Of a DNA stretch of 64,000 nt, positions 1-64,000 are shown piece after piece. Every line of letters begins with the position of its first letter. Within the stretch, counting starts at the first letter, position 1. Source of the DNA: Thermoanaerobaculia bacterium. Lineage in GTDB: Bacteria; Acidobacteriota; Thermoanaerobaculia; Multivoradales; Multivoraceae. The stretch is from positions 193,847 to 257,846 of the forward strand of contig JAJEHN010000008.1 of NCBI GenBank assembly GCA_022823665.1. The letters run 5' to 3'. The notes under the pieces are model-generated. The model made no database searches. It was not told the DNA's origin and was given only the letters and a program-made list of their open reading frames with translations. The position numbers were made by a program, and so were the translations under genes.

Positions 1-1
1 G

Positions 2-1180
2 GACCGGTTCTACGCCGGCGCGCCGAGCTGCACCCCGACCCGGGCAACGGTCATGACGGGCCGCACGAACGACCGCACCGGGGCCTTCCGCGTCGGCGAC
101 TCGATCAACAAACAGGAGAAGATGCTCTCCACGGCGTTCCGGCAGGCCGGCTACGCCACGGCCCACTTCGGCAAGTGGCACCTGAACGACGTCCATCCGG
201 CCGGCGACAACCCGCTGCCCGCGGACGATCCCCACAACCCCGGAGAACTCGGCTTCGACTACTGGCTGAGCCACACGAACCAGTTCAACGTGGATCCGGT
301 GCTGAGCCAGAACGGCGTGCCGAAGCAGTTCGAGGGCGACTCGTCCGAGGTCCTGGTCGAGGAGGCGCTGCGCTACATCTCGGAACAGCGGGAGAACGGC
401 AAACCCGTGTTCGCGGTGATCTGGTACGCCTCCCCGCACCGGCCGTTCGCCTCCCTGCCGGACGACGAGGAGCCCTTCGCTGAGCTGGACGACGCCTCGA
501 GGACGCACCACGCCGAGATCGTCGCAATGGACCGCTCCATCGGCACCCTCCGCCAGGGCCTGCGCGAACTCGGCATCGCCCACAACACCCTCGTGTGGTT
601 CACCAGCGACAACGGCGGACTGCCCGACATCTCCTACGGCCCCGAACACCCCGGCGTCCGCCCCGACACCACCGGCCACCTGCGCGGCTTCAAGAAGGAC
701 TTCTACGAAGGCGGCCTGCGCGTGCCGACGATCGTCGAATGGCCGGGCGAGATCGCCCCGCGAATCTCGAGCTTTCCCGCCAGCACGATGGACATCTTCC
801 CGACCCTGATCGAGGTCGCGGGGCTCGACCCGGAGTCGATCAACGCCGTCCACGACGGCATCTCCATCGCCGGCGTCTTCGACTCCGAGCCCGCACGCCG
901 GGATCAGCCCATCGGCTTCCGCGCCAGCGGCGGTCACGCCTGGCTCGACAACGACGTCAAGCTGATGCGGAACTTCTTCTCCGACCCGACCGATCCGTTC
1001 GAGCTCTACAACGTGATCGACGATCCCGCTGAAGAGCGGGACCTGATCGACGAGCAGCCCGAGATCGCCGCCCGGATGCGCGCCGAACTGGATGCCTGGA
1101 ACCGCTCCGTCGACGCGAGCGTCACCGGCGCCGACTACCCGGAGGGCCACGTGCTGCCTTCCGGCCGGGAGTCGAAGTAG
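2..1180 (+). CDS. Sulfatase, 5' partial (runs off left edge)
   Basis: Frame 2 reads DRFYAGAPSCTPTRATVMTGR, with the C-x-P-x-R formylglycine signature; also GKWHL and TSDNGG motifs. Confidence 0.93.
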   Translation, partial: DRFYAGAPSCTPTRATVMTGRTNDRTGAFRVGDSINKQEKMLSTAFRQAGYATAHFGKWHLNDVHPAGDNPLPADDPHNPGELGFDYWLSHTNQFNVDPVLSQNGVPKQFEGDSSEVLVEEALRYISEQRENGKPVFAVIWYASPHRPFASLPDDEEPFAELDDASRTHHAEIVAMDRSIGTLRQGLRELGIAHNTLVWFTSDNGGLPDISYGPEHPGVRPDTTGHLRGFKKDFYEGGLRVPTIVEWPGEIAPRISSFPASTMDIFPTLIEVAGLDPESINAVHDGISIAGVFDSEPARRDQPIGFRASGGHAWLDNDVKLMRNFFSDPTDPFELYNVIDDPAEERDLIDEQPEIAARMRAELDAWNRSVDASVTGADYPEGHVLPSGRESK

Positions 1181-1201
1181 CCAGCAGGCCAGGGCCGCGG
1201 A

Positions 1202-1248
1202 ACTGGGTGCGCCGGCGCCCCCGCCGGCATCCGGCGCGCCAGCGCCGG
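1202..1248 (-). repeat. Palindromic repeat copy a (minus orientation) downstream of sulfatase
   Basis: Reverse complement contains GCCGGCG-GGGG-CGCCGGC-GCACCCAGT; a second hairpin CCGGCGC-GCCA-GCGCCGG lies at 1231-1248. Confidence 0.7.
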
Positions 1249-1338
1249 TTCCGACCCCGCCGGGGCCTACCTCATCTACTGCGCGAGGAACTCCCCCAAA
1301 CTCCTCGTTCTTCGGACCGCTCCCTGGACGGCTGCCAG

Positions 1339-1367
1339 TTGACCCGGACGACGTGGGTACCTAGCCT
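1339..1367 (+). promoter_or_regulatory. Leaderless-type promoter of antitoxin-like ORF
   Basis: TTGACC (1339-1344), N17, TAGCCT (1362-1367), then 6 nt to ATG 1374. Confidence 0.5.
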
Positions 1368-1373
1368 CCGCTC

Positions 1374-1598
1374 ATGAACGTCACCTTCTCCATCGACGAG
1401 CAGGTCATTGCCGAGGCCCGGCGGATCGCTGCCTCGCGGGGAACCAGCCTCGACCAGTTGGTGCGGGACTATCTCCACGACCTCACCCGAACCGACGACG
1501 CCGAAGCAGTCCTGGCAAGGTTGGACGCGCTCTGGGCCGAAGAGACCCACCGTTCGAAATGTTCCTGGACGCGCGAGGAAGTGCATAGACGTCCGTGA
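1374..1598 (+). CDS. Small antitoxin-like (ribbon-helix-helix type) protein, no cognate toxin seen
   Basis: MNVTFSIDEQVIAEARRIAASRGTSLDQLVRDYL resembles VapB/RHH antitoxins. Confidence 0.6.
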   Translation: MNVTFSIDEQVIAEARRIAASRGTSLDQLVRDYLHDLTRTDDAEAVLARLDALWAEETHRSKCSWTREEVHRRP

Positions 1599-1808
1599 GC
1601 GCCTCGGCCATCGCCCCAGCACAACCGGATCCCCGTTGATTCCACTCCACGGTCCACTAAGACGGGTCACCGAGGTCGGCAATCACGGGAGCACTCGCTG
1701 GCCAAGTCGGGTTCCGTAGCTCGTCAATGGCAGCTCGATACTCCTCATCGACCCACACTTCCGACGCAGACGCCACGTGCGGACAGCCCGCGTGGCGCGA
1801 GTATGGAC

Positions 1809-2156
1809 TCAGCGCGGAACGAGATCGTCCAAGCCGATGCCAAGAGCATCGGCGAGTCGCCGGAGCGTATGAACGGAGCCGGTCCGGCGTCCCGCTTCGA
1901 TGTCAACGATCTGGACACGGCTGGCGTCGGCGGCGCGGGCAAGAGCCGACTGCGACAAGCCGCGGTGTTCGCGCCAAACCCGGAGCGGCGGCTCGCCGTC
2001 GATCAGCAGATCAGCGACCGCTTCCGGAAGGAACTCCTCGGTCCCAGCCTCGATTCTCTTCTGCACAGCAAGCGCGGCCTGGAGGTCGGCCAGGTCGTCC
2101 TCGACGCCGCACAGACGCCGGTACTCGGCCTTCGGGATCGTCACAGTTTCGGTCAT
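1809..2156 (-). CDS. XRE-family HTH antitoxin
   Basis: WREHRGLSQSALARAADASRVQIVDIEAGRRTGSVHTLRRLADALGI is a Cro/C1-type HTH; overlaps upstream toxin ORF by 4 nt. Confidence 0.8.
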   Translation of the reverse strand: MTETVTIPKAEYRRLCGVEDDLADLQAALAVQKRIEAGTEEFLPEAVADLLIDGEPPLRVWREHRGLSQSALARAADASRVQIVDIEAGRRTGSVHTLRRLADALGIGLDDLVPR

Positions 2157-2416
2157 AGAGTCATCCCCCTGTAGGCACTGGCACGACTGGCGACGTGGAG
2201 GATCTCAAGGCGGTCACCGTCGCGCATGATGGCCCGCCAGTCGCCTACGCGGAGTCGGAGCAGTGCATCCGAGCCCCGAAGCCGGGAGACGTTGTTCGCT
2301 TGGGAAGCGGGATCTTCAGCGAACATCCGGATCTTGCGGCGCAGGCGAGAGGCGTGGTTGCGGGGCATGCGAGTGAGGATCCTCACGGCGCTACGGCTGT
2401 AGACGATCTCCTTCAC
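2153..2416 (-). CDS. RelE/ParE-family toxin
   Basis: SRSAVRILTRMPRNHASRLRRKIRMFAEDP...LRLRVGDWRAIMRDGDRLEILHVASRASAYR; GTG start. Confidence 0.82.
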   Translation of the reverse strand: MKEIVYSRSAVRILTRMPRNHASRLRRKIRMFAEDPASQANNVSRLRGSDALLRLRVGDWRAIMRDGDRLEILHVASRASAYRGMTL

Positions 2417-2422
2417 CGCAGG

Positions 2423-2451
2423 AATGTAGCGCTACGCGACAGTGTCGTCAA
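2423..2451 (-). promoter_or_regulatory. Leaderless-type promoter plus operator palindrome of relE-like/xre module
   Basis: Minus strand TTGACG-N17-TACATT-N6-GTG; palindrome GTAGCGCTAC at 2426-2435 overlaps the -10. Confidence 0.55.
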
Positions 2452-2484
2452 GGGCGACACCACCCAGTAGCACCACAAGATGGT

Positions 2485-2541
2485 CGCCGCTTCGCGGCGC
2501 GTACTCTTCAGAAGCTGGCGAGGGCGCCGGCGCACCCAGTG
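2485..2541 (+). repeat. Palindromic repeat copy b (partial)
   Basis: CGCCGC-TTC-GCGGCG stem and GCTGGCG-AGGG-CGCCGGC followed by GCACCCAGTG. Confidence 0.7.
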
Positions 2542-2556
2542 GGAGGGACGGCAGCC

Positions 2557-3429
2557 TCAGTGAATCACCCCCCGCAGCCGCGGGTCCAACAGATCCCTCA
2601 GCGCGTCCCCCACACAGTTGAACGACAGCACCAGCAGGAAGATCGCGACGCCCGGGACGATCGACAGCAGCGGCTGCTGCTCAAGCATCGGGAAGGCCTG
2701 CTGGAGCATGTTCCCCCACGTCGGCGTGGGCGGCTGGATGCCGACGCCGACGAAGCCGAGGGCTGCCTCGGTGAGGACGGCGTAGCCCATGCTGAGGGTG
2801 CTCTGGACAATCACCGGCGCGATGCAGTTGGGCAGGATGTGGCGCAGGATGATGCGGCCGTGGCTGAGGCCGATGCTCTCAGCGGCCTTGACGAAGTCGC
2901 GCTCGCGGATGGACAGGCCCTGGCTGCGGATGATCCTCGCCATCCAGGGCACGTTGGCGATGCCGATCGCGATGATCACGGTCTGTAGCGAACCGCCGAG
3001 CGCGGCCGCCAGGCCGACGGCGATCAGCAGGCTCGGGAACACGACCAGGGCGTCCATCAGGCGCATCAGCACGTCGTCGACGCGGCCGCGGAAGTAGACG
3101 GACAGCAGGCCGAGAGGTACACCCAGCAGCACGCCCAGGCCGACCGCGCCGAGGCTCACCGAAAGCGCGATCCGGGCGCCGACAATCAGCCTCGCCAGCG
3201 TGTCGCGGCCCATCTGGTCGGACCCGAGCCAGTGGGCGGCGCTGGGGCCCGAGAGCAGGTTGTCGAAGTCCATCTCCTCGGCGTCGACCGGGACGATCCA
3301 GGGCGACAGCACGGCCGCGGCGGCGATCAGGGCCAGGACGACGAGGCCGGCGAGCGCCTGGGGGACGCCGGCGAGCTTGCGCAGCAGCTCGACGGTCGGG
3401 TGGCTGCCGGTCGCTGTAGCGCTAGCCAC
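2557..3429 (-). CDS. Dipeptide/oligopeptide ABC transporter permease (DppC/OppC-like)
   Basis: LGSDQMGRDTLARLIVGARIALSVSL...EAALGFVGVGIQPPTPTWGNML. Confidence 0.92.
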   Translation of the reverse strand: MASATATGSHPTVELLRKLAGVPQALAGLVVLALIAAAAVLSPWIVPVDAEEMDFDNLLSGPSAAHWLGSDQMGRDTLARLIVGARIALSVSLGAVGLGVLLGVPLGLLSVYFRGRVDDVLMRLMDALVVFPSLLIAVGLAAALGGSLQTVIIAIGIANVPWMARIIRSQGLSIRERDFVKAAESIGLSHGRIILRHILPNCIAPVIVQSTLSMGYAVLTEAALGFVGVGIQPPTPTWGNMLQQAFPMLEQQPLLSIVPGVAIFLLVLSFNCVGDALRDLLDPRLRGVIH

Positions 3430-4375
3430 CGAACTTGATCCTCGGGTCGAGCCAGGCGCAGGCGACGTCGGTGATGAGATTCGCGGCCAGTACGGCGACC
3501 GCCATCAGCAGCACCGCCGCCTGCACGACCAGGAAGTCGCGGGCGAAGATCGCCTGCACCATGTACTGGCCGGTGCCGGGGATGCCGAACAGCGTCTCGA
3601 TGACGATCGCCCCGGCGAAGATGCGACCGGTCTGCAGGCCGAGGATCGTGACCACCGGCAGCAGGGCGTTGCGCAGCGCGTGCGACCAGATCACCGTCCG
3701 CTCCCTCGCACCCCGGGCGCGGGACGTCCGCAGGTAGTCCTGCGCCAGCACTTCGAGCATCGCCGAGCGGCTCTGCCGCATGATCAGCGCGCAGCTCGTC
3801 ACGCCGAGCGCGAACGCCGGCAGGATCATGTGACGCAGGCTCTGGAGCGGATCGTCGAAGAGGCTCACGTAGCCCTGGCTCGGCAGCCAGCCGAGGCCCA
3901 CGCCGAAGAGCAGGATCGCCATGATGCCGAGCCAGAAGTTCGGGATCGCGACCCCGCCGATCGAGACCACCGTCGCCGCGTAGTCGATCGGTTTGCCGCG
4001 GTAGACCGCGGAGGCGATGCCCGCGGGCACGCCGATCAGAACCGCCAGGATCCAGGCTGCGAGGCCGAACTGCAGGGTCACGAGAGCCCGGCCGCCGAGC
4101 TCCTCCGCGACGGGCCGCATGTTCTGGGTCGAGCGGCCGAAGTCGCCCTGCAGAACGTTGCCGAGCCAGATCAGGTACTGGACGACGACCGGCTCGTCGA
4201 GGTTGTGACGCTCCCGGATGAGCTGCAACTGCTCTTCGTCGAGCGCCTCGCCGGGGCCGATGAACGCCCGCGCCGGGTCGCCCGGAATCGCGAGCATCAG
4301 CGCGAACACCAGAAACGTGACGAGGAGGAGAACGGGCACCGCCTGCAGCAGGCGGCGCGCGAGGTAGCTGCGCAT
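3422..4375 (-). CDS. Dipeptide/oligopeptide ABC transporter permease (DppB/OppB-like)
   Basis: MRSYLARRLLQAVPVLLLVTFLVF...YLRTSRARGARERTVIWSHALRNALLPVVTILGLQ. Confidence 0.92.
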   Translation of the reverse strand: MRSYLARRLLQAVPVLLLVTFLVFALMLAIPGDPARAFIGPGEALDEEQLQLIRERHNLDEPVVVQYLIWLGNVLQGDFGRSTQNMRPVAEELGGRALVTLQFGLAAWILAVLIGVPAGIASAVYRGKPIDYAATVVSIGGVAIPNFWLGIMAILLFGVGLGWLPSQGYVSLFDDPLQSLRHMILPAFALGVTSCALIMRQSRSAMLEVLAQDYLRTSRARGARERTVIWSHALRNALLPVVTILGLQTGRIFAGAIVIETLFGIPGTGQYMVQAIFARDFLVVQAAVLLMAVAVLAANLITDVACAWLDPRIKFGG

Positions 4376-4385
4376 TCGACCGGTG

Positions 4386-6023
4386 CTACTCCTCCAGCCA
4401 GATCGTGGCGAAGTTCATCTTGCCGTCCCAGCCCATCAACTGGTCGAGGTTGCGCACCTTCCCGGGCGCCGCCGCGTAGGTCACGCCGTAGAGCAGCGGC
4501 GTGAACCAGGCCTCGCCGAGCACGGTCCGGTTCATCTCGAGGTAGACCTGCTTGCGGGCCTCGTTGTCGTAGTACGACGCGCCAAGCTCCACCAGTTCGT
4601 CGACGTCCGGCCGCAGCACGTTCCCCGGGTTGTAGTAGCCGTCGCTCTTGTAGGCCAGCGAGGCCATCCAGTCCGGCTCCGGATAGCGGCTCCAGGAGGT
4701 GACGAACATCGGGTACTCCTGGCCGTGGTTGAACCGCTCGGTCGCGGGTCCGCTGGAAAGCACGTCGATGTCCATGTGGATGCCGATCTTCTTCAGCATC
4801 GCCCGCACGACCTCGGCGCTGGAGACGAGCAGGGGATTGTGGTGGGTGACCGCCGTGAACTCCAGGCCGCCCTCGCGTCCGGCCTTCGCGAGGTACCGCC
4901 GCGCCTTGTCGATGTCGTAGTAGGGCCGTTCAACGTCCGGCTCGTGGACCCAGGAGCCCACCGGCCACATGCCCGCATCGGCCTCGATCGCCCGGTCGAA
5001 GAAGATCGCCCGGTTGATCACGGTCGGGTCGACGGCATGGGCGATCGCGAGCCGTACGTTCACGTCGTCGAGCGGCGGCTTGTTCACGTTGAAGACCAGC
5101 GTCAGCGCGATGCCGCCGCCCGGCATCGTCTCCATCTGGAAGCGCTCGTCCCGCTCGAACGTCGACACGTCCTTGTAGGGCAGGTAGGTCACGTCGATCT
5201 CACCCGTGCGCAGGGCCGCGGCGCGCACCGTCTCGTCGCGGATCACCCGGATCGTCACCTCGTCGAGGTACGGGAGTTGGTTGCCGTGCTCGTCGCGGCC
5301 CCAGTAGTCCTCGTTCCGCACGAAGCGCACCAGCGTGCCGGTGATCACCTCCTTCAGCTTGAACGGCCCGGTCCCGGCGGGGTTCCAGCCGTAGTCGGGG
5401 CCAAGCTCATCGATCGCCGCCGGCGAACTCATCACGCCGCCCCGGTCGGCCAGCATGCCGAAGCCGGCGCCCCACGGCCGCGCCAGGTCGAAGCGCACGG
5501 TGAAGTCGTCGATCACCTCGACCGCCTCGATCACGGCGAGCGATGCGCGCGGCGTGGCCACGGTCTCGGGATCGAGGATCCGCTCGATGTTGGCCTTCAC
5601 CGCATGGGCATTGAAGGGCGTGCCGTCGTGGAAGACGACGCCCTGACGCAGGCGGAACGTGATCGTGTCGGGATCCGTCCCGATCTCCCAGGACACAGCA
5701 AGCGAGGTCTCCGGCCGCGGGTTGAGCCGCGGGTCCGCGTCGACCAGTTGATCGAAGATCTGCCGCCAGAAGTAGGCGTCGGCGCCCGACCGCCCGAGGA
5801 TCGCGTCGAGCGAGGTGGGCTCCAGGGAATGGCCCACGCGAAGGTGGCCGCCGTAGCGCGGACCGCCGACAGCGGGGGGCCGGGCCGCCAGCGCGTCGGA
5901 ATCGAGCCGCTCGGCCCGACTGCCGGGCGTACAGGCGACGAGGATGGCCTGCAGCGCCGCAACCAGAACCAGCGACGCGGATACGCTCGCTCTCGACGGC
6001 GACGCTCGTGGGACAATGGACAT
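4386..6023 (-). CDS. ABC transporter substrate-binding lipoprotein, family 5 (DppA/OppA-like)
   Basis: YGGHLRVGHSLEPTSLDAILG...TFRLRQGVVFHDGTPFNAHAV; signal with lipobox-like LVAC; start set at MSIVPRAS. Confidence 0.9.
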   Translation of the reverse strand: MSIVPRASPSRASVSASLVLVAALQAILVACTPGSRAERLDSDALAARPPAVGGPRYGGHLRVGHSLEPTSLDAILGRSGADAYFWRQIFDQLVDADPRLNPRPETSLAVSWEIGTDPDTITFRLRQGVVFHDGTPFNAHAVKANIERILDPETVATPRASLAVIEAVEVIDDFTVRFDLARPWGAGFGMLADRGGVMSSPAAIDELGPDYGWNPAGTGPFKLKEVITGTLVRFVRNEDYWGRDEHGNQLPYLDEVTIRVIRDETVRAAALRTGEIDVTYLPYKDVSTFERDERFQMETMPGGGIALTLVFNVNKPPLDDVNVRLAIAHAVDPTVINRAIFFDRAIEADAGMWPVGSWVHEPDVERPYYDIDKARRYLAKAGREGGLEFTAVTHHNPLLVSSAEVVRAMLKKIGIHMDIDVLSSGPATERFNHGQEYPMFVTSWSRYPEPDWMASLAYKSDGYYNPGNVLRPDVDELVELGASYYDNEARKQVYLEMNRTVLGEAWFTPLLYGVTYAAAPGKVRNLDQLMGWDGKMNFATIWLEE

Positions 6024-6278
6024 CTCTCGGGAAGGTGCAACTCTATTGACTGACGGGACGCATACGTTGGAGCAACACCCCGCCTCGGAGATCCGGTTAC
6101 TGGAGTCGCTCTGACGACACCGGCAGCCGCCCCGCGACTCCCGCGCCGCCCGAAGTCCTGGCGGGCAAGGCTCCGCGAAGGAGAACGAGAGCTCGATCGC
6201 TCGGCGAGCACGCTCGACACCGCTACCGACATCCCGTTCCGGGAAGTCCTGCGCATCTTCTGGCGCGCGCTCTCCTAC

Positions 6279-8231
6279 ATGCGCCTGTTCAAGGCGCGCA
6301 TCGCCGCCAAGTTCTCCCTCGTGACCGCGGAGATGGTCTTCCGGCTGCTCGTCGCGCCCTGGCCGGGCAAGATCGTCGTCGATCACGTGATCCTGGGCAT
6401 GCCGATCGTGGACGCGGCCGGCTTCCCCTCCTACCTGTCTCCGTTCGTGCTGTTCCTGGCCGGCAAGGGCCCGGTGGAGATCATGCTCTGGGTCCTGCTG
6501 CTCGGCGTGTTCATGGTGACCGTGTTCGGGTTCACCACGAGCCGGGGCACGGCCAGGTCCGCGAGCGGGATGCCCACCGGAGCGTCCGCCGCCTCATCCG
6601 GCGGCGCCACCACTCTCCTGCAGCAGGGACACGGCACGCTGGCCCAGGGGCACGACACCGCCACCCGGACCGAGAACGAGGCCAACCGCGGCTCCGGCCT
6701 GATGGGGGGCATTCTCGGACTCCTCGACTTCCGGGTCCATCTGCGCCTGACCCAGTCCGTGAACCACCTGCTCCGGACGAAACTCGCCGGACGCATCAAG
6801 CGTCTGCCGATGACCACCCTGGACGACCAGCGGATCGGTGACAGCGTCTACCGCGTCCTCTACGACACGACGAGCGTCAGCCTCGTTCTCTACGAGGTCG
6901 GTCTCGAGTTCTACTCCCACTCTCTCGGCATCACGATCAGCGCGATGATGATGTACACGTACTTCGGCGACGCTCCCGAGGTCATCCTGCTGGCCGCTCT
7001 TTCGCTGCCGATCATGCTGGTGTTCGTCGTCCCCTTCGCGCGCATGGCCCGCCGCAGAAGCCAGGCAAGCCGCGCTTCGGGCGCCGCCACGACGTCGAAC
7101 ATCGAAGAGGGCATGAGCAACGTGCTCGCCGTACAGAGCCTCGGCGGCAACGAGCGGGAGGGCCAGCGGTTCAGGAAGGCCAGCGAGGAGTCCTTCCGGC
7201 GCTTCCGCATCGAGTCGCTGCTCAAGCTGACCTACCAGCAGTTCGGCAGCCTGGCGTTCCTGCTGGGCCAGGTCCTGTTCTTCGTCGTCATCTCCGGACG
7301 CGTGATCGACGGCACGTTCACCGCCGGCGACTACTTCGTCCTCAACTACTACTTCTTCGTCCTGAGCGCGACCTTCAGCGGAGCGGGCTTCATCTACCCG
7401 GTTCTGCAGAACAACATCGCCGGACTGCGCCGCGTGTTCTTCCTGATGGACCTGCCGGCGGAGAGAACGAGCGGAGGCGTCGAACTGCCCCGGATCACCG
7501 GTGGTGTCGACATGGAGGGGGTCGAGTTGACCTACCCGGACGGCCGCCAGGCACTGCGAAACATCGATCTCGAAGCGAGGATCGGCGAGATCGTCGCCTT
7601 CGTCGGACCGACCGGCGCCGGCAAGACGAGCCTCGCCTACATGGTGCCGGCGTTCCTTCAGCCGACGGAAGGCACGGTCTCGATCGATGGCGTCGACCTG
7701 AAGGACGTGTCGGTCGACAGCCTCCGCGAACAGGTCTCCTACGTCTTCCAGGAAACGCAACTCTTCTCCGACTCGATCCTCGAGAACATCCGCTACGGCA
7801 ACCGGGACGCGACGGAAGCGGAGGTCGAGCGTGTCGCCCGCGTCGCCGGAGCCCACGACTTCATCGCCGCCCTGCCCGACGGCTACCGGACGAACCTGGG
7901 CACCGTCACCAGCAAGCTGTCGGTGGGCCAAAAGCAGCGCATCGCCATTGCCCGCGGGCTACTGCGGGATGCCCGCATCCTGATCCTCGATGAGCCGACG
8001 TCCGCACTGGACCCGGAGACGGAGGCCTACCTCGTCGACGCCCTGCACGAAGCGGCGAAGGACAAGCTGGTCATCATCATCGCCCACCGCCTGTCGACGA
8101 TCGCCAACGCAGACCGGATCTGTTTCCTGGAGGACGGCGAGATCCGGGAACAGGGAACCCACGAGGAGCTGATGGCGGTGCCCGACGGGCGCTACCGGAG
8201 GTACGCCACGCTGCAGGCCGGGGCAGGCTGA
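6279..8231 (+). CDS. ABC exporter (TMD-NBD fusion), paralogue of 11176-13275; homology extends upstream to about 6111 with no canonical start
   Basis: Walker A GPTGAGKTS, LSVGQKQRIAIARGLL signature, ILILDEPTSALD. Confidence 0.93.
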   Translation: MRLFKARIAAKFSLVTAEMVFRLLVAPWPGKIVVDHVILGMPIVDAAGFPSYLSPFVLFLAGKGPVEIMLWVLLLGVFMVTVFGFTTSRGTARSASGMPTGASAASSGGATTLLQQGHGTLAQGHDTATRTENEANRGSGLMGGILGLLDFRVHLRLTQSVNHLLRTKLAGRIKRLPMTTLDDQRIGDSVYRVLYDTTSVSLVLYEVGLEFYSHSLGITISAMMMYTYFGDAPEVILLAALSLPIMLVFVVPFARMARRRSQASRASGAATTSNIEEGMSNVLAVQSLGGNEREGQRFRKASEESFRRFRIESLLKLTYQQFGSLAFLLGQVLFFVVISGRVIDGTFTAGDYFVLNYYFFVLSATFSGAGFIYPVLQNNIAGLRRVFFLMDLPAERTSGGVELPRITGGVDMEGVELTYPDGRQALRNIDLEARIGEIVAFVGPTGAGKTSLAYMVPAFLQPTEGTVSIDGVDLKDVSVDSLREQVSYVFQETQLFSDSILENIRYGNRDATEAEVERVARVAGAHDFIAALPDGYRTNLGTVTSKLSVGQKQRIAIARGLLRDARILILDEPTSALDPETEAYLVDALHEAAKDKLVIIIAHRLSTIANADRICFLEDGEIREQGTHEELMAVPDGRYRRYATLQAGAG

Positions 8232-10018
8232 TGACCGAACGCGACCTCGGATCTTCGGGCGCGCGAGCCAAGGACGCGGTGCTGGCCGCGCTGCGGGCCT
8301 ACGACACCGCGACGAGGACGGGCGACCTCGACGGGCAGGTCGACTTCTTTGCGGAGGCCTGGCGAAGCAGTTCCGGCACGACGAAGGCCGACCTGCGGGA
8401 CCAACTGCAGCAGCAGGCCGACCGGAGCGGCGATCAGGACAAGCGGTTCGTGCTTGACGAAGCGATGGTGGTCGTCGACGGAGACACAGCAACCGTCGAC
8501 CCCGTGAAGCTCCGTTCACCGACCGGGAACGGCTCCTTCGAGTTCAGGATGACGAGGGAGCCCGACGGCGCCTGGCGATGCGTGTCGATTGCGCTCTCGC
8601 AGATCGACGACGCGCCCGCCGAAAGCACCCGCGCACTCCGTGAACGCATCCTGAGCGACCCGGCACGTCCCGGCTATCACTTCGTGATCCCCGAAGGCGT
8701 GGCGATGCCCTTCGACCCGAACGGCGCCATCTACTGGAAGGGCCGCTACCACCTCTTCTACATCTTCCAGGACAGTCGCCTCGGCAAGAAGTCCGACCAC
8801 TGGGGCCACATGTCGAGCTCGGACCTGTTTCACTGGCGCCACCATCCGACCGGTCTGCTCGACGGCATGTACAGCGGCAACTGCTTCCTCAACAGGGAGG
8901 GAGTGCCGACGATCTGCTACCACCAGAAAGGCCAGGGCAACGCGATGGCGGTGGCTCTGGACGACGACCTGAACGAGTGGAAGAAGCTCGACTCGAACCC
9001 GATCACGCCCGAGACCCGGGAAGGAGACGAGCACCACGGGAGATACCGTTCATGGGACCCCTTCGGCTGGCTCGAGGGCCACACCTGCTACGCCATCTTC
9101 GGCGGCCAGCGACCGGCCGTCGCGAAAGCACCCGCGCTCGAGGGCGAGTGGAAGTACGCCGGGGACCTGTTCGCGCACGGCGTCGAGGGCGTGTCCCTCG
9201 ACGAGGACGTGTCCTGCCCCGAGCTCTTCGAGCTGGGCGGCAAGCACGTGCTCCTCTGCATCAGTCACCGCCTCGGCTGCCGCTACTACGTGGGCGAATG
9301 GCGGGACGAACAGTTCCATCCCGAATCCCACGCCCAAATGAGCTGGATCGACAACTCGTTCTTCGCGCCCGAAAGCCTGGTCGACGACCGGGGACGTCGC
9401 ATCATGTGGGCCTGGATCCTCGATGAACCCCTGTTCGGAGCGCGCACGAAGCACGGCTGGTCCGGCACGTTGAGCCTTCCGCGGGTGTTGACGCTCGGAG
9501 GCGACGGGCTGCTCCGCATCGACGTGCCGGAGGAGATCGAAGCGCTCCGCTACGGTGAGATCCGAAAAGGGCCGTTGGTCGTGCCGGCCGACGAGGAGGT
9601 GCCCCTGGACGGCGTCGCCGGCGACAGCCTGGAGCTGATGGTCGAGATGAAGAGCGCCGCGGCTTCCCGGTTCGGAATCAGGGTATGCGCGTCGCCCGAC
9701 GGCCAGGAGGAGACGCCCATCTTCTACGACGCCGAAGAGAAACTGCTGAAGCTCGACACGCGCAGATCAGGCCCCGAGAACACACCGAAGGTCGTCGAGG
9801 CGGCGCCCTTCGAACTGCGGGACGGCGAGCGACTGAAGCTGCGTGTCTTCGTCGACAAGTCCGTCGTCGAGGTCTTCGCCAACAGCCGTCAGGCCATTGC
9901 GCGCCGCGTCTACCCGTCGCGCAAGGACAGCATCCGCGTCCATCTTTTCTCCACCGGCGGCGACGCCCGCGTGCACTCGCTCAAGGCATGGAAGATCACG
10001 CCTTCCAATCCCTACTAG
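8231..10018 (+). CDS. GH32-like glycoside hydrolase with N-terminal SnoaL-like domain
   Basis: FDPNGAIYWKGRYHLFY, RSWDPFGWLEGHTCYAIFGG, DVSCPELFELGGKHVLL; ATGA overlap with upstream ABC gene. Confidence 0.85.
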   Translation: MTERDLGSSGARAKDAVLAALRAYDTATRTGDLDGQVDFFAEAWRSSSGTTKADLRDQLQQQADRSGDQDKRFVLDEAMVVVDGDTATVDPVKLRSPTGNGSFEFRMTREPDGAWRCVSIALSQIDDAPAESTRALRERILSDPARPGYHFVIPEGVAMPFDPNGAIYWKGRYHLFYIFQDSRLGKKSDHWGHMSSSDLFHWRHHPTGLLDGMYSGNCFLNREGVPTICYHQKGQGNAMAVALDDDLNEWKKLDSNPITPETREGDEHHGRYRSWDPFGWLEGHTCYAIFGGQRPAVAKAPALEGEWKYAGDLFAHGVEGVSLDEDVSCPELFELGGKHVLLCISHRLGCRYYVGEWRDEQFHPESHAQMSWIDNSFFAPESLVDDRGRRIMWAWILDEPLFGARTKHGWSGTLSLPRVLTLGGDGLLRIDVPEEIEALRYGEIRKGPLVVPADEEVPLDGVAGDSLELMVEMKSAAASRFGIRVCASPDGQEETPIFYDAEEKLLKLDTRRSGPENTPKVVEAAPFELRDGERLKLRVFVDKSVVEVFANSRQAIARRVYPSRKDSIRVHLFSTGGDARVHSLKAWKITPSNPY

Positions 10019-10033
10019 AACAAGGACCATGTG

Positions 10034-10207
10034 ATGAAGATCCACGACCCCGAACTACGCATGATCGCCGAACAGCTCGCCCGGCTCGAGGACAGGCTCG
10101 GAGCCGGAACCGGGCCCGTCGTCGAGTCTCCGGGAAACGCGATTCTGGAACTGCTCAGAGTCGTGCGCGCGCTGACCGAGCGTCTCGACGAACTGGGTCG
10201 GCGCTGA
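10034..10207 (+). CDS. Small 57-aa ORF, helical
   Basis: MKIHDPELRMIAEQLARLEDRLGAGTGPVVESPGNAILELLRVVRALTERLDELGRR; 15 nt after the GH32 stop; below ORF-track cutoff. Confidence 0.5.
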   Translation: MKIHDPELRMIAEQLARLEDRLGAGTGPVVESPGNAILELLRVVRALTERLDELGRR

Positions 10208-11225
10208 CGACATAGATCATGCCGCTTGCGTCACCGGCCGTAACCGTCCGTCTGTCGAGCGAGACCGGGCAGGAACGTGCGCGCTCTCTGCACTCGAAGC
10301 TGGCGATTGGCTGCCCGAGTTCGAGGTCCCACAGACGCAGCGTCTTGTCCGGGGAGGTGGAGACGGCGCACGATCCGTCCGGTGTCACAGTCGCGGCGTA
10401 GACCGGTTCGGTATGGCCTTCAAGCATGTGCAGGGCGCGGCCGGTCTGTAGATCCCACACCCCTAGCGTCCCATCCGCGGACGCGGAGACGGCGCGGCTG
10501 CAGTCGGGTGTCGCCGCGACCGCGTAGACTGGCCCCGTGTGACCGCCGAGAGCCCGCATGGAGCGCCCCGAGACCAGGTCCCATACCCGTAGCGTCCGGT
10601 CCTCGGATGCCGAGACTGCACGGGCGCCGTCCGGGACAACGGCTACGGCGTGGACGGCGTCGGTGTGGCCTTCGAGCGTCCGCTGACCGCGGCCGGAGTC
10701 GAGGTCCCACAGGCGAACGGTCCCGTCCCAGGACGCGGAGACGGCGCGGGTGCCGTTGGGAGTGAGGGCGAACGACTTGACGTCATCCGTGTGGCCTCGG
10801 AGTGTGTGCAGGGCGCGGCCCGAGTGGAGGTCCCAGACGCGCAGGGTGGCGTCCGCGGACGAGGAGACGGCACGCTTGCCGTCCGGCGTCACCGCAACGG
10901 CGTAGACCTCCGTTGCGTGCCCCTGAAGCACGTGCCGCGTGCGACCTGAAGCGAGATCCCACACGCGCAGGGTCGCGTCAAAGGAACCGGAAACGGCGCG
11001 GGTGCCGTCCGGAGTTACCGCGACGGACCAGACGCCGGCAGTGTGGCCTTCGAGGGTGTAGAGAGCACGCATGGACCGGAGGTCCCACACGCGGAGGGTG
11101 GTGTCGGCGGAGGTGGAGATGAGGCGTTTTCCGTCAGGCGTCAGCGCGAGGGCCTCGACCCTCCCGGTGTGCCCCTCAAGCCTGTGAGCCAGCCTGAAGC
11201 GACACATACTCGCGATAACGGCCAT
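10155..11225 (-). CDS. WD40-repeat beta-propeller protein
   Basis: Seven near-identical 42-aa EGHT..V..VAVTPDG.RAVS.S.D.TLRVWDL repeats plus a degenerate eighth. Confidence 0.9.
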   Translation of the reverse strand: MAVIASMCRFRLAHRLEGHTGRVEALALTPDGKRLISTSADTTLRVWDLRSMRALYTLEGHTAGVWSVAVTPDGTRAVSGSFDATLRVWDLASGRTRHVLQGHATEVYAVAVTPDGKRAVSSSADATLRVWDLHSGRALHTLRGHTDDVKSFALTPNGTRAVSASWDGTVRLWDLDSGRGQRTLEGHTDAVHAVAVVPDGARAVSASEDRTLRVWDLVSGRSMRALGGHTGPVYAVAATPDCSRAVSASADGTLGVWDLQTGRALHMLEGHTEPVYAATVTPDGSCAVSTSPDKTLRLWDLELGQPIASFECRERARSCPVSLDRRTVTAGDASGMIYVVSADPVRRDARSARARL

Positions 11226-13275
11226 CGGGGATCGCCATCAGTTCCTCGTGTGAGCCTGACTCCCGGACCTCGCCCTCCTCCAGGAAGTAGATGCGATTCG
11301 CGTGGGCGATGGTCGACAGGCGGTGGGCGATGATGATGACCAGCCTGTCCTTCGCCGCTTCGTGCAGGGCATCGACGAGGTAGGCCTCGGTCTCCGGGTC
11401 GAGCGCGGAGGTCGGTTCGTCGAGGATCAGAATCCGGGCATCGCGCAGCAGCCCGCGGGCGATCGCGATGCGTTGTTTCTGGCCCACAGACAGCTTGCTC
11501 GTCACGGTACCTAGATTCGTCCGGTATCCGTCGGGCAGCGCGGCGATGAAATCGTGGGCGCCCGCTATGCGGGCCGCACGCTCGACCTGCGCCTCGGTCG
11601 CGGCCGGGTTGCCGTAGCGGATGTTCTCGAGGATCGAGTCGGAGAAGAGCTGCGTCTCCTGGAAGACGTAAGAGACTTGCTCGCGGAGGCTCTCGACCGA
11701 CACGTCCTTGAGGTCGACGCCGTCGACCGACACCGTCCCCTCCGTCGCCTGCACGAAGGCCGGCACCAGGTAGGCGAGGCTCGTCTTGCCCGCGCCTGTG
11801 GGGCCGACGAAGGCGACGATCTCGCCGACGCGTGCTTCCAGGTCGACGTTCCTGAGTGCGCGGCGACCATCCGGGTAGACGAGCCCCACGCCCTTCATCT
11901 CGACGCCGCGCTTGATTCGATCCAGTTCGACGCCGTCCCGCGCCTTCTCCGCCGGCAGGTCCATCAGGAAGAACACGCGGCGCATCCCCGCGATGTCTCG
12001 CTGCCACTCCGTGTACATGAAGCCCCAGGCGCCAAACGTCGCACTTAGGACGAAGAAGTAGTACGTGAGAACGAAGTAGTCGCCAGCCGTGAACGTGCCG
12101 TCGATGACCCGACCCGCCATCACGATGAAGAACACGACCTGGCTCAGCAGCAGCGCCAGGCTGAACGCCTGCCGGTACGTGAGCACGAGGAACCACTCCC
12201 AACGGAAGCGCCTGAACGACTCCTCGCTGGCTTTCCTGAACCTCTCTCCTTCCCGCTCGTTCCCGCCGAGGCTCTGCACGGCGAGCACGTTGCTCATCCC
12301 CTCCTCGATGTTGCTCGTCGTGCTGGAGCCGGAAGCCCGGCTGGCCTGGCCCCGGCGCCGCGCCATGCGGGCGAAGGGGAGTTCGATGAGGAACACGATC
12401 GGAAGGGCCAGCATGCCCAGCACGATGACCTCGGGCGCGGCGCCGAAGTACGTGAACATGATGGACAGGGTGATCACGACTCCGAGCAACCCCGAGTAGA
12501 GCCCCAGCGCGATCCCGTGCAGCAGCATGTTGGCGCTCGTCGTGTCGTACAGGACGCGGTAGACGCTGTCGCCGATCCGCAGGTCGTCCAGGGTCGTCAT
12601 CGGCAGCGACCGGAGCTTCCGGGCTACCCGGGTTCGCAGGAAGTGGTTCATCGACTGCGAGAGCCGGAGGTGCACCCGGAAGTCGAGAAACCCCAGGATG
12701 CCCGCCATCAGGCCGGAGCCCATGTTCGCCAGGTTCTCCGTCTGCGTGGCGATGTCGTGGCCCTGGGCCAGGGTGCCGTGACCCTGCGGCGTGAGGGCCG
12801 TGGCGCCGCCGGAAGACCCCGCCGACGCCCCCGTCGGCGCTCCGCTGGGCGACCGGCCCGCGCCCCGGCTCGTGGTGAACCCGAAGACCGTCACCATGAA
12901 CACGCCGAGCAGGAACACCCAGAGCATCATCTCGACCGGACCCATGCCGTCCAGCAGCAGCACCGCCGGCGCCAGGTAGGCAGGGAAGCCGGACGCGTCC
13001 CCGATCGGCGCGCCCAGGATGATGTGGTCGACCACGACCTTGCCCGGCCAGGGCGCGACCATCAGCCGGAAGACCAGCTCCACCGTGATGAAGCCGAGCT
13101 TCGTCGCGATCCGCGCCTTGAACAGCCGGAAGGTCGAGACGACCCGCGCGAAGATGCGCAGGACCTCCCGGAACGGGATGTCCGTGCCCAGGTCGAGGAC
13201 GCTGGCGGCACGGTCGAGCTGCTTCTCGCCTTCCCGAAGCGACGGCCGCGACGCCCGGACCGCTTCGGCCATCAA
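11176..13275 (-). CDS. ABC exporter (TMD-NBD fusion)
   Basis: GPTGAGKTS, LSVGQKQRIAIARGLL, ILILDEPTSALD; ATGA overlap with upstream gene. Confidence 0.93.
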   Translation of the reverse strand: MMAEAVRASRPSLREGEKQLDRAASVLDLGTDIPFREVLRIFARVVSTFRLFKARIATKLGFITVELVFRLMVAPWPGKVVVDHIILGAPIGDASGFPAYLAPAVLLLDGMGPVEMMLWVFLLGVFMVTVFGFTTSRGAGRSPSGAPTGASAGSSGGATALTPQGHGTLAQGHDIATQTENLANMGSGLMAGILGFLDFRVHLRLSQSMNHFLRTRVARKLRSLPMTTLDDLRIGDSVYRVLYDTTSANMLLHGIALGLYSGLLGVVITLSIMFTYFGAAPEVIVLGMLALPIVFLIELPFARMARRRGQASRASGSSTTSNIEEGMSNVLAVQSLGGNEREGERFRKASEESFRRFRWEWFLVLTYRQAFSLALLLSQVVFFIVMAGRVIDGTFTAGDYFVLTYYFFVLSATFGAWGFMYTEWQRDIAGMRRVFFLMDLPAEKARDGVELDRIKRGVEMKGVGLVYPDGRRALRNVDLEARVGEIVAFVGPTGAGKTSLAYLVPAFVQATEGTVSVDGVDLKDVSVESLREQVSYVFQETQLFSDSILENIRYGNPAATEAQVERAARIAGAHDFIAALPDGYRTNLGTVTSKLSVGQKQRIAIARGLLRDARILILDEPTSALDPETEAYLVDALHEAAKDRLVIIIAHRLSTIAHANRIYFLEEGEVRESGSHEELMAIPDGRYREYVSLQAGSQA

Positions 13276-15707
13276 CCGGCCTCGGCGGCCCGTCTCGACA
13301 GTCTCGCCTCGGTCTCCACGAATGACCGGTAGCGCCCGCCGTCCACGGCCATCAGTTCGTCATGGGATCCGTTCTCGACGATCCGGCCGCCGTCGAGATA
13401 GAGGATCCGGTCCGCCTGCTGGATCGTCGAGATCCGGTGCGTGATCAGGAAGATGGCGCGGCCCTCGCCCCACGCCGACAGGCGCTCGAGCACCCGGTGT
13501 TCGGTGTAGGCGTCGAGCGCGGCCGTGGGCTCGTCGAGGATCAGGATCGGAGCATCCTTGACGATCGCCCGGGCGATCGAAAGACGCTGCCGCTGGCCCG
13601 TGGACAGCTTGCCGCCGCGGTCGCTGAGCACGGTGTCCAGGCCTTCCGGCAACCCGGCGACGTACTCGTCGACGCAGGCGACGCGGGCGGCCTCGAGCAC
13701 CCGCTCGTCGCTCGCGTCGGGAACGACGTAGCGGATGTTGTCGCGCACGGACATGCCGAACAGGACGTTCTCCTGCAGGGCGACCGAGACGTTGCCGCGC
13801 AGGCTGTCCAGATCCAGCTTGCGCAGGTCGACGCCATCGATCGAGACCGTGCCCGAGTCGGGGTCGAACAGCCGGAGCAACAGGCTGACCAGCGTGCTCT
13901 TGCCCGAGCCCGTCGGGCCGACGATCGCCGTGATCGAGCCCGGCTCGACACCGAAGCTGACGCCCCGTAGAACAGGACGATCCGGTTCGTAGGCGAAGTC
14001 GACGTCGTCGAAGCGGATCCTGCGGCGGAAGGGCCCCATCGGCACAGCGTCCGGAGCGTTCTTCACGTCGGGCTCGATGTCGAGGATGTCGAAGGACCGA
14101 TCGAGCCCCATCGCCATGTCCTGGGCCTGCGACCACAAGGTGACCAGGTTCCGCACGGAAACGCTCGACGCGCCGATCTGCTCCTGGGCCCAGTTGTACG
14201 CGGACAGGTTCCACGTCACGAAGCTCAGACCCACGAGGGCGACGAGCGCGGTCGCGAACGTCTCCCGTTCGCCGTTGGCCCAGACCGCCATCAGGAACTG
14301 CGCCGTCAGCAGCGCGGCGGCGGCGATCGAAAAGGTGACGATGCCGACGACGGCCATCAGCGATCGCACCCGGAAGGACGCGTTGAAGGCCCTGACGGAA
14401 TCGCGCTCGAGCCGCTCCTGCTCCCTGTCCGCGGCGCCGTAGGCCTTGATCACCCGGATCGCGGCGAACGTCTCCTGCACGCGCGACGTGAAGTCCGAGT
14501 TGGCCTCCCGGGAAGCGAGCGATCTCTCCCGCATCCGCGGCGAGAACCAGCGCCCCCAGACCACGGCGAGCAGGACGATGCTGAGCGCCATGGTGCCGAG
14601 GATCGGGTCGAGCGCGGCCAGGAAGACGACGCCGATCGCGTAGGTGCTCAGCATCTGCATCGACTGCGTCACATTGCCGATGACGGCCGTGACCTGGGCG
14701 CTGTCCTGGTAGATGCGGTAGACCGAATCGCCCACCCGGTGGTCGCTGTGGTAGCGGAGAGACAGCCCGAGCCAGCGCTCCACCAGCGCCATCCGCAGGT
14801 CCTGGTTCACGCGCTGCATGATGAAGATGTAGTAGTAGGGCAGCAGCATCATCACCGGGAGCTGCGCGAACCACCCGAAGACCATGAAGACGGCGTAAAT
14901 CCACTTCAGGCTGTGCCTCTGCTCGGCGGTCAGCGGCGCCAGGTCGATGTTCGCTTCGGCGGCGGCCTCGGGCCGCGCCTCGCCGGCGAGCTCCGACCGG
15001 CCGATGAAGTCGGCCAGGAACGGGGTCAGCGGCTCGGCCTGCAGGATCGACTGGCTGATCAGGTCCACCGAGAAGAGGGCGATCACCATCGTCAGCAGGG
15101 TCGAGGCCCACACCAGGACGAAGTAGTAGACGAGGTGACTGCCGAGCCGGATGCGGAAGCGCAGCCGGCCGCCGTCGAAGCGGTACTGCAGCACCCAGAT
15201 GCAGACGCACCCCGCCGCCACGAGCCCGACGTAGATGCTGTCGGCGAGACCGGCCACGCCGAACAGCGCGAAGACGAACGTCGCCGTGCCGGCGAGCACG
15301 AGCGCGAAGGACGTCCAAAGATAGGCGCGGCCCTTTACGAACAGCAGCGCCCAGACGAGGGCCGTCATCAGGACCGTGCCGGCCAGCAGGAGATCGTGCC
15401 GCCAGTCGGTTCCCGGGGGCTGAAGCCAGAGGAGCGGCCCGAGCGCCGTGAGCACCGTGACCAGGGGCGGAACGTGACGGAAGCTCCACGCGCCGTCCGC
15501 GGCAGCGTCGCCCTCGGCGGCCCTGCTGCGCGGCAGCTCCCGCCAGCGGCCGACGATCTGGGGCCAGAGATAGGGCCAGGTGCGGACGAAGATCCGGAGG
15601 ACGGCGACGAAGCCCTGCTCCTCCGGAGTCTTGCCCGGCGGGGACTCCGGAGGGGTGTCCGCCTCGCCCCAGAAGGGGAGCGCGCGTGCCTGCTTCAGAT
15701 CGTCCAC
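13272..15707 (-). CDS. ABC exporter (TMD-NBD fusion), 811 aa
   Basis: GPTGSGKSTLVSLLLRLFDPDSGTVSIDG, LSTGQRQRLSIARAIV, ILILDEPTAALD. Confidence 0.93.
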   Translation of the reverse strand: MDDLKQARALPFWGEADTPPESPPGKTPEEQGFVAVLRIFVRTWPYLWPQIVGRWRELPRSRAAEGDAAADGAWSFRHVPPLVTVLTALGPLLWLQPPGTDWRHDLLLAGTVLMTALVWALLFVKGRAYLWTSFALVLAGTATFVFALFGVAGLADSIYVGLVAAGCVCIWVLQYRFDGGRLRFRIRLGSHLVYYFVLVWASTLLTMVIALFSVDLISQSILQAEPLTPFLADFIGRSELAGEARPEAAAEANIDLAPLTAEQRHSLKWIYAVFMVFGWFAQLPVMMLLPYYYIFIMQRVNQDLRMALVERWLGLSLRYHSDHRVGDSVYRIYQDSAQVTAVIGNVTQSMQMLSTYAIGVVFLAALDPILGTMALSIVLLAVVWGRWFSPRMRERSLASREANSDFTSRVQETFAAIRVIKAYGAADREQERLERDSVRAFNASFRVRSLMAVVGIVTFSIAAAALLTAQFLMAVWANGERETFATALVALVGLSFVTWNLSAYNWAQEQIGASSVSVRNLVTLWSQAQDMAMGLDRSFDILDIEPDVKNAPDAVPMGPFRRRIRFDDVDFAYEPDRPVLRGVSFGVEPGSITAIVGPTGSGKSTLVSLLLRLFDPDSGTVSIDGVDLRKLDLDSLRGNVSVALQENVLFGMSVRDNIRYVVPDASDERVLEAARVACVDEYVAGLPEGLDTVLSDRGGKLSTGQRQRLSIARAIVKDAPILILDEPTAALDAYTEHRVLERLSAWGEGRAIFLITHRISTIQQADRILYLDGGRIVENGSHDELMAVDGGRYRSFVETEARLSRRAAEAG

Positions 15708-15732
15708 ACCGCCGGGAGCTTACGCCGCGGCG

Positions 15733-16962
15733 CTAGGGATCCGCGGTTCTCCTCCGGCCCTCGACCGCGTAGTCGCCCGCGGGGGGCACATCGAGGCTGA
15801 GGGCGCCGCGGAAGGTGTCTCCTCGCACTTGCAGCCAGGCGCTCAGCTTGCCGACCGATCCCTTGCCCCAGTTCACCTGGGATCCGGACGCGACGTAGTC
15901 GTAGCTCAGAATGCCGTCTTCGAAGCGGACCGCCGTGACCTCCATCTCGCCGTCCACCTCGTCGTGGAGCGTCGCGGCAAGCGCGCCGCCCCGCTCGCCA
16001 AGGGTCAACACGCTGCGGCGAAACTCGCCGAGGACCCTCGTCACAACGTCCCACGTGCCGGTCACCGCTTCAAGGTCGGGCGGGTCGCCGGCGCCCTTGA
16101 CACCGGGATAATCGCGCCAGAGCCACCGCAGCGTGTCGGGGAAGATGGCGCCGCCGTGCTTCAGGTCGTGGCCGCCCGTGCCCATCTCGAAGCGGTAGTC
16201 GTAGCGGGCGAATAGGAGCGCCGAGTCCATCTGGAGGTTGGCCAGCGTCCAGTTCCCCTCCGCGAGGTTGATGTCGTTCTCCCCGTCCTGGAGGAAGACG
16301 CGGATCGGCTTCGGGTTCCCGCGGGTCGCGCGAATCAGATACGGGTACTGCGAACCGCCCTGGAGCCGCGTGTAGCTGCCGACGTGGCTGACGACCTTGC
16401 TGAAGGCGTCGGGACGCTGCCAGGCGACGGTGAACGAAGCCAGTCCGCCATCGCTCATGCCGGCGATCGCGCGGCCCGCCGCCTCGTCCGTCAGGTTGTA
16501 GTCCCTGCCGACCTCGGGGAGGATCTCCTCCAGCAGGAAGCGGGCGTACGTGTCGGCGACCGACGGGTACTGGATGCTCCGCAGGTCCCAGGGGATCTCC
16601 TTCATCCCGGGGTTGATGAAGATGCCGATCGTCACCGGCATCTCGCCCATGTGGATCAGGTTGTCGAAGACCGTCGGCGCCCTGACTAGGCCCTCGGGGT
16701 CGGCGTAGAACTCGCCGTCCTGGAAGACCATGACGGCCGCTGGCTCGGCGTCCGTGTACTGGGCCGGAACGTAGACCCGGTACTCGTGGGTCGTGCCCGG
16801 GTAGATGCGGCTGGCGTCCCAGGTGCGTTTCTCCACCGTGCCGGCGGGGACGCCTTCCTGGGGTAGAGAATCGGGGCCCAGCGTGTACTCGGCCCCGCCG
16901 ACTCCGGTCGCCATCAGGAGAAGCAACAGGGGGATCGGAAAGCGTCCGATCCCCCTGCTCAT
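15733..16962 (-). CDS. Secreted esterase, enterochelin-esterase-like alpha/beta hydrolase
   Basis: YRVYVPAQYTDAEPAAVMVFQDGEFY...AIAGMSDGGLASFTVAWQRPDAF...GGHDLKHGGAIFPDTLRWLW. Confidence 0.83.
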   Translation of the reverse strand: MSRGIGRFPIPLLLLLMATGVGGAEYTLGPDSLPQEGVPAGTVEKRTWDASRIYPGTTHEYRVYVPAQYTDAEPAAVMVFQDGEFYADPEGLVRAPTVFDNLIHMGEMPVTIGIFINPGMKEIPWDLRSIQYPSVADTYARFLLEEILPEVGRDYNLTDEAAGRAIAGMSDGGLASFTVAWQRPDAFSKVVSHVGSYTRLQGGSQYPYLIRATRGNPKPIRVFLQDGENDINLAEGNWTLANLQMDSALLFARYDYRFEMGTGGHDLKHGGAIFPDTLRWLWRDYPGVKGAGDPPDLEAVTGTWDVVTRVLGEFRRSVLTLGERGGALAATLHDEVDGEMEVTAVRFEDGILSYDYVASGSQVNWGKGSVGKLSAWLQVRGDTFRGALSLDVPPAGDYAVEGRRRTADP

Positions 16963-16981
16963 GACTGTCGTACCGGCGCCG

Positions 16982-19915
16982 CTAGTTGAACGGCCGGAAC
17001 CGAAGCTGTATGCCCGCTTCGCGGGGCGGCGTCAAGAAGCCGATCGCGGGGACGCCCCCGTTACCGGAGATCGGCAGGTACTCGAGAACCGCGACCTCGT
17101 CCATGATGTTCTTGAGGAACAACGAGATCGACCACCTGTCGCTCGGAGCGCTCCAGGTGCCGCCCACGTCGAACCGGTCGAATGCCGGCAGCTCCCAGAT
17201 GTCGACGTTGCCGATGCTGGGATAGGCAGGATCGGTGTAGGTGTAGGTCGCCTGGAACGAGAGGTGGCCCGCGGAAACGAGCGGCTTGAACCAGGTCGCC
17301 GTCAGCGCCAGCTTGTTCGTCGGCTGCTTCGGCAACCGGTTCCCGGTCTGATCCGTCGGCAAGTCGTACTCGCTGGTGGCCGGCTCGCCGGTGTCGAAGT
17401 TGATGTAGTTCCAGATCGCCGTCTGGGCGTCGGGGTGGCCGTCGATCACCGAGGAGTGCCGACCGATCTCCGAGTCCTGCCAGGCATAGAAGCCCCGAAG
17501 CCCGAAAGAGCCGATCCGGTAGCTGAACTCGAAGTCCACGCCCTGAATCGTCGTGTCGGGAATGTTCGCCGTGTACTCGACGAGCGGCGTCGACGAGTAG
17601 ATCGAGATCGGAATGTCCACACCCGGCGGCGGCGCCTGCGTGGCGGCGAGCTGGTAGTTGTCGAACTGGTTGTACCAGAGGCCGGCCGAGAGCTGCAGGC
17701 GGGAGTCGAGGAAGAAGCCCTTCGCCCCGAGTTCGTAGTTCACCAGCGTTTCTTCCTCGATGTACGGGGGCACCTGGCCCGGCAGACCGATGTTGAAGCC
17801 GCCGGAACGGAAGCCCGTGGAAACCCGGCCGTACACCAGATGGCCGGCATCCGTCGTGTGCTCCAGAGCGAGGTGGCCGATCGGCCGCGACCAGGTCTGA
17901 GGGTAGGGGTTGCCCTCGCCTGAAAGCGCGATCGTGACCGGGGCGCCTCCCAGAGCCAGCGTGAAGAACCCGCCCTGGTCTTCGGGCTTCTGCTCCTTCT
18001 TGTCTTCGGTGTAGCGGATGCCGCCGGAGAGAGCCCAACTGTCGTTGAACCGGTAGTCGGCACTGAAGAACGCGGCCTCGGTCCAGTTCTTGCCCCTGTT
18101 GAAGAAGCTGAGCAGATGGCTGAGATCGTCGCCCTCCGGGCAGTACCAGTAGAGCCCTTCCTCGTCGCCCGCCGGGTCGCTCGTGCCGATCCCGAATCCC
18201 TCGACGACCTTGATCAGGACATCCTGACAGTTGTTGGCCTCGACGAAACCATAGATCGGCGAGGCCCTCCGGGCCTGCTCATCGGCCGTCCCGAAGCGGT
18301 ACGGGATCTGCAAGTCATGGCGATGGATCGTCCCGGACCTCTGGTTGTCGTACATGAACAACCCGCCGATGAAGTTGAAGTCCCCCGCGTAGCTCGACCT
18401 GAACAGGAGTTCCTGCGAGTTCTCCTCGTACTCGAACGGAAGGTCGTAGAACGAGTTCGAGAACTGCACCGTGCCGTCGGGACACAGGCCGTCCCAGCGC
18501 CCCACCGTGCAGGTCGTCAGCGTGTGGTCCAGCGAGTTCGGGTCGCCGCCGATTCCCGGATCGCCCGGCGGCGTGTTGATCGGCACCCGATTCGTGTAAT
18601 CGGCGTCCCGGAGCGCGCGCTGCACCGTTTCGCCGCTGCTCGCGTTGAAGCTGATGCCGAGGGACCTGGAAACCTGCCAGTCGGCCCGGAGTACGCCGAA
18701 GTCGCTCTCGCTCTCGTTGCTTCCGGGGTAGTTGAACGCCACCCTGTTCCGGATCTCGCCGGGGCAGTTCCATGCGGGGAGATCGAAGCCACAGCTCGGA
18801 TCGAGAGCCGGATTGGGCGTCTCCCAGAGGTAGTAGCGGTCCCGGGAGTAGCCGGCGATCGTCCGGTCCACGTTCGAGAGCTGTACGAAGCCGCGCGGCG
18901 TCCCGTTGTCCTCCACGTTAGACCAACGCACCCGCGCGGAGAAGCGATCGGTCTCGGCGCGAAGCTGCGGCGAGTAGAAAGTCTGATCGGGCGCGTCATG
19001 GTCGCCGCCCGCCCCGACGTTCTCCTGCCTGCCGTCGCCCGTGTGGTTTCCGGCCGTCAGGCGGAAGCTGAACGGACTGTCGCCGAGCGGGCCGCCGAGC
19101 GCGCCGTTCAGGCGCTGCTGCGAGATGTCGGTGACCTCCCCCATCAGCTCGGCATCCCAGTGATCCGTCGGGCCCTTGGTGACCACGTTGATCGCTCCCG
19201 CGATGGAGTTGCGGCCGTTCAGGGTTCCCTGCGGTCCACGGGCCACCTCGACCCGTTCGAGGTCGAAGCCGCCGCCGGGCGTCGTGCCGTAGACGCCCAG
19301 CGTATAGGCGCCGTCGACGTAGGTGGCGACGGCATAGTCGGCCTGGTCGTACTGGGCGTTCCTCGTGCCGATACCGCGGATGACCGTTCCCTGGCCCTGC
19401 TGCTCGATCTCGTCTCCGAACTGGAGGCCCGGAACCAGGTTCTGCAGATCCGTCCTCTCCTGGATCACGAGATCTTCGAGGATGCTCGAGTCGAAGGCGG
19501 TGATCGTCATCGGCACTTCCATGACGTTCTCCTCGACCCGCTCCGCCGTGACCATGACCGTGCCGTGGTAGGCGGGGCGAATCTCGAAGGACGCCGTGGC
19601 GCCGCTCGCGGTCACGTTGACCGTCTGGCTCGCGGACTGAAACCCGTCCAGGCTGACGGTCGCCGTGTAGGCGCCCGCCGCGACGCCCGAGATCGAGAAC
19701 GCGCCGTCGGCGCCGCTCATGGCGGAACCCGCCTCGCTGCCGTCCGCGCCCTCCAGACTGACCATCGCGCCGGGGACGGGGTCCCCGTTCGTGTCGCTGA
19801 CCGTTCCAGAGACGCTGCCGTCCTGCGCCCAGGCGGACACCGTCAGGAATGCCAGCGCGAGAAGAAGTGTCAGGACCTTGGCGGTCCTCGATACGGCTCC
19901 GGTTCTGCTATCCAT
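16982..19915 (-). CDS. TonB-dependent receptor with N-terminal carboxypeptidase-regulatory-like domain
   Basis: SGTVSDTNGDPVPGAMVSLEG; plug RGIGTRNAQYDQADYAVATYVDG; ERVEVARGPQGTLNGRNSIAGAINVVTK; start set at MDSRTGAVSRT. Confidence 0.93.
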   Translation of the reverse strand: MDSRTGAVSRTAKVLTLLLALAFLTVSAWAQDGSVSGTVSDTNGDPVPGAMVSLEGADGSEAGSAMSGADGAFSISGVAAGAYTATVSLDGFQSASQTVNVTASGATASFEIRPAYHGTVMVTAERVEENVMEVPMTITAFDSSILEDLVIQERTDLQNLVPGLQFGDEIEQQGQGTVIRGIGTRNAQYDQADYAVATYVDGAYTLGVYGTTPGGGFDLERVEVARGPQGTLNGRNSIAGAINVVTKGPTDHWDAELMGEVTDISQQRLNGALGGPLGDSPFSFRLTAGNHTGDGRQENVGAGGDHDAPDQTFYSPQLRAETDRFSARVRWSNVEDNGTPRGFVQLSNVDRTIAGYSRDRYYLWETPNPALDPSCGFDLPAWNCPGEIRNRVAFNYPGSNESESDFGVLRADWQVSRSLGISFNASSGETVQRALRDADYTNRVPINTPPGDPGIGGDPNSLDHTLTTCTVGRWDGLCPDGTVQFSNSFYDLPFEYEENSQELLFRSSYAGDFNFIGGLFMYDNQRSGTIHRHDLQIPYRFGTADEQARRASPIYGFVEANNCQDVLIKVVEGFGIGTSDPAGDEEGLYWYCPEGDDLSHLLSFFNRGKNWTEAAFFSADYRFNDSWALSGGIRYTEDKKEQKPEDQGGFFTLALGGAPVTIALSGEGNPYPQTWSRPIGHLALEHTTDAGHLVYGRVSTGFRSGGFNIGLPGQVPPYIEEETLVNYELGAKGFFLDSRLQLSAGLWYNQFDNYQLAATQAPPPGVDIPISIYSSTPLVEYTANIPDTTIQGVDFEFSYRIGSFGLRGFYAWQDSEIGRHSSVIDGHPDAQTAIWNYINFDTGEPATSEYDLPTDQTGNRLPKQPTNKLALTATWFKPLVSAGHLSFQATYTYTDPAYPSIGNVDIWELPAFDRFDVGGTWSAPSDRWSISLFLKNIMDEVAVLEYLPISGNGGVPAIGFLTPPREAGIQLRFRPFN

Positions 19916-19978
19916 GGCGGTTCTCCCTCCTGGTTGGGTGTCGTCGACGGCGCGCCGGCGAGCTGGCTCTTGATCCGC

Positions 19979-19998
19979 TGAACATGATACACCGTTCA
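19979..19998. promoter_or_regulatory. Inverted repeat TGAAC-N10-GTTCA between divergent genes (candidate operator)
   Basis: TGAACATGATACACCGTTCA. Confidence 0.35.
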
Positions 19999-20037
19999 AG
20001 GTTCCACGTCGTAACTCGGCGCCGAAGATCCAACACG

Positions 20038-22113
20038 ATGAACATGCCTCTACCTCAGGACTACGCGGAGCGCGTCTACGCCGGCGTCCTCGGCAAGGTC
20101 ATCGGCGTGTACCTCGGCCGCCCCTTCGAGGGCTGGCCCTACGAGTGGATCCGGAAGCGGCTGGGCGACATCGAGTACTACGTCCACGAACGGCTCGACG
20201 TGCCCCTGATCGTCACCGACGACGACATCACGGGCACCTTCACCTTCCTGCGGGCGCTGGAGGATCACGGCTCCGGCGCCGACCTCAGCCCGCGCGAAGT
20301 GGGCGAGACCTGGCTCAACTACCTGATCCGGGAGCGGACGGTGCTGTGGTGGGGCGGTCTCGGCAACTCCACCGAGCACACGGCCTACCTTCGTCTCAAG
20401 AGCGGGATCGAGGCGCCCGCAAGCGGCTCGATGGAGCTGAACGGCAAGGTCGTGGCCGAGCAGATCGGCGCGCAGATCTTCATCGACGGCTGGGCGATGG
20501 TCGCCCCGGGCGATCCGGACCTGGCCGTCCGCCTGGCCACCGCCGCCGCGCGGGTGAGCCACGATGGCGAGGCGGTGTACGGCGCCCGCGTCCTCGCCGC
20601 GATGGAGTCGATGGCGTTCGTCGAGCGGGACACGGACACGCTCCTGGACGCCGCCCTCGCCTACATCCCGCCGGACTCGGTGATCGCCCGGATGATCGGC
20701 GACCTCCGCCGCTGGCACGCCGCGGACGGCGACTGGCGCGCCAACCGGGAGAGGCTCGCCGAGCGTTACGGCTACGACAAGTACGGCGGCAACTGCCACA
20801 TGGTCCCCAACCACGGCCTGATCATCCTGGCGCTGCTGCACGGCGAGAGCGACTTCGCCGAGACGCTGAAGATCGTGAACACCTGCGGTTGGGACACCGA
20901 CTGCAACTCGGGCAACGTCGGCTGTCTCCTGGGGATCAAGGAGGGTCTGGCCGGGATCGAGGCCGGGCTGGAGAAGGGTCTCGACTGGCGCGGGCCGGTG
21001 GCCGACCGCATCTACCTGCCGACGGCCGACGGCGGCCGGGCGATCAGCGACTGCGGCCATGAAGCGCTTCAGATCGTCAACATGGGGCGCAGCCTGGCCG
21101 GCCAGGACGCGCTGGCGCCGAAGGACGGCGCGCAGTTCCACTTCGCCTTCCCAGGCTCGGTCCAGGGCTTCCAGGTCGCCGCCGGTGAGGCCGAGATCGC
21201 GAACGTAGCCCTGCCGGCCGGCGAACGCGCCCTGCGCATCGACGCCGCGAGCGAGGCTCGCGTCGGATCCCCCGTCTTCATCCCCTCACTGGAGACGGCG
21301 AAGTGGTTCGAGGGCCGCGTCTATCCGCTGATGGCTTCGCCGCGGATCTTCCCCGGCCAGACCGTCCAAGCGACCCTCAGCGCCGGAGCGGACAGCGCCC
21401 GGGCCAACATCTATCTCGGCTACTACGGCGAGGACGACGAGACAGCCGCCTTCGACGGCGACACCGTGGAGCTCGAGCCCGGCGAGAGCAGGCGCGTGTC
21501 GTTCACCGTCCCGGCCCTGCCCGGTCCGATCTTCTCGGCCGGCGTGCGGGTCCCCGGCCGGACGGGCACCGTCTTCCTGGAGGCGCTCAAGTGGTCCGGC
21601 GCGCCGGCGTTCCGTCTCGAGCGTTCAACCCACCGCGGCACGATGTGGCGCCGCGCCTGGGTCAACGGCGTCGACCTGCTGACCAAGGGAATCGAGATGT
21701 TCCGGCTGGTCCAGAACGCCGGCATGGGCCTGCTGATCCAGGGAACCCGCGAGTGGCGGGACTACTCGGTGACCGCCGACGTAACGCCCCATCTCGTAAA
21801 GCGAGCCGGCGTCGCCGCCCGGGTCCAGGGTCTCACCCGCTTCTACGGCCTGCTCCTCGCTCCCGGGAACCGCGTGCAGCTCGTGCGGATGGTGCACGGC
21901 GAAGAGGTGCTGGCGGAAACCGACTTCGAGTGGCGGCTTGGCGAGCCCCATGAACTGACGCTTGAGGCCTGTGGCGACCGAATCGCCGGCAAGGTGGACG
22001 GCGCTACGCTCGTCGAAGCCACCGACGACGCCCTCGACTGCGGCGCCATCGGCCTGGTCGTCGAAGAAGGGCGGCTCGGCATCGACCGCGTGGAGGTCGT
22101 CCCCGTCGCATAA
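20038..22113 (+). CDS. ADP-ribosylglycohydrolase family protein with C-terminal beta domains
   Basis: AGVLGKVIGVYLGRPFEGW, TDDDITGTFTFLRAL, NTCGWDTDCNSGNVGCLLG. Confidence 0.85.
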   Translation: MNMPLPQDYAERVYAGVLGKVIGVYLGRPFEGWPYEWIRKRLGDIEYYVHERLDVPLIVTDDDITGTFTFLRALEDHGSGADLSPREVGETWLNYLIRERTVLWWGGLGNSTEHTAYLRLKSGIEAPASGSMELNGKVVAEQIGAQIFIDGWAMVAPGDPDLAVRLATAAARVSHDGEAVYGARVLAAMESMAFVERDTDTLLDAALAYIPPDSVIARMIGDLRRWHAADGDWRANRERLAERYGYDKYGGNCHMVPNHGLIILALLHGESDFAETLKIVNTCGWDTDCNSGNVGCLLGIKEGLAGIEAGLEKGLDWRGPVADRIYLPTADGGRAISDCGHEALQIVNMGRSLAGQDALAPKDGAQFHFAFPGSVQGFQVAAGEAEIANVALPAGERALRIDAASEARVGSPVFIPSLETAKWFEGRVYPLMASPRIFPGQTVQATLSAGADSARANIYLGYYGEDDETAAFDGDTVELEPGESRRVSFTVPALPGPIFSAGVRVPGRTGTVFLEALKWSGAPAFRLERSTHRGTMWRRAWVNGVDLLTKGIEMFRLVQNAGMGLLIQGTREWRDYSVTADVTPHLVKRAGVAARVQGLTRFYGLLLAPGNRVQLVRMVHGEEVLAETDFEWRLGEPHELTLEACGDRIAGKVDGATLVEATDDALDCGAIGLVVEEGRLGIDRVEVVPVA

Positions 22114-22191
22114 ACTGAGTCAACACTCATGATCTCACGGTATAGTGAGCCCAAGTCGCCAGAGCCCCAAACAAACCAAGGCGAGCCGCCC

Positions 22192-23769
22192 ATGAACCAG
22201 AGAGCACTCCGCATCCCGACCGCGACCCTCTTCCTTGCAGCCGCGCTGGCCGCCACTCTCGTCGCGACATCCCCGGCCGCCGCCGACGCGCCGACCTACA
22301 CGCGCGACGTGGCGCCAATCTTCTTCAGCAACTGTGTCCAGTGCCACCGGACCGGCGAGGTCGCCCCGATGTCGCTGATGACCTACAGGGAGGCCCGGCC
22401 CTGGGCCCGCTCGATCGCCCGCGCCGTCGAGAACCGCGACATGCCGCCGTGGAGCGGCGAGTCCGAGAACCACGTCTGGTCGAACGACCTGTCGCTGACC
22501 GACAGTGAGATCGAGACGATCGTCAACTGGGCGAAGGGCGGCGCCCCGCAGGGCGACCCCGCCGACCTGCCCGAGGCGCCGACCTTCCCGAAGGGCTGGA
22601 GGCTCGGCGAGCCCGATTTCGTCGTCACGCTCGACAGCATCGAGGTTCCGGCTGAGGGCGAAGACATCTTCCCGCAGCAGATCGTCGAGGTCGACCTCGG
22701 CGAGCCGCGCTGGGTCCGGGCCATCGAGTTCCTGCCGGAGGACTCCCGCGTCACCCATCACTTCCTGACGACCTACGTGAGCGAGCTGAACGAGGGCGAC
22801 CCCGCCGCCTCCGGCGTTCTCGGCATCTGGACGGCCGGCATGCCGCCGTACGTCTTCCCGGACGGCGTCGGCCGCCGCTTCGGCTCGAAGATCCGCATCA
22901 TCGTCGATCAGCACTACCACCCGATCGGCGAAGCGACCCGTGACGCCTCGCGGATCGGCCTCCACTTCGGCGAGGGCGAGCTCGAGAAGGAAGTCATCAC
23001 GATCCCGGTGACGAACACCGGCCTGCGTATCCCGCCGGGCGCCGGCCACCACGCCGAGAACGCCCACTACCTGTTCGACAAGGACGTGCAGATCCTCGCC
23101 TTCAGCCCGCACATGCACGTCCGCGGCAAGGCGATGAGCTACGAGGTCACCTACCCCGACGGCTCGAAGGAGATGCTGCTCGACGTACCGAAGTACGACT
23201 ACAACTGGCAGTGGCTCTACTACCCGACGAGGCCGATCGACATTCCGGCCGGCAGCCGCCTCGACGTCACCGCCGTCTGGGACAACTCCGAGGACAATCC
23301 GGCCAACCCGGACCCGACGAAGGAGATCATCTACCGCGGCGACACGTTCAGCGAGATGTTCAACGGCTTCATCGAGGTCACCCGGAAGGAAGGCGTCCTT
23401 TTCGAGCAGCAGAACCAGAGGGAGCAGATCCTCGACCTCCTGGCGCTGCACCCGGCGAAGGACTCCTACGTGTCCGGTGCCTTCATGGGCTTCCACGTTC
23501 CCCGTGAGGGCGAGGGCTGGCTCTACATGGGCGGCATCTACTCCATCGTCCTCGACGACTTCGAGTGGCAGGGCGACGAGCTGAAGATCACGACGCAGTT
23601 CCCCACGCTCAATGCGAGCGCCACGACCACCGTCATCGAGGGCTCGCTCAACGAGCAGGGGCAACTCCAGGGAACGGTCACGATCGGCGCGGACACGGAT
23701 CAGCCGCAACGGATGCCACTGTTCGCCGAGCCGGTCGGAGGCGGGACGGCGTCATCCGCGGGGCCCTGA
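22192..23769 (+). CDS. Exported cytochrome c / copper type II monooxygenase-like (PHM-like) protein
   Basis: Signal peptide, CVQCH haem motif, THHF, DQHYHP and FSPHMHVRGKAM copper-type His motifs. Confidence 0.75.
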   Translation: MNQRALRIPTATLFLAAALAATLVATSPAAADAPTYTRDVAPIFFSNCVQCHRTGEVAPMSLMTYREARPWARSIARAVENRDMPPWSGESENHVWSNDLSLTDSEIETIVNWAKGGAPQGDPADLPEAPTFPKGWRLGEPDFVVTLDSIEVPAEGEDIFPQQIVEVDLGEPRWVRAIEFLPEDSRVTHHFLTTYVSELNEGDPAASGVLGIWTAGMPPYVFPDGVGRRFGSKIRIIVDQHYHPIGEATRDASRIGLHFGEGELEKEVITIPVTNTGLRIPPGAGHHAENAHYLFDKDVQILAFSPHMHVRGKAMSYEVTYPDGSKEMLLDVPKYDYNWQWLYYPTRPIDIPAGSRLDVTAVWDNSEDNPANPDPTKEIIYRGDTFSEMFNGFIEVTRKEGVLFEQQNQREQILDLLALHPAKDSYVSGAFMGFHVPREGEGWLYMGGIYSIVLDDFEWQGDELKITTQFPTLNASATTTVIEGSLNEQGQLQGTVTIGADTDQPQRMPLFAEPVGGGTASSAGP

Positions 23770-24692
23770 TCAAGCCACTCCACATCGAAACGCCGCTGTT
23801 CGAGTCGCGGCCGCTGTCCGACCACGCCGGCCGGAGCGTCTGGCTGAAGCTCGACGCCTTGCAGCCGCCCGGCTCCTTCAAGATCCGGGGCATCGGCTTC
23901 GCCTGCCAGGAGTACGTGCGGCGGGGCGCCAGACGGCTGATCTCCTCGTCCGGCGGCAACGCGGGGATCGCGGTGGCCTACGCCGGGCGGCATCTCTCGG
24001 TGCCCGTGCTGATCGTCGTGCCGGAAACGACGAGCGAGAGGGCGAAGGCCCTGATCCGGCAGGAAGGCGCCGAAGTGGTCGTCCACGGGGATTCCTGGCA
24101 GGAAGCGAACGAACTCGCCATCTCGACGGTCGGGGAGTCGGACGTTCTGATTCATCCGTTCGACGACCCCCTCGTCTGGCGAGGCCATTCCACGCTGATC
24201 GACGAGGTCGCGCGGTCGGGGATCAAGCCCGGTGCCCTGGTCGTCTCAGTCGGCGGCGGTGGGCTGCTCTGCGGCCTCGTCGAGGGGATGAAGCAGAACG
24301 GCTGGGCCGACGTTCCGGTGATCGCGGTCGAAACGGAAGGCGCCGACTCCCTGGCCCAGTCGGTGCGGGCCGGCCGCAGGGTCGAACTGGCCGCCATCAC
24401 CAGCCTCGCCATCACGCTGGGGGCGAAGAAGATCTGCGAACGGGCGTTCGACTGCACCAGGGATCATCCGCTTCGGAGCGTCGTCGTGTCGGATCGGGCC
24501 GCGGTTTCGGCGTGCCAGCGGTTCCTCGACGACCACCGGCTGATCGTCGAGCCGGCCTGCGGCGCATCGCTTGCGGTCGTGTATGAGGGCGCGCCGGAGC
24601 TGGAGGACTTCGAGTCCGTTCTGGTCGTGGTTTGCGGCGGCGCGACGACGACTCTCGAACAGTTGAGAGAATGGGCTAATGGCAGCGCGTGA
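23766..24692 (+). CDS. Threonine/serine dehydratase-like PLP enzyme; start uncertain (CTG in CTGA overlap)
   Basis: LKLDALQPPGSFKIRG (PLP Lys), SSGGNAGIAVAYAG, SVGGGGLLCGLVEG. Confidence 0.85.
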   Translation: MIKPLHIETPLFESRPLSDHAGRSVWLKLDALQPPGSFKIRGIGFACQEYVRRGARRLISSSGGNAGIAVAYAGRHLSVPVLIVVPETTSERAKALIRQEGAEVVVHGDSWQEANELAISTVGESDVLIHPFDDPLVWRGHSTLIDEVARSGIKPGALVVSVGGGGLLCGLVEGMKQNGWADVPVIAVETEGADSLAQSVRAGRRVELAAITSLAITLGAKKICERAFDCTRDHPLRSVVVSDRAAVSACQRFLDDHRLIVEPACGASLAVVYEGAPELEDFESVLVVVCGGATTTLEQLREWANGSA

Positions 24693-26154
24693 CGGAGTCC
24701 TCCTGGCCGTCCTGGTGCTCGGCATCGGCTGCGCCGGTCCCGACGACTCGCCGGCGGGCGCCGAAGTCGGTGCCGACGACGCCGCTATCGACGCAATCTT
24801 CGCCTCCTGGGACAAGCCCGATTCACCCGGATGCGCGCTCGCCGTCGCGCGGAACGGCGACTTCGTCTACACCCGCGGCTACGGCTACGCCAACCTCGAC
24901 TACGACATTCCGGTCACGCCGCAGACGGTCTTCGACGTCGCCTCGGTGACCAAGCAGTTCGTCGCCGCCGTCGCCAATCTCCTCGCGCAGGAGGGCGCGG
25001 TTTCGCTCGACGACGACGTCCGCAAGTGGCTGCCGGAACTCCCCGAGTACGACCCGCCCATCACGCTGCGGCACCTGATCTTCCACACGGGCGGCCTTCG
25101 CGACTACCTGAACCTGTTCCCGCTCGCCGGCGCCGGCGACTACTACTCGGTGTCCCGCGAGCAGCTCCTGGCGATGATGTCGCGGCAACGCGCGCCCGTG
25201 TTCGCTCCCGGCGAGCGCTACGAGTACAGCAACACCGGCTACATGCTGCTGGCCCACGCCCTCGAACGGGCCGCCGGCAAGTCGATCGGCGAGCTGGCGC
25301 GGGAGCGGATCTTCGAGCCGCTGGGGATGGACGGCAGCCTGATGTACGAGAACCGCGAGCGGATCATCCCGCGGCGCGCAACCGGATACAACCGCGACGA
25401 CGACGGCGGGCTGCGGGTCGTCCACAACTACAACTTCGAGATCGCCGGCGACGGACAGCTCTACACGACGGTGGAGGACCTGCTGCGCTGGGACGACTAC
25501 CTGCACGGCGAGGACAAGCCGGCGATCCACGAGTCGATGCTGACCGAGGGGACACTCAACGACGGCGAACCGATCGGCTACGCCCACGGCATCACTCCCG
25601 GCGAGTATCGGGGCCTGCGCACCGTGGGGCACAGCGGGCATTCGTGGGGGTTCCTGACCGAGCTCAGACGGTACGTGGAACCGGCTCTCGCGATCGCGGT
25701 TTCCTGCAACGCCGAGTACGGGGATCCCGGCGAGCTGGCGCGGCGCGTCGCCGATCACTACCTCGCGGATCAGCTCGGGCCCGAAGAAAGCGACGAAGAG
25801 GAGGAGAATGCCAACGAGGACCAGGACGACGACGCTCCCGTTTCGTCCCTGCCATCTGCCGAGCTGGCCCCGTTCACGGGCAGCTTCTTCTCCGCCGAAC
25901 TCGACGCCACCTACCGGTTCGCCGTGACGGACGGCGGACTCGTGGTGCGGGTCGAGCAGCAGCCCGCGCTTGAAGTGCAACCGGTTGCCGAAGATGCGTT
26001 CCGGGTCGAGTTCGAGAGTCGCGGCTGGGCCGCGTCGCCGGCACGGCTGGAGTTCCAGCGCGATGGGACAGGCTCAGTCACCGGGTTCAGTCTCAGTTCG
26101 GGCTCGGAGCGGGGGCTGATGTTCGAGAGGCAGCCGTCGCTGGAGGTTCGATGA
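24679..26154 (+). CDS. Serine hydrolase, class C beta-lactamase-like
   Basis: SVTK (SxxK), YSNTGY (YxN), HSGHSWG; lipoprotein-like N-terminus. Confidence 0.9.
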   Translation: MAARDGVLLAVLVLGIGCAGPDDSPAGAEVGADDAAIDAIFASWDKPDSPGCALAVARNGDFVYTRGYGYANLDYDIPVTPQTVFDVASVTKQFVAAVANLLAQEGAVSLDDDVRKWLPELPEYDPPITLRHLIFHTGGLRDYLNLFPLAGAGDYYSVSREQLLAMMSRQRAPVFAPGERYEYSNTGYMLLAHALERAAGKSIGELARERIFEPLGMDGSLMYENRERIIPRRATGYNRDDDGGLRVVHNYNFEIAGDGQLYTTVEDLLRWDDYLHGEDKPAIHESMLTEGTLNDGEPIGYAHGITPGEYRGLRTVGHSGHSWGFLTELRRYVEPALAIAVSCNAEYGDPGELARRVADHYLADQLGPEESDEEEENANEDQDDDAPVSSLPSAELAPFTGSFFSAELDATYRFAVTDGGLVVRVEQQPALEVQPVAEDAFRVEFESRGWAASPARLEFQRDGTGSVTGFSLSSGSERGLMFERQPSLEVR

Positions 26155-27716
26155 TGGGCACAGAGCGGAGCGAGATCTGCCCACTAGGTGCGCCGCTCCT
26201 TTGTGCCACGGCTCTCGTGGCCGCCATCGGTCTTGCCCTCACCGCCTGCGCACCAGGCGAGCCCGAACCCGCCGGCACGGTCATCGTCAATGCCCGCGTC
26301 ATCGACGGCAGCGGCGGCCCCTCCCGAGACGTCAACGTCCGGATCGCGGGCGACCGGATCGTCGCCGTCGGCGACTTCGAAGCGCCGGCAGAGGACACCG
26401 TCGTCGATGCGGGGGGCCTGGTGCTGGCGCCCGGTTTCATCGACGTCCACAGCCATCACGACTCCAGGCTGTTCGAGCTTCCTGACGCCCTGGCGGCCGT
26501 CAACCAGGGCATCACGACGATCGTGGCCGGACAGGATGGCGGCCAGCAGTACCCGCTGGCCGAGTTCTTCGACGAGCTCGAGACCTCGCCCGTGGCCGTC
26601 AACGTCGCGTCCTATGCCGGTTTCGGGACGCTGCGGGAAGAAGTGATGGGAGACGACTACCAGCGCCACGCGACGCCGGACGAGGTCGCCGCGATGGCGG
26701 CTCTGCTCCGCACAGAGCTGGAAGCCGGCGCGCTCGGACTCTCCTCCGGTCTCGAGTACGACCCGGGTTCCTTCTCGACCACCGAGGAGGTGGTCGAACT
26801 CGCCAGGGTCGCCGCCGCCCACGGCGGCACCTACATCAGCCACATCCGCAGCGAGGACCGGTACTTCTGGGAGGCGATCGACGAGATCATCCGGATCGGC
26901 CGCGAAGCGGACCTGCCCGTCCAGGTGACGCACATCAAGCTGGCGATGAACAACTGGTGGGGTCAGGCCGAACGGCTCCTGGCCACACTGGACGAGGCCA
27001 GGGCCTCAGGCGTCGAGATCACGGCGGACATCTATCCCTACCGGGCCTGGAGCACGTCCTTCACCTGGCTCACGACCGTCTTCCCCGACCGCGACCTCGA
27101 CCGCCGTGACGGCGCGGAGTACATCCTCCGCGACCTGCTCTCGCCCGACGACGTCCTCCTCCCCGACTTCCTGCCCGAACCGGCCTACAACGGCCTGACG
27201 CTGGCCGAGATCGCGGAAGTCCGCGGCACCGACGTGGAAACGACTCTGATGGACCTGCTCAAGGCAGACACCGAGATGGGCAGTGAATCACTCATGATCG
27301 GTTTCGCCATGGACGAACCCGACATCGAAGCCATCATGGCCTGGCCGCACGCCGTGATCTGCAGCGACGGCGGCCTCGACGGCTCCCATCCGCGCGGCTT
27401 CGGCGCCTTCACGCGCTTCCTCGGCCACTACGTTCGTGACCGGAACGTCGTCAGCCTGGAAGAAGGCATCCGCAAGATGACGGCGCTCTCCGCCCAGCAC
27501 CTGGGGATCGCCGACCGCGGCGCGATCGAGGAGGGGCACTACGCCGACCTCGTCCTGTTCGACCCCGAGACAGTCATCGACCGTTCGACCTACGAGGACC
27601 CGCACATTCCTTCAGCAGGAATCGAGAAAGTCTGGGTCAACGGCGAACTCGTGTTCGACGGCGGCGAAACCACCGGCAACCGGCCCGGCAGTGTGATCCG
27701 GCGAGTCGGTTCTTGA
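26151..27716 (+). CDS. N-acyl-D-amino-acid deacylase / D-aminoacylase-like amidohydrolase
   Basis: VIDGSGGPSRDVNVRIAGDRIVAVG, GFIDVHSHHD, GLSSGLEYDPGSF; ATGATG overlap with upstream gene. Confidence 0.88.
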   Translation: MMGTERSEICPLGAPLLCATALVAAIGLALTACAPGEPEPAGTVIVNARVIDGSGGPSRDVNVRIAGDRIVAVGDFEAPAEDTVVDAGGLVLAPGFIDVHSHHDSRLFELPDALAAVNQGITTIVAGQDGGQQYPLAEFFDELETSPVAVNVASYAGFGTLREEVMGDDYQRHATPDEVAAMAALLRTELEAGALGLSSGLEYDPGSFSTTEEVVELARVAAAHGGTYISHIRSEDRYFWEAIDEIIRIGREADLPVQVTHIKLAMNNWWGQAERLLATLDEARASGVEITADIYPYRAWSTSFTWLTTVFPDRDLDRRDGAEYILRDLLSPDDVLLPDFLPEPAYNGLTLAEIAEVRGTDVETTLMDLLKADTEMGSESLMIGFAMDEPDIEAIMAWPHAVICSDGGLDGSHPRGFGAFTRFLGHYVRDRNVVSLEEGIRKMTALSAQHLGIADRGAIEEGHYADLVLFDPETVIDRSTYEDPHIPSAGIEKVWVNGELVFDGGETTGNRPGSVIRRVGS

Positions 27717-27752
27717 GGGGTGCTAGCGAGCCGCCAGCCGCAGCGCGCTGTC

Positions 27753-27767
27753 GCTACAGCCTGTGGC
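27753..27767. promoter_or_regulatory. Imperfect palindrome GCTACAG-C-CTGTGGC upstream of TA module
   Basis: One mismatch; carries the same GCTACA half-site as 27780-27797. Confidence 0.35.
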
Positions 27768-27769
27768 CG

Positions 27770-27799
27770 TTGACGCGACTGTAGCCAGTTGGCTACAAT
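27770..27799 (+). promoter_or_regulatory. Promoter plus operator of TA module
   Basis: TTGACG (27770-27775)-N18-TACAAT (27794-27799); perfect palindrome TGTAGCCA-GT-TGGCTACA at 27780-27797 covers the -10. Confidence 0.65.
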
Positions 27800-28145
27800 C
27801 TCCCGTTTGATACGGGTCGTCCACTACGTCTCCGAGGACGGCAGAGACTACTTCGATGTTTGGTTTCGACGACAGTCGCGCGAGGCTCGCGCCCGCATTC
27901 AAACCCGGATCGACCGTGTGGAACTCGGCAACTTCGGAGATCACAAAAGCGTAGGAGGCGGTGTGTCGGAGCTTCGAATCGATGTCGGGCCCGGATACCG
28001 GCTCTACTTCGGTCGCGATGGCGAGACGCTCGTGATTCTGCTGGGGGGCGGCGTGAAGAAGGGCCAAGCGGCCGACATCAAGGCAGCGCGCTCGCGCTGG
28101 CAGGCGTACAAGCAGGAGAAGCGGAATGCCGGTGAAAGCTCATAG
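27789..28145 (+). CDS. RelE/HigB-like toxin (addiction module killer protein type); start may be TTG 27807
   Basis: FDVWFRRQSREARARIQTRIDRVELGNFGDHKSVGGGVSELRIDVGPGYRLYFGRDGETLVILLGGGVKKGQAADIKAA. Confidence 0.85.
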   Translation: MATISRLIRVVHYVSEDGRDYFDVWFRRQSREARARIQTRIDRVELGNFGDHKSVGGGVSELRIDVGPGYRLYFGRDGETLVILLGGGVKKGQAADIKAARSRWQAYKQEKRNAGESS

Positions 28146-28410
28146 GGCCAGTGACTACCTCAAGTCGCCTGAGGACGCGGCGGCCTATCTGAACGCGGCG
28201 CTAGAAGAGATGGGCGATGATCCGCGCCTGCTCATGAAGGCGTTTCGGAACGTGGCTGAGGCGCACGGAGGCGTATCCGCCGTTGCTCGTCACGCTGAAC
28301 TAGACCGGGTGGCGCTTTCACGCGCACTGTCGGGCCGCAGAAACCCGAGACTCGACACGGTCACGAAGGTGACCGCCGCCTGCGGCTTGAAGCTCCGGTT
28401 CTCAGCGTAG
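28126..28410 (+). CDS. HTH antitoxin (addiction module antidote type)
   Basis: DYLKSPEDAAAYLNAALEEMGDDPRLLMKAFRNVAEAHGGVSAVARHAELDRVALSRALSGRRNPRLDTVTKVTAACGLKL; overlaps toxin by 20 nt. Confidence 0.87.
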   Translation: MPVKAHRASDYLKSPEDAAAYLNAALEEMGDDPRLLMKAFRNVAEAHGGVSAVARHAELDRVALSRALSGRRNPRLDTVTKVTAACGLKLRFSA

Positions 28411-28506
28411 CCCGTCCTCCCTGACGCGCACACGCACAAAGCCGCGATCAGCCGCTCTGGCTGGGTGTAACACCGACGCAACGGGCCATTGCACGGAGCC
28501 CACCAG

Positions 28507-31500
28507 TTAGTCGTACCTCTCCGCCCGCAGTTCGAACCACTGTAGACGCCGATCTGTCTCCAGAACAGGGTCGGCCGCCACGATTTGATCGATGATGTCT
28601 GCCATATCGAAGAGACGACGCCCGCCAGGCGGCCCACAGACACGCCAAACAAGATCGAGCGTCTCCCGAGGAAACGTCTTGGCGACACCTGACGCCTTGA
28701 TTGAGTGCAGGTTCCCGCGACTCTCGTCAAACGGCAAGATGTAGTGCCTTAGTTGATCCAGCGCCTCGGGGAACGCTTTGCCAGTCGCCGCCACGAGATC
28801 AACGAAACCCTGGGTCGTCGAATCGTCGAGGAGCTTTCCTTCCTTTGGCCAGATCCGACTCAACAAGGGGCCAACCAGATCTCTCCAACTGCTGGCGGCA
28901 TCAGGATCGACCCTCTCAAGCCAGGGGAGAAGAGCTCGCAGAGCTCCGCTCCTGACGACAGAAGGGCCGTCGCGCAGGACCCGTTCACATTCCGTGAGTG
29001 TAATGCCCCAGCTAACCGACTCGTCTCGAAAGTGCGACAGCGCCGGCGCCAGAATCTTCGAAGCGACTATCGTTCCTTGCCGCTCGTTCTCACGACTCTC
29101 CATCGCGCCTTGAACAACAGGTTCCTTCAAGACAACGGAGACCGCGGGCGTGAATCCACCGTACTTCAACATTACCGTGCGTAGTGCCGAACCCTCCTCG
29201 TCGCAGCGCATGAGCCGTGCCCGAAAAGCGTCCCTCCAAGGGTCCGGCGGGAGAAGCATCAAGAAGGCAACGTTCCTAGCCAAGATCGCTCGCCCTAGCT
29301 GTCCCGCTGCGCCATCCTGGCTGACCACCTTTGCGAGCAACCGCAACTCATCGGCGGCGGGTGCCGTACGAGCCTGGTGCTTACGCTCGAACTCCCGGAC
29401 CAGACATTCCACTAACTTACCGGGAGCCGAGTTAATCGCAGCATTGAGAAGCTCCCGAGTCAGCTCAACTCCGTCGCTTGGGGACTCGGCCAAGACGTCC
29501 CAGAGGCGCTGTAACCAGACCTCAAGATCTGCAACCGCCGTCGAAGAAACCACCGAGAGCACGTCGACCAAGCCCGAGGCCATCGGCTCCAGCAGTTCGT
29601 TGGAGGTTCCGCGAAGATAGGCTAGCGCATCAACCGCCAAGGATCTGCGGTTGCTCTCCGTAGCGTCGTAGCCGAAGGCGAGTCCGTTGAGGAAGTCATT
29701 CCACAGCACACCGTGCGCGGGGGTTGTTTCCTCGTTACGCAGTAGATCGTAGGCTCCTTGAGGATCCGCCCGACAGTAGGCCCACCAACTTCGGCCTAGT
29801 TCCGGGTCGGGACTGTGAACGAGTTCTCTCGCCGCCTCAAGACGGTCTTCGGGGGCCTGTTCGGCGATCGGCTCTGCCTCTCCCATGGAAGCACGCGGCT
29901 TGTACATGTAGACGCCGAAGAAATCACGATCCTCGACTTCCCTGTCCAAGTACTCACGACGCTGCGTGATGTCGCCTAGTTCAGCCAGCCCCTTCTCGGA
30001 GAGAGCCTCCGCCTTCTCAAGCATCTTGAGCCGTAGCCAGACCGTCGTATCTCTAGAGTGAGGGCGCCAGTCGGGCTGCCCGACGTCGATGCTGAAGCGG
30101 GCGTAGTAGGTCTCACCAGTGCCACAGACTTGGTCCTCGACCTGAGAGGCAAGGGACAGCGACGCGTCACCGGCCCGGTCCCGAAGCAAGAGCGCGATCT
30201 CACGCCGAATCGTCCAGAAGTCCGCTTCAGTCAGGTCGAGTAGCGAACGCATCGCGGTATCGGCTGAGAAGAGGTCCCGATTCCGCATTGCGTGTAGGCA
30301 GAGCCGCGTACCGATTCGTCCTGGGAAGTGTCGCCAGTCTTCTACAACTCTCTTGGTGCGCTCGAAGTCGAGCTTCATGGCCCCGGGAACCGCATCGACG
30401 AGTACGCGAACCAGAAAGCTGACCCCTTCGTGATGATCGTTCTGGACGTGTTCTTCGATCGACGAAACCTCGAAGTCGTTCACGTCGTAGTCCCCCGAGA
30501 TCAACTCAAGATCGCACTCAAGCGCGAGAGCAGATCGCAGTCTCGCCGTAGCGGCTTCGAGAATCTCCAACCCTCGATCTGTCAACCCACGAAGACCGGC
30601 TACAACATCCACCGCCCAAGGGCCGGACACGGCCATCTCCGGTCGCATAGCGTCAAGTAGTCGTCTTACTGGTTCGTCTTCCTCGCCCTCACCGAACAGC
30701 TCCGAGTATCGTTCCTGGAGTACCAGCCGGGGCCCGACGTAGTTCACTGCCTCCTCAAGGTCAGCGCGCAACACGAGGCCACGCTCGAGTCGGCTCTTGA
30801 TCACGTAACCTCTGTTGTCATCCCTCACTGGCACATCGGCCAGACAAAAAAGACGCCAGATGCGAGTCCAGCAATCATCCAACTCCGCCGATGAGCGGAG
30901 TCGCCTCTCGAGGTGCTCCGTGAAGGGGCGGCCCAAACGACTTTGCCACTCACGTGCCACGTCAAGGCGCTCTGGATTCGAAGCGTCAAGCGCGATCCAA
31001 GCAGGAACAACCCATGTGGCGTCCTCGTTCGACCACAATTCCCTGTCCGAGAACGTCGTGAACCACTCTGCATCCGCTACTTCCGTGATCACAAGGGGCC
31101 AAAGGTCTGCCGGAGAGCGCAGGAGCCATCTAAGCTGCGCCAAACCGTTCCGGTCGAGATTCGTCGGCGGTGCCGCCAAGAGCTCGCGTGCTCGACGGCG
31201 CCGCCACGCTCGGGGACGCTCAACGATATCGGCCAACCGGCCCAGGCCGGCCCATAAGGGCGAATGATCGGCCTCACCACTCTCGGGGTTGAACTTACTG
31301 TAAGCAATAGGCTGTACTGCCAGGGTGTCCCAGCGCCGACGGACTTCCTTGCCGTCGCGACAGTAGGCATCAAAGGCATACACGTGATGGAGGTCGGGGA
31401 AACGTGAGCGATCAGCTCGAAGGACATTGAGGATGTATCGGACCGGAGCATCGTTCGCCCTGTACCCGACGAGCACGATCGTCCTGCAGCGGACCAGGTC

Positions 31501-32112
31501 GAAGAGGAACCGTGAGGCCCAGCCGGAACGCAGGTAGGCATCGCCGTAGTCGGCGCTCGTCAACACCAACGGAGTAGCTTCGAGAGCTAGCTCTTCATCT
31601 CTAAGCCGGCCATGAATGTGGATGATCCCGGAGAAACCGGCGCTACCGGGCGCTGGAAGCGCCTGGCCGGCGAAGCTCCCGGTCCCAGCATCGGGAGTGG
31701 TCCGAGCGGCTCTCTCAAAGAGCGTGTCGAAGTTGGTCGTTACGACCGAGATCTGGTTGTCGAGCCCACGGGACAGTCTGAGAACAATCTTGTGCTGTTC
31801 GAGAGCTGGAGGCTCCGGCACAGCCAGCAGGTCCGAGACCGTCGCCTCTACAGCGGAAGGGTCCGCCAGTTTTCGGTCGAGTGCGCCGAGAACTTCCTCG
31901 TAGCGCCCCTCGTCGAATGCCTTCTTCTCTGAGCCCTCTAGATCAACACGAAGCCTCTCGTATGTCTGGCGCACCAGCTCCTCGAAGTCCGGCAGCTGCG
32001 GAGCACTGACGCCTGCGCCGCAGAGAAACACGACTTCTCCCGCCAAGAGCGAATCAAGGAGTTCCGTGGGGAGTTCCGGCCCACCAGATGACAACTGAAT
32101 GGTCTCGGGCAT
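28507..32112 (-). CDS. SIR2-domain protein with large C-terminal region; probable anti-phage NADase-type defence protein
   Basis: VVFLCGAGVSAPQLPDFEEL, VVTTNFDTLFE, GIIHIHGRL, VLVGYRANDAPVRYIL. Confidence 0.82.
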   Translation of the reverse strand: MPETIQLSSGGPELPTELLDSLLAGEVVFLCGAGVSAPQLPDFEELVRQTYERLRVDLEGSEKKAFDEGRYEEVLGALDRKLADPSAVEATVSDLLAVPEPPALEQHKIVLRLSRGLDNQISVVTTNFDTLFERAARTTPDAGTGSFAGQALPAPGSAGFSGIIHIHGRLRDEELALEATPLVLTSADYGDAYLRSGWASRFLFDLVRCRTIVLVGYRANDAPVRYILNVLRADRSRFPDLHHVYAFDAYCRDGKEVRRRWDTLAVQPIAYSKFNPESGEADHSPLWAGLGRLADIVERPRAWRRRRARELLAAPPTNLDRNGLAQLRWLLRSPADLWPLVITEVADAEWFTTFSDRELWSNEDATWVVPAWIALDASNPERLDVAREWQSRLGRPFTEHLERRLRSSAELDDCWTRIWRLFCLADVPVRDDNRGYVIKSRLERGLVLRADLEEAVNYVGPRLVLQERYSELFGEGEEDEPVRRLLDAMRPEMAVSGPWAVDVVAGLRGLTDRGLEILEAATARLRSALALECDLELISGDYDVNDFEVSSIEEHVQNDHHEGVSFLVRVLVDAVPGAMKLDFERTKRVVEDWRHFPGRIGTRLCLHAMRNRDLFSADTAMRSLLDLTEADFWTIRREIALLLRDRAGDASLSLASQVEDQVCGTGETYYARFSIDVGQPDWRPHSRDTTVWLRLKMLEKAEALSEKGLAELGDITQRREYLDREVEDRDFFGVYMYKPRASMGEAEPIAEQAPEDRLEAARELVHSPDPELGRSWWAYCRADPQGAYDLLRNEETTPAHGVLWNDFLNGLAFGYDATESNRRSLAVDALAYLRGTSNELLEPMASGLVDVLSVVSSTAVADLEVWLQRLWDVLAESPSDGVELTRELLNAAINSAPGKLVECLVREFERKHQARTAPAADELRLLAKVVSQDGAAGQLGRAILARNVAFLMLLPPDPWRDAFRARLMRCDEEGSALRTVMLKYGGFTPAVSVVLKEPVVQGAMESRENERQGTIVASKILAPALSHFRDESVSWGITLTECERVLRDGPSVVRSGALRALLPWLERVDPDAASSWRDLVGPLLSRIWPKEGKLLDDSTTQGFVDLVAATGKAFPEALDQLRHYILPFDESRGNLHSIKASGVAKTFPRETLDLVWRVCGPPGGRRLFDMADIIDQIVAADPVLETDRRLQWFELRAERYD

Positions 32113-32169
32113 TGAGGCGCGGATCCTGCTTGTCCCTCGGATCGTGCGAGAACTTGGAGCGGAGGCGGT

Positions 32170-32187
32170 GCGCCCTCGCGAGGGCGC
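32170..32187. other. Perfect 18-bp palindrome GCGCCCTCGCGAGGGCGC
   Basis: Directly abuts the stop of the SnoaL-like gene; upstream of the SIR2 gene. Confidence 0.5.
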
Positions 32188-32703
32188 CTACTCCGACTCA
32201 AGCGGCGGGAACGGGCCGAAGAAGCCGACGATCAACTTGAGTCGGCCGTCCTCGTCGAGCTCTCCGTAGTCCATTCCCTCGGCGAGGGTCTGCCCGGCGG
32301 CTGATTGCATCGCCCAACTGAAGCGAAGCCGGGTGCCATGGTGATGGTCGACCTGGCTCGTGATGACGATTCGGCCGCCCTGGGCCTGTTCGAGGAAGCC
32401 GCCGATGTGGGCGACCAGCGCCTCCCGGCCCTTCACCTCCGCGGTCGGATCGGTGTACACGCCGTCTTCCGCCCACGCGCGTTCCAGCAGGTCAAGGCGA
32501 CGCTCCTCGTCGGGCTCGGCCCACGCAGCGCCGTAGAGGTCGACCGCCTCCTGGGCCGTCAAGCTCTGGCCAAGGAGGGCACCCGGCACGAGAAGGGCGG
32601 ATACGAGCAGGCCCGCGAGAGCACCAGGCAGCAGGACACTTCGGGACTCCGCTGGCGCTCGGTTCTCCGTCCGACGTTTCGACCTCTCCGTTCCCTCAAC
32701 CAT
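32188..32703 (-). CDS. Secreted SnoaL-like/NTF2-like protein
   Basis: SLTAQEAVDLYGAAWAEPDEERRLDLLERAWAEDGVYTDPTAEVKGREALVAHIGGFLEQ. Confidence 0.7.
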   Translation of the reverse strand: MVEGTERSKRRTENRAPAESRSVLLPGALAGLLVSALLVPGALLGQSLTAQEAVDLYGAAWAEPDEERRLDLLERAWAEDGVYTDPTAEVKGREALVAHIGGFLEQAQGGRIVITSQVDHHHGTRLRFSWAMQSAAGQTLAEGMDYGELDEDGRLKLIVGFFGPFPPLESE

Positions 32704-32834
32704 GGCGGCCTTCCCTTCGTGTCGACCGCGGCAATCGTCCGCCGGGCCGAAGTGAGCTGTTTCCTGAGTCGCTAGCCATCATCCTAGCCGCTCATCAGCG
32801 TCGGCTGGGCGCAACTAGTCGATCCGGGAGCAGC

Positions 32835-33611
32835 TCAGACGAGCCGGAGGCGCATGCCGCAGATCGTCACGAGATCGTCGCCACTGCGGCAGCCCGCTGC
32901 CTCGGCGTTGGCGAGCGCTCGCGCACGGTCGGTCACACGGATGTCCAGGCCTCCGAGGCCCTCGGGACGGCCGTCGCGAAGGGGGACGAAGCGGATCTCG
33001 GCATCCCGTAGCGCGATCGTCGGAACATCGCCGCCGCCGACCGGCTCGTCCAGGACCTCGCTCCAGCGGGCGGCCAGCGCCGCCGGATCCGCGGTCTGGA
33101 TCTCTGCAGCGCGAATGCCGTCAACGATCTCCGTGTGCTTCGCCCGCTGCCAATCCTCTCCGGCGGGCCACCAGTCGCCGTCCGGGCGTTCCTCGTCGAC
33201 GTTCCAGCGCAGTTCCGGGATGGCCCCCGGCACGTCCTTCGGGTGGAGCTGCATGCCCATGCCGCGCTCGTTCCGGCCCGGCTCGGAGACCAGGCGGATG
33301 CCGAGGTCCGCCACCCGCTGCTGGTAGCCGGCGTAGCTCTCCCGTGGAACCTGCATGATCACCATGTAGCCGCCGTCGCCGCCACGACGCTTCAGATAGC
33401 GGCCGCCCGGGGTGTCGTGCTCGCCCGGCTGGGGCGCCACCGTCTCGAGGAACTGGTCGCCGAACGGGATCAGGAAGTTGTGCAGGCCGTACTTCCCCAC
33501 GCCCGGATCGCGATAGCAGACCTCGACGCCGAAGACCGACTCGCACTGCCGCTGGATGCGATCGAGGTCATGGGCGACCAGGCAGATCTGGCGCATGCGG
33601 ATTTCGGACAT
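32835..33611 (-). CDS. VOC/glyoxalase-like protein
   Basis: MSEIRMRQICLVAHDLDRIQRQCESVFGVEVCYRDPGVGKYGLHNFLIPFGDQFLETVAP; start at 33611. Confidence 0.78.
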   Translation of the reverse strand: MSEIRMRQICLVAHDLDRIQRQCESVFGVEVCYRDPGVGKYGLHNFLIPFGDQFLETVAPQPGEHDTPGGRYLKRRGGDGGYMVIMQVPRESYAGYQQRVADLGIRLVSEPGRNERGMGMQLHPKDVPGAIPELRWNVDEERPDGDWWPAGEDWQRAKHTEIVDGIRAAEIQTADPAALAARWSEVLDEPVGGGDVPTIALRDAEIRFVPLRDGRPEGLGGLDIRVTDRARALANAEAAGCRSGDDLVTICGMRLRLV

Positions 33612-33646
33612 GGGCGGCTCCTTGTGCGTGCTGGTTGGGGGCGACT

Positions 33647-35443
33647 CTAAGGCAACGCGAACACGAACAGATTGCTGCCGCGCCCCGGGCGGAGTTCGGG
33701 CGTCATGCGCGCGTTGGTCAACCGGCCCGGACCCGTGTTGACGGCCACGTACTGGCGGCCCGAGACGGCATACGTGACCGGGAAGCCCATGACCGGCGCG
33801 CCCAGGTTGATCTCCCACATCACCTCGCCGGTCTCCTGGTCCAGGGCCCGGAAGCGTCCGCCCTGGTCGCCTCCGAAGAGCAGGCCGCCGCCGGTCGCCA
33901 CCAGCGAGAAGGTCGCGGCCCGCGTCTCGTACACCCACCGGGTCTCGCCGGTCTCCACCGAGATCGCCCGCACCGTGCCGAGCTGGTCCGTGCCGGGCGC
34001 CACGCGGTGGTTGGCCGCCAGGGCGTAGTGCGCGACGATCTGGTCCAGGGCCTTGACCTTCTCGCTTTCGAAGTCGGTCGTCACGAGCATCTCGGCGCAG
34101 GCCTGCCGCAGCGGGAAGTACATCGTGCGCGTGAGTGGACTGTAGGCGCCGGTTTCCCAGTCCTTGCCGCCCGCCCACGAGGGACAGATGAACATGACCT
34201 GCTCGAGTTCCCGGAAGATCACCTCTTCGTTCAGGCTGACCTCGCCGGTGGCGCCGTCGATGCCGGTGATCACATTCTGCCGCACCGTCGGCGTCGCCCA
34301 GAGAAACTCGCCGGTGGCGCGGTCGAGGGTGTAGACGAGCCCGGTCTTGCCGGGGATGCCGGTGACGACCCTGCGGACCTCTCCCGTCTCGAGCTGGGGG
34401 TTGATCCACTCGACCGCTTCCGGATCCGGCGTGACCGCGGTATCGACCAGGATGCGCTCGAAGACATGGTCGAGATCCCAGGAGTCGTTCAGGTGCTGGT
34501 AGTACCAGCGGATCTCGCCGGTCGAGGCGTCGAGCGCCAGCGTCGAGTTGTGGTACAGGTGCGTGAGGTCGGTGCCGCCCAGCATGAACCTCGGCGCCGG
34601 CGCCGTGACGCCGGTGCCGATGTAGACGAGTTCGAGTTCCGGGTCGTAGCTCGGCGGCATCCAGGTCCCCACGTGCCGGCGCTCCTCGTAGGGCACCGTG
34701 CCCCAGGTCTCGTTGCCCGGTTCCCCGGGCGCCGGCAACGTGCGGCGCCGCCAGAGCTCCCGGCCGGTCCGCGCGTCGTGAGCGAGGATGACGCAAGCGT
34801 CGGGCCCGCCGAGAGGCCTGCAGCTCCGGCCCGAGATCAGCTTGCCGTCGGCGACGATCGGTCCGGCGCTGTGATGGGCCGGGTTGACCTTGTAGTCGAG
34901 GATCCGCGTCTCCCAGGCGAGCTCGCCGGTCACGGCATCGAGGGCATAGGCGTAGTGGTCGGCGCTGGTGCCGAGGATGTACTCGCCCCAGATCGCGATG
35001 TTGCGCGTCTTGCGGGCGAGCGCGCCCGTGTAGCCCCAGACGTCCTCGGGCAGATCGCGTCCGTACTCCCAGATCAGATCGCCGGTCTCGGCCGAGAGCG
35101 CCTGAATGACGTCCCGGGTACTGGCGACGTACAGGACGCCGTCGTAGGCGAGCGGCGTCGTCTCGGCGCTTCCGTCGGCCATGGTCCTCGTCCACTCCAT
35201 CCGGATCCGCCCGACGTTCTCCCGCGTGATCTGGTCGAGCGGGCTGTAGCCCCAGGCGTCGAGCGTGCGGCGGAAGCTGAGCCAGTCTTCCGGCGCCGGG
35301 TTCTGCAGCATGGCGTCCGTGACGGGGACGAAGCCGCCTGCCGGAGGCTCCTGCGCGCCGGCGGTCGGACCCGTCAGGGCCGGCGATGCGACCGCGAGGA
35401 CGGTCAACAGCGCGAGCAGGAGCCTCGCGGATACCTGCATCAC
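33647..35443 (-). CDS. PQQ-dependent dehydrogenase (quinoprotein alcohol dehydrogenase-like)
   Basis: WGYSPLDQITRENVGRIRMEWTRTM; repeated beta-propeller blades; signal peptide. Confidence 0.88.
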   Translation of the reverse strand: MMQVSARLLLALLTVLAVASPALTGPTAGAQEPPAGGFVPVTDAMLQNPAPEDWLSFRRTLDAWGYSPLDQITRENVGRIRMEWTRTMADGSAETTPLAYDGVLYVASTRDVIQALSAETGDLIWEYGRDLPEDVWGYTGALARKTRNIAIWGEYILGTSADHYAYALDAVTGELAWETRILDYKVNPAHHSAGPIVADGKLISGRSCRPLGGPDACVILAHDARTGRELWRRRTLPAPGEPGNETWGTVPYEERRHVGTWMPPSYDPELELVYIGTGVTAPAPRFMLGGTDLTHLYHNSTLALDASTGEIRWYYQHLNDSWDLDHVFERILVDTAVTPDPEAVEWINPQLETGEVRRVVTGIPGKTGLVYTLDRATGEFLWATPTVRQNVITGIDGATGEVSLNEEVIFRELEQVMFICPSWAGGKDWETGAYSPLTRTMYFPLRQACAEMLVTTDFESEKVKALDQIVAHYALAANHRVAPGTDQLGTVRAISVETGETRWVYETRAATFSLVATGGGLLFGGDQGGRFRALDQETGEVMWEINLGAPVMGFPVTYAVSGRQYVAVNTGPGRLTNARMTPELRPGRGSNLFVFALP

Positions 35444-35553
35444 GTCACCACCTCCGACCTCATACGCTGCCGCTGACTTCAGTTGAAGTCAAGCGACGCG
35501 TTCCCCCGCACCCGCTACCATCCATCGCTCCGGCACCCACGCGGGTCTTCCCC

Positions 35554-36489
35554 ATGAGCGTTTCCGTCTGCCTCACGTTCGACTTCGACGGCATCTCGTC
35601 GTGGTCCGGCGGCGCCCGCCGGACCCGGTCGCCCAACCTGCTCGCGCGAGGTGAGTTCGGAGCGGTAGGCGCCGAGCGGCTCCTCGATCTGCTGGAAGAC
35701 CGGCAGCTCCCGTCGACCTGGTTCACGCCCGGCCACACGATCGACACCTGGCCCGACCTGTGCCGGCGGATCGCCGAGACCGGCCACGAGCTCGCCTACC
35801 ACGGCTACTGCCACGAAGCGCCGTCGAGCAAGCGAGACGAAGCCGAGGAGCGCGCCATCCTCGAACGAGGAATCGCCTGCATCGAACGGGTCCGGGGCCG
35901 ACCTCCCGTAGGCAGCCGGAATCCAGGCGGGAACCTCGGTCCCCGCTGGGTCGATCTGCTGCTCGAGTACGGCTTCTCCTACGACTCCTCGATGGCGCCG
36001 CACGACTTCCAGCCGACGTGGGTGCGCAAGGGCGACATCGCCCGCACGGACGGCCCGCACGTTTTCGGCGAACCGGTCGACCTGGTCGAACTCCCCTTCG
36101 ACTGGGCGCTCGACGACTGGCCGTACTTCAGCCCCGACCTCCCGCGTTCGGAAGGCCTACGCTCCCCGAACGACGTCTACGAGATCTGGGCCGCGGAGTT
36201 CGACTACCTCCATCAGCGCCTCGGCGCCGGCGTCTTCGTCCTCTGTCTCCATCCGCAGTGCATCGGACGCGGCGCCCGGATGCTCATGCTGGAGCGGCTC
36301 CTCGACCACATGGCGGACTGCGACGGCGTCGCCTTCCGCACGATGGAGGACACGGCGGCCGAGTTCAGAACCAGGGAAGGGACTGGCCGTTCAGGCACTG
36401 ACCGCCTCAACGAACCCCCGGACCCGACACTGGATTGGGACGATGTCAAGCGCGATCTACTCGATCAGGACCCAGGTCGGCGCGGCTAG
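35554..36489 (+). CDS. Polysaccharide deacetylase family protein
   Basis: VCLTFDFDGISSW, TPGHTIDTWPDLCRRIAETGHELAYHGYCHE. Confidence 0.85.
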   Translation: MSVSVCLTFDFDGISSWSGGARRTRSPNLLARGEFGAVGAERLLDLLEDRQLPSTWFTPGHTIDTWPDLCRRIAETGHELAYHGYCHEAPSSKRDEAEERAILERGIACIERVRGRPPVGSRNPGGNLGPRWVDLLLEYGFSYDSSMAPHDFQPTWVRKGDIARTDGPHVFGEPVDLVELPFDWALDDWPYFSPDLPRSEGLRSPNDVYEIWAAEFDYLHQRLGAGVFVLCLHPQCIGRGARMLMLERLLDHMADCDGVAFRTMEDTAAEFRTREGTGRSGTDRLNEPPDPTLDWDDVKRDLLDQDPGRRG

Positions 36490-36498
36490 CGCCTGGAG

Positions 36499-36531
36499 TC
36501 GACGCGAACACACTTGACTGCTATTGTGTTC
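36499..36531 (+). promoter_or_regulatory. Leaderless-type promoter and inverted repeat of TA module
   Basis: TCGACG (36499-36504)-N17-TATTGT (36522-36527)-N7-ATG; inverted repeat GAACACA-N12-TGTGTTC at 36506-36531. Confidence 0.5.
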
Positions 36532-36534
36532 TCC

Positions 36535-36777
36535 ATGAGCAAGACGATCACCCTGAGACTCGACCAGGCGATCTACGAGGAGTTCAAGGAGGCGGCGGCA
36601 GCCGAGAATCGGCCCTTGTCGAATCTCATTCAGACGGCGGCGCTCGCGAAGGTCCGCGAGCAACAGTTCGTCGACGACGCCGAGATGGCCGAGATCCTGG
36701 AGGACGAGTCGTTGCTCCGCCGGCTGAGGGCAGGGTCGCGCGACGCGGCTCAGCGCAAGGGCGCGTTTGTTGACTGA
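36535..36777 (+). CDS. RHH/CopG-like antitoxin
   Basis: MSKTITLRLDQAIYEEFKEAAAAENRPLSNLIQTAALAKV. Confidence 0.78.
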   Translation: MSKTITLRLDQAIYEEFKEAAAAENRPLSNLIQTAALAKVREQQFVDDAEMAEILEDESLLRRLRAGSRDAAQRKGAFVD

Positions 36778-37051
36778 CTATCGGCTGTTCGAGACGGACC
36801 AATTCGATCGCGACCTGCGCCGGCTCTCCCGTGCCGGCCATCAAGCGATCGTCGACAAGCTCAGGAAGGTCGTGTACCCGCAACTACGCCAGCATCCGCA
36901 CGCGGGCCCACACATCAGGCGCCTCAGAGGCTATGAGCCGCCGACCTGGCGCTACCGGATCGGCGCCTGGCGCTTCTTCTACGAGATCGACGAAGAGACG
37001 CGGAGCGTCTTCTTGATCGGCGCCGTTCACCGCGGCGCCGCGTATCGCTAG
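36767..37051 (+). CDS. RelE/ParE-family toxin
   Basis: YRLFETDQFDRDLRRLSRAGHQAIVDKLRKVVYPQLRQHPHAGPHIRRLRGYEPPTWRYRIGAWRFFYEID; overlaps antitoxin. Confidence 0.85.
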   Translation: MLTDYRLFETDQFDRDLRRLSRAGHQAIVDKLRKVVYPQLRQHPHAGPHIRRLRGYEPPTWRYRIGAWRFFYEIDEETRSVFLIGAVHRGAAYR

Positions 37052-37076
37052 CGTCAACGTCGAGGAAGCAGGACTG

Positions 37077-37982
37077 ATGGCACAAGGATTTACGGACCGC
37101 GACGTCCCCGACCAGTCGGGACGGACCTTCCTCGTCACCGGCGCGAACACCGGCATCGGCTTCGAGACGGCCAGAGTGCTGGCGAGGAAAGGCGGACGAG
37201 TGCTTCTCGGGTGCCGTTCCGAGGAGCGCGCCGCGGGCGCGATCGAGCGGATCCGCGCCGAGTCGCCCGAAGCCGACGTCGAGTTCCTGCCGCTCGACCA
37301 GGCCGACCTGGCCAGCGTCCGCGCCGCCGCCGAACGGGCGGCCGCCGAGCCGCGCCTCGACGTACTCGTCAACAACGCCGGCATCATGGGGGTGCCGCGC
37401 ACCCTGACCGTGGACGGCTTCGAGGCGCAGTTCGCCGTCAATCACCTGGGCACGTTCGCCCTCACCGGGCTGCTCCTGCCGAAGCTCGAGGAAACCGAGG
37501 GCAGCCGGGTCGTCGTCACCGCCAGCCTCGCTCACCGCGGCGGCCGGATCCACTGGGAGGACATCGACGGCGCGAAGGTCTACTCGCGCCAGGCCCGCTA
37601 CCAGCAGAGCAAGCTGGCCAATCTGCTCTTCATGGTCGAGCTCGACCGGCGGCTGAAGGCCCGCGGCTCCCGGACGATCGCCGTCGCCTGCCATCCGGGT
37701 CTGGCGCAGACCGAGATCGGCCGCGCCTTTCCGCTGATCCAGATGGCGGCGCCGCTGGTTCGCACCTTCTTCAACACCCAGGCGATGGGCGCCTGGCCCA
37801 CGCTGATGGCGGCGACCGGGTCCGATGTCGAGGGTGGCGACTACTACGGTCCGGCACGGTTCGGGGAGTTGAGCGGTCCGGCCATCAAGGCATGGTCGAA
37901 TCCGGCGAGCCGCGACCCGGAACTGGGCCGGCGGTTGTGGGAGCTTTCGGTGGAGATGACGGGGGTCGATCCGGGGATCTGA
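37077..37982 (+). CDS. Short-chain dehydrogenase/reductase
   Basis: TFLVTGANTGIGFETARVLARKGG, LVNNAGIMG, YQQSKLAN. Confidence 0.92.
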   Translation: MAQGFTDRDVPDQSGRTFLVTGANTGIGFETARVLARKGGRVLLGCRSEERAAGAIERIRAESPEADVEFLPLDQADLASVRAAAERAAAEPRLDVLVNNAGIMGVPRTLTVDGFEAQFAVNHLGTFALTGLLLPKLEETEGSRVVVTASLAHRGGRIHWEDIDGAKVYSRQARYQQSKLANLLFMVELDRRLKARGSRTIAVACHPGLAQTEIGRAFPLIQMAAPLVRTFFNTQAMGAWPTLMAATGSDVEGGDYYGPARFGELSGPAIKAWSNPASRDPELGRRLWELSVEMTGVDPGI

Positions 37983-39590
37983 GTGAACGCCAGGACCATC
38001 GAGACGCAGGTGCTGATCGTCGGCGGCGGTCCGATCGGTCTCATGGGCTCGCTGCTGCTGTCCCGGCTGGGCGTCAGGTCGCTCGTCGTCGACCTGCGGG
38101 GACGGACCAGCACGCACCCGCGTTCCCGGCTGCTCGACGCCCCGTCGGTCGAACTGATGCGCGAGGTCGGCGTCGAGCAGCAGGTGATCGACACCGGCCT
38201 CGGCCCCGACTGGACCGAGTACAACCGCTGGTTCGACAGCCTGGCGGGCAGGGAGATCTGCCGGGTGCCCACGCCGTCGTTCCACTCGGTGCGGACCGAC
38301 CGTAGTTCCTCCATGCCCGTGATGACGGCGCAGGACTACGTCGAGGCGATCCTCTTCGACAAGGCTCAGGAGGACCCGAACGTCGACCTCCGCTTCGACA
38401 CCACGGCGAGCGCGCTGGCCCAGGACGACTCCGGCGTCACCTGCACGATCCGCGACAACCGCAGCGGCCGCACCACACTCGTGTCCGCCGAGTTCGCGGT
38501 CGGCGCCGACGGTCTCCGGAGTTCGACGCGCGCCGCGATCGGAACCACGCTGGAAGCGGACTTCATGGACGTTTTCTTCCAGGACGTGATCTTCGAGGCG
38601 GACTTCACGATGCACACGAGCGACCGGCAGGGCGGCCTGCTCTTCATCGCCCACCCGATGGGAGCGGCCGTCTTCCAGCCGCTCGACGGCGTACGACGCT
38701 GGCGCTGCCAGATCGGTGGATTCGACCGGAGCCGCGAGATGACCGCGGAGTTCGCCGAGGAGTGGATCCGATCGGCGCTCGGCGCGGACGACCCGGTCCC
38801 GATCGAAGTGCGGACAATGACGGAATGGCAGTTCCAGCCAGGCCGCGCCGGCCGTCTCGGCAGGGGCCGGATCTTCCTGGCCGGCGACGCCGCGCACGTG
38901 TTCATCCCGACCGGGGGCCTCGGCAACAACACGGGCTTCGTCGGTATCCGCAACCTTGCCTGGAAGCTCGCCTTCGTGCTCCGCGGCGCCTCGCCCGCTT
39001 CCCTGCTCGAGACGTACGACGCCGAGCACCAGCCGGTCGCTGAGCAGCGCGTCGCAGCCGGCCGGCGCAACGCGCAACTGTCCGGAGGGATCTTCCGGGC
39101 GTTCCACGAGGGCGGCGATACGGAAGCCGCCGCCCGGAACTGCCGCCAGTACGGGGACTACGACGGCCTGATCTACGGATACGAGTTGACGTCGGCGCTC
39201 TGCGCCCGCGACGACGCGGCCGCACCGGAAGTCGACAACACCGTCTGCGACTACGTGCCCGTCGTCCGTTCCGGGCGACGGGCGCCCAACCTCTGGCTGG
39301 ACGAGAGCTGGACCCGTTCCGTCCACGACTGGAACGGCCAGGGCTACACCGCCGTGCTGGGCGCGTACGTGGACCCTGCGCCGTGGCAGGCGGCCGTCGA
39401 CGCGACCGCCGCGCCCGGGTTCCCCATTCAGGTCAAGCAACTGCCCGAGGTGCCTTCGGCCTCCCCGTACGACAACGGAGAGATCGTCCTCATGCGCCCG
39501 GACAGCATCGTCGCCGACCACTGGAACGCCGCCAGCATCCGCGCCGGTGAAGAGACGGTACGCCTAACCCGCATGCTGCCAACCGGGTAG
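37983..39590 (+). CDS. FAD-dependent aromatic-ring-hydroxylase-type monooxygenase
   Basis: VLIVGGGPIGLMGSLLLSRLG, GADGLRSSTRAAIG, GRIFLAGDAAHVFIPTGGLGNNTGF; GTG start. Confidence 0.9.
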   Translation: MNARTIETQVLIVGGGPIGLMGSLLLSRLGVRSLVVDLRGRTSTHPRSRLLDAPSVELMREVGVEQQVIDTGLGPDWTEYNRWFDSLAGREICRVPTPSFHSVRTDRSSSMPVMTAQDYVEAILFDKAQEDPNVDLRFDTTASALAQDDSGVTCTIRDNRSGRTTLVSAEFAVGADGLRSSTRAAIGTTLEADFMDVFFQDVIFEADFTMHTSDRQGGLLFIAHPMGAAVFQPLDGVRRWRCQIGGFDRSREMTAEFAEEWIRSALGADDPVPIEVRTMTEWQFQPGRAGRLGRGRIFLAGDAAHVFIPTGGLGNNTGFVGIRNLAWKLAFVLRGASPASLLETYDAEHQPVAEQRVAAGRRNAQLSGGIFRAFHEGGDTEAAARNCRQYGDYDGLIYGYELTSALCARDDAAAPEVDNTVCDYVPVVRSGRRAPNLWLDESWTRSVHDWNGQGYTAVLGAYVDPAPWQAAVDATAAPGFPIQVKQLPEVPSASPYDNGEIVLMRPDSIVADHWNAASIRAGEETVRLTRMLPTG

Positions 39591-39592
39591 GT

Positions 39593-39618
39593 CGCCCCAC
39601 ACAGGGTGCGCCGGCGCC
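39593..39618 (-). repeat. Palindromic repeat copy c, degenerate (minus orientation)
   Basis: CCCCACACAGGGTGCGCCGGCGCC just after the monooxygenase stop. Confidence 0.5.
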
Positions 39619-39712
39619 CGCGTTCGCAGACGCCTACGGTAACCGCTGGCCCGTCGACATCGTCAGTCTTGCAGGAGGCCTCCGCCTCCGGTTCGGAGAG
39701 AATGTTCCGGCA

Positions 39713-41083
39713 ATGACGAGAGCCAGGATCGCCGGCGGCACCGCCGCGCTCTTGCTGGTCGCCCTTCTCGTGGCTCTCGGCCTCGTCGCGGCCCGTCTGC
39801 TGCGAAACGTGGACCTCGACGCTGACGTCGCCGCCGCGGCGGCGATTCCCCGCTCGCCCGCGACGTCGGTGGAGGCCCACCAGGGCTTCCTCTACGGACG
39901 CGTCACGACGAAGAGCGGCACCCCGTACGAGGGAAGACTGCGCTTCGGCGGCGACGAGGAGGCCTTCTGGGGCGACTACTTCAACGGCTTCAAGGAGGAG
40001 AACCCCTGGGCCGCCAACGTGCCGCCCGAGCGGCTGACCGAGAGCCGGCCGGTCACCGTCCTCGGCGTCGAGATCACCCGGCGGAAGAACCGGCTCAACC
40101 TGGGCCGGCCCTTCATGGCGCGCTTCGGCGACATCAGACGGATCGAGCCGAGCGGACGCGAACTCCTCGTGACGCTCAGGAGCGGGACCGGGTTCATCCT
40201 CGACCGCTTCGACGCCGACGACTTCGCCGATGGCGTGCGGGTGTGGGACGACCGGCACGGCGTCGTGGACCTCGGCGAGCGTCGGATCCCTGCCATCGAG
40301 TTCCTGCCGACCGCCGACCTGGAAGCCGCTCCGGACCGGCTGCATGCCACGGTACGCACCGCACAGGGGAGCTTCACCGGCTTCGTCCAGTGGGACCGGC
40401 AGTACAGCGTCGGCGTCGACGAGCTTCAGGGCCGGACCGACGACGGGGAGCTCAGCCTGCGCTTAGACGCCATTCGTGCCATTGCGCGCGACTCCGAGGA
40501 CAGCGCGCTGGTGACGCTGCGCGACGGTCGCAAGTTGATGCTCTCCGGCACCCGCGCCGTCGGGCGCGGCAATCGCGGCGTCTACGTCGACGACCGGCGG
40601 TACGGCCGCGTGCTCGTGTCGTGGGCGGCTTTCGAGCGGCTCGACTTCGGCGGTGGCGACGGCAGCGGCCCCGCCTACGACGACTTCCCGCCGGGGCAGC
40701 CGCTTTCAGGGACCGTAACGACCCGCACGGGCAGGCGCCTCGCCGGCCGGCTCGTCTTCGACCTCGATGAGAGCGAGACGACCGAGACACTCGACGCGCC
40801 GGCGGGCGGCATCGACTACACGATTCCCTTCGGCCTGGTCGCGTCGGTTGTGCTTCCCGACCGGGAGGGCTGCGGCCCGGGCCGGCATGCCGGCGTGACG
40901 CTACACAGCGGCGAGACCCTGGAACTCGAGTGCGCAGGGGACCTCGGCGAAGGCAATGCCGGAATGCTGATCTTCACCGACGGTAGCGAGAGCGCCGAGT
41001 ACGTGGCTTGGGGCGACGTGGAGCGGATCGACCTCGATCGGACGCCGGCCATGTTCCCACCGCTGGAAGCATCTCGCGGCTGA
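39713..41083 (+). CDS. Membrane-anchored protein of unknown function with repeated beta modules
   Basis: One N-terminal TM segment, then repeated GRVTTKSGTPYEGRLRF / ATVRTAQGSFTGFVQW / GTVTTRTGRRLAGRLVF units. Confidence 0.7.
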   Translation: MTRARIAGGTAALLLVALLVALGLVAARLLRNVDLDADVAAAAAIPRSPATSVEAHQGFLYGRVTTKSGTPYEGRLRFGGDEEAFWGDYFNGFKEENPWAANVPPERLTESRPVTVLGVEITRRKNRLNLGRPFMARFGDIRRIEPSGRELLVTLRSGTGFILDRFDADDFADGVRVWDDRHGVVDLGERRIPAIEFLPTADLEAAPDRLHATVRTAQGSFTGFVQWDRQYSVGVDELQGRTDDGELSLRLDAIRAIARDSEDSALVTLRDGRKLMLSGTRAVGRGNRGVYVDDRRYGRVLVSWAAFERLDFGGGDGSGPAYDDFPPGQPLSGTVTTRTGRRLAGRLVFDLDESETTETLDAPAGGIDYTIPFGLVASVVLPDREGCGPGRHAGVTLHSGETLELECAGDLGEGNAGMLIFTDGSESAEYVAWGDVERIDLDRTPAMFPPLEASRG

Positions 41084-41107
41084 TCGCGTCGCCGCGTTCC
41101 GCCTCGA
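41064..41107 (+). repeat. 44-bp direct repeat, left copy
   Basis: tggaagcatctcgcggctgatcgcgtcgccgcgttccgcctcga; 39/44 match to 41572-41615. Confidence 0.75.
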
Positions 41108-41273
41108 CGACGGACACGTCGTGCGCGGCCCGCATCGTCGTTGATACTCTCCCCGGCATCGCGTGAGTCCGGCCCCGACCCACACCGTCGTACACGCTGC
41201 GCGGTCATCAAGTGCAGCGAGGCGAGACTTGAAGGAGCAGCCCGATGGCGTTCAGGCAGAGGCAGCGGTCGCG

Positions 41274-41570
41274 ATGATGGGTGGCAATCAACACACGCCG
41301 GCAACGAAGCGCGACCTCGCTTCGGTTGAGAGTTCACTCACGCACGATTTCGAGAATCTCCGGACCGAACTCCGGCAGGACGTCGCGCAACTCCGGACCG
41401 ACGCCATACTGCAGGACGTGCGGCACCAGTTCGAGAGCACCCGCCGCGAGTTCGCCGGCCTACTGGGCGACCTGCGACGAGATCTGAGGACCATCAAGTG
41501 GGTGCTGGCGGCAGTGCTCGCCATCATGGTGTCGATCACGGTCGGCACTATCGCTCTTGCTCTCAGTTGA
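41274..41570 (+). CDS. Small coiled-coil protein with C-terminal TM helix (DUF1640/CCDC90-like)
   Basis: TKRDLASVESSLTHDFENLRTELRQDVAQLRTDAILQDVRHQFESTRREFAGLLGDLRRDLRTIKWVLAAVLAIMVSITVGTIALAL. Confidence 0.65.
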   Translation: MMGGNQHTPATKRDLASVESSLTHDFENLRTELRQDVAQLRTDAILQDVRHQFESTRREFAGLLGDLRRDLRTIKWVLAAVLAIMVSITVGTIALALS

Positions 41571-41571
41571 G

Positions 41572-41615
41572 TGGAAGCTCCTCGCGGCTGATCGCGTCGC
41601 CACGCCCCGCCTCGA
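41572..41615 (+). repeat. 44-bp direct repeat, right copy
   Basis: tggaagctcctcgcggctgatcgcgtcgccacgccccgcctcga, starting just after the stop of 41274-41570. Confidence 0.75.
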
Positions 41616-41799
41616 AGACTCGCGGCTCGCCAGACTCCTGAAGCAAAGGAGCCCGCGACGCCGGCCAAGAGAGTTCCCGCACGGCGCCGCAGCTCAGGCT
41701 CAGCACCATGTAGAAGAAGTTCACACGCCGCCGAGTCGGTCGGCGCAACCTCCTCTCTCGCCGGGCCGTAGGAAGACGGCCCCTTCGTGGGACTGCAGG

Positions 41800-43440
41800 T
41801 CAGAGGCCCGTGAGCGTGACGATGCAGCACAACTCCGCCACGCCGAAGAGGAGCGCGTCCAAGAGTCCGCGAACCGATGTCACGACCGCCAAGGCCTCGC
41901 CGAGAAACAGGGCAACGAGGCCCGTCGACGCAAGCAGAATCTGCAAGGAGGCGCCCAACCAAGCGGGCCACTGGACGCCCTTCGGAGTCGTAAAGTCCTC
42001 TCGACGAAGCCACCACTTGCCGAGATAGTGGCCCACATCCCGTCGCGCGCTGCGCGCCTTCAGGTAGGCGCCGTGAGCAATGAACGCCCAGCGGTTGCCG
42101 CTGAAGCGGAACACCTCGGGCCGGAGCTTCGCCTTCGCTGCCGCTTCATTCCCCCTGATCGCGCGCAATGCGCCTGAGATCGGGTCGAACGGGCTGCAGA
42201 CGTTGAGCCATCGAAAACCCTTGGCGAACACATCGTTCTTGTTCAGCATGACCATGTGGGGCCACAGGTCGACGAAAACGTGAAGCGGCGAACCGTAGGT
42301 CACGAAGCCTCCCAAGTCTCTGAACAACTCCTCGCGCGACAGAGCGTCCGTCGGCTCCAACCAGTCCGGTCTTCTCGGCCACATGTTCTCCGTGTCGTCG
42401 TCCTCCCGCTGCGTCTTGAACCGCGGGTCAAGCTGGTCCCAGTGCCCCTCTTCGAGGTAGTTCGGCAGGACGTAGTCCGGCTCCATGAGTCCGTTGAACG
42501 CAACGACGCTGCCGAGACTGTGCGCCATCACGTACCACTGGTCGTAGTCGCGCTCCGCCATCGACACCATCTTCTGCACCATGCGGCGGCTGATCGGAAC
42601 CCGCGACGGCAGCCCCATGTCGGGACCGCTTCCAGTGTCCGCCCGCGCTCCCTCGGTGTAGATCTGCACATCGCCAAAGGACTCGAGCAACACTACGGGA
42701 GAGGGCGCGAAGCCCCGCAGAAGACGGCGGAGCAAGCCCCACGTGAAAGCAACGAGAATCGCCAGGCTCGAGAAGCAGCCGAGGACGAAGAACTGAGGTA
42801 GGCGGCGCATGCCCGAGCGGGGAGACTCCAACTCCACGAGACCGCCATTCCGGGCTCGATTCCTCCAAAGCCTGTTATCGAACCTTCCGGTTCTGGCCCG
42901 GAAGCGGAGGAAGGGCGCGCGCACGACCCACCAAAGGAATCTCCCCCAGTAGCGCAACCCCGTCCGCACCCCCAGGTCTGCCCACCAGACTTCGTGGAAA
43001 TGAAGATCCACCGTTTCGTTCTGGTTCCCGCCCACCTGAACGCGCACGACGATCCGACGACCACCCTCGGCCGCACGAGCCTCCGTACCATCGCGGTCGC
43101 CCTTTTGCCCTGCCGCCGGGTCGGCAGGCCTCGGGCGTTCAGGCTCCTGGCATACGTCACGTACCTCGTAGTCGGTTCCCCAGCTCGCGATCAGGCTGCG
43201 CACCACTTTCTCCACGTGGGCACCCGGCTTCTGCTCGCCCATGCCATGCACGAGCAGTACGCCGAGTTCGCGGCGGGCCGAAGCGAAGGCGTTGCCATCC
43301 ACGCCGCCGACCGTGCCGCCGTCCTTGTCTGCTGCACCTGGATCCGTCATTCCGAATTCCCTTCCGGTCCCGATGGTGGCCTCTCCGCCCTCCAAAGCTC
43401 CCTTCCTCTTCACGGTCATGACCTCAAAGGCCGCCGCCAC
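41800..43440 (-). CDS. Membrane-associated alpha/beta hydrolase (lipase-like)
   Basis: GVLLVHGMGEQKPG, YVMAHSLGSVVAFNGL nucleophile elbow, VTYGSPL; several hydrophobic segments. Confidence 0.68.
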   Translation of the reverse strand: MAAAFEVMTVKRKGALEGGEATIGTGREFGMTDPGAADKDGGTVGGVDGNAFASARRELGVLLVHGMGEQKPGAHVEKVVRSLIASWGTDYEVRDVCQEPERPRPADPAAGQKGDRDGTEARAAEGGRRIVVRVQVGGNQNETVDLHFHEVWWADLGVRTGLRYWGRFLWWVVRAPFLRFRARTGRFDNRLWRNRARNGGLVELESPRSGMRRLPQFFVLGCFSSLAILVAFTWGLLRRLLRGFAPSPVVLLESFGDVQIYTEGARADTGSGPDMGLPSRVPISRRMVQKMVSMAERDYDQWYVMAHSLGSVVAFNGLMEPDYVLPNYLEEGHWDQLDPRFKTQREDDDTENMWPRRPDWLEPTDALSREELFRDLGGFVTYGSPLHVFVDLWPHMVMLNKNDVFAKGFRWLNVCSPFDPISGALRAIRGNEAAAKAKLRPEVFRFSGNRWAFIAHGAYLKARSARRDVGHYLGKWWLRREDFTTPKGVQWPAWLGASLQILLASTGLVALFLGEALAVVTSVRGLLDALLFGVAELCCIVTLTGL

Positions 43441-43816
43441 CCCTCCGAAGCAAGGACCGTCGGCTAGCTCCCCCCTCCCGACATTCGAAATCCCTCGGAC
43501 ACCCGTATGCGAAGCGGCAGGCCAGCGATCCGATTCCGCGCGCTTGGACTAGGCCATATCCGGCCAGCGCAACTCCGCCCGTTTCCCCCTTCGGGATCGA
43601 TCCCGCAACACCGGAAGAGACCGCGCAGCGCCACCGTTCCCTCGACCCTTCGTGCACCGCCTGCACCACAGGTGTTGCCGGAATCTCAGTCCGCAGGCAA
43701 GCTGTAACGGAGGCCGCGGAAAGGCCGCCAACCAGGAAAACCACTGAGACCTTCAGCGTAGAGAAGCGCTTGGGACACAACAACCACCTGCCGGAATGAC
43801 GCCGCACACTCCCCAC
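43424..43816 (-). CDS. Possible small lipoprotein
   Basis: LKVSVVFLVGGLSAASVTAC lipobox-like; ERWRC motif also in 45505-45939; overlaps next gene by 17 nt. Confidence 0.35.
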   Translation of the reverse strand: MGSVRRHSGRWLLCPKRFSTLKVSVVFLVGGLSAASVTACLRTEIPATPVVQAVHEGSRERWRCAVSSGVAGSIPKGETGGVALAGYGLVQARGIGSLACRFAYGCPRDFECREGGASRRSLLRRGGGGL

Positions 43817-43829
43817 TTCCCCAGACTCC

Positions 43830-44258
43830 TTAGACGAGAGAGAGAAGCTCGTTGAGTATCTTCAGCGCCTTCTTGATCCAGTCGGGCAGATCGAGGATCT
43901 GCTCAATAGAGTCCTTGACGGTCGCTGCATCGCCAAGGGCCTTGCCGGTATCACTATTCGAGTCCTCGCCATGCATGGCGTTAAAGAGCTTCATCTCCTG
44001 AATCAGCAAATCGTGAACCGCCTTCCCCTCTCGGGACGGGTTCCCAAACTCGCTCAGAGCGCGGCCTACCTCAGCTAGCGCTTCAGGAGAGCCGAGCAGA
44101 GAGAAGAGGCTCTCCGCCATTCCAGCCGCGATAGACTTGGGCTGCTCCGGGAGGTCCGCCACCCTCTTTTCGACTATACGGCGAACGTTGCAAAGAAATA
44201 GACGGTACGCTTCTGACACGTACCCCTTCTGCTCTTTTGGTGCGTCTTGCTCCGGCAC
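43830..44258 (-). CDS. Hypothetical 142-aa helical protein
   Basis: Complete ORF, co-directional with neighbours: KGYVSEAYRLFLCNVRRIVEKRVADLPEQPKSIAAGMAESLFSLLGSPEALAEVGRALSEF. Confidence 0.55.
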   Translation of the reverse strand: MPEQDAPKEQKGYVSEAYRLFLCNVRRIVEKRVADLPEQPKSIAAGMAESLFSLLGSPEALAEVGRALSEFGNPSREGKAVHDLLIQEMKLFNAMHGEDSNSDTGKALGDAATVKDSIEQILDLPDWIKKALKILNELLSLV

Positions 44259-44343
44259 TTGTCTTCTCCTCTTGCGGCCTTCCGTCTTCCCAGGGAACCG
44301 AGCAGCCCCCTCGGGTTCCGACGGCCGGCAATTGAATCCTCCC

Positions 44344-44946
44344 CTAGTAGACCATCGTCAGCGGGATCTCCCGACCAAGGGTCCCCTTCTTGAGGGGTAG
44401 TTGCCTCGATGACGAAAAGTCGGCCGGTACGTATTCGTTTGATGGTCTGCGACTCCCGAGTAAACCCAGCGCCTGGTAGGCTTCCGCCACGAGTTCGCTG
44501 CAAAAGACGCTACTCAGATCTTCTTCGTTCCTACCGAACGGTCCGTCGTAGGCAGCCTTGAGGAGTTCTATCTTGTCCTTCTCGTACGGGCGGGTGCGAA
44601 GGTCTTCGCGAAGCCTCCAGAGGCGGCTGTAGACGCCTTCTTGGAGGTCCGCATCTTGGAGGCGGCGAACGGCGACAGAGCCTCGGTACGTGATGAGGCG
44701 GTCACTTAGCGGAACGAGTTGTACACCTTTCCGGACTTGGCCGGAATCGAGATCACGAAGGCGCGTACCCTGCTTGGTCGATTCCCACACTGAGACGAGC
44801 CTGCAGTCGGGCAGGTACACGACCATCCCCACATGGGACCATCGGTTGCTCGTGGCAAGCTTGATGACAGTACTGATCGCGGCGCTACCCGAGTACAGAA
44901 CGATATCTCCAGTACGCAGTTCGTCTCGAATGGCGTCGTAGTTCAC
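44344..44946 (-). CDS. YiiX-like circularly permuted NlpC/P60 (papain-fold) protein
   Basis: LRTGDIVLYSG, NRWSHVGMVVYL (His) preceding SVFCSELVAEAYQALG (Cys). Confidence 0.75.
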   Translation of the reverse strand: MNYDAIRDELRTGDIVLYSGSAAISTVIKLATSNRWSHVGMVVYLPDCRLVSVWESTKQGTRLRDLDSGQVRKGVQLVPLSDRLITYRGSVAVRRLQDADLQEGVYSRLWRLREDLRTRPYEKDKIELLKAAYDGPFGRNEEDLSSVFCSELVAEAYQALGLLGSRRPSNEYVPADFSSSRQLPLKKGTLGREIPLTMVY

Positions 44947-45067
44947 CGGTGTGCCCGCAGGGATAGGACCTTGAGGATTGGGGTGCTTTCACTTGACAGT
45001 CGGCAAGGGGAAGACCGGTGCTCCCCGTTCGCCTCTGGTCCTATGCCAACGTTCATCGCAGTCGGCG

Positions 45068-45436
45068 TCAAGCCGTTTTCTGGAGCCGCCGCGGATCACT
45101 GAGCGTCAGCCGGAGCTTCGAACGTGAGCAGGTAGTCGGCACCGTCACCAGTGAAGCGGTGCTCGATATCGCCTTGCCCTCATGCGCGGCCCGAGCGTAG
45201 GTCCGACCCAGATGATCGTCGGCGGCCAGCCAGCCAGTATCCTCATAGTAGAGGTCGATTCGGGCCTTGCTTTGGAAGCTGACCGGGCGGGTGCCCACAA
45301 AGTCGACCGTGTCCCCGTCGTTCATTAACTGCGGTCCCCAACGACGTTTTCCCTTGACGACGAGGTATGCCTCGTCGGCACCCGTCCAATCCTCGGTCTT
45401 CCGGCAGTGCAGCGAGGCGAGCGGGAGTTGCGGCAT
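45068..45436 (-). CDS. Hypothetical small beta-rich protein
   Basis: LHCRKTEDWTGADEAYLVVKGKRRWGPQLMNDGDTVDFVGTRPVSFQSKARIDLYYEDTG. Confidence 0.55.
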   Translation of the reverse strand: MPQLPLASLHCRKTEDWTGADEAYLVVKGKRRWGPQLMNDGDTVDFVGTRPVSFQSKARIDLYYEDTGWLAADDHLGRTYARAAHEGKAISSTASLVTVPTTCSRSKLRLTLSDPRRLQKTA

Positions 45437-45504
45437 ACGTGGGACCTCCTTGTTCTGAGACGGTTCGAGTCCGCGAGGCTTCGCGCTCTAGCGGGACCCG
45501 ACCA

Positions 45505-45939
45505 CTACCGGCCAGGCCGCGAGCAGGAGCACTCGTCGTCCTTCTCGAGTTCGTAGTGGTCCGGATGGCCTGTGTTGCACGGCCAGCCTCCCGCTAGCTG
45601 AGCCTTGGCTCGACTGCAGACCCAACCCCGGGAGCCAGCGTCCTCGTACCAGGCTGTGCCGGAGTCGATCAACTCGGTACGTGCTCCGGTATCGTCATCC
45701 GTGTCGAAGCAGCGCCAACGGACCTCGCAGCGCCAGCGTTCCTCCTGTGAAGACCGGCCGGGGAACGGCACCGGGCTGAACAGGGGGACTCGCGCGGAGT
45801 CCGCGGTTCGGAGTTCTTCCTGCGGCGCGCCCTGCCAAGGCGGGTCAGGCACACCGACCTCTCGCAGCCCCGTCCCCGCACACCCTGCCAGAAACACGAC
45901 GCTCAACCCTGTGGCGATCAGCTGTCTCCTCCGCAACAA
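45505..45939 (-). CDS. Cys-rich lipoprotein of unknown function
   Basis: MLRRRQLIATGLSVVFLAGCAG lipobox; WRCEVRWRCF. Confidence 0.6.
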   Translation of the reverse strand: MLRRRQLIATGLSVVFLAGCAGTGLREVGVPDPPWQGAPQEELRTADSARVPLFSPVPFPGRSSQEERWRCEVRWRCFDTDDDTGARTELIDSGTAWYEDAGSRGWVCSRAKAQLAGGWPCNTGHPDHYELEKDDECSCSRPGR

Positions 45940-46147
45940 TCAGGCCCCTCCTCGCTTGCCAATAGAAGGAATCTAGCCCCTCGCAGGCCTTCTTGTCCCC
46001 GGCAGTTTTGCCGGGGACTACCCAAGTTCTCCAACCCCCAAAGCCGACGACAACCAAAACGGCCCACATCCGAGACGACGACGCTCTCGGATGACCAGCC
46101 CAGGGCTACAGGGGCTCCCGTATCGTCCAGAGGGAGCGAAGCAACCT

Positions 46148-46813
46148 TCAGGCGAACTCGGTCGCCGCCAACACCAGCCGCACCAGGTCGACTTGCCGGC
46201 GGACGCCCACCTTGGCGTAGATCTGCTCCAGGAGCCAGTAGACGGAGCGCTTCTGCCGGCCCGTGCTCGCTGCAATCTCGGCGACGCTCTTGCCTTGCGC
46301 CAACCAACAGGCGACCTCACTCTCCGCAGGTGTGAGGCCGAACGCGGTAGCCACATGACGTGGGTCGATGGGAGGGGGAAGCGATGGATCGACAATCAGC
46401 ACCAGTGCCGCGGCCCGCCGGACGATGAGGTCCAGTTCTCGGACAACCGTGGGCTTGACGTGGACCATGAGGCGCCGGCGTCCGGGCTGGCGGCTGAGCG
46501 ACATCGAGCCGCCAACAGAGATGGAGCCGGGTTGGGGCACGGCGTTGGCCAACAACTGTTCGAGACCCATTCGATCGGCCGGCGTGCTCGCGGAGAGAGT
46601 CCCACCACGGTCAGACAAACCGTCGCCGCGCCGCAGGACTTCACGGGCGAGGTCATTCGCCGCAATGATCCGCTGCCACCGGTCGAGGTGAATGACACCC
46701 AGCCGTTGGGAGTCAAGGAGTTGACTCAAGGAGGCGCCGAGCGCCCCGGCGTCCGCCAGCGCCTGACGCACCCAGACGAATTGCCGAACGTGGGGCACAA
46801 CTCGCTCGATCAT
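46148..46813 (-). CDS. LuxR-family regulator, C-terminal part (frame split at G9 tract)
   Basis: FGLTPAESEVACWLAQGKSVAEIAASTGRQKRSVYWLLEQIYAKVGVRRQVDLVRLVL is a LuxR HTH. Confidence 0.8.
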   Translation of the reverse strand: MIERVVPHVRQFVWVRQALADAGALGASLSQLLDSQRLGVIHLDRWQRIIAANDLAREVLRRGDGLSDRGGTLSASTPADRMGLEQLLANAVPQPGSISVGGSMSLSRQPGRRRLMVHVKPTVVRELDLIVRRAAALVLIVDPSLPPPIDPRHVATAFGLTPAESEVACWLAQGKSVAEIAASTGRQKRSVYWLLEQIYAKVGVRRQVDLVRLVLAATEFA

Positions 46814-47291
46814 CTCGATCTGACTGGACGACCAGGCGCCACCCCCCCCCTACCGGGTCGCCGATCACCCACGTGAAGTGCGAGTAGCCCTCCGGCCCGT
46901 CAAGGCGCACGATCAGGGCCTTCTGGGAGAGCGTCCGGACGGAGAATTCGTTGTACGTCTCTGAGGTCTTCAGTTCCTCCTTGGTATAGAGGTCTACCAG
47001 TCGCCTCAAACGGCCATACGGTTGTTGGCGGGACCGCGGCACCATTTCATCTTTACGGTAGTAGGTCTCAAGGTACTCTCGCTCCAGATCCTCGCGGCGT
47101 TCTCCCCGGTGGTAGAGCCCGACCGCGTAGATTCGCGAATCCTCTTCCGGACCTTCAATGATCCAGAGGGCGCTGCCCCTTGCACCGCAAGCCTCCTCGA
47201 TCAGGGTCGAGGCGCGGGGCCAATGAGCGCCGTCGAACGCGGCACGGTCCAAGGAAGCGAGGATGCGTTCGAACTTTCCCAGTTCGCTCAC
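46713..47291 (-). CDS. LuxR-family regulator, N-terminal part (frame split); likely GTG start at 47291
   Basis: VSELGKFERILASLDRAAFDGAHWPRASTLIEEACGARGSALWIIEG...FTWVIGDPVGGG; joins 46148-46813 if one G is removed. Confidence 0.65.
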   Translation of the reverse strand: MSELGKFERILASLDRAAFDGAHWPRASTLIEEACGARGSALWIIEGPEEDSRIYAVGLYHRGERREDLEREYLETYYRKDEMVPRSRQQPYGRLRRLVDLYTKEELKTSETYNEFSVRTLSQKALIVRLDGPEGYSHFTWVIGDPVGGGWRLVVQSDRDDRASCAPRSAIRLGASGAGGRRGARRLLESTP

Positions 47292-47622
47292 AGCGGACCC
47301 AAGCAGCTGCTCACCGACATGTACGCACCGGAGACGAGCAAGTAGAAAAAGGTGCCTTTCTACTCCGTGCGGTTCCAGCACGATAGGCGTGCAGCCGCCA
47401 CCTGCGTTGAGAGCACGGCACCCATACCGTCACCTGCCCAGATGCGAGTTGAGCCAACTACTGAGGAGTTTGAACCACAGGACGGCTCTACGCGCCGGTA
47501 GAATTGCCGGGGCTCTCGTGACGAACAGCGTCGCCGCTCCAGGACCGGAGCGAGCAACCGCCGCATGTGGACAAACAACCTGCGGTTGCTTGATGTTCCG
47601 GCGTTGGTCTGCAGGGAGCGGA

Positions 47623-47694
47623 GCGAGGCTGACGCCTCGCGCGTTTCCTGGCCGCCTTCGGCGGCAGCCGGCGAGGGCGCCGGCGCACCCAGTG
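47623..47694 (+). repeat. Palindromic element, full 72-nt copy d
   Basis: GCGAGGC-TGAC-GCCTCGC, N10, GCCGCC-TTC-GGCGGC, A, GCCGGCG-AGGG-CGCCGGC, GCACCCAGTG. Confidence 0.88.
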
Positions 47695-47710
47695 TGGGGA
47701 CTCGGTAGTG

Positions 47711-47732
47711 GCGGCGGCGCACCCAGTGTGGG
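47711..47732 (+). repeat. Palindromic element, 3'-end fragment e
   Basis: GCGGCGGCGCACCCAGTGTGGG, repeating the 3' end of copy d. Confidence 0.6.
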
Positions 47733-47747
47733 GCCTCGCGCTGGAGG

Positions 47748-49220
47748 TCAGAAGATGAGCTGCAGCCCCTCGCCGTCGACGACGGCGGCGGTGCCGCGGT
47801 TGCTCCACCAGCGCGGTTCGGCGAGTTCGCTTTCCCAGGCGTCGAGGGCGCGCTGGAGTTCTTCGAGGACTTCGGTCTCCTCGCCGGCGACGGTGTGCAA
47901 CTCGCCGAGGTCGACCCCCAGGTCGTGGAGCCGCAGGACCTGGCCGAGGGGTGAGTCGCGGGGCGCGTCGAAGTCCCGGAGCAGATCGCCGGTGCGGGTG
48001 ATCTGGGAGAGGCGTTCTTCGGTTGCCCTGTTGACTTCCCAGAGCTTCCAGTCGCCGCGGCGGACGGCGCGGTTCGGGCCGGCGCGCCAGAACAGCATCT
48101 CGTGCGGCGGCCCCGTCTGTTCGCCGCGGACGTAGGGCAGGAGATCGACGCCGTCGAGCGGCTTCTCGGGCAGCGGCGCGCCGGCGGCGGCGGCGAACGT
48201 CGGCAGCAGGTCGAGCGACGACACCGCCGGCTCGTAGACCTGGCCCGGTTCGACGCTGGCCGGCCAGCTCAGCAGGAAGGGCACGCGGATGCCGCCTTCG
48301 AAGAACCAGCGCTTGCCGCCGCGCAGCGGGCCGTTCGTGCAGGCGCCGTCGACGTACAGCGCGCAACCGTTGTCGGAGAGGAAGACGATCATCGTGTCCT
48401 CCTCGAGGCCGTGCTCGCGTAGTTTCGCCACGACTTCGCCGACGCTGTCGTCGAGCGACGAGACCATCGCCGCGAAGATGCGGGTCTTCGGGTCCTCGAT
48501 GTGGCGGTAGCGGTCGAGGTACTTCGCCGTCGCCTGCAGCGGCACGTGCGGCGTGTAGTGCGCCAGGTAGAGGAAGAAGGGCTCGTCACGGTGGCGGTCG
48601 ATGAAGTCGAGCGCCTCGCGGGTCAGGACCTCGGTCAGGTACTCGGTCTCCTCCACGACTTCGCGGCCGCGGAAGATGGGCCGCTGGCGCGTCTCGGAGA
48701 TCGGCGCGGGATTCCAGTTCTCCACTCCTTCGGCAGACGGTTCGATGAAGATCGAGCCGCTCTGCATGCCGAAGAACTCGTCGAAGCCGCGGTCGAGCGG
48801 GTGCATGCCCCCCTCCCAGCCGAGCTGCCACTTGCCGACCGCGCCGGTCGCGTAGCCGGCGGACCGCATCACTTCGGCCAGGGTCTTCTCGTCGAGGCTC
48901 AGGCCGAACGCCTGGCCCATCCCGTTGAACTCGTAGCCGTGGCGCTGGGGGTAGCGGCCGGTCATCAGGCCGGCGCGGGAGGGGCTGCAGACGGCGGCGG
49001 TGACGTAGCCGGCTTCGAAGCGGACGCCGGAGGCGGCGAGGGCGTCGATGTTCGGCGTGTCGATGATCGTGCTGCCGTAGGCGCCGAGGTCGCCGTAGCC
49101 GAGGTCGTCGGCGAGGACGAAGATGACGTTGGGTTGGCGAGCCTCGGGCGCGGATGCGCAGCCGATCGCGACGGAGAGCGCCGCCGCTGCGAAGAGGAAT
49201 CGAACGCGCGTATCAGGCAA
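47748..49220 (-). CDS. Sulfatase (arylsulfatase-like)
   Basis: PNVIFVLADDLGYGDLGAYG, AAVCSPSRAGLMTGRYPQRHG. Confidence 0.95.
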   Translation of the reverse strand: MPDTRVRFLFAAAALSVAIGCASAPEARQPNVIFVLADDLGYGDLGAYGSTIIDTPNIDALAASGVRFEAGYVTAAVCSPSRAGLMTGRYPQRHGYEFNGMGQAFGLSLDEKTLAEVMRSAGYATGAVGKWQLGWEGGMHPLDRGFDEFFGMQSGSIFIEPSAEGVENWNPAPISETRQRPIFRGREVVEETEYLTEVLTREALDFIDRHRDEPFFLYLAHYTPHVPLQATAKYLDRYRHIEDPKTRIFAAMVSSLDDSVGEVVAKLREHGLEEDTMIVFLSDNGCALYVDGACTNGPLRGGKRWFFEGGIRVPFLLSWPASVEPGQVYEPAVSSLDLLPTFAAAAGAPLPEKPLDGVDLLPYVRGEQTGPPHEMLFWRAGPNRAVRRGDWKLWEVNRATEERLSQITRTGDLLRDFDAPRDSPLGQVLRLHDLGVDLGELHTVAGEETEVLEELQRALDAWESELAEPRWWSNRGTAAVVDGEGLQLIF

Positions 49221-49285
49221 CTCGGTACTCCTCCGGGTCGATACACTGCGGAGTCTACTCCCAACTACGTTCGAGAGATCGCTTC

Positions 49286-50809
<1,524 letters not shown>

Positions 50810-50825
50810 GGCATAGACCTGTGGC

Positions 50826-51446
50826 CTAGTCGGTATCCGGCCGATCGTCCAGGACGAAGCCGTCGCGGTTCGGCATCTCGACCTTGGGCAGGGTCTCCCG
50901 GTCGAGTACCGCGTCCCCGCCGACGATGCCTCCCAGGTGCAGCAGGTGGGCGACGACGGCGTAGATCTCGTCGTCGCTGAGCGAGCCCGGCGACTCGTAG
51001 GGCATGGAGCGGCGGATGTAGTCCCACAGGCTCGTGGCGTAGGGCCAGTAGCTCTCGACGGTCTTCCGTGGCCGCTCCGAGGTCAGGCTGTCGCGGCCCC
51101 CGACGAGCGCCGCGGCCTCGTCGCCTTCGGCGTTCCTGCCGTGGCAGGCCGCGCAGAACTGCTGGTAGACGGCCTTGCCCTCGCCCACGGTGCCGCGGCC
51201 TTCGGGCAGGCCCTTGCCGTCGGGGAACACGGTGTAACCGGCGGCGCCGAGTTCTTCGGCGGTTGCTTCGTGGCCGAGGCCGGTCGTCCCGGACTGGGCG
51301 GCGAGGGCAGCGGGCAGGACGAGGAAGAGGAGGGCGACGCGGAGTGGAGCGAGGCTGACGCCTCGCGCGTTTCGACGCCGCCTTGGGCGGCAGCGGGTCA
51401 GAGGACCCGCGCACCCAGTGAGAAGCGGGCCCCTAAGCCTCGGCAT
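50826..51446 (-). CDS. c-type cytochrome (SoxD-like), N-terminus encoded by palindromic element f
   Basis: GKAVYQQFCAACHGRNAEGDEAAALVGGRDSL; directly downstream of soxC-like gene. Confidence 0.8.
   Translation of the reverse strand: MPRLRGPLLTGCAGPLTRCRPRRRRNARGVSLAPLRVALLFLVLPAALAAQSGTTGLGHEATAEELGAAGYTVFPDGKGLPEGRGTVGEGKAVYQQFCAACHGRNAEGDEAAALVGGRDSLTSERPRKTVESYWPYATSLWDYIRRSMPYESPGSLSDDEIYAVVAHLLHLGGIVGGDAVLDRETLPKVEMPNRDGFVLDDRPDTD
51349..51420 (+). repeat. Palindromic element, full 72-nt copy f
   Basis: GCGAGGC-TGAC-GCCTCGC, N10, GCCGCC-TTG-GGCGGC, A, GCGGGTC-AGAG-GACCCGC, GCACCCAGTG. Confidence 0.9.
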
Positions 51447-52656
51447 TCGTCACCTCGCCCGATTCCTGGACTTCCCAGGCCTTGATCCGGTTGTTGTGGT
51501 AGATCGTCGACCGGCCTCTCGCATCGAGCAGCGCCGCAAGGGTCGGCTGAACGTAGCCCGTGTCGTCGGTAGCCCGGGACATCAACACATGCCGGCCGCC
51601 GTCCCAGCGCCAGGGCGATCGGAAGCGGGTGAACGCCTTCGCATGGCGCGGGCCCTCGATCTCCGCATCCGTCCACGAGCGGCCGCCGTCCGTCGACACC
51701 TCGACGCGGGAGATCGCGCCGCGGCCGGACCAGGCCAAGCCGCGGATCTCGCAGAACCCGGGCCCGTCCAGCTTCTGCTCGCCCGAAGGCCGCGTGATGA
51801 CGGACTTCGCGTCCATGACCAGCGTGAACTGCCGCGCCTTGCCGTCCGGCAGCAGGTCCGTGTACTTCGACGTCTCGTCGCGGGCCATCGACGGCATGTG
51901 GGCCACCTCGATCCGCCGCAGCCACTTGACGCTGATGCTGCCTTCGCAGCCCGGCACCAGGAGCCGTAGCGGGTAGCCCTGCTCGGGCCGGACCGCCTCG
52001 CCGTTCTGGCCGTAGGCGATCATCACGTCGTCGAGCGCCCGCGCCAGCGGCACGCTGCGGCTCATCAGCCCCGCGTCGGCGCCCTCCGCGACGATCCAGC
52101 TCGCCTCCGGCTTCACGCCGACCTCGTCCAGCAGGTCCGCCAGCAGCACGCCGGTCCACTCGCTGCAGCTCGCCAGGCCGTGGCTCAACTGCACGTTCGG
52201 CGCGCCGGCCGGCGACCACTCTCGGGCGCTGTTGCCGGAGCACTCGATGAAGTGGAAACGCGACACCGAGGACATTCGGACGAGGTCGTCCATCGTGAAG
52301 ACGAGCGGACGATCGACGAGGCCGTGGATCGTCAGCCGGTGGCTGTCCGGGTCGATCGCCGGCACGCCCGTGTGGTGGCGCTCGAAGTGGAGACCGGACG
52401 GCGTGACGATGCCCTCCAGGTCGGCAAGGGGCGTGTTCGAGGACGACGCCGTGGCGTCGGGCGCGCGGCTCCAGCGCTTCGAGTCCTCGAAGGGCGACGG
52501 CTTGCCGTACTCGGTGGGGGTCTCGCCGAGGTCGCGGATGGCGCCCGGCGTCTGGGCGCTTGCGCGGGCGGCGAAAGAGCCCGCCGCGGCCGCGCCGGCG
52601 AGTCCGAGGAACGAGCGGCGGCTGGGCCGTTCCGAGCCGCGCCTGCGAGTAGTCAT
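51433..52656 (-). CDS. soxC: Molybdopterin sulfite dehydrogenase SoxC-like
   Basis: Tat signal RRSFLGLAG; FHFIECSGNSAREW; SRVEVSTDGGRSWTDAEI. Confidence 0.83.
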   Translation of the reverse strand: MTTRRRGSERPSRRSFLGLAGAAAAGSFAARASAQTPGAIRDLGETPTEYGKPSPFEDSKRWSRAPDATASSSNTPLADLEGIVTPSGLHFERHHTGVPAIDPDSHRLTIHGLVDRPLVFTMDDLVRMSSVSRFHFIECSGNSAREWSPAGAPNVQLSHGLASCSEWTGVLLADLLDEVGVKPEASWIVAEGADAGLMSRSVPLARALDDVMIAYGQNGEAVRPEQGYPLRLLVPGCEGSISVKWLRRIEVAHMPSMARDETSKYTDLLPDGKARQFTLVMDAKSVITRPSGEQKLDGPGFCEIRGLAWSGRGAISRVEVSTDGGRSWTDAEIEGPRHAKAFTRFRSPWRWDGGRHVLMSRATDDTGYVQPTLAALLDARGRSTIYHNNRIKAWEVQESGEVTNAEA

Positions 52657-52763
52657 CACTCTCTCCTTCAAGCTGTGTTCGGTGTTCCAAGCCTAGCGGC
52701 TGCACCGACGACCCACACTGGCTGCGTCGTTGTTACAGTTGCCCGTTCACGGTCGCCGCGACG

Positions 52764-53819
52764 ATGTCTTCACACGACGAAAGGACGGGCCCCGAGGGCT
52801 ACGATCAACCCGCAGTCGAGGCCTGGATCGCCGACCACGTCGACAGCCTGACGCCGCCTCTCCAGTGGACCCGGCTGCAGGGCGGGCACTCGAACCTGAC
52901 CTACCGGATCGACGACACGGAAGGCCGCGCCGCGGTCATCCGCCGGCCGCCGCAGGGCAAGCTCCTGCCCAAGGCGCACGACATGAGCCGCGAGTGGGCG
53001 CTGATCTCGGCCCTCGGGCCGACCCCGGTGCCGGTGCCGCCGGCGATTGCGTTCTGCGAGAGCCCGGACGTGACCGGCGCCTGGTTCTACGTGATGGGCC
53101 TGGTCAACGGCCGGCCGCTCTACAGTTCGGCTCACACTGAGGAGTGGGTGCCACGGGAGCGCCGCCCGAAGCTGGCGCATTCGTTCATCGACGTGCTGGC
53201 CGCACTCCACGCCGTCGACCCGGACGAGGTCGGGCTCGGTGAACTCGGCAAGCGCGACAGCTACGTCGGGCGGCAGCTTCGCACCTGGTACCGGTCGTGG
53301 ACGGCTTCCGTCGAGCCGGCGCAGCTAGACGACCCGCGGGCGCACGATCTGCAGCGCTACTTCCTCGATCACCTGCCGGACCAGGGGCCGGCGCGGGTCG
53401 TCCACGGCGACTACGGGCTGCACAACTGCCTCGTGGGGCCGGACTCGACGATTGCCGCCGTCGTCGACTGGGAGATCTCGACCCTGGGCGATCCGCTGGC
53501 CGACCTGGCCTACGCGATGAACCAGTGGATGCCGGCGACGGACACCATGCCCACCGGCTCGGGCGGCGCCACCGCGGCGCCCGGCTTCCCGGCGCGCGAG
53601 GACCTGCTGGAGCGCTACGCGGAGCGGACCGGCCGCGACCTGTCGAATCTCGACTACTACGTCGGCTTCAACCGCTGGAAGTCGGCGGCGATCGTGCACG
53701 GCGTGTACGCGCGGTACATGGAAGGGAAGAAGAGCACCGAAGGCGTCGACCTGCCGGAGATGCGCCAGCGAATCGTGCGCACGCTCGACCTGGCGGAAGA
53801 AGCAGTCAACCGCCTCTGA
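52764..53819 (+). CDS. Phosphotransferase (APH/ACAD10-11-like kinase)
   Basis: LQGGHSNLTYRI, VVHGDYGLHNCLVGPDSTIAAVVDWEISTLGDPLADLAY. Confidence 0.9.
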   Translation: MSSHDERTGPEGYDQPAVEAWIADHVDSLTPPLQWTRLQGGHSNLTYRIDDTEGRAAVIRRPPQGKLLPKAHDMSREWALISALGPTPVPVPPAIAFCESPDVTGAWFYVMGLVNGRPLYSSAHTEEWVPRERRPKLAHSFIDVLAALHAVDPDEVGLGELGKRDSYVGRQLRTWYRSWTASVEPAQLDDPRAHDLQRYFLDHLPDQGPARVVHGDYGLHNCLVGPDSTIAAVVDWEISTLGDPLADLAYAMNQWMPATDTMPTGSGGATAAPGFPAREDLLERYAERTGRDLSNLDYYVGFNRWKSAAIVHGVYARYMEGKKSTEGVDLPEMRQRIVRTLDLAEEAVNRL

Positions 53820-53821
53820 GG

Positions 53822-53845
53822 CCCCACACTGGGTGCGCCGGCGCC
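53822..53845 (-). repeat. Palindromic element, degenerate copy g (minus orientation)
   Basis: CCCCACACTGGGTGCGCCGGCGCC between two convergent stop codons. Confidence 0.6.
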
Positions 53846-53848
53846 CCC

Positions 53849-55723
53849 CTACGGCAACCGGAACGCGACCAGCTCTTCCGTCGCCGCCACCGCCACGTAC
53901 TGCCGGCCGTCCGCCGCCACGTACGTCATCGGGTTCGCGTTGCCCTGGAGCGGCAACTCCAGCGACCACAGTTCCTCGCCGGTCTCCACGTCGAGCGCCC
54001 GGAAGCGGCGGTCGTCGGTCGCGGCGATGAAGGCGAGGCCCCCGGCGGTGACGATCGCCGAGGCGCGGCCCGGGCGGCCGGTCTCCCGCTTCTCCGCCGG
54101 CAGGCCCTCGGTCAGTCCGAGCGGTCGCCGCCAGGCGACTTGGCCGGTATCGGCATCGACCGCGGTCAGCGTTCCCCAGGGCGGTTTCTGGCACGGCCAG
54201 GACACGTCGCCGATGCGGACCGCGAAGGAGAACGGCCGGGCCACGCGCAGGACGTACGTCGCGGTATCGGCCTCCGTGTCCTCCTCGACCCAGCCCATCG
54301 TGCCGACGTCCTGGCTGAAAGCGAGCAGCCGGCGCGTCGCCGGATCGAAGGCGACGCCGCCCCAGTTCGGCCCGCCGGCCAGGCCCGGGAACAGCAGGGT
54401 GGCGCCGCGATCCTCGGCCCCACGGTGCACCCAGGGCGTGTACGGACCCGCGTTGTGAAGCGGTCCGGCGCTCTCGACCAGGGCCGCGCAGGCTTCCGCG
54501 TGCTCGGCGGTCGTGTCGTCGGCGGTCACCAGGTCCTCCGCCTCGTAGCCGACTCGCCCCAATGCCGGCGTCACACCCGGAATCGGCTGGGTCGGGTGGG
54601 TCCGCTCCCCGGGCACCGTGCTCGCCGGCATCGGCCGCTCCTCGACGTCGAAGACCGGCTCGCCGTTCTCCCGGTTCAGGACGAAGAGGTAGCCGGACTT
54701 CGTCGTCACGGCGAGGGCGTCGATCGTCTCGCCGCCCCGCTCGACCTCGAACAACACCGGCGGCGCCGGCGGATCGTGGTCCCAGATGTCGTGGTGGATG
54801 GTCTGGAAGTGCCAGCGGTACTCGCCGGTCCGGATGTCGACGGCGACCACGGCGTTCGCGAACAGGTTGGCGCCGTGCCGGTCGCCGCCGTAAGCGAAGG
54901 GAATCGGCGCGGCGAGTGGCAGGAACACGAGTTCCCGTTCCTCGTCGACCGTGAAGTAGAACGGCCACGCGTTCCCGCCCAGGCGGCCACGCCAGCTCTC
55001 GCCCTCCCAGGTCTCGTTGCCAACCTCGCCCGGCTGTGCCACGGAGTTGAACTCCCAGAGCTTCTCGCCGGTGACGGCGCTGAACGCCCGGGCGTTGCCG
55101 ATTCCGCCCGCCGTGCCGGGCGGCGTGTTCGCGCCGACGACGACGATGTCCTGCCAGACCAGGGGCACGGAGTTGTAGGGAACGCCGATGTCGACGATGC
55201 CGCCATCGCCGAACTCCGTCGCCGGCGTTCCTGTGGCCGCGTCGAGCGCGATGAGCCGCGCGCCGGCGCAGAACAGGATGCGGGGCGCCGCCCCGTCCGC
55301 TCCAACGCCCGGCCAGTACGAGACGCCGCGGCGCGAAGGGGCGCCGTCCGCCACCGTGTGGCGCCAGATCTCGGCCCCGGTCGCCGCGTCGAGCGCGACC
55401 ACCGAGCCGGCCGCCGGCAGGTAGAGCAGGCCGTCCACCGCGATGGGCGTCGCCTGCGAGCGCGCCGGCCGCCCGGGATCGCCAACGGCGCCCTCGCCGG
55501 CAGCCGAAGAGGCGAGTCCGTAGCTCCAGACCTGCTCCAGGTGGCCGACGTTGGCGGTCGTGATCTCGGCCAGCGGCGAGTACCCGGTTCCCGCGGCGTC
55601 GCCGCGGTACATCGGCCAGTCGGCGCGCGCCGGACCGTCCGAGGAACCGTCGCCGCAGCCCAGGACGGCAACCGCCGCGACCGTCGCCGCCAGAGGCCGT
55701 ATGATCCTCGCTCCAGACTTCAT
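53849..55723 (-). CDS. PQQ-binding-like beta-propeller dehydrogenase (lipoprotein)
   Basis: Lipobox AVLGCGD; WPMYRGDAAGTGYSPLAEITTANVGHLEQVW; start at MKSGARIIRP. Confidence 0.88.
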   Translation of the reverse strand: MKSGARIIRPLAATVAAVAVLGCGDGSSDGPARADWPMYRGDAAGTGYSPLAEITTANVGHLEQVWSYGLASSAAGEGAVGDPGRPARSQATPIAVDGLLYLPAAGSVVALDAATGAEIWRHTVADGAPSRRGVSYWPGVGADGAAPRILFCAGARLIALDAATGTPATEFGDGGIVDIGVPYNSVPLVWQDIVVVGANTPPGTAGGIGNARAFSAVTGEKLWEFNSVAQPGEVGNETWEGESWRGRLGGNAWPFYFTVDEERELVFLPLAAPIPFAYGGDRHGANLFANAVVAVDIRTGEYRWHFQTIHHDIWDHDPPAPPVLFEVERGGETIDALAVTTKSGYLFVLNRENGEPVFDVEERPMPASTVPGERTHPTQPIPGVTPALGRVGYEAEDLVTADDTTAEHAEACAALVESAGPLHNAGPYTPWVHRGAEDRGATLLFPGLAGGPNWGGVAFDPATRRLLAFSQDVGTMGWVEEDTEADTATYVLRVARPFSFAVRIGDVSWPCQKPPWGTLTAVDADTGQVAWRRPLGLTEGLPAEKRETGRPGRASAIVTAGGLAFIAATDDRRFRALDVETGEELWSLELPLQGNANPMTYVAADGRQYVAVAATEELVAFRLP

Positions 55724-55842
55724 CGCTGTAGTTCCGGGAGTGCCCGCCGGGAAGGGACTAGACTGTAGCCGAGACCCGTTGCCGGCTCTAGTCCAGACTG
55801 CTGAGGCGGCGCGGGTCTCTCGGCTTGAACGGAAGAGAAGGC

Positions 55843-56268
55843 ATGAACACACGTCCCCGATTGTCCCTGGCTGTGGCTCTGGCGCTGCTGATCGCCGGTA
55901 CAGCCGGCGCGCCGCCGGCGAGCGGTCAGGACGAGAAGCAGATCGACTACGCCAGGGACGTGCAGCCAATCCTCGAAGCGTTCTGCTACGAGTGCCACGG
56001 CGAGGACAGGTCCCTGCGCGAGGCGGATCTCCGTCTTGACATCAGGGAGCTGGCCTTCAAGGACCTCGGCGGCTTCCCCAACATCGCCCCCGGCGACCCG
56101 GACGACAGCGAGCTCTACATCCGCGTGAGCTCGGAGTTCCTGGAGATGCGGATGCCGCCGTACGAGGCCGGCACCCAGTTGACCGAAGAGCAGATCGAGA
56201 CGATCCGGCTGTGGATCCTCCAGGGAGCCGAGTGGCCGGAAGAGGCGGAAGGCGGGACGGATGGTTAG
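55843..56268 (+). CDS. Planctomycete-type c-type cytochrome domain protein
   Basis: IDYARDVQPILEAFCYECHGEDRSLREADLRLDIRE...MPPYEAGTQLTEEQIETIRLWILQGAEWP. Confidence 0.83.
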   Translation: MNTRPRLSLAVALALLIAGTAGAPPASGQDEKQIDYARDVQPILEAFCYECHGEDRSLREADLRLDIRELAFKDLGGFPNIAPGDPDDSELYIRVSSEFLEMRMPPYEAGTQLTEEQIETIRLWILQGAEWPEEAEGGTDG

Positions 56269-56277
56269 TGTTGTGGT

Positions 56278-56349
56278 GCCGGCCTGACGGCCGGCGCGTT
56301 ACCTGGCCGCCTGCGGCGGCAGCGGGTCAGAAGACCCGCGCACCCAGTG
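56278..56349 (+). repeat. Palindromic element, full 72-nt copy h
   Basis: GCCGGCC-TGAC-GGCCGGC, N10, GCCGCC-TGC-GGCGGC, A, GCGGGTC-AGAA-GACCCGC, GCACCCAGTG. Confidence 0.9.
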
Positions 56350-56360
56350 GGGGACGGACA

Positions 56361-57650
56361 ATGAAGCGAAAGACCGCTACTCGAATGACCAGGATCGCCG
56401 CGTTCTGCCTGGCAGCCGCCATCGCGGGCCAGGCCGCGGCCCAGACGGGCTACGGCGGCGGGGGCAGCGGCCTCCCCCGGGTCGAATTGCCCGACGAGCC
56501 GTGGATCATGAACACCCACCTGATCCCCGAGGTGAAGGTCTCCGTCGTCGCCCGCGGCATCAACCGGCCGTGGTCCCTCGCCTTCCTGCCCAAGGGCGAC
56601 ATGCTGGTCACCGAGCGGGGTGGCGACCTGCGCCTGATCCGCGACGGCGTGCTCGTCGACGAGCCGATCTCCGGAGTCCCCGACGATGTGCTCGCCCGCA
56701 GCCTCGCCGGCATGATGGAAGTGGCCGTCCACCCGCACTTCGCCGACAACGGCTACGTCTATCTCACCTACACCCGGCAGGTCTCCGGCCGCGAGGGCAC
56801 CGTCGCCCTGGTCCGCGGCCGGCTCGACGGCACCTCGCTCGTCGACGTCGAGGACGTGTTCGTCGCCGAGCCCTGGGGCGGCTCGATCGCGGCCGCCCGG
56901 CTCGCCTTCGTGCCCGGCGAGGACATCATGTACATGACGATGGGCGGAGCCTTCGGCGCCGACCTCGTCGACGGCACCCAGAGCTTCTTCGGCCACGCCA
57001 AGCTGGCCCAGGACCCGAACAGCCACGCCGGCAAGACGCTGCGCCTGCGCCTCGACGGCAGCGTGCCCGACGACAACCCCTTCGTCGGCATGGAGGGTCA
57101 CAAGCCCGAGGTCTACTCGATGGGCCACCGCAACCAGATGGGGCTGGCGCTCCACCCCGAGACCAACCAGCCCTGGACCACCGAGCATGCCCCGCAGGGC
57201 GGCGACGAACTGAACGCGATCGAAGCCGGCAAGAACTACGGCTGGCCGGTCGTCTCCTACGGCCGCCACTACAACGGCGTGCGCATCTCCGAGCGCTTCT
57301 GGGCCGAAGGGATGGAGGAACCGGCGATCTTCTGGCTGCCTTCCATCGCGCCTTCCGGCCTCGTCTTCTACACCGGCGACGCCTTCCCCGAGTGGAAGGG
57401 CAACCTCTTCGCGGGCGCGCTGATGACCGGCCGGATGCCGAACACCGGCCACCTCGAACGGCTGATCTTCAGCGAGAAGGGCGAGGAGCTCGGCCGCGAG
57501 TGGCTGCTCAAGGAGATCGGCAAGCGCATCCGTGACGTCCGCCAGGGCCCCGACGAGTTCATCTACGTCATCACCGACGAGCGGGACGGCGCGGTGATCA
57601 AGCTGGAGCCGGTCGAGAAGGCGGAAGAGGCCGAAACCGCCGCCGGGTAG
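56361..57650 (+). CDS. PQQ-dependent sugar dehydrogenase (soluble aldose dehydrogenase type)
   Basis: VVARGINRPWSLAFLPKGDMLVTERGGDLRLI, GHRNQMGLALHPETNQPWTTEHAPQGGDELN. Confidence 0.92.
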   Translation: MKRKTATRMTRIAAFCLAAAIAGQAAAQTGYGGGGSGLPRVELPDEPWIMNTHLIPEVKVSVVARGINRPWSLAFLPKGDMLVTERGGDLRLIRDGVLVDEPISGVPDDVLARSLAGMMEVAVHPHFADNGYVYLTYTRQVSGREGTVALVRGRLDGTSLVDVEDVFVAEPWGGSIAAARLAFVPGEDIMYMTMGGAFGADLVDGTQSFFGHAKLAQDPNSHAGKTLRLRLDGSVPDDNPFVGMEGHKPEVYSMGHRNQMGLALHPETNQPWTTEHAPQGGDELNAIEAGKNYGWPVVSYGRHYNGVRISERFWAEGMEEPAIFWLPSIAPSGLVFYTGDAFPEWKGNLFAGALMTGRMPNTGHLERLIFSEKGEELGREWLLKEIGKRIRDVRQGPDEFIYVITDERDGAVIKLEPVEKAEEAETAAG

Positions 57651-59546
57651 CTACGGCGTGTACCAGATCGGCGAGCTCCACGCCCGTTCCTGGTGGGTGG
57701 CGTGGAGATCCGGATTCGGCTCGATGCCGAGGCTGAGGGCGTCCCAGGTCGACCAGCGGCAGGTCGGATTCTCGAGCACGCGGACGTAGTAGAAGGAACG
57801 GGCGCCCGGGTCGAAGTCCGGGTCGGTCCAGGTGGTCCGGAGTTCGACGGCGCCCTTGTCCCGGCTGATCGAGCAGTCGTCCAGGTTGACCTGGGCGCCG
57901 TTGTCGTCGCAGCGGTGCGTTTCGGGGTCGGGCTCCAGGCCGTCGGAGCAGACGACGTCGTAGACCTGTTCCCGCGTCTCGCCGTCCTCCAGCCAGCCCT
58001 TGATGACCTGGGCCCGCTGCAGCCAGGCGTTCTCCGGATCGCGCAGGGCCCAGACGAGGAAGCTGGGTGCGGCGTTTCCAGATGCCGGCGAGGGCGCCGG
58101 CGCACCCAGTGGGCGACCCTCCGACGCACCGAGGTCGCCGCCCATCGGCACGCCGTGCTCGTAGGCCGCGGCGACCTGATCGGCGGCGCCGACGATCGCC
58201 TCGTCGAGCCCGAAGCCGCCGAAGAAGCGCACCCGGATGCGGGTGCCCGAGGTGGCGAACGACTCGCGTCGCTTCAGCGCGTCGAAGATCGCGGCGCGGG
58301 TGTTCCCGGCGGCCCACACTCCGGCCAGCCCGCCGGTGCCGTGGGTCGCCTGGCGAGGCGTCCAGAAGTTCTCCCAGCCGCCGTCCTCCTCGCGGTACGC
58401 GGAACCGCGTGCCTGGGGCGTGTTCGTCCTCGACGTGAAGCGGTTGTCCTCCTCGAACGAGCCGGCGGAGACGTGGCTGTCGCTCGAGCCGACCGCCCCG
58501 AGGGCATAGGGGTTCACGCCCAGGCGCTCCTCCATCTGGAGCCCGGTCAGCAGCGCGTCCCGCCAGTAGCCGCCCTTGAAGACCGAGATCGGGTCCGTGT
58601 TGTTCACCCGGTCCAGGTAGTACTGGACGATCTGGAAGTCGGCCCACTCGTCGTTCGGCGACAGCGACGGATGCACCTCCGAGGTGCCCTTCTGCTGGCT
58701 GATCTCGGCCACCGGTTCGTTCCGAATCCGCTTGGCCGCGAACTCCGCGTCGATCTCCGCACCCTTCCAGGTCTCCCGGTCGGGGAACGCCAGACCGTCG
58801 CTCTGGTTCATGTTGTGCGGCATCGCCAGCGCCTCGATCCCCTCCTCCCGCAGGCCGTCGAGCCAGTTCCAGAGGTCCTCGGGGTCGCCGTCGAGGGAAC
58901 TGAAGGGCAGCTCGGGCGCCTCGCTGCCGCGGAAGATGACGTTCCGGTGCACATGGCGGCCACCCACCCCCATCGTGTACTCGTAGCCGATCAGGGCGGT
59001 GAACCGACCCGGATCGTTGTGGCGCTCGGCGGCATCGATGACCCGTTGCCAGGCGCTTGCCCGCACTTCCGGGCCATTGATCGGGTCGCCTGCGCGACCC
59101 AGTTCCCGCAACCGGCTCAGCGCTCCCAGCCGCGCCCGGGCCCCGCGGCCCTCGCCGCTGAAGAGATCCTCTGTCAACGGGTGCCCGTAGGTGGGACTGT
59201 CCGGATCGATCAGCGCGGCCAGGGCGCCCAGGTACTCCGCGTGGTCCGTTACCGCGAGGAAGTCGAGCGGCGCGCCGGAGAGGCGGATCGACTCACCCGA
59301 CGGATGCGGGATCGCCTCTCCCCTCGCGTACCGGTAGGCGTCGTCCGGGGTCGTCCGCACCGTGCCCATGAAGGCGTCGTGCGAGTACATCGTGTGGATG
59401 TGCATGTCGCCGAACAGGGCGACCCGGTCGGCTGGGGCCGTGGACGCGGCGCCGGCGCCTCCGACGACGCGGGTGGCCTCGTCGCCCGCGGGCGCGCCGC
59501 AGGCGAGAGCGGTCAGGACGAGAGCGAGGAGACCGGGCCTGGTCAT
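57651..59546 (-). CDS. DUF3604 domain protein
   Basis: ALFGDMHIHTMYSHDAF...APSFLVWALRDPENAWLQRAQVIKGW; lipoprotein-like N-terminus. Confidence 0.88.
   Translation of the reverse strand: MTRPGLLALVLTALACGAPAGDEATRVVGGAGAASTAPADRVALFGDMHIHTMYSHDAFMGTVRTTPDDAYRYARGEAIPHPSGESIRLSGAPLDFLAVTDHAEYLGALAALIDPDSPTYGHPLTEDLFSGEGRGARARLGALSRLRELGRAGDPINGPEVRASAWQRVIDAAERHNDPGRFTALIGYEYTMGVGGRHVHRNVIFRGSEAPELPFSSLDGDPEDLWNWLDGLREEGIEALAMPHNMNQSDGLAFPDRETWKGAEIDAEFAAKRIRNEPVAEISQQKGTSEVHPSLSPNDEWADFQIVQYYLDRVNNTDPISVFKGGYWRDALLTGLQMEERLGVNPYALGAVGSSDSHVSAGSFEEDNRFTSRTNTPQARGSAYREEDGGWENFWTPRQATHGTGGLAGVWAAGNTRAAIFDALKRRESFATSGTRIRVRFFGGFGLDEAIVGAADQVAAAYEHGVPMGGDLGASEGRPLGAPAPSPASGNAAPSFLVWALRDPENAWLQRAQVIKGWLEDGETREQVYDVVCSDGLEPDPETHRCDDNGAQVNLDDCSISRDKGAVELRTTWTDPDFDPGARSFYYVRVLENPTCRWSTWDALSLGIEPNPDLHATHQERAWSSPIWYTP
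58084..58111 (+). repeat. Palindromic element copy i, inside DUF3604 CDS
   Basis: GCCGGCG-AGGG-CGCCGGC-GCACCCAGTG. Confidence 0.8.
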
Positions 59547-59595
59547 CGGCGGAGCCCTCCAGGTTGTCAGCGCGGACCCTCAACGATAGCGGAGG

Positions 59596-60510
59596 TCACT
59601 CCGTCTTCTTCACCACCACGAACGTGATGTCGTCCTCCGGCGCCGCGAAGGCCAGCACGTCCTGCCGCAGCCGCTCGCAGATCTCCGGCGCCGACTCGCC
59701 GCGAACGGCCTCGAGCAGCGCCTCCGCCCGCTCCTCGAGATACCGGCCGCCGCCGTGCTCGGCGAAGCCGTCCGTGTACAGCAGGAGCAGGTCTCCCGCC
59801 TCGAGCAGCTCCACTTCGCTGACCTCGTAGGGCCGCTTGTAGCCGAGGGGACCGGGGTCGACGCGCTCGTCCATGTAGGCGTTCGACGCGAACATGCCGA
59901 CCGGCGGGAAGCGGACGAGCTGTTCTTCGGGCAGGTGCTCGATGCGGCCCGGCCGGCCGGCGAACACCAGGGGCGCCGGGTGGCCGGCCGAGAAGAAGCG
60001 GAACCTGCCCTGCTCGGACACCTCGCCATAGACCATCGTGAGGTATTTGTTCAGGGTGGTCGACTTGTAGAAGCGCTGGTTGATGTGCTCGAACAGCCGG
60101 GTCGTGATCTCGCCGAAGAGGTCGAGCTCGTAGTACGCCCCGAGCAGGAAGGCCTGGTGAAGCATGGCCGCGACCAGGGCGTCCGTCACCTTGTGCCCGG
60201 AAACGTCGGCCACCAGGACGCCGGCCCGCTGCTGGCACTTGCGCAGACCGGCGACGACCTCCTCCCGTCCCGCCGCTTCCGCCTCGCGAAGCCGGCGCTC
60301 CAGGTCGTAGCGCTGCTTGAAGTCGAGGTAGATCACATGGTCGCCGCCGATCGCCCGCAGCAGCGGAACGGAGACCCCGTGCACCTCCACGCCGCGCAGG
60401 TTCGGCAGGTCGCCCGGCTCCGGCTTCGTCGCCAGACCGATCTCCTCGAGATTGGCCAGCTCGGCCCGAACCTCGGCCTGCCAGGTATCGGTCGGGGGAC
60501 TCTGCGGCAC
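59596..60510 (-). CDS. SpoIIE/RsbU-like PP2C phosphatase
   Basis: VLVADVSGHKVTDALVAAMLHQAF, YGEVSEQGRFRFFSAGHPAPLVF, LLLYTDGFAEHGG. Confidence 0.85.
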   Translation of the reverse strand: MPQSPPTDTWQAEVRAELANLEEIGLATKPEPGDLPNLRGVEVHGVSVPLLRAIGGDHVIYLDFKQRYDLERRLREAEAAGREEVVAGLRKCQQRAGVLVADVSGHKVTDALVAAMLHQAFLLGAYYELDLFGEITTRLFEHINQRFYKSTTLNKYLTMVYGEVSEQGRFRFFSAGHPAPLVFAGRPGRIEHLPEEQLVRFPPVGMFASNAYMDERVDPGPLGYKRPYEVSEVELLEAGDLLLLYTDGFAEHGGGRYLEERAEALLEAVRGESAPEICERLRQDVLAFAAPEDDITFVVVKKTE

Positions 60511-60543
60511 GACGCGGTCGACTGTATCGCGCCAAAGGAGAAA

Positions 60544-60572
60544 GGGGCGGCAGGCTTCCAGCCTGCCGCCCC
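60544..60572. terminator. Strong hairpin, probable terminator of minus-strand 60753-62486 gene
   Basis: GGGGCGGCAGGCT-TCC-AGCCTGCCGCCCC, 13-bp perfect stem; minus strand followed by CTTTCTCCTTT. Confidence 0.6.
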
Positions 60573-60752
60573 GGGGAGAGTTGGCAGCGACGAAGAGCGG
60601 GTTATGCGCTTTTCATCACTCAGGTTTTGTTGGACAGACGGCCTAAGTTTGAACCTCCATCGCTGCCTGGCAGCGTCCCGGAGCAAGGAGTCGGATGCTG
60701 ATGATCACCCGAATGAACCCCTGAGACGCTACCGTATGTCGCTTTCCGTTCC

Positions 60753-62486
60753 TTACTGTTGAGTTGGGAACGGGCTGCCAGGCACCAACTGCTGCCCCTG
60801 GTTTGCCGACGATGAACTCCCCGGACACATCACGGTTAGCATCGTCGAGGCAGCTACGTGGCTGCCCAGGATCCTTCCAGCGCTTGCGATACCAGGAACG
60901 ATGTCCGTGTTCAGCGCCTGGGCGGTGCTCAGAGGAGCGTAGATCCGCACCTTCGTCGGGTGGTTGTTGCCCGGTCCGCAGTGGGAGGTCGACGGCGAGA
61001 TCTCGATGCTACCGGTAGCCATCGTAGTTGTCGTCGTCCCGGGTTGCGTGGCACAGATGACCTCAGGGAGATCGCGCGTCACCGCCGGCGTCGTGTTGCC
61101 TGCGTCGTCGTTTGCGGTCTCCGTCAGGGTGTTCCTCTTGATCAAGTCGGCGTTGGCGGCCTGACCGTTCCACTCGGTCGCCCACGTGGCTTGGTCCGCC
61201 CAACTAGCGGTACCGGTGAGGTTGTTAGTGAGTCCGAGCGAAGCGCCCTGTGCATCCAGAGCAGCACCGCTACCATCCACCGTCACCATGACCGTCCCGC
61301 CCGAAGCGCCAGCGAAGTAGAGGACCGCACCCGCGCCACCAGTCCTCTCATCGGCCTTCTGCGTGCAGTACGTGAGCTGACCTCCGAACATCCCGAAACC
61401 GTTGTCGACTGCTGCGTCGATGGTGTCGTCCGTGGCAACGGCGATGTTGTTGTCAGCTCGCGAGTCGGCAGTAGTGCCCACTGAAGGGGCAGTCGCAGCC
61501 GTCTCCCCAGTTGCGAAGTGCCCAAGAACCACTTCGTCCGGCGTTGTCTCTTCCAGCACGGGGCCGTTCATCACCTCGCTGATGCCCGCCGACGCAAGCG
61601 TCGCGTTCGGCGCATCCGGAAGATCAACGGTGAAGTCCGCCGCGAAGGACTCAGGAACGTGACCTCCGGACGCCTTCATGTCCCAGCCTCTCAGGGCAGC
61701 GGCACTGTTGTGTCCGCTGGTACTGCCAGCCTCCGTCGAGACGTGGCCGGAACCGTTGCCCCAGAGCCCAAACGAAACCGTCACGGTTTCGCCCGCAACC
61801 ACCGGGCGGTACACGACGCCGTTCGTGACCCGCTGTCGCAAGCCAACACTGTTAGAAGGCCCGGTCACGGCGATCGCGGTACCCCCGTCGCCCAACATGC
61901 AGCCAGACTGTTGGCTCCAGTAGACCCTGCTGCCCGAGTGGTACCTGGGACCGCAGAGCGTCGCCGGCGCAGCCGGCGCCTCCGGCAACACGTGGTGCAG
62001 AATGCCGATACGACCGGTGCTCACCTCTTTGAGGATCGTGGTGGCGCCGCCCTCCATTGACTCCAGCGTGATGTCCGGCGAACCGGGGTTGGTCGGCATG
62101 ACCATGTCGTTACCGAGAGCGTCCTTCCTTACGAGTGACGCGACGGCCGAGTTCATGGTGTCGTTGATCCAGTACCATCCGCCGTCTTTCAGACCGACGA
62201 TCTCGACCGTGCCGCCGTCGGCGCAATCCAGACCGACATCGGCAGCGAGCCGCTGAGAAGCGATGCCATCGTCGTTTACCGGGGCAGTCCCGGTGGTGTT
62301 GACGCGACCGCAATCGACAACGAAGGTGACTTCGTCGTATCCATCCGCCTTCTCGCCGACGAAGCCACCCTCGCCCTTGAAGTAGGGAGCGACATGGCAA
62401 CCGTCCCCCTCGCACCTAGCGGTCTGGCCGAAGGCCATGGAGGCAGTCGCGCCAATCATGAGCGCGAACGTGAGATAGTTCTTCAC
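60753..62486 (-). CDS. Exported hypothetical surface-type protein
   Basis: GTG start with GGAG RBS, signal MKNYLTFALMIGATASMAFGQ, Thr/Ala/Gly/Ser-rich, few charged residues, paired Cys. Confidence 0.65.
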   Translation of the reverse strand: MKNYLTFALMIGATASMAFGQTARCEGDGCHVAPYFKGEGGFVGEKADGYDEVTFVVDCGRVNTTGTAPVNDDGIASQRLAADVGLDCADGGTVEIVGLKDGGWYWINDTMNSAVASLVRKDALGNDMVMPTNPGSPDITLESMEGGATTILKEVSTGRIGILHHVLPEAPAAPATLCGPRYHSGSRVYWSQQSGCMLGDGGTAIAVTGPSNSVGLRQRVTNGVVYRPVVAGETVTVSFGLWGNGSGHVSTEAGSTSGHNSAAALRGWDMKASGGHVPESFAADFTVDLPDAPNATLASAGISEVMNGPVLEETTPDEVVLGHFATGETAATAPSVGTTADSRADNNIAVATDDTIDAAVDNGFGMFGGQLTYCTQKADERTGGAGAVLYFAGASGGTVMVTVDGSGAALDAQGASLGLTNNLTGTASWADQATWATEWNGQAANADLIKRNTLTETANDDAGNTTPAVTRDLPEVICATQPGTTTTTMATGSIEISPSTSHCGPGNNHPTKVRIYAPLSTAQALNTDIVPGIASAGRILGSHVAASTMLTVMCPGSSSSANQGQQLVPGSPFPTQQ

Positions 62487-62501
62487 TTGTTCTCCTTCTG
62501 T

Positions 62502-62542
62502 CCGGCGCCTTCCGCGCCGGCAAACCTGGGGCGATTAGCCCC
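62502..62542 (-). promoter_or_regulatory. Structured 5' leader (two hairpins) upstream of 60753-62486 gene
   Basis: CCGGCGC-CTTCC-GCGCCGG (62502-62520) and GGGGC-GATTA-GCCCC (62528-62542). Confidence 0.4.
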
Positions 62543-62913
62543 TTGTCCAAAATGACGGGGACGACCCCCGCCACAAATCTGTCTCTCAGCTAGTCCAGCG
62601 GAACGTCCGCCGGATTGCCTGTTCGGGCTCGCATCACCTCCAGGGGAAAAAGTGCCGTGCTCTCATTGCTGGGGATTTCGCAGGATCAGCCCGCGACGCC
62701 ATTCGGTGCCCGCGCTGAACCCGTCGTGCGAGGCACGTTACTTCCTCACTAGGGGTGTTATGTGTTGCTAAGTGCCGGTGCGGAACTTGCCTCGAATACG
62801 CACGTCAATCGGTGCATTGAACAAAAGAAACTACGCCCGGACGAGAGGGCTGGTCATGCCCCTGCCGGCGACGACCGTAGTCGCTGACCGCCGGACCTCC
62901 CTGCCGACTCGAA

Positions 62914-63036
62914 GGGCGGAATCACACCGGGGTTCAGGTTGTTGGGGGTCTCCAGAGGGGTGTCGATCGGCGCCCTGACCGAGTGGCTGTTGCCCGGTCC
63001 GCAAACGAGCTTTGGCGGCGGCAGGTCAGCCACGAC
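62914..63036 (-). pseudogene. Remnant resembling the C-terminal region of the 60753-62486 protein
   Basis: PPPKLVCGPGNSHSVRAPIDTPLETPNNLNPGVIPPFESAGR vs SPSTSHCGPGNNHPTKVRIYAPLSTAQALNTDIVPGIASAGR; shared DNA GTTGCCCGGTCCGCA. Confidence 0.5.
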
Positions 63037-63098
63037 GGACTGACTTCCCTGCAAGGTGGAACGGCGTGCCTGTCGTTCCGCCAAGGAGCTACGTATAC

Positions 63099-64000
63099 GT
63101 GAACACCAGAAACAGGCCGGACGCAGAACGCGTGTTCTCCGTCCGGGATGCACTTCGGACCTCGCTGTCCGCCAACACCCGCCGCGCCTACCGCAACGGC
63201 TGGCGCCGCTTCGCCGCCTACTGCGATGAGGCCGGCAAGAAGCCAATGGACGCGACGCCGGCCGACGTGGCCGGCTTCATCGTCAGGATGGCCTCGCAAC
63301 CCCGGTCGCCCAAGGCCACGACGGGCAGGCGGGAGCCGCTGTCCGTGGCCACGATCCGGGTCTATCTCGCGGCGATCAAGCGCAAGTACCGCGAGCGGAA
63401 CCGGCCCTCTCCCGTGGACGACCTCAGAGTGGTCGCTGTGCTGCGGGGACTGGGACGCCGGCGGGACCGGCGGGAGCGTCAGGTCAAGGCGCTGCGCGAG
63501 GACGAGATCGGCCGCATCCTGGCCTGCTGTGACGAGCAGGCGACGAACGACGGACGCGGTCTCATCGCGGTCCGGGACTCCGCGCTCGTGGCCATCGGCT
63601 TCGCCGCGGCGCTCCGGCGCTCAGAGCTCTGCGCCCTTCTGTTCGACGACGTGGAGTTCCTGAGCGCGTCCCGCAAGGCCGCGGGGATGTTCCTGCACAT
63701 CCGCAGGTCGAAGACGGACCAGTTCGGCCGCGGCCAGCGCGTCGCCGTGCCGGAGGGCCGTCTGCTCCGGCCCGCAGCCAGGCTCCGCCGCTGGCTGGCG
63801 CTTTCCGGCATCGAGTGGGGGCCGCTGTTCCAGACGATGCGGCGCGGCGGCCACGTCCAGGGAAGACCGTTGCACCCAACGGACGTCGCGCGGCTGGTCA
63901 AACGCTACGTGGCCGCCATCGGCCTGGACCCCGCTCACTACTCGGGCCACTCGCTGAGGGCGGGCTTCGTGACAAGCGCGGCGGCTCACGGGGCCCGGCT
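63099..64000 (+). CDS. Tyrosine recombinase/integrase, 3' partial
   Basis: GTG start with AAGGAG RBS; LSANTRRAYRNGWRRFAAYC core-binding, FAAALRRSELCALLFDDVEF (Arg), HYSGHSLRAGFVTSAA (HxxR); absent from ORF track because it has no stop in the window. Confidence 0.87.
   Translation, partial: MNTRNRPDAERVFSVRDALRTSLSANTRRAYRNGWRRFAAYCDEAGKKPMDATPADVAGFIVRMASQPRSPKATTGRREPLSVATIRVYLAAIKRKYRERNRPSPVDDLRVVAVLRGLGRRRDRRERQVKALREDEIGRILACCDEQATNDGRGLIAVRDSALVAIGFAAALRRSELCALLFDDVEFLSASRKAAGMFLHIRRSKTDQFGRGQRVAVPEGRLLRPAARLRRWLALSGIEWGPLFQTMRRGGHVQGRPLHPTDVARLVKRYVAAIGLDPAHYSGHSLRAGFVTSAAAHGAR

Follow-up and report, generated by a model that had tools for sequence, protein, structure and literature searches.

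The window analysed here, a stretch of 64,000 nucleotides from a Thermoanaerobaculia bacterium, carries a real, intact and horizontally acquired gene for a divergent Dsr1-like sirtuin, for which we infer a role in defence. The reading frame that the original prediction had delimited was recovered exactly, on the minus strand (Table 1); it begins with ATG and runs through 1201 codons without interruption, which rules out a dead gene for the window copy. The proposal of a candidate anti-phage defence sirtuin is supported as a candidate; the predicted NADase residues are intact, and the composition is foreign.

Table 1. Coordinates of the SIR2-domain gene, its predicted modules and the surrounding insert in the window
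Feature	Position	Strand	Basis or remark
SIR2-domain gene, divergent Dsr1-like protein, 1201 aa	28507..32112	-	ORF; Pfam SIR2_2; PADLOC Dsr1; NCBIfam Dsr1
SIR2 domain of NADase type at the N-terminus, residues 1-295, with Asn127 and His167 as predicted catalytic residues	31228..32112	-	Pfam; phmmer alignment; AlphaFold model; alignment
Middle helical-solenoid module, ~residues 320-885	29458..31155	-	Borders are gene-to-gene switch points in some relatives; model; PADLOC Dsr1 match
C-terminal helical-solenoid module, ~residues 886-1201, putative sensor	28510..29457	-	Split relatives; model; hhalign with Dsr1
RelE/ParE (Gp49/HigB-like) toxin, TIGR02683, PF05973	27789..28145	+	Probably not part of the SIR2 system; absent at relatives' loci
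HTH antitoxin, TIGR02684 / PF21716	28126..28410	+	Probably not part of the SIR2 system; absent at relatives' loci
Variable insert, 4.47 kb, carrying exactly the toxin-antitoxin pair and the SIR2 gene	27718..32184		Comparison with G013; low GC3

Relationship to Dsr1

Regarding the catalytic domain, Pfam assigns residues 121-268 to SIR2_2 (PF13289) with E=1.4e-17, and the complete motif set noticed at the outset (GAGVS, TTNFD, IHIHG and GYRANDAPV) is found in the protein. Alignment of 69 full-length proteins revealed that N127 and H167 are unchanged in all 69, as are T125, T126, F128, G168, G216, Y217 and D221. The phmmer alignment pairs N127 and H167 with N133 and H171 of DSR2, whose mutation impairs or abolishes NADase activity (PMC10981675, PMC11087589).

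The C-terminal ~900 residues had been described as unknown, a description that no longer holds. The whole protein matches the PADLOC Dsr1 model with E=1.7e-85, and the C-terminal 901 residues alone match it colinearly over model positions 383-1232 of 1248 (E=9.2e-32); in this region the model is matched by all 13 clade members tested. In an independent profile-profile comparison, hhalign aligned 765 columns of the C-terminus of the clade to its counterpart in Dsr1 proper, with 18% identity (E=2.3e-38). BLASTP against an E. coli plasmid protein annotated as Dsr1 gave 34% identity in the SIR2 domain; in the C-terminal region, 771 columns were aligned at 20% identity (E=7e-23). The PADLOC, hhalign and BLASTP matches of the C-terminus therefore identify the window protein as a full-length relative of Dsr1, and, judged by sequence comparison, its C-terminal region is a remote colinear homologue of that of Dsr1. 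The suggestion that this region may be unlike those of characterised defence-associated sirtuins accordingly fails for Dsr1; it stands for the sequence of DSR2, whose fold is not specifically alike either.

The window protein and Dsr1 (NF041818; PADLOC PDLC04167/PDLC02183) share their architecture and have a similar length (1201 versus ~1263 residues), with an N-terminal SIR2 domain that is 33-34% identical and colinear, remotely homologous C-terminal regions that are 17-20% identical. The protein also has the features of the broad Dsr1-like superfamily, namely SIR2_2 with Asn and His and a colinear homologous C-terminus. However, its score against the NCBIfam Dsr1 model NF041818 is 367.7 bits (E=1.3e-109), which is below the curated equivalog cut-off of 1400 bits for Dsr1 sensu stricto; it is therefore assigned to a divergent Dsr1-like clade and not to Dsr1 in the strict sense. 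A tree of the 69 proteins, a quick one that does not resolve the deep branching order, places the window protein in a separate, fully supported clade of 27 members and Dsr1 proper in another. The plasmid members of the window clade also differ from Dsr1 in being annotated just as "SIR2 family protein". A housekeeping family in the C-terminal region, which the original prediction had named as counter-evidence, was sought and not found: there is no Pfam family on this region in the window protein or 12 relatives, and no solved structure is matched by sequence.

Predicted structure, modules and proposed function

An AlphaFold2 model of the window protein, computed from 41 aligned window and locus sequences, has a mean pLDDT of 89 and a pTM of 0.69. 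It consists of the SIR2 domain and, from residue 283 onwards, helices that follow one another almost without a break up to the C-terminal end, bearing out the mostly helical character foreseen for the ~900-residue region. A Foldseek search of the PDB with the whole model revealed that the best matches are all DSR2 structures (8wy8, 8z18 and others; E to 1e-9), with a low global TM of 0.23-0.28 and a TM of 0.72 for the SIR2 domain alone. When the C-terminal 901 residues were modelled separately (pLDDT 90), the matches were weak (E ~1e-4) and fell on generic HEAT-repeat solenoids (CAND1, SF3b and importins), and DSR2 was not among the 50 best. The match of the whole model to DSR2 therefore rests mainly on SIR2, and a DSR2-like sensor fold was not confirmed once the SIR2 domain was omitted. 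Searched against PDB sequences, the C-terminal profile matched no solved structure and no DSR2 chain; the same search with E. coli Dsr1 matched only the SIR2 domains of other proteins and no Dsr1 structure. As modelled, the putative sensor forms a HEAT-like solenoid to which no solved structure is specifically related.

Among known systems, DSR2 of Bacillus subtilis is the best fold match of the whole model of the window protein, and both have a SIR2 NADase-type domain with the Asn/His pair, followed by a helical middle domain and a C-terminal solenoid that are predicted in the window protein, whereas sequence homology is confined to SIR2 (phmmer; C-terminal profile against the PDB) and the window protein is ~200 residues longer. 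ThsA of Thoeris, KomC and other SIR2_2 effectors have the SIR2_2 domain in common with the window protein, which differs from them in being one large protein that ends in a HEAT-like region and whose gene has no conserved partner.

The borders of the modules were indicated by relatives in which the protein is split. At six loci in Bradyrhizobium, Hyphomicrobium and a Xanthobacteraceae genome, it is encoded by three consecutive ORFs for SIR2 (~315 aa), middle (~578 aa) and C-terminal (~318 aa) proteins, and at three further loci, one of them cut by a contig end, by two ORFs for SIR2 and the rest. The junctions are overlapping stop-start sites of the ATGA/GTGA type at the same places across genomes, and this conservation argues for real, translationally coupled genes instead of sequencing errors. 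The split operons would thus define three modules, SIR2, middle and C-terminal, comparable to the Sir2-MID-CTD plan of DSR2 (PMC10981675). It is conceivable, albeit doubtful, that the window clade is a functionally distinct third type of defence-associated sirtuin with the same SIR2 effector and a trigger different from those of Dsr1 and DSR2, in a wider Dsr1-like group that includes Hyphomicrobiales operons with effector and sensor as separate subunits.

We know of no experiment on the window clade. In DSR2, the CTD senses the phage tail tube and Sir2 is activated in a tetramer (PMC10981675). The anti-phage activity of Dsr1 is ascribed to its SIR2 domain (PMC10973363), and according to a review Dsr1 inhibits phage without cell death (PMC10952713). 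By analogy with DSR2 and Dsr1, the most likely function of the window protein would be NAD+ depletion in response to a phage component. The ~900-residue HEAT-like alpha-solenoid, comprising the middle and C-terminal modules, would sense a component of the invading phage, in all likelihood a protein; binding of this component would bring the SIR2 domain at the N-terminus, probably as part of an oligomer, into an active NADase state; and the active SIR2 domain would cleave NAD+ via Asn127 and His167, so that phage multiplication would halt. We give a probability of roughly 80% to the window protein being a single-gene Dsr1-like anti-phage defence, with NADase activity, oligomerisation, a phage trigger and protection as the properties that we infer.

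Genomic context and alternative readings

Relatives in genome contigs were not found with a single-sequence query, and an alignment query was needed. Close full-length relatives (~35-51% identity) occur in MAGs and isolates of Nitrospinota, Entotheonella, Bacteroidota, Rhodothermota and many Proteobacteria and are also borne on plasmids, among them pNGR234a and those of Burkholderia cepacia; remoter relatives occur in Chloroflexota, Gemmatimonadota, Myxococcota and others. There were no relatives in phage genome records. A partner gene conserved in the flanks of the relatives was sought, and none is common; the flanks repeatedly contain pieces of split SIR2 genes, ABC ATPases, transposases, recombinases, repABC and restriction genes. 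Defence genes are frequent near the relatives and include HamAB of Hachiman, restriction genes of types IIG and I, a TIR protein and proteins of the DISARM and AbiJ/AbiE types. PADLOC matched 112 models among 106 neighbour proteins of relatives versus 2 models among the 33 other window genes, a comparison that serves as a rough control because several models can match one protein. The window is not a classical defence island, as the matches of its 33 other genes are mad3 and mad8 only.

The plasmid-borne relatives bear on an anti-phage role. Many relatives are plasmid-borne (35 of the 73 plasmid records are predicted to be conjugative), and three lie directly downstream of repABC, which would suit a protein directed mainly against plasmids or other mobile elements, in which the solenoid would recognise a replicon entering the cell, or a protein of that replicon, and SIR2 would deplete NAD+. 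Nevertheless, an anti-phage role has been described for Dsr1, the closest tested relative (PMC10973363, PMC10952713), the copy in the window lies on the chromosome without adjoining plasmid genes, and defence genes travel on plasmids anyway. We thus consider the anti-plasmid reading unlikely and retain anti-phage defence as the preferred one.

The horizontal acquisition of the gene was revealed by comparison within the genus. In the same-genus genome G013, the amidohydrolase and SnoaL-like genes of the flanks are adjacent, with 34 unrelated bases between the flanks; homology to the window ends at 27717 and restarts at 32185, thus defining the insert. Codon use less GC-biased than that of the neighbours had been noticed, and it was confirmed by a GC3 of 0.67 for the SIR2 gene and 0.71-0.72 for the toxin-antitoxin genes versus 0.86-0.93 for most long neighbours, and by a regional GC of 60% versus 67-69%. 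As the insert is missing from the sister species, its foreign origin is supported independently of composition. No convincing repeats, direct or inverted, were found at the borders of the insert, and there is no integrase. In G003, another species of the genus, a TonB-dependent receptor gene (L111 4626-7223) lies between the amidohydrolase gene and the gene ending at 32834 in place of the toxin-antitoxin pair and the SIR2 gene, suggesting a variable site. Matches to the SIR2 protein occur in 5 of 197 related genomes and, within the genus, only in G000, G001 and G016, the last being a 76-residue stretch. The copy in G001 (L112 and L113) is broken after ~codon 291, where it meets a sequence whose terminus, TGCCCCGGTTTCGTGGAC, is present at both contig breaks; the rest of the gene carries frameshifts. 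The interrupting sequence looks like an IS3-type element, as it begins a reading frame that we read as OrfA-like. The gene is therefore inserted in the window species, lacking at the empty site of G013 and broken in G001. The window lineage is probably an Acidobacteria sponge symbiont, on the basis of the prefix of a same-genus MAG and a demosponge MAG study (PMC8163846). Elsewhere in the window, a second lower-GC stretch (61-65%) at 41163-47381 contains several orphan genes, a C92-type amidase (44344-44946) and a LuxR-type regulator (46148-46813).

The HigBA-like pair on the insert was as predicted: the toxin scored 105.8 bits against TIGR02683 (cut-off 62.85) and the antitoxin 63.1 bits against TIGR02684 (cut-off 53.7), and the pair converges on the SIR2 gene across a gap of exactly 96 bp. 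By both cut-offs it is an ordinary member of the HI1419/HI1420-type type II toxin-antitoxin systems (HigBA-like). It had been noted as lying next to the SIR2 gene, with which it shares the insert. That the two form one two-part system, in which the pair guards or regulates the SIR2 effector, would agree with their being the sole content of this 4.47-kb insert and with their common low GC3. However, a survey of 89 other SIR2 loci revealed no significant homologue of the pair in their neighbourhood, a protein query found homologues elsewhere in the genus without the SIR2 gene, and the convergent orientation precludes co-transcription. The two-part system was therefore set aside as very improbable, and the pair, most likely a bystander, probably lies next to the SIR2 gene incidentally and on present evidence stands outside the SIR2 system. 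At 27770-27806, a promoter-like TTGACG-18-TACAAT overlaps a palindrome, TGTAGCCA-GT-TGGCTACA (27780-27797), which is possibly the autoregulatory operator of the pair, and the true start of the toxin may be a TTG near 27806 instead of 27789. Another toxin-antitoxin pair, a weak RHH antitoxin match with a ParE toxin (PF05016), is located at 36514-37051.

Finally, a housekeeping or regulatory sirtuin (a deacetylase or an enzyme of NAD metabolism) with a scaffold domain is hardly credible, given the SIR2_2 subfamily, the few carriers in the genus and phylum, the location on an insert and the full-length homology to Dsr1, even though the SIR2 fold includes deacetylases and the solenoid, taken by itself, looks like a generic HEAT scaffold.

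The preferred reading as a Dsr1-like defence would widen the range of anti-phage sirtuins of the Dsr1 kind to include many phyla and probable symbionts of marine sponges, where they stand under "SIR2 family protein" labels. The separateness of the clade and the split operons are the parts that specialists might not expect. A confident model now covers a sensor region without any solved structure among its relatives, and natural borders between the domains can be read from the split operons; together, the model and the operons make sensor recognition of the Dsr1 type more directly testable.
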